Below are positions 1-28,663 of a stretch of 28,663 nucleotides of DNA, one piece after another. This stretch comes from a virus: IMG/VR virus record IMGVR_UViG_3300026484_000381, positions 1-28,663 of that record; one strand, 5' to 3'. How positions within the stretch are numbered: the first letter of the stretch is position 1; each line of letters opens with the position of its first letter. Below the pieces are notes generated by a model, which saw nothing but the letters and a program-made list of their open reading frames with translations, did not search any database and had not been told where the DNA came from. A program made the translations under genes and the position numbers.

Positions 1-2
1 TT

Positions 3-641
3 GAACCTGTATTGCAGGGTTTAGATAAAAAAGGTATCCCAATCAAATTAGCATTGAGTATTGAAGTAAAACCTGTTGCAGATCAACTAGCTGAAATGTA
101 TAAAAATGATGGTGATTTTGAAAATGCTTTTTATAAGAAAGTCAAACAAGTAAACAGAGAAGCAGTTCAGGCTACAATTTCGAGATTTAGTGTTGACACC
201 ATTATGGATAAAAGACCAGAAGTGGAAAAATATCTTACAGAAAAACTTAATGAAAGTTACTCTAAAAATCCTTATTTTAAATTGGTAAATATCAATCTTA
301 AAGATATTATAGTACCAAAGGAAATTGCTAATAAAATGTTGGAAGTACAGGCAGCCAAACAAGATGCTCTTAAATCACAAGAGCTGATTAAGAAAGCACA
401 AAACGAGGCTAAAGCAAGAGAGGCTAAAGCACAAGGTGAAGCTAATGCAGTTAAAATTGCTGCTCAGGGAGAAGCAGATGCAAAATTGCTTGTTGCCAAA
501 GCAACAGCTAAATCAAATAAACTTGTTTCAGAATCATTGACAGATAAAATTCTTAAAATGGAGAAAATTAAGAAATGGGATGGAACTGTCCCTAAATTAG
601 TTGGCAGTGAAACATCATCATTTATTTTTCAGACAAAATAA
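3..641 (+). CDS. SPFH/Band 7 (prohibitin-like) protein, 5' end outside window
   Basis: The frame is open from the window edge (codons read E-P-V-L-Q-G-L-D-K-K-G), so the true start is upstream and the TTG at 12 is not a credible start. The visible part shows the end of a Band 7 domain (a G-x-P-I-K-L-x-L-S-I-E-V strand), then a long Ala/Lys/Glu-rich coiled coil at about residues 110-165, ending in F-I-F-Q-T-K. This arrangement is typical of prohibitin/stomatin-like membrane scaffold proteins, which are normally anchored by an N-terminal helix not visible here. Phage homologs exist but their function is poorly known; modulation of host membrane proteases is only a guess. The gene ends just before a strong Shine-Dalgarno for the next gene. 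Confidence 0.8.
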   Translation, partial: EPVLQGLDKKGIPIKLALSIEVKPVADQLAEMYKNDGDFENAFYKKVKQVNREAVQATISRFSVDTIMDKRPEVEKYLTEKLNESYSKNPYFKLVNINLKDIIVPKEIANKMLEVQAAKQDALKSQELIKKAQNEAKAREAKAQGEANAVKIAAQGEADAKLLVAKATAKSNKLVSESLTDKILKMEKIKKWDGTVPKLVGSETSSFIFQTK

Positions 642-660
642 AATTAATTAAGGAGATAAT

Positions 661-927
661 CTGGCTTGGTACGACAAATATTGTAACAAAATTGCAAAAA
701 ATGGCGATTTTTGGTTGAACACAGAAACAGACAGGCTTTATGAGTCAGCACAAAAAGTCAACCACCCCAGAAACACTCACTCAGTGAGATGGTATGAATA
801 TTATTATGATGATGATGATGATTTAGAAAAATATGTCAGAGTAACAAACAGAATGAAAACTTGTCGAAAAATGATATGGATGCCGAAATCCAGGGCCGAA
901 GAATTAAATCCAGAATACTTTATATAA
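661..927 (+). CDS. Small hypothetical protein with a probable CTG start
   Basis: An AAGGAG at 650-655 is followed after 5 nt by CTG at 661, in frame with an ORF ending at 927. The 88-residue product begins (M)AWYDKYCNKIAKNGDFW. The first conventional start in this frame, TTG at 715, has no ribosome binding site, and the ATG at 701 is out of frame and stops at once. The protein has an aromatic-rich N-terminal half and an Asp run (DDDDD, from a GAT/GAC repeat near 808-822). The family is not recognised. It sits 20 nt after the SPFH gene and 13 nt before the next, so it is probably co-transcribed. The CTG start is an inference from spacing; an alternative is a base change from an ancestral ATG or TTG. 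Confidence 0.6.
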   Translation: MAWYDKYCNKIAKNGDFWLNTETDRLYESAQKVNHPRNTHSVRWYEYYYDDDDDLEKYVRVTNRMKTCRKMIWMPKSRAEELNPEYFI

Positions 928-939
928 GGAGGAAACAAA

Positions 940-1206
940 ATGCACTTAGTATTTACCAGTTATGACAACATTAATAAATTTTTCGTTCAAGAAAAGAATA
1001 AAACAGATGATGAAATGGATTTTATTTTTAATGAATTCTCCTCAAAATCAGAATATTCAGAAAAAATGAGCAAATATATGGAACTTCTTAAGAAGGAAAA
1101 AGAAATAGCAAAAGAGAGAAGCGCGTTATTAAGAGAACTTAAAAATGATTTTAAAGATGATTTTCTAAAAGAAATGGAAGATACTCACCCTGAGTATTTC
1201 CTATGA
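940..1206 (+). CDS. Hypothetical protein, 88 aa, charged and helical
   Basis: The start ATG follows a good AAGGAGG with ordinary spacing. The product is rich in Lys and Glu and looks almost entirely helical, with a probable coiled coil across about residues 35-75. No catalytic motif or known family is visible. Its C-terminus (HPEYFL) resembles that of the preceding gene product (NPEYFI), a small hint that the two neighbours share a C-terminal motif or ancestry. The stop overlaps the next start in an ATGA arrangement, indicating translational coupling with the small membrane protein downstream. Confidence 0.65.
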   Translation: MHLVFTSYDNINKFFVQEKNKTDDEMDFIFNEFSSKSEYSEKMSKYMELLKKEKEIAKERSALLRELKNDFKDDFLKEMEDTHPEYFL

Positions 1207-1445
1207 GCTATATTGATGATATACAAGAAATAGAAGATTTATTTTATGATCTCGAGGAACATCAAATAAATAAAGATATTCCTATTGATAAAGAAACTCC
1301 TAAAAAGGAAAAAAGGAATTCTCTCGGCCTTACAGAAAAAGAATCAGAAATTGTTAGCATAATTTTATTTGGTGGATTATTTGTTATTCTAGTAACTTCC
1401 ACTCTAATAGGATATATGGCATATTATTTTGCATTGCCATATTAA
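1203..1445 (+). CDS. Small single-pass membrane protein, 80 aa
   Basis: The ATG overlaps the stop of the preceding gene (ATGA). The first 50 residues are strongly charged and acidic. They are followed by one clear hydrophobic segment at about residues 50-76 (IVSIILFGGLFVILVTSTLIG) that ends a few residues before the C-terminus. This suggests a tail-anchored inner-membrane protein with its charged domain in the cytoplasm. It is translationally coupled to the coiled-coil protein upstream, so the two may act together at the membrane, as is common for small early phage proteins. No family recognised. Confidence 0.6.
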   Translation: MSYIDDIQEIEDLFYDLEEHQINKDIPIDKETPKKEKRNSLGLTEKESEIVSIILFGGLFVILVTSTLIGYMAYYFALPY

Positions 1446-1472
1446 TTTAATATTAGTTTAAAGTTATTATAT

Positions 1473-1478
1473 TATAAT
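1473..1478 (+). promoter_or_regulatory. Probable host-sigma70-type -10 (TATAAT)
   Basis: TATAAT lies in a very A/T-rich gap 33 nt before the start of the gene at 1511. A TTTAAAGT-like element lies upstream at about 1457-1464. It marks the start of the next transcription unit. Confidence 0.4.
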
Positions 1479-1510
1479 AATATTAACCAAAATATTTAAA
1501 AGGAATTAAG

Positions 1511-1786
1511 ATGGCTTCAGCTACAGAATATACGGTAGAAAAATATACAGACGAGGAATTAGAAGAACAATTAAGTCAGCTATTAGAGTACGAAGATGAT
1601 GTTATTATATCTGGGGTTTCTTTCTCAAGATTTGATATTTTAAAAGAAATGGATCCTATTGCTTTTTCAGAGGCTTGTTCAGAGTTACAAGAAGAAGAAA
1701 TCATATATTATTGCGATGAGTGTGGCTCGGAATATGAGAGCGAATATGAAGCTGAATGTTGTTGTCCTGATGATGATAGCCTCTAG
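1511..1786 (+). CDS. Acidic small protein with Cys-rich C-terminus
   Basis: A start with an AAAAGGAA site upstream gives a 91-residue, very acidic product. The C-terminal third carries CDEC followed by a CCC cluster (C-x2-C ... C-C-C), consistent with a small zinc-binding ribbon or rubredoxin-like knuckle, although the second half of the site is crowded and unusual. The high Asp/Glu content is reminiscent of DNA-mimic or nucleic-acid-displacing phage proteins, but that is speculation. It stands alone between two predicted promoters, immediately before the ligase gene. No family recognised. Confidence 0.6.
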   Translation: MASATEYTVEKYTDEELEEQLSQLLEYEDDVIISGVSFSRFDILKEMDPIAFSEACSELQEEEIIYYCDECGSEYESEYEAECCCPDDDSL

Positions 1787-1814
1787 GTCAGTTAATGTTG
1801 GTTTAATATTAACA

Positions 1815-1823
1815 TGTTATAAT
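1815..1823 (+). promoter_or_regulatory. Probable extended -10 promoter of the ligase gene (TGTTATAAT)
   Basis: TGTTATAAT, the same nonamer seen before the gene at 14369, lies 31 nt before the ligase start. The upstream DNA is A/T-rich with a small GTTAAT/ATTAAC inverted repeat. Confidence 0.4.
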
Positions 1824-1854
1824 AATAGTAACAAAACAAAAAGGAAACACCAAA

Positions 1855-3381
1855 ATGACAATACCACAAATACTAGAAGAATTAAATTTAGAAAATGGAA
1901 CTAATTATAAATTGAATGTTCTTGAAAAATATAAGGATAATGAATTACTTAAACGAGTATTAAAACAATGTATGGACAAAGTAGTATATTCATTTGGTGT
2001 AACAATGAAGAACGTTCATGCAGGCCCTTCGGAAAATATAATAGAATTATCTGAAGCATTAGATTATCTTGAAAAATTAGCAAACAGAGAAGTTACTGGC
2101 AATGCAGCTATTGCATTAGTTGAAGAAGTTCTTGAAAAAGTATCTAAAGCAGATAGAGAAGTTATCAAATTAATTTTGGGTAGAGATTTAAAAATCAATA
2201 TGGGTAGAACTAATATTAATAAAGTAATCAAAGGATTAATAACGAAGCCAATTTACATGCGATGTGATATAGGAACCAAAGACACTATACAAAAAAATAT
2301 CTCATTTCCTGCCATTGTTCAATTAAAAGCAGATGGAACATATAGAGAGTGTTCTACAAATGATATAGGAACAAATGCATCATTCATATCAAGAAGTGGT
2401 GAATCATATTCATATCCTCTATTAGAAAAATTAATGAAAGATATTAAACCAGGATATATACACGGAGAAATGACAATTATCTGTGATGATAAAATTCTTG
2501 AATTAATCTTACCAAAAGTAAGAAAATCGGATACTAAAAACGGCACCAATGATGCAGAATTATTAGAAAAAATATATTTGGCACATAAAGCAAAAGATAG
2601 AGAGTATATTCTTCCTAGAAGCCTAGGAAATGGCTTACTAAATTCAGATAATGTTCCTTTTGAAAATATAGTTTTTGAAGTTTGGGATTTTGTAAGTCAG
2701 GAAGATTATACATTAGCAGGAAATCTAAAAGCACTAAAAAAAGAAACATCAAAAAGATTAAAGAATAAAGAGATAACAAAAGAAGAACAAAAAAGAATTA
2801 TATCTGAAGGGATACCAAAAGAAACTTATAGAGAAAGATTTGAGAACCTCAAAAATATAATTTCAAAAATTCAGTCAAAAAATATTAGGATTATAGAGCA
2901 CAAAGAAGTTCAGAACCTCAAAGAGGCGTATGAATTTACATCAAAAAAAATGAAAGAAGGCCTTGAGGGAGCAATCCTTAAAGACTATTGTATGGTGTAC
3001 GAAGAAGGGACCTCGAAGAAGCAACTAAAATTGAAATTGATTATTGATGCTGAAGTAAGATGTGTTGGTTTTATTGAAGGAACTCCTGGCACAAAAAGAG
3101 AAAAAACATTTGGTGCTTTAATGTTTGAAAATGATGAGGGAACAATCAGAGGAAGTACATCAGGATTTACGGATGAAATGCTAGAAATTATAAATAACAA
3201 TAGAGAAGAATACATAGGAAAAGTATTCACTGTACAGTTTAATGATATAACAAAAGCAAGAGGATCAGAAACTTGCGCATTCTCACATCCTAGATTTATC
3301 GAATTTAGAAATGATAAAGACACAACAGATACACTCGAAAGATGTCTTGAGATGAAAGAAATGGCCATGAGCCTTTCATAG
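1855..3381 (+). CDS. 30: ATP-dependent DNA ligase, T4 gp30-like
   Basis: A 508-residue nucleotidyltransferase-family DNA ligase, slightly longer than T4 gp30 (487). Motif I is LKADG with the AMP-accepting lysine at about K158 (T4 uses K159). Motif III is GYIHGE at about 201-205, motif IV is EGAILKDY from about 371, and motif V is the LKLKL at about 391-395. A C-terminal OB-fold follows, with the FNDITKARG segment. It seals nicks during phage replication and recombination using ATP. The start has an AAAAGGAA site 8 nt upstream. The next gene begins 22 nt after the stop behind its own AAAAGG site. All catalytic residues appear intact. Confidence 0.93.
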   Translation: MTIPQILEELNLENGTNYKLNVLEKYKDNELLKRVLKQCMDKVVYSFGVTMKNVHAGPSENIIELSEALDYLEKLANREVTGNAAIALVEEVLEKVSKADREVIKLILGRDLKINMGRTNINKVIKGLITKPIYMRCDIGTKDTIQKNISFPAIVQLKADGTYRECSTNDIGTNASFISRSGESYSYPLLEKLMKDIKPGYIHGEMTIICDDKILELILPKVRKSDTKNGTNDAELLEKIYLAHKAKDREYILPRSLGNGLLNSDNVPFENIVFEVWDFVSQEDYTLAGNLKALKKETSKRLKNKEITKEEQKRIISEGIPKETYRERFENLKNIISKIQSKNIRIIEHKEVQNLKEAYEFTSKKMKEGLEGAILKDYCMVYEEGTSKKQLKLKLIIDAEVRCVGFIEGTPGTKREKTFGALMFENDEGTIRGSTSGFTDEMLEIINNNREEYIGKVFTVQFNDITKARGSETCAFSHPRFIEFRNDKDTTDTLERCLEMKEMAMSLS

Positions 3382-3403
3382 TCTCCCGAAAAGGAATAAA
3401 AAA

Positions 3404-3919
3404 ATGACACAAAAAGAAAGAATTGAATATCTTGAAAAATCAAACCAACGATTAAAAAAAGAAGTTCAAAAAATGAGACAGATAATCAAAAATTACAAAT
3501 ATGACGAAATGACAGGATTGCTTCGTAGAGCAGATTTCAATGATAGGTTTGACGAATTATGGTTTTCATACACTGAACATGGACATAGATTCATATTGGC
3601 AATGGTGGATTTAAACGGATTGCATGAGTTGAATCGTGATGTTGATATGAATGCCGGCGATGATTTTATCATTAGCACTGCAAACAAAATCAAAGAATTA
3701 TTTGAAGATAGCAACTCTTTTCGCATTGGCGGTGATGAATTCATGATTCTCAAGCGAGGCAATGATATTGATGATTTTAATGAAAGACTGGAGCAAATTC
3801 CAAATTGTGAAGTCTTCAGTGTAACCACTCAAGAAGGATATGAATCAGAATCTGAAATGTTTAATGCTGTTGATGCTGGCATTATCAAGCAAAAACTAAA
3901 ACACAAGACTGGAAGATAA
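3404..3919 (+). CDS. Small stand-alone GGDEF-domain protein (putative diguanylate cyclase)
   Basis: A 171-residue protein made of a short N-terminal coiled coil (about 5-35) and one GGDEF domain. It keeps DEMTGLLRR at the domain start, the MVDLNG metal-binding aspartate at about D69, the guanine-contacting LN and the GDD aspartate, and an intact IGGDEF signature (GGDEF at about 109-113). There is no RxxD inhibitory site five residues before GGDEF, so no classical product inhibition is expected. The family makes cyclic di-GMP from two GTP, usually as a dimer. No sensory, membrane or EAL domain is present. It could raise c-di-GMP in the infected cell, or be a catalytically altered nucleotide-binding protein. 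It is the second gene of the unit starting with DNA ligase. Confidence 0.85.
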   Translation: MTQKERIEYLEKSNQRLKKEVQKMRQIIKNYKYDEMTGLLRRADFNDRFDELWFSYTEHGHRFILAMVDLNGLHELNRDVDMNAGDDFIISTANKIKELFEDSNSFRIGGDEFMILKRGNDIDDFNERLEQIPNCEVFSVTTQEGYESESEMFNAVDAGIIKQKLKHKTGR

Positions 3920-3929
3920 AGGATTAAAA

Positions 3930-4205
3930 ATGCAAAAATGGGATATTGAGGATGTTATTTTCTCTCCTGGATATTTTAATGATAGCAAAGGCATCAAGAA
4001 AATTGTCTATGCTAGAGAGCCAAGGGAAAGTCCAGGAGAGTTTTATGAAGTTGTGTATGTTTATTACAATAAATGGTGGAAATTCAGGGACAAAATTACA
4101 TTGACTTCAAAGGAGAAAGCACAAAAATTTGTAATAGAACTTCAAGAGATAATGAATAATCCTGATAATAATCTAAATGCATTGAAAAAAGCAGCAGGAT
4201 TATAG
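3930..4205 (+). CDS. Hypothetical protein, 91 aa
   Basis: It begins 10 nt after the GGDEF gene, behind a weak AAAGGA site. The N-terminal 60 residues look beta-rich with many aromatics (VVYVYYNKWWKF), followed by a helical C-terminus. The shape suggests a small alpha/beta fold of the kind common in T4-like orphan genes. No motif or family is recognised. It is probably the last gene of the ligase-GGDEF unit, since a new promoter-like sequence follows. Confidence 0.65.
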   Translation: MQKWDIEDVIFSPGYFNDSKGIKKIVYAREPRESPGEFYEVVYVYYNKWWKFRDKITLTSKEKAQKFVIELQEIMNNPDNNLNALKKAAGL

Positions 4206-4218
4206 GATTATATGATTG

Positions 4219-4245
4219 TTAAGTATAATTTAGATAAAATATAAT
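4219..4245 (+). promoter_or_regulatory. Promoter: TTAAGT and TATAAT
   Basis: TTAAGT at 4219-4224 and TATAAT at 4240-4245 share an internal TTTAGATAAAATA segment with the gap at 6526-6552 and a near copy with 20781-20807, all with the same 21-nt start-to-start spacing. It precedes the gene at 4266. Confidence 0.55.
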
Positions 4246-4265
4246 ATATTAAAAAAGGAATATAA

Positions 4266-4832
4266 ATGTTAGATGCAATAAAAGAAATGCTAAAAGACAT
4301 CCAGAAAATGGAAGATGAGGATACATCAAGGGTGCATATCCTAGAGCGTATGCATGGTTTCAAATTGTTTCATGATGAAAATGATGTAACGAATGAAGAA
4401 ATTCTGAAATACGATTTGGTAGGAGTGGTTGATGTTACCCTTGAAGGATTGCCTTCTATCAATGTCATTAAAAATACCATGAATGGTGTTATAGGCAAAA
4501 TACCAACGCAAATGTGGTTATCACTAGTTGACGATAAAATTAATGAAAGTGAGCAGGATACAAAAGAAGCACCTGTCTCAGAGCCTAAGAAAAATGAATT
4601 TGATAAAATGTTTGATGAATTAACTGAGGTATTCAGTGACGTATTCAGTGAAGGTTTGGCTACTGCGACCGAGACTATTGATGATGCAATTGAAAATATT
4701 TCAATAAAATTAGAACTTGCAGAGCTCAAAATGATTAGAGAAAAAGCAATTAAAAATAAGGTTCAGACAAAAGGGTTCCTTAAAAAGATTGATAAAAGAA
4801 TCCTATTGCTTGAAGCATTATTGAAGGCTTAA
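4266..4832 (+). CDS. Hypothetical protein, 188 aa, mostly helical
   Basis: The start follows AAAAAAGGAATATAA. An N-terminal domain of about 95 residues, mixed alpha/beta with GVVDVTLEGLPSINVI, is joined by a polar Glu/Lys/Pro linker at about 96-110 to a helical C-terminal half with amphipathic helices (about 113-188). The C-terminal KIDKRILLLEALLKA helix could mediate oligomerisation. No catalytic motif or family is recognised. It is followed 2 nt later by the next start, so the two genes are translationally coupled. Confidence 0.65.
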   Translation: MLDAIKEMLKDIQKMEDEDTSRVHILERMHGFKLFHDENDVTNEEILKYDLVGVVDVTLEGLPSINVIKNTMNGVIGKIPTQMWLSLVDDKINESEQDTKEAPVSEPKKNEFDKMFDELTEVFSDVFSEGLATATETIDDAIENISIKLELAELKMIREKAIKNKVQTKGFLKKIDKRILLLEALLKA

Positions 4833-4834
4833 TA

Positions 4835-5032
4835 ATGGGAGGATTTTATGTTATATTCTTTGACAAGGATTATACTATCAAAGAAGCACACAAATCAAAA
4901 AAATATCCCACCGTTAAAGAAATTGCATTTCTGTTAAAATCTCTTGAAAAATTGGATTTGGCAGATGTAAAAGATTTAATGATGGACATAATCACAGACG
5001 AGGAATATCGTCAGATTTCAAATATAGACTAA
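4835..5032 (+). CDS. Hypothetical protein, 65 aa
   Basis: A 65-residue ORF starting 2 nt after the preceding stop (TAATAATGGGAGG). It has no separate Shine-Dalgarno and probably relies on translational coupling. An N-terminal beta strand (GGFYVIFFDKDY) is followed by helices rich in Leu, Lys and Asp. No family is recognised. The short gap to the ClpP-like gene, with its own AAGGAAAA site, indicates one operon. Confidence 0.55.
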   Translation: MGGFYVIFFDKDYTIKEAHKSKKYPTVKEIAFLLKSLEKLDLADVKDLMMDIITDEEYRQISNID

Positions 5033-5062
5033 ACACCAAACACAAAAACTTAAGGAAAATAA

Positions 5063-5644
5063 ATGTATTTAATGCCAAGCGTAATAGAAAATGATGGAAG
5101 AGCGAATAAACAATTTGATTTACCAAGCAAATTATTTGATGAGAATATCATCTTATTAGAACACGGGATTGATGATGATTTAGCAGCAATCATAAAAATG
5201 CAACTTCTGTATCTTGATAGTAAAGAGGATTGTAAGGAAATTAATATGTACATCTCAAGTGGCGGAGGTAGTATTTATGCAGGTAACGGTATCATTGATG
5301 TTATGAGACACATCGAAACTCCAGTAAACACCATCTGCACGGGCATCGCAATGAGCATGGGATTGGCTATTTTATCAAGTGGTACCGGGAAAAGAAAAGC
5401 AATGCCTAATAGTAGATTAATGGCGCATAGTTTGGCTGGTGGAACGCAAGGAAAATATCAAGATATGGCTATTGATTTTAAAGAATCTGAGTATTTACAA
5501 GATAAAATGATGAAATTAATGAGTGACAATACAAATGGAAAAACATCTTATGATGAAATGGTAAAATTATGTGATAGAGATTATTTCATGGATCCCGAAG
5601 AATCAATTAGAATAGGTCTCATTGATGAAATCATAGGAAAATAA
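5063..5644 (+). CDS. clpP-like: ClpP-like serine protease, catalytic triad intact
   Basis: A full-length ClpP-type peptidase of 193 residues, the usual ClpP size. It keeps the N-terminal PSVIEND segment, the MYISSGGGSIYAG oxyanion-hole glycine run, Ser98 in GIAMSMG, His122 in LMAHS, and Asp173 in CDRDYFM followed by GLIDEI. These match the Ser/His/Asp triad and its order in bacterial ClpP, which degrades proteins as a tetradecamer fed by ClpX or ClpA. It sits among DNA-metabolism genes with no ATPase partner in view, and not beside capsid genes, so a role as prohead protease is not favoured. It might form mixed or competing complexes with host ClpP. The start follows AAGGAAAAT. Confidence 0.88.
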   Translation: MYLMPSVIENDGRANKQFDLPSKLFDENIILLEHGIDDDLAAIIKMQLLYLDSKEDCKEINMYISSGGGSIYAGNGIIDVMRHIETPVNTICTGIAMSMGLAILSSGTGKRKAMPNSRLMAHSLAGGTQGKYQDMAIDFKESEYLQDKMMKLMSDNTNGKTSYDEMVKLCDRDYFMDPEESIRIGLIDEIIGK

Positions 5645-5653
5645 ACAAAAAAC

Positions 5654-6517
5654 ATGAAAACAAACTTCTTTAGGTACAGTGGGACCAAATTTAATTATGT
5701 CGAAGATGTAAATCTGGTCCTTAATCAGAGCAACAAAAAATACTACATTGAACCTTTTGCTGGTTCAGGTGCTATACTCTTCAATCTAACGAAAAAATTT
5801 GAAAAATATTATATCAATGACATTGATAGAAACATCACCAGAATATACGAGAGTTTTAAGGACCCTTTAAATACCTATGATTATTACAAAAGCAAAATAT
5901 CATTTGTCTTTGAAACCTTCGGTGATATGACAGAAAAACAAAATTATTATAATTTTAGGGATTGGTTTAATGAAAATCACTGGAACTCTAATACCCTTGA
6001 TGAAGGCATTTACCTCCATATGCTAGCAAATTCATGCATAAATTCTATGCTCAGATTTGGTCCTAATGGGATGAACCAGAGTTTTGGAAATAGACATTAT
6101 ACACTTGATTCAAGAAATTTTAAATCAGTGAAGGATAGGCTTCATGATACAGTAATAATGAACGGTCAATATGATAATGTTTTGAATAGCATTGGTAACG
6201 ATATAATCAAAAATTCTTTTTTATTCCTTGATCCTCCTTATTTTTCACAAGGAAGTTCGTATCAAGGATTTAGTGTTCAAGACATAGAAAAATTTATATC
6301 TTTTATCAAAAATGCAGATTTTGACTTTATATATACTGACATTATAAATGAATATAATGAAAACATTTCTGATAAAATTCATAAACATTTTTTTAGGAGT
6401 ATAAATAATACAGCACCTACATCAGACAAGCAGTCAAGAGGCAATCTTGAATATATGTTCACAAACTTAAATGTTCAAATTCTGGAAAAACCTGAAATTG
6501 ATGAAGATGAGTGGTGA
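5654..6517 (+). CDS. dam-like: DNA adenine N6-methyltransferase, Dam/D12 type
   Basis: A 287-residue D12-class methyltransferase. It shows the N-terminal FRYSGTKFNYVEDV motif, the S-adenosylmethionine-binding EPFAGSGAI at about 33-41, and the catalytic DPPY at about 193-196. It lies 9 nt downstream of the ClpP-like gene with only a distant AGGAAAA, so it may be coupled. The family methylates adenine in short palindromic sites such as GATC; T4 Dam is the nearest conceptual match. Its job is probably protecting phage DNA from host restriction. The target specificity cannot be read from the sequence. Confidence 0.88.
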   Translation: MKTNFFRYSGTKFNYVEDVNLVLNQSNKKYYIEPFAGSGAILFNLTKKFEKYYINDIDRNITRIYESFKDPLNTYDYYKSKISFVFETFGDMTEKQNYYNFRDWFNENHWNSNTLDEGIYLHMLANSCINSMLRFGPNGMNQSFGNRHYTLDSRNFKSVKDRLHDTVIMNGQYDNVLNSIGNDIIKNSFLFLDPPYFSQGSSYQGFSVQDIEKFISFIKNADFDFIYTDIINEYNENISDKIHKHFFRSINNTAPTSDKQSRGNLEYMFTNLNVQILEKPEIDEDEW

Positions 6518-6525
6518 TAGGAAGA

Positions 6526-6552
6526 TTAAGTATTTTTTAGATAAAATACAAC
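6526..6552 (+). promoter_or_regulatory. Promoter: TTAAGT and TACAAC (TATAAT-like)
   Basis: TTAAGT at 6526-6531, then TTTAGATAAAATACAAC. It is nearly identical to 4219-4245 with the same spacing. It precedes the gene at 6582 and the ribonucleotide reductase genes. Confidence 0.5.
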
Positions 6553-6581
6553 TAATATAACAAAAAACATAAGGAAAAACT

Positions 6582-6968
6582 TTGTTCTACAAAAATAAAG
6601 AAACAAAAGAAATAGTATATTTGGTAAAGAGTGATTCAAAAAAGTCAATAATTTTTGAATATGATGATGGTATAACGACTGGAGGCAAGATTTTATCTTA
6701 TACGAAAAGGGATTTTAAGAAAAATTATGTAAAAGACAAGAAATGCGCTTTCGCTGCTCCTGATGAGAATATGAAACAAACAATACTCCAAGATTACGAG
6801 ACAAATCGCTACGCTTATGATAATAACTTTGATGAATACATTGAGGATAGAAAATATCAGGAACGTAAAGAGGAAATTGAAAAACAAACAGAAGCTGACA
6901 GGGTTAGAATGCTAAAAGAATTAGCTGATGACTATAATCCTAATGGCATAACAATCAATGATAAATAA
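6582..6968 (+). CDS. Hypothetical protein, 128 aa, TTG start
   Basis: AAGGAAAA at 6571-6578 places the TTG at 6582 at normal distance, and no ATG offers a better start. The product (MFYKNKETKEIVYLV...) has a small beta-rich N-terminal domain of about 50 residues that could be SH3-like. A charged helical C-terminus follows (about 75-120; RKYQERKEEIEKQTEADRV), probably coiled coil. No family is recognised. It is the first gene of the ribonucleotide reductase operon and ends 10 nt before my preferred nrdA start. Confidence 0.6.
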   Translation: MFYKNKETKEIVYLVKSDSKKSIIFEYDDGITTGGKILSYTKRDFKKNYVKDKKCAFAAPDENMKQTILQDYETNRYAYDNNFDEYIEDRKYQERKEEIEKQTEADRVRMLKELADDYNPNGITINDK

Positions 6969-6978
6969 AGGTAGAATA

Positions 6979-9207
6979 ATGAATGTTATAAAAAGAGATG
7001 GTCGTAGAGAACCTATGGACCTTGATAAATATCATGAAATGGTGGGGTTTTTTTGTGAGGGGTTAAGTGGTTGTTCTGTATCTGAAATTGAACTAGCAGC
7101 AGCACCACAATTTGTGGACGGCGTTAAAACATCAGATATACACAAACTAACAACTAAAGCAATAGCAGATTTAATTAGTCTTAGAAAACCTAATTATCAA
7201 TTTGCCGCTGCTAGAAGTCTGCTCACAGAAATTAGAAAAGAAGTATGGGGACAATACGAACCTAAACCTTTAATAGAAACTATAAATAAAAACATTAAAT
7301 TAGGTTTTTACGAAGACTTCCATCTGTACTACACAAATGATGAAATTGAACATTGGGCATCCAAAATTAAGTATGACCGTGACCTTGATTTTACATATGC
7401 AGGATTAAGTACTGCTATTGATAAGTTTATTGTTAAATCAAAAACAAAGTCAAAATTACTTGAAACACCTCAAGAATTGAACATGTTAGTTGCTATGGCA
7501 ATGTTTAAAGAAGACCCAAAAAGACATTCTTTAATACTTGATTATTATAACGACCTTAGTACATTTAAAATCAGTTTACCAAGTCCTATTATGTCAGGTT
7601 TAAGAACACCATCGAAAGGATACGCTAGTTGTTGTTTAATAGACACAGGGGATACAACAGGGTCTTTAACAGCGGCAAATGGTGCCGCTGTTGTAATGAC
7701 AGCACACAAAGCTGGAATTGGTATTCATGGTGGTAATATTCGCGGATTAGGTGCAGGTGTTAGAAACGGTACTGTTAAACATACTGGTCCTGTTCCTATT
7801 CTTAGATGGTTTGAGGGAGCTGTTAAATCATTCTCTCAGGGGTCAAGAGGTGGTAGTGCTACTTCATACCATATGTTCTGGAATTGGGATATTGAGAAAA
7901 TACTTACACTTAAATCTAATAAAAGTACACCAGAAAATTCTGTTAAAAAATTAGATTATGGTATTGGATTTAATAAACTATTTTTTGACCGTGCTAGAAA
8001 CAATGAAACTATTACACTTTTTAGTGCTGAAGAAACTCGTGACTTGATTGATAACTTACACACTTATTCACTTTGGGAAGAAACATATTTAAAATATGAA
8101 CAAAAAAGGGGTATTCGTAAGAAGAAAATAAGTGCTAGAAAATTACTAAAAACATTTGCTACAGAAAGATTTGAAACAGGTAGATACTATCCGTTATTTT
8201 TAGATAATGTAAACAAAGGACCTATTAAAGCATCGATTAGAATGTCAAATTTGTGTGCAGAGATTCTCTTAGAAGTAGAACCTTTGAAAGATTTATATGA
8301 TGAAAAAGGCCTTATTGCTTTATGTATCCTTAGTAATGTTAATGCAGGTAAAATTAAAGGATTAGATGAACTTCCTAGACTTACAAACGAATTAGTTCGT
8401 TCACTTGATAACATTATAGATATACAAGATTACCCATTACCAGCAGCAGAAAATTCTACAGTAAACAACAGATATTTAGGTATTGGTATCTCAGATTGGG
8501 CTCATTATTTAACCAAGAAAAAAGTAAAATATGACACAGAAGAAGCACTTGATTATGCAGAAGAATTTGCAGAACACTTGCAGTTCAACCTATTAACAGC
8601 GAGTATGAACCTTGCTAAAGAAAGAGGTGAAGCCCCAAACTTCCGCACAAAATCTAAATATGCAGATGGATGGTTACCAAATGATGGTAAATGGAAATTT
8701 ATTAGTCATGAAAAATGGGAACAGTTAAGAAAAGATATTGTTGAGTTCGGGCTAAGACACATTGTTTTAAGCGCTATTCCACCAGCAGGTACAAGTTCGG
8801 ATTTCTCAAATAGCACATCTGGTATTGATATGCCAAGAGATTTAATTATTACTAAAAAATCTAAGATAGGTAACTTTAAGCAAATCGTACCTAACTTTGC
8901 TAAAGGGAGCCAGTATTACACATTAGCAACGGAACTAGATAACATTAAATATTTAAGAATGTTAGCAAGATTTCAACTGTATGTTGACCAAGCAATATCA
9001 ACGAATGTGTATTGGACAGAGAATGATTTTGTTATGGATTCAAATGGTAAACCAAAATTCCCGATGAAACTTATGGTTAGAAGTATTACAGAAGCACATA
9101 GAATGGGACTAAAAACAACTTATTACTCAACATTTATTAGCATTCTTAATGAATTACTAGAAACAGTAGAAGATGAAGGCTGTTCAGGTGGTGGTTGTGC
9201 AGTTTAA
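6979..9207 (+). CDS. nrdA: Ribonucleoside-diphosphate reductase class Ia, alpha subunit
   Basis: Reduces ribonucleoside diphosphates for phage DNA synthesis, paired with NrdB encoded next. From ATG 6979 (AAAGG upstream) it is 742 residues, as expected for NrdA. It has an N-terminal ATP-cone-like segment (VIKRDGRREPMDLDKY), an active-site cysteine in GYASCC, the NLCAEI loop with the catalytic Cys and Glu, the adjacent radical-transfer tyrosines in LKTTYYS, and the redox-active C-terminal pair CSGGGC at about 735-740. The in-frame ATG at 6958 overlaps the previous gene and lacks a binding site. No intron or homing gene interrupts it, unlike many T4-type nrd genes. Confidence 0.95.
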   Translation: MNVIKRDGRREPMDLDKYHEMVGFFCEGLSGCSVSEIELAAAPQFVDGVKTSDIHKLTTKAIADLISLRKPNYQFAAARSLLTEIRKEVWGQYEPKPLIETINKNIKLGFYEDFHLYYTNDEIEHWASKIKYDRDLDFTYAGLSTAIDKFIVKSKTKSKLLETPQELNMLVAMAMFKEDPKRHSLILDYYNDLSTFKISLPSPIMSGLRTPSKGYASCCLIDTGDTTGSLTAANGAAVVMTAHKAGIGIHGGNIRGLGAGVRNGTVKHTGPVPILRWFEGAVKSFSQGSRGGSATSYHMFWNWDIEKILTLKSNKSTPENSVKKLDYGIGFNKLFFDRARNNETITLFSAEETRDLIDNLHTYSLWEETYLKYEQKRGIRKKKISARKLLKTFATERFETGRYYPLFLDNVNKGPIKASIRMSNLCAEILLEVEPLKDLYDEKGLIALCILSNVNAGKIKGLDELPRLTNELVRSLDNIIDIQDYPLPAAENSTVNNRYLGIGISDWAHYLTKKKVKYDTEEALDYAEEFAEHLQFNLLTASMNLAKERGEAPNFRTKSKYADGWLPNDGKWKFISHEKWEQLRKDIVEFGLRHIVLSAIPPAGTSSDFSNSTSGIDMPRDLIITKKSKIGNFKQIVPNFAKGSQYYTLATELDNIKYLRMLARFQLYVDQAISTNVYWTENDFVMDSNGKPKFPMKLMVRSITEAHRMGLKTTYYSTFISILNELLETVEDEGCSGGGCAV

Positions 9208-9258
9208 TTGCCGCACAATCTTTTATTATTAACAATAATTAAAATTAAAAGGAAAATC

Positions 9259-10350
9259 ATGAAACTTTATGACGAAAAAATACGACTAGATATAATGAGG
9301 GAACCAATCTTTTTTGGTTCAGGTAGAAATATACAAAGATATGATATTATGAAATATCCAGAATTTTACGACCTCGCTGAAAAAATGGATGCTAATTTTT
9401 GGAAACCTGCTGAAGTTAATCTTATGCAGGATTCTTTAGATTACAAAGAATTTGAAGAGAATGTGCAAAACATTTTTAATAAAAATCTTAAACGACAAAT
9501 TGTTTGGGATTCTAATCAAGGCCGTGATATACTAGCTACATTTGGTAGAGTATGCACAAACCCTGCTTTTGAAGTAGCAATGACAAGATTGCAGTTCCAA
9601 GAAGTAAATCATAGTGATACATATTCATATATTCTTAGAAATGTATTTGATAACCCAGCAGAAATATTTGATACTATTTTAACTGAAAAAACGATTACAA
9701 AACACACTATCAGAACAATGAAACCTTATGAGGATTTTTATGTAGCATTAGCAGAATGGGAATCAAAAGGTTCACCTGAAAGTGACATTTACAATCTTAA
9801 AAAATTATTATGGAAAGCGTTAATCGCTTGGAATATTATTGAAGGTATTCGTTTCTTTGTATCATTTGCTTGTACATTCGCATTTGCTGAAAACAAAAAG
9901 ATGACAGGTAATGCACAAGAACTTAAATTAATTGCAAGAGATGAGATTTTACACTTACAACTAACACAGAAACTTATTAATATTCTTAAAACAAAAGAGG
10001 AAGAAGGATTCTTTGAGGTTATAGAAGAATGTAAAGATGATGTAACACAAATGTATAGAGATGCGGCACTTGATGAAATCGAATGGGCTGAAGAACTTTT
10101 TGAAGAAGGTTCGATGATAGGATTAAATGCAGATATTTTAACTCGTTACATGAAACACATAACAAATGTTAGACTTCGAGCAATTAAAGAACCTAAAATG
10201 TTTACGGAGATAACACAAAATCCTTTACCTTGGATGGACCAATGGCTGGGACAAGGTCGTGAAGAGGTATTGCCACAAGAAGTTGAGATAACTGATTACA
10301 AAATTGGTATTATGTCGGATATGGAAGACGACGAATGGGATAACATTTAG
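9259..10350 (+). CDS. nrdB: Ribonucleoside-diphosphate reductase class Ia, beta subunit
   Basis: A 363-residue radical-generating partner of NrdA. I use ATG 9259, which follows AAAAGGAAAATC; a TTG at 9208 is in frame but has no site and would add a non-homologous extension. Diiron ligands are visible in order: Asp in VWDSNQGRD, Glu and His in FQEVNHSDTY with the radical tyrosine at its end, Glu in IEGIRFF, and Glu/His in RDEILHLQ. This is the standard tyrosyl-radical class Ia pattern with nothing missing. It lies 51 nt downstream of nrdA in the same unit. The acidic C-terminal tail should dock into NrdA. Confidence 0.95.
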   Translation: MKLYDEKIRLDIMREPIFFGSGRNIQRYDIMKYPEFYDLAEKMDANFWKPAEVNLMQDSLDYKEFEENVQNIFNKNLKRQIVWDSNQGRDILATFGRVCTNPAFEVAMTRLQFQEVNHSDTYSYILRNVFDNPAEIFDTILTEKTITKHTIRTMKPYEDFYVALAEWESKGSPESDIYNLKKLLWKALIAWNIIEGIRFFVSFACTFAFAENKKMTGNAQELKLIARDEILHLQLTQKLINILKTKEEEGFFEVIEECKDDVTQMYRDAALDEIEWAEELFEEGSMIGLNADILTRYMKHITNVRLRAIKEPKMFTEITQNPLPWMDQWLGQGREEVLPQEVEITDYKIGIMSDMEDDEWDNI

Positions 10351-10363
10351 TCTTCATGACAAA

Positions 10364-10371
10364 TATAAATA
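10364..10371 (+). promoter_or_regulatory. T4-type late promoter TATAAATA
   Basis: Perfect octamer 19 nt before the start codon of the Acb1-like gene, with an AAAGGAG site between. In T4 this motif is read by the late sigma factor gp55. Confidence 0.7.
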
Positions 10372-10390
10372 TTCATAAAGGAGAATCAAT

Positions 10391-11077
10391 ATGGACAAAT
10401 TAAGAACATTCAGTGAATTTATAAGTGAAGGTTTTGAGGTTTCAAATAAGCCTGACGGAACAGGTGAAAATGATAAACCTGAAATTTTTTATCCTGAAGG
10501 TGTTTATATCTCGGTGAAATTATCAGAAGAAACTGAGGCACTTGTTAAGGAATATCAGGAAAAGTATCTTAAAGGTCAAGATATAGTTGATATAAATTCT
10601 TTGCATTGTACTCTTATCTATTCTAAGCAACCAGAAGTTAATGAGATTGAACCAGCAGAATACACGGCAGTTGGAACATTTCAAGAATTCAATCTATTTG
10701 GCGAAAAAAGTGATACACTCGTTGCCGAAATAAATTCTTTTGATTTACTGAGAAGAAATGAGATTTTAACACAGGAATACAAATTTATTTCAGATTTTGA
10801 TGAATACAAATCTCATGTGACATTAGCATATGGTGTAGAAAATATTGATATAAATTCTTTACCTCCTATGGATTTTGGTTTTGTATTTGAGAATGAGACT
10901 GTCGAGCAATTAGACCTTAATTGGGCTGGTTCAGGAGATGACTCTGATAATGAAAGTGGAACTATTGTGGGAAAAGCATTAACGAAAATGAAAAAAGATG
11001 CAGAAAAACCAAAAAAGAAAGATGACGAAGACACTGAAGACACTGAAGACACTGAGAATGATGAAACAGAGGATTAG
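10391..11077 (+). CDS. acb1: Acb1-like 2H phosphodiesterase with capsid-targeting propeptide (putative anti-CBASS, injected)
   Basis: A 228-residue protein with three parts. Residues 1-13 (MDKLRTFSEFISE) match the T4 capsid-targeting propeptide pattern (IPI begins MKTYQEFIAE), with a gp21-type cleavage site I-S-E|G at 13/14. Residues about 36-175 form a 2H phosphoesterase domain: VYISVKL, then SLHCT with His72/Thr74, then KSHVT with His142/Thr144. The two HxT motifs are 70 residues apart, close to the spacing I recall for T4 Acb1 (H44/H113), which cleaves CBASS cyclic oligonucleotides. The last 40 residues are a Lys then Asp/Glu/Thr low-complexity tail from a 9-nt tandem repeat. It is driven by a late promoter and precedes an Acb2-like gene. 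Another 2H function, such as an RNA 2',3'-cyclic phosphodiesterase, remains possible. Confidence 0.7.
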   Translation: MDKLRTFSEFISEGFEVSNKPDGTGENDKPEIFYPEGVYISVKLSEETEALVKEYQEKYLKGQDIVDINSLHCTLIYSKQPEVNEIEPAEYTAVGTFQEFNLFGEKSDTLVAEINSFDLLRRNEILTQEYKFISDFDEYKSHVTLAYGVENIDINSLPPMDFGFVFENETVEQLDLNWAGSGDDSDNESGTIVGKALTKMKKDAEKPKKKDDEDTEDTEDTENDETED

Positions 11078-11085
11078 TATAAATA
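11078..11085 (+). promoter_or_regulatory. T4-type late promoter TATAAATA
   Basis: Perfect octamer just after the stop of the Acb1-like gene and 20 nt before the ATG of the Acb2-like gene, which therefore can be expressed on its own. Confidence 0.65.
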
Positions 11086-11105
11086 ACATAAAATAAAGGA
11101 TAAAT

Positions 11106-11330
11106 ATGAAAGACCAACACACAAAAATCAAAGGATATCGCGATTTAAGTCAAAGTGAAATTGACTTAATGAATAAATGTAAAGAACTTGCGGAGGAAGT
11201 AGGCAAACTATGTGATGAGGTTTCAATGGAGCCTACGACAGACATTAGGTGGCTAGTAGATGGACAAATCACACTTCAGAAAGGCTTTATGAGTTTGATC
11301 CGTAGTATTGCAAAGCCGACTACGTTTTAA
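11106..11330 (+). CDS. acb2: Acb2-like cyclic-nucleotide sponge (putative anti-CBASS)
   Basis: A 74-residue helical-hairpin protein. It starts with HTKIKGYRDLSQSEIDLMN and ends with LQKGFMSLIRSIAKPTTF, with RWLVDGQ in the middle. This matches my memory of the Acb2/Tad1 hairpin-domain family: an H-x-x-I-K-G-Y-R-x-L start, RW...G, and a terminal FM.L.R...PTTF. Acb2 proteins form compact oligomers that bind and hide CBASS cyclic di- and trinucleotides without cleaving them; T4 Vs.4 belongs to this group. The start has an AAAGGA site 6 nt upstream, and a late promoter lies between it and the Acb1-like gene. The identification is from memory of family sequences, not from a search. Confidence 0.78.
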   Translation: MKDQHTKIKGYRDLSQSEIDLMNKCKELAEEVGKLCDEVSMEPTTDIRWLVDGQITLQKGFMSLIRSIAKPTTF

Positions 11331-11340
11331 GGAAACGATA

Positions 11341-11526
11341 ATGAAATGGAAAATTACTCTACAATCAGTCGATAAGCATCAACTGATTGTAGAATGTGAA
11401 GCACCGAATGAACAACAGGCAAATACAATAGCCGATGAGAGGATTATTGAACTTGGATGGGAACACCATCAATACAAATTTTTAAGATTAGATGAAATAT
11501 CAGAAGGAGAAAGCGAAAATGGCTAA
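11341..11526 (+). CDS. Hypothetical protein, 61 aa
   Basis: ATG 11341 follows AAGGAAACGATA, so I take it over the upstream in-frame TTG at 11308. The product (MKWKITLQSVDKHQLIVECEA...) is predicted beta-beta-alpha-beta, ending in an acidic tail, and resembles small nucleic-acid-binding or ferredoxin-like folds only in outline. No family is recognised. It begins 10 nt after the Acb2-like stop and overlaps the next gene by 8 nt, so it is likely co-expressed with the anti-CBASS pair. Confidence 0.55.
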   Translation: MKWKITLQSVDKHQLIVECEAPNEQQANTIADERIIELGWEHHQYKFLRLDEISEGESENG

Positions 11527-11836
11527 GAGTACAAAAGAATTAGATAAAATAAAAGAACCTCGGGTTCTTCAAAATGCATTTAAAGAAGTTCAAAAGGATA
11601 ATGAGTTTGTTACAGAAATTTTAAGGGATGTAACAGGAATAAATCTTAGTGAACAGGAAATAACCAAACTTAAGGTTATGCTCAGATACGAGACAAAGGG
11701 TACATTATTTGACAGTATAACAGAGATTTACAGACTTGTAGCAGGAAATTTCAAATCTCCCGAAAAAGTTATTGTAATACCTTATATCGATGGAAAACAA
11801 ATGGAGCATATCAATATTCAAAGAATTGGTTATTAA
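11519..11836 (+). CDS. Hypothetical protein, 105 aa
   Basis: ATG 11519 is preceded by GAAGGAGAAAG and overlaps the upstream gene by 8 nt. The ORF could begin at 11492 but that start has no better site. The protein is helical for about 80 residues, with a DVTGINLSEQEITKLKVMLRYETKG segment, and ends in a short strand-rich piece (VIVIPYIDGKQ). No motif is recognised. Its position directly after the putative anti-defence pair makes it a candidate for another counter-defence or regulatory factor, by association only. Confidence 0.6.
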   Translation: MAKSTKELDKIKEPRVLQNAFKEVQKDNEFVTEILRDVTGINLSEQEITKLKVMLRYETKGTLFDSITEIYRLVAGNFKSPEKVIVIPYIDGKQMEHINIQRIGY

Positions 11837-11860
11837 GCTATCAGGCAACAAAGGAAAACT

Positions 11861-12274
11861 ATGTCCTACAAAAGCACTCTAAAAGAACTATATTCAAAGA
11901 AAATGTTCCCATATAAAGTATGGTATATTTTGCTTGAGGATATAGATTACAAAGCAAATGAAATTTTTGATATTGCTCATAATGCAGCAATAGAGCCTTT
12001 TTATTCTGAAAATCTGAGAAGGTTATGGGATATGGGTGAGAATCAGATAGAAAAAAGAATGATGTACAATATGTCATTCCTTGATAAGCTTGAGGCATTT
12101 TTGATAAAAAATGGGATATACTTTAATTGGATTATGAGAAATAATGAGTATATAGGCATCAGGATTCAGCCCTCATTGGTAGATTTTAATGGCATTTTGA
12201 AGGACTGTATGACATTTGAGGAATTTTCGTGGAATAGGTTTTACATGAATGTAGAGAATAAAAGTGGCAGGTAA
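11861..12274 (+). CDS. Hypothetical protein, 137 aa
   Basis: It starts behind CAAAGGAAAACT. The sequence is rich in aromatic residues (Tyr, Trp, Phe) and Asn, with predicted helices, and contains DIDYKANEIFDIAHNAA and FYSENLRRLWDMGENQIEKR. No catalytic signature, membrane segment or known family is recognised. It is the last gene before a change of promoter at 12344, and a 117-nt gap follows that contains a 12-bp inverted repeat. Confidence 0.6.
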   Translation: MSYKSTLKELYSKKMFPYKVWYILLEDIDYKANEIFDIAHNAAIEPFYSENLRRLWDMGENQIEKRMMYNMSFLDKLEAFLIKNGIYFNWIMRNNEYIGIRIQPSLVDFNGILKDCMTFEEFSWNRFYMNVENKSGR

Positions 12275-12334
12275 GAAAATTGTTGAAAGACAACAAAGAA
12301 AAAGATCCTGATTGGGGTATTACAATAGGATTTT

Positions 12335-12390
12335 TAATCTTCCTTTAAGTAATATATAGTTATAATAATATATCAAAAAAAGGAAGATTA
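12335..12390 (+). promoter_or_regulatory. Promoter inside an inverted repeat that can hide the next gene's ribosome binding site
   Basis: TAATCTTCCTTT at 12335-12346 is a perfect complement of AAAGGAAGATTA at 12379-12390, which contains the Shine-Dalgarno of the gene at 12392. Between the arms lie TTTAAGT (12344-12350, overlapping the left arm) and TATAAT (12361-12366). Transcripts entering from upstream carry both arms and would fold over the binding site. Transcripts started at the internal -10 would lack the left arm. Confidence 0.6.
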
Positions 12391-12391
12391 G

Positions 12392-12967
12392 ATGATAAAA
12401 GCAACAATTAAAGTTCAAAATGAAGTACAAAAAGTTTTATTAGATTCAGAATTACTTGGTCAATTCTCAGATGGCTATTGGGAAAATTCAAGAAACCAAT
12501 CTTGGACTTATTTAGGAAATGTTGAAGTTGCAAATAATTCAGAAAATGCTGGTGTTGTTTTTGAAGATTTTGTTCCTTGTGATTACAAAGCTTATTCAGT
12601 AAATAACAAAACTTTATTAGAATATGTTGGAGATAGAATGTTAGTTAAAGCAAGAGTTTCTAATTATCTAAAAATTTCTGATTTAAGTTCAATAGAGTGC
12701 TTACTTGAATATGCTTGTTCTCAAAAAGTTAGTAAAAAAGTAGAGGTAAACGAAGAAGATGTTGCAGGGCTAATATTGAAATGGCAGAAAGATTCTTCAA
12801 AATTTTGGAATAAAGAAGCAGAAAAATCTATTGCATTTATAAAAAATACAGGTTTGCAGAATCTTCTGCAAGCTATTAACTCTGACTATAAAATGTCAAA
12901 TATGAGAAAAGAATTAAATAGTATTACTAAAATTTTAAAAAATACAAGAACTAAGGAAATTGCTTAG
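12392..12967 (+). CDS. Hypothetical protein, 191 aa
   Basis: ATG 12392 follows AAAAAGGAAGATTAG. The N-terminal 100 residues look beta-rich (DGYWENSRNQSWTYLGNVEVANN) and could form a compact beta sandwich or jelly-roll-like domain. The C-terminal half is helical with NEEDVAGLILKWQKDSSKFW and ends in basic residues. No family is recognised. Expression is probably controlled by the hairpin and internal promoter directly upstream. A strong inverted repeat follows the stop, so it is likely a one-gene unit. Confidence 0.65.
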   Translation: MIKATIKVQNEVQKVLLDSELLGQFSDGYWENSRNQSWTYLGNVEVANNSENAGVVFEDFVPCDYKAYSVNNKTLLEYVGDRMLVKARVSNYLKISDLSSIECLLEYACSQKVSKKVEVNEEDVAGLILKWQKDSSKFWNKEAEKSIAFIKNTGLQNLLQAINSDYKMSNMRKELNSITKILKNTRTKEIA

Positions 12968-12970
12968 TAA

Positions 12971-12996
12971 ATATTGGTATCAAATAATACCAATAT
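12971..12996 (+). terminator. Hairpin, probable terminator before the tRNA cluster
   Basis: ATATTGGTAT and ATACCAATAT form a perfect 10-bp stem with a 6-nt loop, 3 nt after the stop of the preceding gene. The downstream run is AAATAATT rather than a clean T tract, so termination may be weak. The right arm overlaps a late promoter octamer. Confidence 0.45.
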
Positions 12997-13001
12997 AAAT
13001 A
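12994..13001 (+). promoter_or_regulatory. T4-type late promoter TATAAATA of the tRNA cluster
   Basis: Perfect octamer ending 5 nt before the first base of tRNA-Trp. At T4 late promoters transcription starts about 6 nt after the octamer, so the RNA would begin almost at the mature tRNA 5' end. Confidence 0.5.
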
Positions 13002-13006
13002 ATTAT

Positions 13007-13081
13007 AGGTGCATCGTATAATGGCTATTATTGGGGATTCCAAATCCTTAGATGTGGGTTCAATTCCTACTGCGCCTGCCA
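13007..13081 (+). tRNA. tRNA-Trp (anticodon CCA)
   Basis: A 7-bp acceptor stem (AGGTGCA/TGCGCCT), a 5-bp anticodon stem with loop TTCCAAA, and a T arm GTGGG-TTCAATT-CCTAC. The discriminator is G, as usual for Trp, and CCA is encoded. The D stem is weak. It reads UGG. Confidence 0.8.
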
Positions 13082-13087
13082 ATATTA

Positions 13088-13116
13088 TTAAGTAATAACT
13101 TAGTATAATATATAAT
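13088..13116 (+). promoter_or_regulatory. Possible internal promoter before tRNA-fMet
   Basis: TTAAGT at 13088 is followed by two TATAAT hexamers at 13104 and 13111, giving a second entry point into the tRNA cluster. Confidence 0.35.
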
Positions 13117-13130
13117 CAAAAGAAAAACAT

Positions 13131-13207
13131 CGCGGAGTAGAGTAATTGGTCACTCGCTAGTCTCATAAGCTGGAATAATATCGGTTCGAGTCCGGTCTCC
13201 GCAACCA
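13131..13207 (+). tRNA. Initiator tRNA-fMet (anticodon CAT)
   Basis: A 77-nt tRNA with anticodon loop CTCATAA. The acceptor is CGCGGAG/CTCCGCA, so position 1 is C facing A72, the mispair that marks bacterial initiator tRNAs for formylation and blocks elongation use. The D stem GAGT/ACTC has purine 11 and pyrimidine 24, another initiator trait. The anticodon stem (CTAGT/GCTGG) lacks the usual three consecutive G-C pairs. The T arm is ATCGG-TTCGAGT-CCGGT, and ACCA is encoded. Confidence 0.88.
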
Positions 13208-13216
13208 ATAATACAT

Positions 13217-13293
13217 GCCTCCATAGGATAATTGGATAATCCACATCCCTTCTAAGGATGACATTCCTGGTTCGAATCCAGGTGGGGGTACCA
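13217..13293 (+). tRNA. tRNA-Arg (anticodon TCT)
   Basis: Acceptor GCCTCCA/TGGGGGT (first pair G-U), D stem GGAT/ATCC, anticodon stem CATCC/GGATG with loop CTTCTAA, T arm CCTGG-TTCGAAT-CCAGG, and encoded ACCA. It reads AGA, the dominant Arg codon in this A+T-rich phage. Confidence 0.88.
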
Positions 13294-13312
13294 ATTTAGT
13301 GTAACTTTTAAT

Positions 13313-13388
13313 CTCTCTATCGCTTAACTGGATAAAGCAGGGCCCTCCTAAGGCCTAGCTCGAGGTTCGAGTCCTCGTAGGGAGACCA
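13313..13388 (+). tRNA. tRNA-Arg (anticodon CCT)
   Basis: Acceptor CTCTCTA/TAGGGAG, D stem GCTT/AAGC, anticodon stem GGGCC/GGCCT with loop CTCCTAA, T arm CGAGG-TTCGAGT-CCTCG, and encoded ACCA. It reads AGG and complements the adjacent tRNA-Arg(TCT). Confidence 0.87.
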
Positions 13389-13575
13389 TTAAAATATGAA
13401 CAGATGCAGGCTAAACTTATATCTGTTCACCAACAGTCTTACTTTTATGTAACTTCGGGAGACTTAAAAATCTGTAAGACCGCAGTAGGGTATCTGAGGA
13501 AAAAACCAACGAAACCAAGAAGCCTACTATAACACGAAGTTAGAAGGAAGTCAAAATTCTTAGGAGTAGGTGCAC
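13389..13575 (+). ncRNA. Structured non-coding segment between tRNAs, pseudoknot-like
   Basis: 187 nt without a credible ORF. Helices that can be read directly are 13397-13405/13421-13429 (TGAACAGAT/ATCTGTTCA), 13436-13442/13474-13480 (GTCTTAC/GTAAGAC), 13484-13489/13523-13528 (AGTAGG/CCTACT), and 13451-13457/13535-13541 (AACTTCG/CGAAGTT). The last crosses the second, so a pseudoknot is implied. It may be the 5' part of one large RNA that continues after the next two tRNAs. It is not a recognisable tmRNA, RNase P RNA or group I intron. Confidence 0.5.
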
Positions 13576-13666
13576 GGAGAGTTGGCAGAGTTGGTCGATT
13601 GCACCGGTCTTGAAAACCGGCGACGTGTAACAGCGTCCGAGAGTTCGAATCTCTCACTCTCCACCA
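13576..13666 (+). tRNA. tRNA-Ser (anticodon TGA)
   Basis: A 91-nt class II tRNA with acceptor GGAGAGT/ACTCTCC, anticodon stem CCGGT/ACCGG with loop CTTGAAA, a long variable arm (CGACG...CGTC) and T arm GAGAG-TTCGAAT-CTCTC. CCA is encoded. The discriminator reads A rather than the G usual in bacterial tRNA-Ser. Confidence 0.87.
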
Positions 13667-13670
13667 TTAA

Positions 13671-13747
13671 GGGTCCTTAGCTCAGTTGGTTAGAGCCCTC
13701 CGCTCATAACGGAGTGGTCGCTGGTTCGAATCCAGCAGGACCCACCA
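13671..13747 (+). tRNA. CAT-anticodon tRNA, probably tRNA-Ile2 (lysidine-modified) rather than elongator Met
   Basis: Acceptor GGGTCCT/AGGACCC, D stem GCTC/GAGC, anticodon stem CTCCG/CGGAG with loop CTCATAA, and T arm GCTGG-TTCGAAT-CCAGC, with ACCA encoded. The stretch from the anticodon 3' side (TGGTCGCTGG...CCAGCAGG) resembles E. coli tRNA-Ile2 more than elongator Met. If the C is converted to lysidine it reads AUA, a codon used often in this genome. Confidence 0.8.
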
Positions 13748-13888
13748 AAATATCTTTATTTAATATGAACATAAGCTATTCAGTTACTTCTAAATTAAGG
13801 TTCAATTCCTTAAAAGTCTGATAGACTTTTAAATTGGTTACACTGAATGTAATTAGTTCATATTAGTTCATATTAAATAAAGATATTT
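13748..13888. repeat. Perfect 23-bp inverted repeat enclosing a multi-hairpin domain
   Basis: The arms are 13748-13770 and 13866-13888. The left arm begins immediately after the encoded CCA of the last tRNA, and the right arm runs into T6 (13886-13891). Inside lie ATTCAGT/ACTGAAT (13778-13784/13842-13848), a T-arm-like hairpin TTAAGG-TTCAATT-CCTTAA at 13795-13813, and AAAAGTCT-GAT-AGACTTTT. It could be a branched RNA domain or an elaborate terminator of the tRNA transcript. Confidence 0.75.
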
Positions 13889-13891
13889 TTT

Positions 13892-14313
13892 GTCGTCTCC
13901 GACTAAAATGACGGCAGAAGTGCATAACAAACAGTGAACAAAAAATGCATAATCCTAGTGTTTACGTTCCACCAAAGGAGAACTTGATGAAGAATTGGCC
14001 TGATTAAAGCACAAGGTTTGACACAATTCTGAGAGTTTAGTAAACGTCTGCATAAGGCTCCGCGAGGAGGTAGTTAATGCTATCATGTGCTTATGAACTT
14101 ATGAGAGTGGATTAGGTGGTTTTGCTAAGAAGGTCAAAGGACTGAAAAGCTAGTTACACTCCACTAGGAGGCTTTAGCTAGGCCCCAAATATAGCGAGAT
14201 TTATTTGGTATAGCGCCGGTGGCTGGAAGGAGAGAGTAACTCCGAGCCGTAAAATCGATGAAAACTATTAGGGAAACGGCAACCTAACAGAGGATTGTGA
14301 GAATCCTCTTTTT
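13892..14313 (+). ncRNA. Candidate large structured RNA (main body)
   Basis: About 420 nt with no ORF, base composition visibly more balanced than neighbouring genes, and many local helices. These include CTCC-GCGA-GGAG (GNRA-type tetraloop, near 14058-14069), AGTGGA/TCCACT (near 14105/14158), CCAAATA/TATTTGG (near 14185-14210), and a GGCT/AGCC helix enclosing GGAG/CTCC (near 14220-14255). It ends at a strong intrinsic terminator. The setting (lytic phage, tRNA cluster, hundreds of nt, own terminator) resembles the GOLLD and ROOL classes of large phage RNAs. I cannot confirm family membership from sequence alone. Confidence 0.6.
14289..14313 (+). terminator. Intrinsic terminator of the structured RNA region
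   Basis: AGAGGATT-GTGAG-AATCCTCT is a perfect 8-bp stem followed by TTTTT. It is the cleanest rho-independent terminator in the window. Confidence 0.8.
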
Positions 14314-14340
14314 ATTATTATTAGAAATTTTAAAAAAGTT

Positions 14341-14349
14341 TGTTATAAT
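14341..14349 (+). promoter_or_regulatory. Probable extended -10 promoter (TGTTATAAT)
   Basis: The same TGTTATAAT as upstream of the ligase gene, 19 nt before the start of the gene at 14369. Confidence 0.45.
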
Positions 14350-14368
14350 TATATTATAAAGGAAAATA

Positions 14369-14920
14369 ATGCAAAAATTAGAAAAACGATTGTATACATT
14401 CAGTCATTTTATGCTTAGCCCAATGGCAAAAGGAATTCAAACCCTTCACTCAACAGTAGAATTATTCAATAAATATTTACCAAATCCAGGCAATGATGAT
14501 TGTGTGACTGTTAAGGAAAACGAGAATGAAGATGCCTATAATATTTTATGGGATTGGTCACTCAATCATAAAACCGTGATCAGTCTTAATCCTGGTGTTT
14601 CGGGAGATTTGGATGAATTACATTATTTCTTACAAGACCCTGAAAATTTCTATCCTTGGTCAGAATTTCATGAAGACGAATACAGCCTAAAAGGCGTTAT
14701 GACCTCTATTAGTATTGTTCTACCAGAAAAAATCTATGAAACTGCTTCATTATTCAGAACTAAAAATTTTGAATGGGATTATAATTTAGGTAGATTAGTT
14801 TGTTTGGATGCTTCAAAAGTTGATATAGAGTTATTAGAAAAGATTGAATCCTATGGTAGATACAATTCTTTTGAACAAGAATTAGTACAAATTATAGGTC
14901 AATTTAGGTTAGCTAATTAA
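14369..14920 (+). CDS. Hypothetical protein, 183 aa
   Basis: ATG 14369 follows TAAAGGAAAATA and an adjacent extended -10. The N-terminus (YTFSHFMLSPMAKGIQTLHS) looks like a helix-rich start of a compact globular protein. A mixed alpha/beta body with several Trp and acidic residues follows. I recognise the general look of T4-type phage orphan proteins but no family, catalytic motif, membrane segment or zinc site. It is a single gene between the RNA terminator and the converging late block, whose gp16 stop lies 13 nt away on the other strand. Confidence 0.65.
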   Translation: MQKLEKRLYTFSHFMLSPMAKGIQTLHSTVELFNKYLPNPGNDDCVTVKENENEDAYNILWDWSLNHKTVISLNPGVSGDLDELHYFLQDPENFYPWSEFHEDEYSLKGVMTSISIVLPEKIYETASLFRTKNFEWDYNLGRLVCLDASKVDIELLEKIESYGRYNSFEQELVQIIGQFRLAN

Positions 14921-14932
14921 CTCTAACTATAA

Positions 14933-15568
14933 CTAACCTTTAAGACTTGCTAACAACTCGGATGGCGAACCAACAAATACAGCATTTTGTATAGTTGTTC
15001 CACTCCCATCTTCAGAAGCTTCCAATTGCTTCTGTTTATTTTCTTCTGTTTTTAATTCTTGAGTTAATTTCTTAACTGATAATTGAGTTTGTGCCACTTT
15101 TTCATAAGAATTGATCAATAATTCCATAGATTTAACATTGGATTTTTTCATGTCAGAGAAGGCAAGTACAACTTGACCATTCATATCCTCGGCTGATGTT
15201 GAAGATAAATCTTCACTTAGGGCAGCAAGAACAATCCTTGTGGCTTTGATATCATCTCTTAAAGTTTCCCTTATTAAAATAAAATCTTCAAGAAGTTCAT
15301 TAGATTCTACAATACTCGTCGTGTATTCCTTGACATCATCTTCTGTAACGAGAGTCACTTTAGATTGTATTATCTCTTTTTTATTTTTTTGTAGATTTGT
15401 TTCCATATTAGAACCTTCTTTGATATCAAATTCTTCCATGAGAGATAAAAATTTTTTAGCATCTCTTAATGTTTCATCCTCCTGAATATCCTCATTTTCT
15501 TCATCATCAAGAATGTCATCTATCATCTCATCAAATCCATCATCAGATGTTTGTCCTATAATAGCCAT
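14933..15568 (-). CDS. 16: Terminase small subunit, T4 gp16-like
   Basis: Recognises phage DNA concatemers and stimulates the large terminase during packaging. The 211-residue protein has an acidic N-terminus, a central helical region of about 100 residues that should form the oligomeric ring, and a C-terminus TIQNAVFVGSPSELLASL. That C-terminus matches the T4 gp16 segment NIQNATVFMGSPTELMDEI closely and is the strongest evidence. It is longer than T4 gp16 (164) because of the acidic N-terminal extension. The start overlaps the gp15 stop (TAATG), and the 15-16 order is as in T4. The large subunit gp17 is not next to it, since a plus-strand gene follows. Confidence 0.87.
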   Translation of the reverse strand: MAIIGQTSDDGFDEMIDDILDDEENEDIQEDETLRDAKKFLSLMEEFDIKEGSNMETNLQKNKKEIIQSKVTLVTEDDVKEYTTSIVESNELLEDFILIRETLRDDIKATRIVLAALSEDLSSTSAEDMNGQVVLAFSDMKKSNVKSMELLINSYEKVAQTQLSVKKLTQELKTEENKQKQLEASEDGSGTTIQNAVFVGSPSELLASLKG

Positions 15569-16419
15569 TATTCATCCTCCTTGAAAATCTCACCACTATT
15601 TTTGTAATGTTTTATTTCAGTTTTGCTATCTTCTTGTGCTCTTGGAATATCATTTTTATCAACAGGAAGCAATGATTCCTTGGTTTCAGTATTCATTTGA
15701 GATGATTGAACATTGCTTTCAAAATCTAAACCATATTTTTCAGATGCTTCAGTCCTTCTGGATTCGATAATGTCCATATTAACCTCGATGTGTTTGATAA
15801 CCTCTGCCTCTGTGATCGGAAGATATAGATTTCCTTTTACCTCAATCGAAAAATCAACCTCGATAATCCTGATATCCTCTTCGCCCATATCTTCAGGGAG
15901 AGTGAAATTAAAATCTTGAATTTGTACAGGCACTGATGTAGGTTTTTCCTGTATATCAAGTTCTTGTATTTTTATCGTAATATCAGGTCTGAACATAGGT
16001 GCAATTTGCTCAACAATTATTGTAGCATCAGTGAATGTTTTTGTTGCTATATAGATTGTGTAATTGAAATCATAGGCAACGGCATTATAATGATAGTTGT
16101 ACAGTAGTGAAGTGGGATCAGTCCCAATCTTTCGTTTGTTTATTTTTGATAATTTGTTGGTATCTCTGTCAGGAGCCTTGGTCATCCCATCAAATTGCAG
16201 AACCATCCTAGGAAGGACATTAACATTGCCTGTATGAAGGTTCTCGAGATCATGTTCAGAGAGCATAAAAGCCTTATCCCTGTTTCCAAATTTTATAGGA
16301 ATTATATTGTCAGAAATTTTGTCTCCAGCCTTATTGAATCTGGGCACATGAATGTCATTGAATAAATCTAAAAGTGCTATTGTATAGTTTTTGATTGATT
16401 GATGAAAGTGATATTGCAT
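15568..16419 (-). CDS. 15: Tail sheath stabiliser/completion protein, T4 gp15-like
   Basis: A 283-residue protein, near the T4 gp15 length (272). It shares the start pattern M-x-Y-x-F-x-x-S-x(3)-Y-x(3)-L-x-D-L-F with N-D-I-H-V-P-R, the LPRMVLQFDG segment (T4: ILPRINLHL), the Y-D-F-N-Y-T-I-Y-I strand, and V-E-Q-I-A-P-M-F-R-P. Gp15 caps the finished tail and joins it to the neck. The C-terminal 60 residues are polar and probably disordered. It is translationally coupled to gp16 downstream. Two late-promoter octamers lie upstream, separated by a non-coding stretch with hairpins. Confidence 0.85.
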   Translation of the reverse strand: MQYHFHQSIKNYTIALLDLFNDIHVPRFNKAGDKISDNIIPIKFGNRDKAFMLSEHDLENLHTGNVNVLPRMVLQFDGMTKAPDRDTNKLSKINKRKIGTDPTSLLYNYHYNAVAYDFNYTIYIATKTFTDATIIVEQIAPMFRPDITIKIQELDIQEKPTSVPVQIQDFNFTLPEDMGEEDIRIIEVDFSIEVKGNLYLPITEAEVIKHIEVNMDIIESRRTEASEKYGLDFESNVQSSQMNTETKESLLPVDKNDIPRAQEDSKTEIKHYKNSGEIFKEDE

Positions 16420-16437
16420 ATTTAATCCTTTTATATT

Positions 16438-16445
16438 TATTTATA
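16438..16445 (-). promoter_or_regulatory. T4-type late promoter TATAAATA (minus strand)
   Basis: Perfect octamer 18 nt upstream of the gp15 start. Confidence 0.7.
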
Positions 16446-16568
16446 TAAGAGAAACTTAATGATTTTTACATAAAAATCCTAATGCAACTTTGAAAAAAAC
16501 TTTTTTATTTTTTTCTGGCCTACTTTAAGAAGAGGCTATACTGAGGATTTATTATCTATCCACAAACT

Positions 16569-16600
16569 CAGGACTTTATTCCTGGACTCATAAGTGTGAG
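16569..16600 (-). other. Two tandem hairpins in the gap between the homing gene and gp15
   Basis: CAGGA-CTTTAT-TCCTG (16569-16584) and CTCA-TAAGTG-TGAG (16587-16600) lie downstream of the homing endonuclease gene. No T tract follows, so these may be processing or stability hairpins rather than a terminator. The rest of the gap 16446-16603 shows nothing else recognisable. Confidence 0.35.
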
Positions 16601-16603
16601 ATT

Positions 16604-16631
16604 TTAATTATTTATATATACTATACTTCAG
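16604..16631. repeat. 28-bp direct repeat, copy 1 (flanks homing gene)
   Basis: 25 of 28 positions match 17401-17428. This copy contains the intact late octamer and covers the last codons of the homing endonuclease gene. Confidence 0.75.
16609..16616 (-). promoter_or_regulatory. T4-type late promoter TATAAATA (minus strand), distal promoter of gp15
   Basis: Perfect octamer lying just downstream of the homing gene stop, inside one copy of a 28-bp repeat whose other copy lies upstream of that gene. Confidence 0.6.
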
Positions 16632-17352
16632 CCTGTTTAAGAATATTCTCAGTGAATAACTCTGTATTTCCTGCTCCCAAAATATTTGGGCCTTTATATT
16701 GAAACTCTTTATTTTCTTTTAGTATTTTATACTCTTTTTTGAATGCTTTCGAACCATCTTCAAAAAGTTCTTCAAAGATAATTTCTATATTTTCTAATTC
16801 AGATTTAGAAAATCTTTCTTTTACTGACCTTTTAGTTATTCCTATTTTGTATAAGTTTTCTTTCTTTAATCTAATATAATAAAGGATTGTAGGTATATTT
16901 TTATGCCTATCTGAGGTCCAACTTATTTCTTTTTCTCTTGATAAGTATGAGCATTTCTCACAGGTTCTTCCCAAATTATGATTATAAGGAAGTTGCTCAA
17001 AAATACCATGTTCTTTGCAAATTATCTTTACTTTAGTGTGAGAATCCACATAATGCACAAGTGAGTAATCATATAAATCTCCGTGAACTTCCTTAGCCTT
17101 TTTGATAAATGATTCTGTATCATGCACTTTTCCTGAATTTATTTCTTTAAGTTTGTTTGAGCATTTTACTGAACAACATTCATTATAACCTCTTTTGAAG
17201 CCATGATATTTTACTTCGTTATTGCATATTTTACAAGTTGGTTTTTCTATGTTATGGTATGTTAAATATAATTCTTCTGATGTTATATTATATTTCTTTA
17301 GTTTTGAAGAAGAAATCCTTCCCTTTGAGTCTTGGTATTTCTGTAAGTCCAT
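16621..17352 (-). CDS. Free-standing GIY-YIG-type homing endonuclease
   Basis: I take ATG 17352 (GGAG 6 nt upstream); an ATG at 17364 is in frame but its site is poorer. The N-terminal part has Cys pairs (CKIC, CCSVKC) suggesting a zinc knuckle. The middle has the F-x-x-K-A-x-x-V-H-G-D-x-Y-D-Y-S module with C-K-E-H-G-I-F-E-Q and C-E-K-C, known from phage homing proteins. The C-terminal nuclease-like part has TILYYIRL, LYKIGITKRSVKERF, a Glu in KKEYKIL, and GNTELF. This follows the GIY-YIG/T5orf172 order. Such enzymes cut cognate genomes lacking the gene and spread it by repair. It lies between the tail tube genes and gp15, flanked by repeats, and is homologous to the gene at 19167. Confidence 0.82.
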   Translation of the reverse strand: MDLQKYQDSKGRISSSKLKKYNITSEELYLTYHNIEKPTCKICNNEVKYHGFKRGYNECCSVKCSNKLKEINSGKVHDTESFIKKAKEVHGDLYDYSLVHYVDSHTKVKIICKEHGIFEQLPYNHNLGRTCEKCSYLSREKEISWTSDRHKNIPTILYYIRLKKENLYKIGITKRSVKERFSKSELENIEIIFEELFEDGSKAFKKEYKILKENKEFQYKGPNILGAGNTELFTENILKQAEV

Positions 17353-17380
17353 TTTTATCTCCATTTTTAAGAAATAAAGT

Positions 17381-17468
17381 GTCGAGGTTCATTTCTTTTT
17401 TTAATTGCTTATATATATTATACTTCAGAACCTCGACGAAATAAAGTATAATATATATAAGCAATTAA
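17381..17468. repeat. Perfect 25-bp inverted repeat plus a 10-bp overlapping repeat upstream of the homing gene
   Basis: The arms 17401-17425 and 17444-17468 are perfect complements with an 18-nt loop. Loop bases 17428-17437 (GAACCTCGAC) also complement 17381-17390 (GTCGAGGTTC), which would make an H-type pseudoknot in the minus-strand leader of the homing gene. Each long arm carries TATAAT in opposite orientations (17447-17452 on plus, 17417-17422 on minus). A copy of GAAATAAAGT lies at both 17371-17380 and 17438-17447. Confidence 0.75.
17401..17428. repeat. 28-bp direct repeat, copy 2 (flanks homing gene)
   Basis: Matches 16604-16631 at 25 of 28 positions. At the place of the late octamer it reads TATAAGCA on the minus strand, so the promoter is degraded in this copy. 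Confidence 0.75.
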
Positions 17469-17495
17469 TCTATTATAATATAAATTTACTTAAAA

Positions 17496-17520
17496 TAACT
17501 AGGAATTAAATTCCTAGTTA
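17496..17520 (-). terminator. Terminator of the tail tube gene
   Basis: TAACTAGGAA and TTCCTAGTTA form a 10-bp stem with a 5-nt loop, shortly after the stop codon of the tail tube gene and followed on the minus strand by TTTTAAG. It separates the tube genes from the homing gene. Confidence 0.65.
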
Positions 17521-17527
17521 AATTTTA

Positions 17528-18055
17528 TTAAGCTATTCTCACCCAATGAGAGTAAGCGAAATCTACGCTAAACTCTGTAATCGTATCTTGTTGGTCATCT
17601 GCCATATCAATAGCAGAAATACCAGTTGGCCATAAGTTCCTGAACTCATAAGTTGCCATGATGCTATTATCACTTGTATTAAGTTGACTAATATTAGCTG
17701 TCTCAGTCATGTAAGAAACATGGTCAGTAGCCCCCCTATAGTGTCCTTCCATGTCATCTATGTATAGTAACCACAAATCAAATGATCGTCTAAGAGCCAT
17801 ATCTTGAGTATTCCAGAATGTTAAGTTCCATGCATTATCGTAAGTTGCATCACCGGCAACCACTAATTTTCTACCTTGAGTCCAAATTTCAATTTGTCCT
17901 ATTGTTTTAGCAGGGATTGCTGCACCTTTACATACTGTATCAATTAATTGGTCGTCACTTGGTCCTACTGGAGCCGCTAGCATAACTCTATATTTGTTAC
18001 CTCTAGCACCCATTGCCAAAGCTGTTTTTAGTTCTTGTAATTTTCCTGAAGCCAT
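17528..18055 (-). CDS. 19: Tail tube protein, T4 gp19-like (paralog 1)
   Basis: I use ATG 18055 (GGAGGAAG upstream), giving 175 residues beginning MASGKLQELKTALAMGARGNKY; the upstream ATG at 18097 has no binding site. The GARGNKYRV start, the VCKGAAIPAKTIGQIEIWTQGRKLVVAGD stretch, the central W-N-L-T-F-W and the C-terminal beta strands are those of T4 gp19, which stacks in hexameric rings to form the inner tail tube. It has its own late promoter and terminator and is the best candidate for the main tube subunit. Two related genes lie directly upstream in the same direction. Confidence 0.87.
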   Translation of the reverse strand: MASGKLQELKTALAMGARGNKYRVMLAAPVGPSDDQLIDTVCKGAAIPAKTIGQIEIWTQGRKLVVAGDATYDNAWNLTFWNTQDMALRRSFDLWLLYIDDMEGHYRGATDHVSYMTETANISQLNTSDNSIMATYEFRNLWPTGISAIDMADDQQDTITEFSVDFAYSHWVRIA

Positions 18056-18109
18056 TATATCTTCCTCCGTTATTTTATTGTGGTTTAGAAGTACCACTTA
18101 ACTCATGAT

Positions 18110-18117
18110 TATTTATA
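18110..18117 (-). promoter_or_regulatory. T4-type late promoter TATAAATA (minus strand)
   Basis: Perfect octamer between the first and second tube paralogs, 54 nt before the start of paralog 1, which lets it be expressed separately and strongly. Confidence 0.7.
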
Positions 18118-18125
18118 TATATATG

Positions 18126-18647
18126 TTAAACTTTCTGCCAAGATGAGAAATTAAACTCTACAGTAAATTCAATCAAGTCTTGTGAGTCATCTCCATATGT
18201 ACTATCTGATAGACTTTTTGGATAAACATCAAAAAGAATATATTTGGCAGTTGTGCCATTATCCACTGTACTTAATTGTTCCAATACAGCATCATTCATA
18301 TATGAACTATGGTCAACAGCTTCTCTTGAATGATTTACAACAGAATCTATATATTCCATCCATTCAATAAATAAATTTCTTAAGGTGTGGTACTCATCAT
18401 CTAAAAATGTGCATGACCAAGTCCCATCATATTGAGCATCACCAGCAACAACTGTTAATCTCCCCTGGTTCCATACCTCAATATCAGCAAAAGACCTTCC
18501 TGGTATCGTGGTGCTTTTGCATAATATATCACCTAACTCTCCAATAGCAAAATTGTTTCCAGTTCCATTGATTGTTACTCTATATTTGTTTGCCCTGGCA
18601 CCCATGCCTAGTGTTGTTTTTAGTGATTGTATAACTGAACTGCCCAT
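18126..18647 (-). CDS. Tail tube-like protein (gp19 paralog 2)
   Basis: 173 residues, clearly related to its downstream neighbour. It shares the LKT-x-L-x-MGAR-x-NKYRV start, an ILCKSTTIPGRSFADIEVWNQGRLTVVAGDAQYDGTW stretch, the D-H-x-SYM loop and a similar C-terminal strand. The start follows TTAGGAGGAAACT. The fold should be the gp19 tube fold. Whether it forms part of the tube, a specialised ring at one end, or an alternative tube cannot be told from sequence. It is expressed with the third paralog from the late promoter at 19899-19906. Confidence 0.8.
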   Translation of the reverse strand: MGSSVIQSLKTTLGMGARANKYRVTINGTGNNFAIGELGDILCKSTTIPGRSFADIEVWNQGRLTVVAGDAQYDGTWSCTFLDDEYHTLRNLFIEWMEYIDSVVNHSREAVDHSSYMNDAVLEQLSTVDNGTTAKYILFDVYPKSLSDSTYGDDSQDLIEFTVEFNFSSWQKV

Positions 18648-18656
18648 AGTTTCCTC

Positions 18657-19166
18657 CTAAAATGTCTGTACATAATTACATTTCATTTGCACTGTAAATT
18701 CTGCAATACTAGCAATTGCAGAATTATCAAGGTTTGCACCACCAACAGCAACCAGCAAGCAATCCTTAAATTCTACAATTTTGATGAAATCAGTGGGATC
18801 AAAATCATCGGCTGTGTATATACTAATATCAAATTTTGTGTCATTTGGATATTCTCTCAAGAAATCCTGAATTGCTTTTGCCCACATTCTATACAGTGTA
18901 AAATTACTATAATCTTTAAAGCCTATAGAAATTTGATATGCCTCCAGCCTTCCGCTACTATATACCCATTCCTCCCCAATATAAGCCTCTATGGGAGTTT
19001 GATTAATATCAGCAAGTTGGATGCCTGTACAAGACATACTCAATAATTTTGGATCAACATCTGCCAAGCCTGATTTTTCGGCACCTGGACCTGTGAAAGT
19101 GATCTGAAACTTACTGGGATCTTGCCATTTGACATTTTTGGCATCTATATTCATTGGACCTGACAT
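18657..19166 (-). CDS. Tail tube-like protein (diverged gp19 paralog 3)
   Basis: 169 residues beginning MSGPMNIDAKNVKW. The order of features follows the two downstream paralogs (C-x-G-I-Q-L early, then E-E-W-V-Y-S-S-G-R-L-E-A-Y-Q-I-S-I-G-F, a helix with Y-R-M-W, and C-terminal strands ending in F-T-V-Q-M-K-C), but identity is low. I infer a tube-fold protein, perhaps a ring at the tail end or a second tube type. The start codon directly abuts the stop of the homing gene upstream, and its first six codons and ribosome binding site are duplicated at the start of that gene. Confidence 0.65.
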   Translation of the reverse strand: MSGPMNIDAKNVKWQDPSKFQITFTGPGAEKSGLADVDPKLLSMSCTGIQLADINQTPIEAYIGEEWVYSSGRLEAYQISIGFKDYSNFTLYRMWAKAIQDFLREYPNDTKFDISIYTADDFDPTDFIKIVEFKDCLLVAVGGANLDNSAIASIAEFTVQMKCNYVQTF

Positions 19167-19179
19167 TTAATACTCTCCT
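19150..19179. repeat. 30-bp direct repeat, copy 1 (start of tube paralog 3)
   Basis: 29 of 30 positions match 19858-19887. It covers the ribosome binding site, start codon and first codons (MSGPMN) of the tube-like gene, and the last codons of the homing gene. Confidence 0.85.
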
Positions 19180-19874
19180 TTTAGAACATCTTTGTAAAAT
19201 ATCTCTGTGTTTCCACCTATAAGTATATTTTCATTTATCCTATATTTTTTATTATTTTTTATTATTTTTTGCTCTTTTTCTAAAGCACACTCGCCATTTT
19301 CAAATATTTCTTCTAATAATATATCGTATTTTATTTTATCATATTTATATCTTAAATGCACATTGTTTAGTGTTAAACCTATTTTATACCTTATGCCAAC
19401 AGCAGAAAAAATCTTTATATAATATAGGATGGTTTTTCTTCCTTTATATGTATCAATAGAATTAACTTTATATCCCGCGTCTTTGCCACATTGAGGACAA
19501 CCATGTTTAGAAAAATATACTCTATTGGGAGATTTGTGAAATTCTCCATGAAGGGGACAATTAAACCTCATTTTGCTTTTGGAGCCAATGAAATGTTCTT
19601 TATTAAATGAAAATTTATTGTTAAATTTTATATTAATGTTATTCAAAATATTTATTGCTTTTTTGTCTCTATTCAATAATGAGCACTTTTTGCATGGTAT
19701 TTTCGATTGTATATGATTATTTGGTGTTTGTTCGAACTCACCGTGCACAGGACATATTATAATACTTCTAGTGCGATAACCTTTATACTCAAATTTAGTG
19801 TAATCATATGTATTTCCATGCAGGACTTTAGATTTGGTGATAAATTGTTCTTTTGTGTTCATTGGTCCTGACAT
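19167..19874 (-). CDS. Free-standing GIY-YIG-type homing endonuclease using a captured tail-gene start
   Basis: A 235-residue relative of the gene at 16621. It has two H-G-E-F zinc modules (F-I-T-K-S-K-V-L-H-G-N-T-Y-D-Y-T with C-P-V-H-G-E-F and C-K-K-C; then C-P-L-H-G-E-F and C-P-Q-C). A GIY-YIG-like C-terminus follows (TILYYIKI, RYKIGLT, E-K-E-Q-K-I-I, GGNTEIF). Its first six residues, MSGPMN, are those of the tail-tube-like protein downstream, and its stop TAA is directly followed by that protein's ATG. The insert length equals the ORF length (708 bp), so it sits precisely between duplicated start regions. It has a late promoter, so it should be expressed with structural genes. Confidence 0.85.
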   Translation of the reverse strand: MSGPMNTKEQFITKSKVLHGNTYDYTKFEYKGYRTRSIIICPVHGEFEQTPNNHIQSKIPCKKCSLLNRDKKAINILNNINIKFNNKFSFNKEHFIGSKSKMRFNCPLHGEFHKSPNRVYFSKHGCPQCGKDAGYKVNSIDTYKGRKTILYYIKIFSAVGIRYKIGLTLNNVHLRYKYDKIKYDILLEEIFENGECALEKEQKIIKNNKKYRINENILIGGNTEIFYKDVLKGEY

Positions 19875-19887
19875 TTAATACTCTCCT
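19858..19887. repeat. 30-bp direct repeat, copy 2 (start of homing gene)
   Basis: Matches 19150-19179 with one mismatch. It supplies the ribosome binding site GGAGAG and start of the homing endonuclease. Confidence 0.85.
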
Positions 19888-19892
19888 ATTTT

Positions 19893-19906
19893 TATAAATA
19901 TTTATA
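19893..19906. promoter_or_regulatory. Bidirectional late promoter: 14-bp palindrome TATAAATATTTATA
   Basis: TATAAATA reads on the plus strand at 19893-19900 and on the minus strand at 19899-19906, overlapping by two bases. Rightward it drives the tail assembly module and leftward the homing gene and tube paralogs. Confidence 0.75.
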
Positions 19907-19930
19907 TAATATACAAAATAAAGGATTAAC

Positions 19931-20620
19931 ATGGCGTTAAAATATGAAACGGTTTTTAAAAATACGGCTGTCATTGGTGACAAACAGTTTAAATTTAAAC
20001 CTTGGAACACCAAAAATGAAAAAGAATATCTGATTGCAGTAGAATCGGAGGATAATATAACGGACAATATGCTATTTGAAATTTTGATAAGACCTTGTCT
20101 TGAGGATCAGGAGGTTGTACTAACTCCCAATGAACAAAAAATGTTAATGATTGAGATTAGGAAAAAATCACTAGGACCAACATTCCCTATGAGATTTGCT
20201 TGTAAGCAATGCAAGCAGGTTAATGATATGGACATTGAATTGGATAAAATCACAAAATTTAAACCTGACAATTTTAAAGATGTCACTGTAGATAATTTAA
20301 AATTTTCTTTTGGAACAATAGTTTCTGAAAATCTGAAACGAAGGCTTGATGACACAGAAACAAAAGTTGATTATGCATTCACAGAATTTTTGCTTCATAT
20401 TCAAAGTATAGAAATTGATGGAAGATTAGAAGATACATTCTCTTTTGATGAACTAAAAGGTTTCGTTGAAGATTTACCAACATACATTTTCGATGATGTA
20501 TATAAGCAATTCCAGGAGATGAAAAGCGAATTAAGTTTTGAACTTACAACATATTGTATGGTATGCAATACAGAAAATGAGATAGATTTTGAGTATATTC
20601 CGGGTTTTTTGTGGGGATAA
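19931..20620 (+). CDS. 26: T4 gp26-like baseplate/tail assembly protein, paralog 1
   Basis: 229 residues beginning MALKYE, behind ATAAAGGATTAAC. It matches the outline of the T4 gp26 baseplate family (about 208 residues), with a helical body, a central C-x2-C zinc knuckle (CKQC, about residue 97) and a second one near the C-terminus (CMVC, about 211). It ends in YIPGFLWG. Its place just upstream of the tape measure is where tail assembly chaperones sit. Near the 3' end a T TTT TTG slippery heptamer is in register, and a -1 shift there would fuse it to the overlapping small ORF. It is 45% or so similar by eye to the second paralog at 20823. Confidence 0.75.
   Translation: MALKYETVFKNTAVIGDKQFKFKPWNTKNEKEYLIAVESEDNITDNMLFEILIRPCLEDQEVVLTPNEQKMLMIEIRKKSLGPTFPMRFACKQCKQVNDMDIELDKITKFKPDNFKDVTVDNLKFSFGTIVSENLKRRLDDTETKVDYAFTEFLLHIQSIEIDGRLEDTFSFDELKGFVEDLPTYIFDDVYKQFQEMKSELSFELTTYCMVCNTENEIDFEYIPGFLWG
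20605..20611 (+). promoter_or_regulatory. Putative -1 ribosomal frameshift site T TTT TTG
   Basis: The heptamer is in X XXY YYZ register with the gp26-like frame (codons GGT TTT TTG). A GGGTTTT in the same register overlaps it. After a -1 slip the frame continues GTG GGG ATA ATG without a stop into the small ORF at 20620. No strong downstream stem was found by eye. Confidence 0.5.
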
Positions 20621-20784
20621 TGGTAGAGGCAGACCTAAATACTTTATATCAATATTATAATAATATGAAGTATTTTGGCCATTATTCCATATTTGAAGTG
20701 GATGAGTTTCTGCCGTTTGAGCGAGACATTTTCTTTGGTATGCTGAGCAATACAATTGACGAACAGAATAAACATAAAAATTAA
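20620..20784 (+). CDS. Small overlapping tail assembly partner (54 aa; possibly made as a -1 frameshift fusion)
   Basis: The ATG overlaps the gp26-like stop (TAATG) and lies in the -1 frame. The 54-residue product begins MVEADLNTLYQYYNNM and contains the segment EFLPFERDIFFGMLSNTI. That acidic-aromatic pattern (P-F/W-E-R-x-I-x-x-x-x-L) is common in the short second frames of tail assembly chaperones, comparable in position to the lambda T extension and P2 E'. A frameshift at 20605-20611 would give a fusion of 284 residues; re-initiation at the TAATG would give the free 54-residue form. The second paralog has no such partner. Confidence 0.65.
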   Translation: MVEADLNTLYQYYNNMKYFGHYSIFEVDEFLPFERDIFFGMLSNTIDEQNKHKN

Positions 20785-20807
20785 GTAAAACTAAGATAAA
20801 ATATAAT
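20781..20807 (+). promoter_or_regulatory. Promoter: TTAAGT and TATAAT
   Basis: TTAAGT at 20781-20786 and TATAAT at 20802-20807 have the same spacing and internal AGATAAAATA as 4219-4245. It precedes paralog 2, so this gene may also be made before the late phase. Confidence 0.5.
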
Positions 20808-20822
20808 ATAAAAAGGATTAAC

Positions 20823-21515
20823 ATGGCATTAAAATATGAACCTTCATATGAACATATATCAAAAATAGGCGATAAAGAAATAAAGTTTAAAGAGTGGACT
20901 GCTAAAGAAGAAAGACAATATCTAAAATTATTGGAGAAGCAGGACGATAATGTAACAGACAAAATGTTATATGACATTCTAATAAAGCCTTGTCTTGAAG
21001 ATAAAACATTAGTGTTATCAGGCATGGAACAGAAAAAACTTTTGATTGATATCAGGATTAAATCTATCTCAGAATACCTTGAAGATGAACACAAATGCGA
21101 AAAATGTGGAGAAACATCAGAAATCAAGGTTAAATTAGAAGATATTATGACATTCAAAAAGTCATCTTATAAGACAATCGAGGTAAAAGACATTAAATTT
21201 AACTTTGGTGAAATTCGTTCTAATAAAGAAAAGGAAAAACTAAGCCTTAAAAATGGTTTAGTAGAATATATTTATCAAGATTTTTTGATTCATATTCATA
21301 GCATCGAAATGAATGGAGAGGTTCAAGATAAATTCACAAAACCTGAATTATCGGATTTTATAGATTCATTACCAACTAAGGTTTTTGATGAGGTTTTTGA
21401 TGAATACCAAAAAATGGTGGATGAATTGGACATTGAATATAAATGGACATGTGATAAATGTTCTCATGAAGAAACAATAGATTATACATATATCCCAAAC
21501 CTTCTTTGGGCATAA
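20823..21515 (+). CDS. T4 gp26-like baseplate/tail assembly protein, paralog 2
   Basis: 230 residues, starting MALKYE like its neighbour. It shares the spacing of all landmarks: IKPCLED, a CEKC zinc knuckle in the middle, a F-L-I-H-I-H-S-I-E segment, CDKC near the end, and YIPNLLWA at the C-terminus. It clearly arose by tandem duplication. It lacks both the slippery T-run at the 3' end and a downstream overlapping ORF, and it has an early-type promoter of its own. It may therefore have kept only one of the two roles of the family (hub component versus assembly chaperone). Confidence 0.72.
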   Translation: MALKYEPSYEHISKIGDKEIKFKEWTAKEERQYLKLLEKQDDNVTDKMLYDILIKPCLEDKTLVLSGMEQKKLLIDIRIKSISEYLEDEHKCEKCGETSEIKVKLEDIMTFKKSSYKTIEVKDIKFNFGEIRSNKEKEKLSLKNGLVEYIYQDFLIHIHSIEMNGEVQDKFTKPELSDFIDSLPTKVFDEVFDEYQKMVDELDIEYKWTCDKCSHEETIDYTYIPNLLWA

Positions 21516-21518
21516 AAA

Positions 21519-21526
21519 TATAAATA
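21519..21526 (+). promoter_or_regulatory. T4-type late promoter TATAAATA of the tape measure gene
   Basis: Perfect octamer 35 nt before the tape measure start. Confidence 0.7.
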
Positions 21527-21528
21527 CC

Positions 21529-21551
21529 TATAAAGGCATTAAGCCTTTATA
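21529..21551 (+). promoter_or_regulatory. Leader hairpin next to the tape measure ribosome binding site
   Basis: TATAAAGGC-ATTAA-GCCTTTATA is a perfect 9-bp stem whose 3' arm touches the AAGGAG at 21551-21556. RNA started at the late promoter would begin inside the 5' arm but keep at least 6 bp. It may stabilise the mRNA end or tune translation. Confidence 0.5.
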
Positions 21552-21561
21552 AGGAGATTTT

Positions 21562-24500
21562 ATGTTAGGTAAATTATTAAAAAGTGCTTTTGAGGGCATT
21601 AAAAACAAAAAACAAAAAAACCAGACTAAAAAACCAAAAGACTTTACTGCTCAAGAAGTTAGAGAGCATAGGGAAAATACAAAAAATCAAGAGTCAGAAA
21701 AACTTAATGATGCCCAGGACCAAAATGTTCAAGAAGATATTATGGCAGCCAATAATACTATTATTATTCCCGATAAAACTCCTGCTTTGGAAGAAATTCA
21801 AAAAACAAAAAACAATATTACAAATTCTATTACAGAGCCAAAAGAAGAAAAAAATAATAATGACAAAACTCAAAATATAGCATCTTTAAAGAATTTTCTT
21901 GGTGATGAATTAAAATCTATGAGTGATAGTATCAACAAAAAGATTGACTCTATAAATGCAAATAATAATAAAATAACACAAACCAATATTAATGTGAACA
22001 AAGATATTCTTGAAGTAAACAAAGATGCCCTTGAGATTCAAAAAGAATCACTTGAAGAGCAAAAAGAGGCAGAATATAAATCCGAACACAGATTTAAAGA
22101 AACCCTAAAATCAAAAGCAAAAGGTATGATGGACAAAGGCTCATCAATGATCAAAAGTGGTATGGGCGCTGTTAAGGATAAGGTTAAAGGAAACTCAGGT
22201 ATTCTAGGCATGATAGGTAAACTTCTTGGGGGCGCTTATCTCCTTAAAACATTCTGGCCTCTGATAGAAGGCAAATTATGGCCATTCATCAAAGACAAAA
22301 TATTTCCTTTCATAAAAGAGCATTTAAAAGAAACCATTATGGGATTAGGATTAGTAAAATTGCTTCTTGATCCTATTGGTTCATTGAAACTTGCTGTTAA
22401 AGGATTCTCAAAAATTGCAGGAACACTCGGCGGTATTGCAATGAAATTAGGTAAATTTGCTGCCAAAGGATTGTTCAGCCTTGTTAAAGGCGTTACAAAA
22501 TTGGCAATGGACGGTGTATCTACATTAGCATCCAAAGCAGGAGAATTAGCAAAACAAGGCATCAATAAGGTCAAGGATATGGCCACTGACGGATTAACGA
22601 AAGTGAAAGATATGGCAATGACAGGATTATCCTCTGCAGCCGACAAGGTTAAAGGATTGACTGCTAAGGTAGGTGAAAAATTCGGTGCTTTTACAAAAAA
22701 TATATCAGACAAAATGTCAGGCATGGGCGAAAAAATGGCATCAATGGGAAATAAGGTTAAGGATATTGGTTCAAAACTTGTCGAAAAAGGTATCGGTGGT
22801 GCTATGAAAATCGGTAAAGGTATTGGTGGTGTGCTTAAGGTTCTGAAACCCCTAGCAAAAATTATACCATTTCTAGGCATTATTGTAACGGTTTGGGACC
22901 TCCTTGAGACATTTTTCCCTGATTTTATGACAGAGATAAAATCTATGTTCGGCATTGAGAAAATGCAAGAAATAGGTTCAGAAATATGGACATCCATAAA
23001 AAGTGCTGTTTCAGGTATCGGTGATTGGATAAGCGAAAAAATTAGTGCAGTTGTTCAAGGCTATGCCAAACTTCTCAGAATGAATCCTCTTATTCCTGAT
23101 AGTGTTGTAGATATGATTTTCGGGAAAGACCCAAAATACGAACAACAAAAATTGAATGAAAAGGATGCCAAAACAGCACAGGCAAAATTGGAAGATTCTG
23201 GTGCCATTGAAACAAACTGGACAGGTAAGGATGAGATTAAGGATTGGTCTGCAGTTGAAAAATATAGACCTGCTGTTCTACAGGAATTTGTAGATTCAGA
23301 AAATTACTCTGACAGTGACAATAAAAAACTTCAGGCAATTATTGATAGAAAAGCAAAAGAAGAAGCTGATGCTATTGCTAAAAGGGAAAAAGCCAAAAAA
23401 CCTAAAAAAGAAACATTAGGAACGGTAACAGGAATGAAAACAGATTATGGAATTCCTGCAAATAGCCCAGAAACCCAGAGTATTAAGTCTCCTGCAAGCT
23501 CGGAAGAATTTTATATGGCTGATGGCAAAGGAGGAAAAGTCCAAATTACACCTGAACAAAATGCCAAAATGAACAAGGTTCAATCAAAATTAAGTTCTGC
23601 TTTTGGTGATAATGAAAAATTCCAAATATTACTTAAAGAGCAAGAATCCTTAAGAGCGCAAATTTTAGAAGAGCTTAGGAAACCATCAAATAAAGAACTT
23701 AAGGATGCCACTCAGGTAAAATCTGCCGCGGCAGATTTAGGTCTAACTCAATTTGCTAATGGCGGCTGGACAGGTGATGGTGATAGTAATGAAATTGCTG
23801 GTGTGGTTCATAAAAAAGAATTTGTTCTCTCAGAATCCATGCTCAAAGAGCTTGGTGCCAAAAAATCTGCTAATGACCCTGAAAAACCTAAGGCAGAGGG
23901 TGCCGGAAAATTGAGCACAAAAACATTATCGAGCCCTGATGTGATTTCAATGATCACATCAAATGATGCTGACAAGAGTGACAAGGGCAACAGTACTCCA
24001 GGTAAGGCAATAAGTAAAGACAATGATGGTTCAGGCCTTGGTAGTGTGATTGATTCTCAGGAGACATCAGGTTCGTCAGGAACATCAAAAATGACAGGAA
24101 ATTCTGGTGATACTAAAGACAAAGAGCCTGATATCAAGGATATTATGAAGGGTATCACAGGAAATCTTAAAGGAGACATGAATTCTGTGCTCGGGATGTT
24201 AGGCATGGATAATGCGATGAATATTGATAAAGCTGGAAACCTAAACATCAAAGGAAATTCTGAAAAAATTAATGAATTATCACCCAAAGAGAGGGCCAAG
24301 AGAGCGAAAGACAAAATCTCATTAGCATTAGGAGGAATTACTGATACAGGAAAAGGTATTATGTCAAACATCCTTCCTTCAGGTTTTATGTCAAACAAAA
24401 AAGACGAAAAAGCAAAAATTCATGTTGTTAAAAAGGGAGATACACTATCGGAGATTACTAAAGCCAATGGGATGAGTGTTGATGATATAACAAAACTCAA

Positions 24501-25245
24501 TCCTGATGATAATCCTAAGGCAGAGAGTATTCCTAACATTGCTAAGGGAATGATGCCAAGTATTGGCAGTGCCAATGATGCTTTATCTGCAATAGGTATA
24601 ACAGGACTTTCATTCGGTGAAGACAGTTCAATGAATATCAAAGGAAATTCCGAAAAAATTAATGAATTATTGCCTAAGGAAATGGCACAAAGAGCAAAAA
24701 ATAAAGTTGGTGATGCACTAGGTTCGATTGGTATGGGAGGTAAGAATATTGCAGCAAATATTCTGCCTTCAGGATTTTCAAAAAGCATAAGTAACATGGG
24801 TGGCATGAGTGGTCTTGCTAGAGCAAAAAATCTGGGTTCAAATGCTATGAGCAGCATTGGTGCAGGATTATCAGGAATGAAAGGATTGTTTGGAAGTTCC
24901 AAAAAAGACGCTCCATTAACACTCAATAAACCTGAGGCTTCACTCATTGAGACAGACGGTACAGCAAACAGCATAAAAAATATTGCAAATGCAGCCAATA
25001 TATCAGGACAATCAAAAAATAAAGACGTAATGGTTCAAAGCAAACGTGAGAAAAATATTGGTATTGACAATAAAACCAGGGCCATGGCAGCAAAAACAGC
25101 ACCGAAAGCACAGGAACAGCAGGCGGCTCAGGCAGGCAACACAACAATCATACAGCAGGCAGCACCAAAAGCACAGCCTCAATTGACATTGAACAATACA
25201 AAATTTGACGATAATATGTTATCATTGGTTGGAGGGATTATATAA
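21562..25245 (+). CDS. Tail tape measure protein with LysM domain
   Basis: At 1227 residues it is the longest gene here, placed after the tail assembly proteins as expected. It has a polar Lys/Gln-rich N-terminus, a coiled coil around 125-175, a hydrophobic amphipathic region around 205-330 (SGILGMIGKLLGGAYLLKTF), and Met/Gly/Lys-rich helices. A FANGGWTGDGDSNEIAG...VHKKEFV motif near 731-755 is typical of tape measures. A LysM domain lies near 951-990 (HVVKKGDTLSEITKANG). Two copies of a module with MNIKGNSEKINEL and ILPSGF lie on either side of the LysM. It sets tail length and probably helps cross the envelope, LysM suggesting peptidoglycan binding. It is about twice the length of T4 gp29 (590). 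Confidence 0.85.
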   Translation: MLGKLLKSAFEGIKNKKQKNQTKKPKDFTAQEVREHRENTKNQESEKLNDAQDQNVQEDIMAANNTIIIPDKTPALEEIQKTKNNITNSITEPKEEKNNNDKTQNIASLKNFLGDELKSMSDSINKKIDSINANNNKITQTNINVNKDILEVNKDALEIQKESLEEQKEAEYKSEHRFKETLKSKAKGMMDKGSSMIKSGMGAVKDKVKGNSGILGMIGKLLGGAYLLKTFWPLIEGKLWPFIKDKIFPFIKEHLKETIMGLGLVKLLLDPIGSLKLAVKGFSKIAGTLGGIAMKLGKFAAKGLFSLVKGVTKLAMDGVSTLASKAGELAKQGINKVKDMATDGLTKVKDMAMTGLSSAADKVKGLTAKVGEKFGAFTKNISDKMSGMGEKMASMGNKVKDIGSKLVEKGIGGAMKIGKGIGGVLKVLKPLAKIIPFLGIIVTVWDLLETFFPDFMTEIKSMFGIEKMQEIGSEIWTSIKSAVSGIGDWISEKISAVVQGYAKLLRMNPLIPDSVVDMIFGKDPKYEQQKLNEKDAKTAQAKLEDSGAIETNWTGKDEIKDWSAVEKYRPAVLQEFVDSENYSDSDNKKLQAIIDRKAKEEADAIAKREKAKKPKKETLGTVTGMKTDYGIPANSPETQSIKSPASSEEFYMADGKGGKVQITPEQNAKMNKVQSKLSSAFGDNEKFQILLKEQESLRAQILEELRKPSNKELKDATQVKSAAADLGLTQFANGGWTGDGDSNEIAGVVHKKEFVLSESMLKELGAKKSANDPEKPKAEGAGKLSTKTLSSPDVISMITSNDADKSDKGNSTPGKAISKDNDGSGLGSVIDSQETSGSSGTSKMTGNSGDTKDKEPDIKDIMKGITGNLKGDMNSVLGMLGMDNAMNIDKAGNLNIKGNSEKINELSPKERAKRAKDKISLALGGITDTGKGIMSNILPSGFMSNKKDEKAKIHVVKKGDTLSEITKANGMSVDDITKLNPDDNPKAESIPNIAKGMMPSIGSANDALSAIGITGLSFGEDSSMNIKGNSEKINELLPKEMAQRAKNKVGDALGSIGMGGKNIAANILPSGFSKSISNMGGMSGLARAKNLGSNAMSSIGAGLSGMKGLFGSSKKDAPLTLNKPEASLIETDGTANSIKNIANAANISGQSKNKDVMVQSKREKNIGIDNKTRAMAAKTAPKAQEQQAAQAGNTTIIQQAAPKAQPQLTLNNTKFDDNMLSLVGGII

Positions 25246-25248
25246 ATA
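25241..25248 (+). promoter_or_regulatory. T4-type late promoter TATAAATA
   Basis: Perfect octamer overlapping the stop codon of the tape measure gene and 21 nt before the next start. Confidence 0.65.
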
Positions 25249-25269
25249 AATAAAAAAAGGAGTTTCATA

Positions 25270-25941
25270 ATGATGTACCCATTGGATATTCTTATACCAG
25301 GAAATAATGGTGTAAAGCCATTTATAATTTTCGTGGCAAAAGAACAAAAATTTAACATTAATAAAGCAATGGCCTGGGAAAAAGCATGGCATACATCAGT
25401 TCCAAAAGGAGGCTTTATATTAGGTTTCCCCAATGGAGGGTTGAATGATTCAGTGACACATAATTACGGTGCTGATGATCCTGTTATGGCAAAAATAGGC
25501 AATGTTTTGGATGGTTCTCAGGTTGCCAAAGATGTCATGGGACAGGCAGGAACAGTCCTGGACCCTCTCAAAACCAATATCTATCAAGGTACTGATGCAA
25601 GAGCATGGTCAGGAGAATGGGAAATTATTCCTCAGAGTATGGCAGAATCTGCAGCGGTTGCTTTGTTATTGGCAAGCCTTAAAAAATGGGCTGCACCAGA
25701 CAGAATAGGCAAAGGAAAAGTTGGTTTATTGAAACAACCTTATATATGGACAATCGTTTTTGGCAATCCTATTATCCAGGCGGCAATGAATTTTAATGAT
25801 ATGGCATTGGTGAGTTATACAATAAATTATTTTGCTCAGGGTTATGCTTCTACTACATTTGATTTAATGCCTAAGCATATAAACTTACAATTAAATTTTA
25901 AAGAGTTCGGAATAAAATACAGAGAGGATTGGATGATATAA
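25270..25941 (+). CDS. Baseplate-tail tube junction protein, T4 gp48/gp54-like
   Basis: 223 residues behind AAAAAAAGGAGTTTCATA. The C-terminal part (PYIWTIVFGNP, then MNFNDMALVSYTINYFAQ, then FDLMPKHINLQLNFKEFG) follows the strand pattern that closes tube-like baseplate proteins such as T4 gp48 and gp54. Those cap the hub and start tail tube polymerisation. In T4 these genes also follow the tape measure gene 29. Whether it is the gp48 or the gp54 equivalent cannot be decided; it is shorter than both, and only one such gene is visible. The start could be the first or second of two adjacent ATGs. Confidence 0.65.
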   Translation: MMYPLDILIPGNNGVKPFIIFVAKEQKFNINKAMAWEKAWHTSVPKGGFILGFPNGGLNDSVTHNYGADDPVMAKIGNVLDGSQVAKDVMGQAGTVLDPLKTNIYQGTDARAWSGEWEIIPQSMAESAAVALLLASLKKWAAPDRIGKGKVGLLKQPYIWTIVFGNPIIQAAMNFNDMALVSYTINYFAQGYASTTFDLMPKHINLQLNFKEFGIKYREDWMI

Positions 25942-26447
25942 TGGAATTAATGAAAAATAAATACCTTATCTTTGATGATATTGAATTCTTAGGTTCTAAG
26001 GTTAAAAACACAACAACAATGAATCTCCTTCCTGATATTCCTAAAAAATATTTTGGCAATGATTACATACGAGAAATAAAGACACAGGATGACTCACTTC
26101 TCGAAGCAATTTCATTTGATTTGTATGAGAGCACAGATTATTGGGATATACTTTTGGTGTTAAATGGTATGAGAAGCATGAATGAACTTCCTGTAAATTA
26201 TGACATTGTATTGAATAGGGCTGATAGAGAAATGTCAACATGGAAAAAAAGAGGAAAACTGTTACCAGGAGAATTTACTGATGAAGTAATAGAGAAAAAA
26301 TATAAGGAAATTCTTGAAATAGAAGTGAAAAGAAACGAAAAATATAGATTCATAAAATATATAGGATCAGATGATTTAGCTGAATTAACTTCAGAGCTTG
26401 AGAAGATTAAAGAAAAAACCAAAATTAATCAAAACATTATTATATAA
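25941..26447 (+). CDS. 53: Baseplate wedge protein, T4 gp53-like
   Basis: The start at 25941 overlaps the previous stop (TAATG); the TTG at 25929 lies directly on the purine-rich site and is less likely. The 168-residue product contains YESTDYWDILLVLNGM, which corresponds to the YGNPQLYWVLLMCND region of T4 gp53 (196 residues), the part shared by LysM-associated wedge proteins. The C-terminus is helical and charged. Gp53 joins neighbouring wedges around the hub. The coupling with the tube-junction gene supports a baseplate role. Confidence 0.65.
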   Translation: MELMKNKYLIFDDIEFLGSKVKNTTTMNLLPDIPKKYFGNDYIREIKTQDDSLLEAISFDLYESTDYWDILLVLNGMRSMNELPVNYDIVLNRADREMSTWKKRGKLLPGEFTDEVIEKKYKEILEIEVKRNEKYRFIKYIGSDDLAELTSELEKIKEKTKINQNIII

Positions 26448-26465
26448 GATAAAAAAGGCAAAAAT

Positions 26466-27581
26466 ATGGGATACGAATTAGGACTACAATCAAATCAACT
26501 TAAAGATTTCTCTGTAAGCATCGACGGTACCAAACTTACAAACACTCAAATTCTGAGCATAAAAATAAAATGGAATATGAATAATTTCAAGGTTATAGGA
26601 GAGGTATCTTTTGACGATTTTAGTAACCTCGTAGAAAATCTCCCTATTCGAGGAGATGAGGAAATCGTTATGGCAATGACAGATTTTGATGATGCTGTCT
26701 CGAAGCAAAAATTTAAAATTACAGATGTTCAATATACGAGGGTGCAATCAGGAAAACCGGTTGTCAAACTCCTTATCATGGATGTCGTTACCGTAAAAGC
26801 AATGCAAATGTACAACGAAATGTCATGGAAAAAGGCTGATATGATTGAGATTATTGATCATGATGAAACTCTCAAACCTTCACTAACAGGCAAAAAGAAA
26901 AATTTTGCTTCAGGATTGCCCAAGCATAAAAATTTTGTTATGCCATTGCATGTCCCATTTAATGTTGTAACTCATTGGCTGGCAAGGAATAATAACATGA
27001 TGTGGTATCAGACTCGTGAAGATTTTGTTATACAGCCACTTAAAAAAATATTTGGTGAGTCAAAAAAAGGAGACAAATTCAGGTATCAAACGCCGAATGC
27101 TTCATATAGACGCAAAATCTATGAGTATAAGGCAAATTTTGGTAAGGTCGTTGAGAGTAATGCATTTTTACCAAACGGTAAGGTTGCTAGTTTTGATGTT
27201 ACAAAAAAAGACCCGAAATGGGAAAAGGCAGATTTTAAGGGTGCTTTAGACAAAATTTCATCGAAGGGGGCCAAGGATGCTAAACTTCCTGGTACTGGAG
27301 ATAAGCATTTTTACAGAACCGATTATAATATAAAAGAAAGCACAGAATTTATGTGGGGTAAAAATGTATATAAAACATTAGAATTAGAAATTTTGGTTCC
27401 CGGAAAATTCGATACAAACATTGGTGACATCGTGGAATTGGATTTAGTAAATTATACAAAAAATACTGAACCAGAATCTAACCTAAACGGAGAGTGGATG
27501 ATAATGGAAATCACAGATTTTATCACTCCTCCAGATTATGTAATGCGGTTGGTGCTTGTTCGTGCCAAATTTGCTAAATAA
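26466..27581 (+). CDS. 27: Baseplate hub protein, T4 gp27-like
   Basis: 371 residues, close to T4 gp27 (391), behind AAAAAAGGCAAAAAT. The N-terminal half has repeated beta-barrel strands (DFSVSIDGTKLTNTQILSI; KFKITDVQYTRV). The middle has the VMPLHVPFNVVTHWLARNNN helix characteristic of gp27/gpD hub proteins. The C-terminus has a GDIVELDLVNY strand, GEWMIMEITDF and YVMRLVLVRAK. Hub trimers form the torus that carries the gp5 spike and connects to the tube. The next gene is the spike, as in other contractile tails. Confidence 0.75.
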   Translation: MGYELGLQSNQLKDFSVSIDGTKLTNTQILSIKIKWNMNNFKVIGEVSFDDFSNLVENLPIRGDEEIVMAMTDFDDAVSKQKFKITDVQYTRVQSGKPVVKLLIMDVVTVKAMQMYNEMSWKKADMIEIIDHDETLKPSLTGKKKNFASGLPKHKNFVMPLHVPFNVVTHWLARNNNMMWYQTREDFVIQPLKKIFGESKKGDKFRYQTPNASYRRKIYEYKANFGKVVESNAFLPNGKVASFDVTKKDPKWEKADFKGALDKISSKGAKDAKLPGTGDKHFYRTDYNIKESTEFMWGKNVYKTLELEILVPGKFDTNIGDIVELDLVNYTKNTEPESNLNGEWMIMEITDFITPPDYVMRLVLVRAKFAK

Positions 27582-27591
27582 GGAGACACAA

Positions 27592-28605
27592 ATGCTATTC
27601 GACAATTCAGATCATCTGCATAATATCAGCCCTTCACAAAATATTTTTTATAGGGCTGTTATCGAGGATAATGACGATTCCAAGGAACCAGGAGGCACAC
27701 TAGGCCGATGCCGAGTCAGGATTCTGGGCATACACTCTCAGAATGCCAAACGCACAGGAAAAAATAAAGGAACACCGACCGAGGAACTTCCGTGGGCAGA
27801 ATTAATGGTGAGCACAGGATTTTCAGGAGGTATGTCAGGTTTTGGTGTATCTTCAGTACCATTAAAAGGATCATGGGTTTGGGTTTTCCTAGATGGCGGT
27901 GACTGGAACAGACCCATCATAGTAGGCTTGATATTTTCGATATCAACAAAACAGGGACCAGGTGCTGCGAAGGCTGATGGAGGTTTTTATGATCCTGATA
28001 AAGTCTATCCTGTAAAGAAAAAACTCAATGAACCAGATATCAATCGTCTTGCGGCAAACCGAAAATTTGCAGAGACGCCAATCAAAAAAATCAGGGATGC
28101 TAACAAGGATAAGGGTATATCCACATCGACTGGAGGAACATGGAATGAGATTCTTGAAGCCTCGTCAAAAGCAAAATATCCTCACAATATAGTTTTCGAA
28201 ACACCAGGACAGAGTATAATAGAATATGATAGTACAGAAGGCAATGAGAGAATTCACTTTTTTCATAAATCTGGGACATATTGGGAGATTCAAGAAAAAG
28301 GAGATTATCAATCTAAAACGGTTGGTAACCACTATGAGATTATAGATAAAGATTATCATAGACTTACTAAAATGAATCAAAGGATTACTGTTCAAGCCGA
28401 TGTAGAAACAAAATATGATGCCAAGGAGACCATATTAATTGGTGGCAACCATAAAGAGACGATTAAAGGAAAGGTAGAACAAATTTATAAAAGTACCAAA
28501 GATGAGAAGGTTACAGGTGCTTGCACAGAAAAATACTCAGCTGGACAAAGTACAGATGGTGGGCCTAAAATTACTATTAAAGCAGGAGTCATAAACTTGA
28601 ATTAA
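27592..28605 (+). CDS. 5: Baseplate spike protein, T4 gp5/VgrG-like, without lysozyme domain
   Basis: ATG 27592 follows AAGGAGACACAA; an in-frame TTG at 27556 lies inside the previous gene. The 337-residue protein begins with an OB-fold of the gp5/VgrG type (NIFYRAVIEDNDD, LGRCRVRILGIHS, GSWVWVFLDGGDWNRPIIVG). A linker follows, then a repeat-rich beta region (QSIIEYDSTEGNERIHFFHKSG, VGNHYEIIDKDYHRLTK, ILIGGNHKETIKGK) typical of a triple beta-helix needle, ending PKITIKAGVINLN. There is no sign of the lysozyme domain that T4 gp5 carries between these parts. The trimer should form the membrane-puncturing tip, possibly capped by a separate PAAR protein outside the window. Confidence 0.85.
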   Translation: MLFDNSDHLHNISPSQNIFYRAVIEDNDDSKEPGGTLGRCRVRILGIHSQNAKRTGKNKGTPTEELPWAELMVSTGFSGGMSGFGVSSVPLKGSWVWVFLDGGDWNRPIIVGLIFSISTKQGPGAAKADGGFYDPDKVYPVKKKLNEPDINRLAANRKFAETPIKKIRDANKDKGISTSTGGTWNEILEASSKAKYPHNIVFETPGQSIIEYDSTEGNERIHFFHKSGTYWEIQEKGDYQSKTVGNHYEIIDKDYHRLTKMNQRITVQADVETKYDAKETILIGGNHKETIKGKVEQIYKSTKDEKVTGACTEKYSAGQSTDGGPKITIKAGVINLN

Positions 28606-28663
28606 GCATTTAAACAAAACCATCCTTTATATTTTAACCATTCTTTTTTGACTTGAGATAAGG

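Follow-up and report, generated by a model that had tools for sequence, protein, structure and literature searches.

The window, a 28,663-base stretch of viral DNA that makes up the entire IMG/VR record IMGVR_UViG_3300026484_000381, carries the genes for an Acb1-like nuclease and an Acb2-like sponge side by side, and the nuclease begins with a capsid-targeting-like peptide. Acb1 cleaves, and Acb2 sequesters, the cyclic oligonucleotides that activate CBASS effectors. The reading we favour, with a probability of roughly 0.57, is that the pair is a two-gene anti-CBASS cassette of a T4-like phage in which Acb1 is packaged in the virion and Acb2 is a product of the infected cell.

The window represents part of a T4-like myovirus genome, with genes for DNA ligase and ribonucleotide reductase, tRNAs and a tail module. 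Megablast of the window revealed no close DNA relative among isolated phages; by DNA ligase and Acb1, Vibrio phages, pv27 and Va1 among them, are the nearest isolates (< 50% protein identity). The closest relative is L002, in which the acb1-acb2 pair is also found (86% identity for Acb1 and 82% for Acb2). Throughout, results were obtained with a simple gene caller and incomplete virus records, and related sequences are included in the tests. Also encoded in the window are an SPFH/Band 7 protein (12-641, +), a ClpP-type protease (5063-5644, +) and a D12 adenine methyltransferase (5654-6517, +). Two homing-endonuclease-like genes (16621-17364 and 19167-19874, both on the minus strand; T5orf172 below the cut-off, DUF723) lie between tail genes, and the second has the start MSGPMN in common with the adjacent tail gene (18657-19166). 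The features of the acb1-acb2 region are as follows.

10364-10371 (+): T4-type late promoter box TATAAATA, exact consensus, 19 nt before the acb1 start
10391-11077 (+): acb1, 228 aa, 2H phosphodiesterase with predicted cyclic-oligonucleotide cleavage (PF23474, PDB 7t26)
10391-10429 (+): capsid-targeting-like N-terminal peptide MDKLRTFSEFISE of Acb1, with the IPII/IPIII spacing and a predicted prohead-protease cut at E13/G14
10430-10498 (+): flexible linker, residues 14-36 (pLDDT about 54-59 over residues 11-30; dN/dS 0.29)
10499-10930 (+): Acb1 2H domain, residues 37-180 (pLDDT mostly > 90; dN/dS 0.064)
10604-10612 (+): first catalytic motif, H72-C-T74 (H invariant and T nearly invariant in 50 relatives)
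10814-10822 (+): second catalytic motif, H142-V-T144 (H invariant and T nearly invariant in 50 relatives)
10931-11074 (+): charged, flexible C-terminal tail of Acb1 (from the model and comparison with L002)
11078-11085 (+): T4-type late promoter box TATAAATA, exact consensus, 20 nt before the acb2 start
11106-11330 (+): acb2, 74 aa, predicted cyclic di-/trinucleotide sponge (PF24729; PDB p26)
11341-11526 (+): 61-aa ORF in a variable slot after acb2, its C-terminal end weakly alike to an L002 ORF at the same place
11519-11836 (+): 105-aa conserved lineage gene (71% to L003; also in relatives without acb2)
11861-12274 (+): 137-aa conserved lineage gene (53% to L003; also in relatives without acb2)

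An initial annotation of this DNA had described a protein with HxT motifs at H72 and H142, followed at once by a 74-residue protein, and had called them Acb1-like and Acb2-like. Both reading frames (10391-11077 and 11106-11330, +) and both motifs were found as described, and homology together with purifying selection relative to L002 indicates that both genes are real. The 228-aa protein matched the Acb1 family PF23474 with an E of 7.8e-26 (91 bits, cut-off 27) and, by sequence, the solved FBB1 Acb1 (PDB 7t26, E 2.4e-7). When its structure was modelled with AlphaFold2 on a 50-sequence alignment and the model compared with solved folds by Foldseek, 7t26 was the best match (E 1.1e-9, TM 0.84), ahead of LigT (E 1.4e-5, TM about 0.59).

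The fold in common with LigT, and the label 'RNA ligase' carried by 57B homologues in GenBank and PHROG 755, might suggest an RNA ligase or tRNA phosphodiesterase rather than an anti-CBASS enzyme. This identity was rejected as very improbable, since both Pfam scores and Foldseek favour Acb1: the 2'-5' RNA ligase family PF13563 reached only 11.8 bits (E 0.25) against 91 for Acb1, and 7t26 is the closest fold. Also against it, E172 and the domain-end W178, six residues C-terminal of it, were invariant in a seven-sequence alignment. From that alignment E172 was mapped by hand to E141 of FBB1 Acb1, the residue that reads adenine (PMC10419184).

The window protein thus has the 2H fold, two HxT motifs, adenine-contact Glu and domain-end Trp in common with T4 Acb1 (gp57B) and FBB1 Acb1 (7t26, 7t27), with 27% identity to T4 57B in the alignment. 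Unlike them, it has an extra 36-residue N-terminal extension, which includes the capsid-targeting-like peptide, and a charged C-terminal tail. Its gene follows nrdB, whereas in T4 it follows 57A. Comparison of the window with L002 (dN/dS values above) indicates purifying selection on the enzyme domain, while the linker is the fastest-changing part of the protein. In L002 the tail is extended by about 260 residues to give a 463-aa protein (L002:4771-6162). This C-terminal part showed no family and no phage match, and may be a second cargo domain that follows the same head signal.

The 74-aa protein has the start (IKGYRDLSQSEIDLMN) and end (LQKGFMSLIRSIAKPTTF) initially reported for it. Profile searches matched it to Acb2 (Acb2/Tad1 hairpin domain, PF24729, E 4.2e-12, 46.5 bits, cut-off 27) and to solved Acb2 (p26, PDB 8h2j/8ixz, E 9e-16). 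G10-Y11-R12, K26 and R66 were invariant in 14 Acb2 sequences; Y11 and K26 are presumably ligand residues. In common with Acb2 of other phages (PaMx33 gp24/PaP2 p26, 8h2j, 8ixz; T4 Vs.4) are the IKGYRDLS..EID start, the C-terminal hairpin and Y11, K26 and R66. A length of 74 residues is that of many phage homologues, and the loop between the two long helices is shorter than in p26. Purifying selection was again evident relative to L002 (dN/dS 0.085, with dS near saturation). Judged by these matches, the two proteins almost certainly belong to the Acb1 and Acb2 families, and by homology very probably have the corresponding biochemical activities.

Unlike the acb2 genes of those phages, that of the window lies directly 3' of acb1, on the same (+) strand and with a gap of 28 nt. 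The proposal that this phage carries an enzyme and a sponge side by side therefore stands as far as the pair is concerned. As a strategy it was already known, since both genes are present in T4 (63.1 and 74.0 kb, about 10.6 kb apart), and both proteins have been shown to act against CBASS (PMC11722364; PMC12657218). The two genes also occur, far apart, in Acinetobacter phage Ac42 and Aeromonas phage 25. A survey of related phages for the pair, suggested at the same time, found it again in L002; among approximately 80 Acb1 and 110 Acb2 loci flanked by up to 4-6 kb, the two genes were within reach of each other only there and in the window (the 10.6-kb spacing of T4 was visible in a longer stretch). 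It is the adjacency of acb1 and acb2, and not the strategy, that is new.

In the relative L003, acb1 stands without acb2 and is followed by the same 105-aa and 137-aa genes, indicating that acb2 and the 61-aa ORF occupy a variable slot. The genes starting at 11341, 11519 and 11861 had been put forward as possible further counter-defence factors. This found no support: none of the 61-, 105- and 137-aa proteins had a family match in Pfam, PHROGs, NCBIfam or PADLOC, deeper searches with the downstream genes found only two to four relatives, and as the 105- and 137-aa genes are kept in relatives without acb2, nothing marks them as counter-defence.

Each gene had also been credited with a late promoter of its own, in agreement with the TATAAATA box upstream of both, which from its consensus is predicted to be a late promoter. 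The box is over-represented in the window (14 copies compared with 5.0 expected; 0 of 100 shuffles reached 14). Both boxes are kept in L002, where the bases around the acb1 box differ. Late expression suits a protein destined for packaging, as proposed for Acb1, and in the case of Acb2 it agrees with a role at a later stage of infection.

The N-terminus of Acb1, MDKLRTFSEFISE/G (a slash marks the actual or predicted cut site), was not remarked on in the initial annotation. T4 internal proteins are directed into the prohead core by a signal at their N-terminus, which the prohead protease removes by cutting after Glu, and mutagenesis of IPIII has shown that residues 4 and 7 serve targeting and residues 8 and 10 processing (PMC9026906). 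In the window, RTFSEFISE/G fits this signal pattern (aromatic residues at 4 and 7, Ile/Leu at 8, Glu at 10, then a small residue) and is spaced like the T4 IPII/IPIII signal MKTYQEFIAE/A. T4 IPI starts with MKTFKEFTSTTTPVSTITE/A, its cut site being taken from the published propeptide length. In the model the peptide forms a separate short helix (residues 7-13) on the flexible linker, outside the enzyme fold. No prohead protease was seen in the window itself, because the fragment lacks capsid genes; a homologue was found in pv27.

Common to the window gene and T4 IPI, IPII, IPIII and Alt are the N-terminal signal (F/Y-x-x-F/Y-I-x-E, then A or G), a late box and the acb1 neighbourhood. The cargo differs: IPI-III inhibit GmrSD restriction enzymes and RNA polymerase is modified by Alt, whereas in the window it is a cyclic-oligonucleotide nuclease whose packaging is predicted.

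L002 retains the signal, and so does L003 with other letters (MVTFRQYITE/N); in L003, acb1 is coupled to an upstream signal-bearing gene (MQKFSEYISE/K) behind its own late box. Acb1 of the Vibrio phages pv27 and Va1 has a longer, IPI-like signal, MKPKSFREHLNQTSTDFITE/A, ending in FITE/A, and that of phiAS5 starts with MIRSFSEFITE/A (annotated start). Two more Acb1 proteins (L096 and L160) also match the pattern. It is absent from Acb1 of the close relatives L083 and L275 and from T-even Acb1, and many of the distant Acb1 proteins start with different short hydrophobic segments. On the Acb1 tree, the distribution of the signal requires six changes, of which well-supported branches force at least four (this is a quick tree with many weak forks).

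In T4, acb1 (57B) is immediately followed by ipI, and in several T-even relatives the corresponding position is taken by signal-bearing genes. In L275 three signal-bearing genes lie just 3' of its acb1, 105-aa, 137-aa and 80-aa genes (L275:4880-7311; MTTFKEYINE/A, MKTFKEYVNE/K and MKNFKDYITE/S), forming a candidate internal-protein locus. A plausible origin of the signal on acb1 is recombination with a neighbouring internal-protein signal.

Applied strictly to the 245 called genes of T4, the pattern picked out IPII and IPIII alone; looser gene calling added gp61.1 and one antisense ORF. Across eight genomes it was enriched at N-termini compared with internal Met positions (17/1354 versus 9/4556, p 4e-6). 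Acb1 genes were over-represented among the matches, at 4/8 compared with 13/1346 other genes (p 1e-6), or 3/7 when the window and L002 were counted once (p 5e-5), in tests that leave part of the sequence relatedness out of account. Across a broader collection of 82 loci, whose starts were set automatically, enrichment was weaker (5/56 Acb1 versus 23/1288 others, p 0.005), partly because many of the 'other' matches are internal-protein-like genes beside acb1 in T-even relatives.

Carriers of the pattern include IPII, IPIII and an Alt-like ADP-ribosyltransferase, and also function-unknown genes such as that for T4 gp61.1, so carrying the pattern need not signify packaging in every case. The ADP-ribosyltransferase, a 692-aa protein of pv27 (PF03496, E 5.7e-12), is of the class of T4's packaged Alt and is likely an Alt-type ejected protein. 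Its gene (L069:15936-18014; OR413349 55918-58014) is annotated 'hypothetical protein' and adjoins that for endolysin. T4 gp61.1 (54 aa, L058:18966-19130) starts with MKTFKEFIKE, a signal of the IP type, and is possibly an unrecognised packaged protein; a small protein similar to it is encoded in pv27 (147266-147451).

We propose that Acb1 would be made late, taken into the prohead core, trimmed after E13 by the prohead protease and ejected together with the DNA, so that the next cell would receive a ready-made nuclease before any phage gene is expressed. There it would linearise 3'-5' cyclic oligonucleotides that contain adenosine, as a 2H phosphodiesterase independent of metals. Acb2, predicted to be a small hexameric sponge for cyclic di- and trinucleotides and devoid of the signal, would be synthesised in the infected cell and bind those signals that are poor substrates for Acb1 or appear at a later stage. 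Packaging and ejection of the window Acb1 seem to us somewhat better than an even bet, and we lean to the same degree towards Acb1 of several T4-like lineages being a virion-packaged, ejected anti-CBASS nuclease backed by a cell-made sponge. In the papers that were searched, there was no report of packaged Acb1 and no virion proteome of this phage, its closest relatives or Aeh1/phiAS5-like phages.

A serious competitor, to which we give less than even odds, is that Acb1 and Acb2 are both ordinary intracellular late counter-defence proteins and that the segment at the N-terminus of Acb1 extends the protein harmlessly and plays no part in packaging. In its favour, T4 Acb1 functions without such a signal, L083 and L275 are without it, many distant Acb1 proteins bear short hydrophobic segments of another kind, and if CBASS is triggered late, late expression might be enough on its own. 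Against this, the exact four-residue spacing is kept between L003 and the window while the letters differ, and the pattern is enriched at N-termini and occurs on known packaged classes (IPII, IPIII, Alt-like).

It is unlikely that the families are right and their main target is another nucleotide system, such as type III CRISPR cA3 or the level of cyclic dinucleotides of phage or host. Acb2 binds cA3 and cAAG (PMC12043709), and a GGDEF-type cyclase is encoded by the same phage; the best-studied members of the two families, however, act on CBASS. Acb1 requires adenosine in its substrate (PMC10419184), and c-di-GMP would therefore not be cut.

The GGDEF (diguanylate cyclase) domain protein has 171 aa (3404-3919, +; PF00990, E 5.4e-13) and an intact RIGGDEF motif. 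It is 71% identical over its full length to a protein of a relative (G001, locus L080), and weak relatives occur in only 13 of 50,697 phage records and in none of the T4-like isolates. The phage may make one cyclic dinucleotide and have proteins against others.

Counter-measures of phages against CBASS are thought of as made after infection begins. If a head-packaging signal on Acb1 is widespread among T4-like phages, the enzyme would be there at the outset, before the alarm nucleotide builds up. Injected counter-defence of the T4 type would then be directed not only at restriction enzymes (IPI-III) but also at immune signalling by nucleotides, and the tree would imply at least four gains or losses of the capsid-targeting signal on Acb1. 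The combination of a capsid-targeting signal with a counter-defence domain gives a sequence rule by which other injected counter-defence proteins may be sought, and the adjacent enzyme and sponge provide a compact natural cassette for studying cutting together with sequestering.
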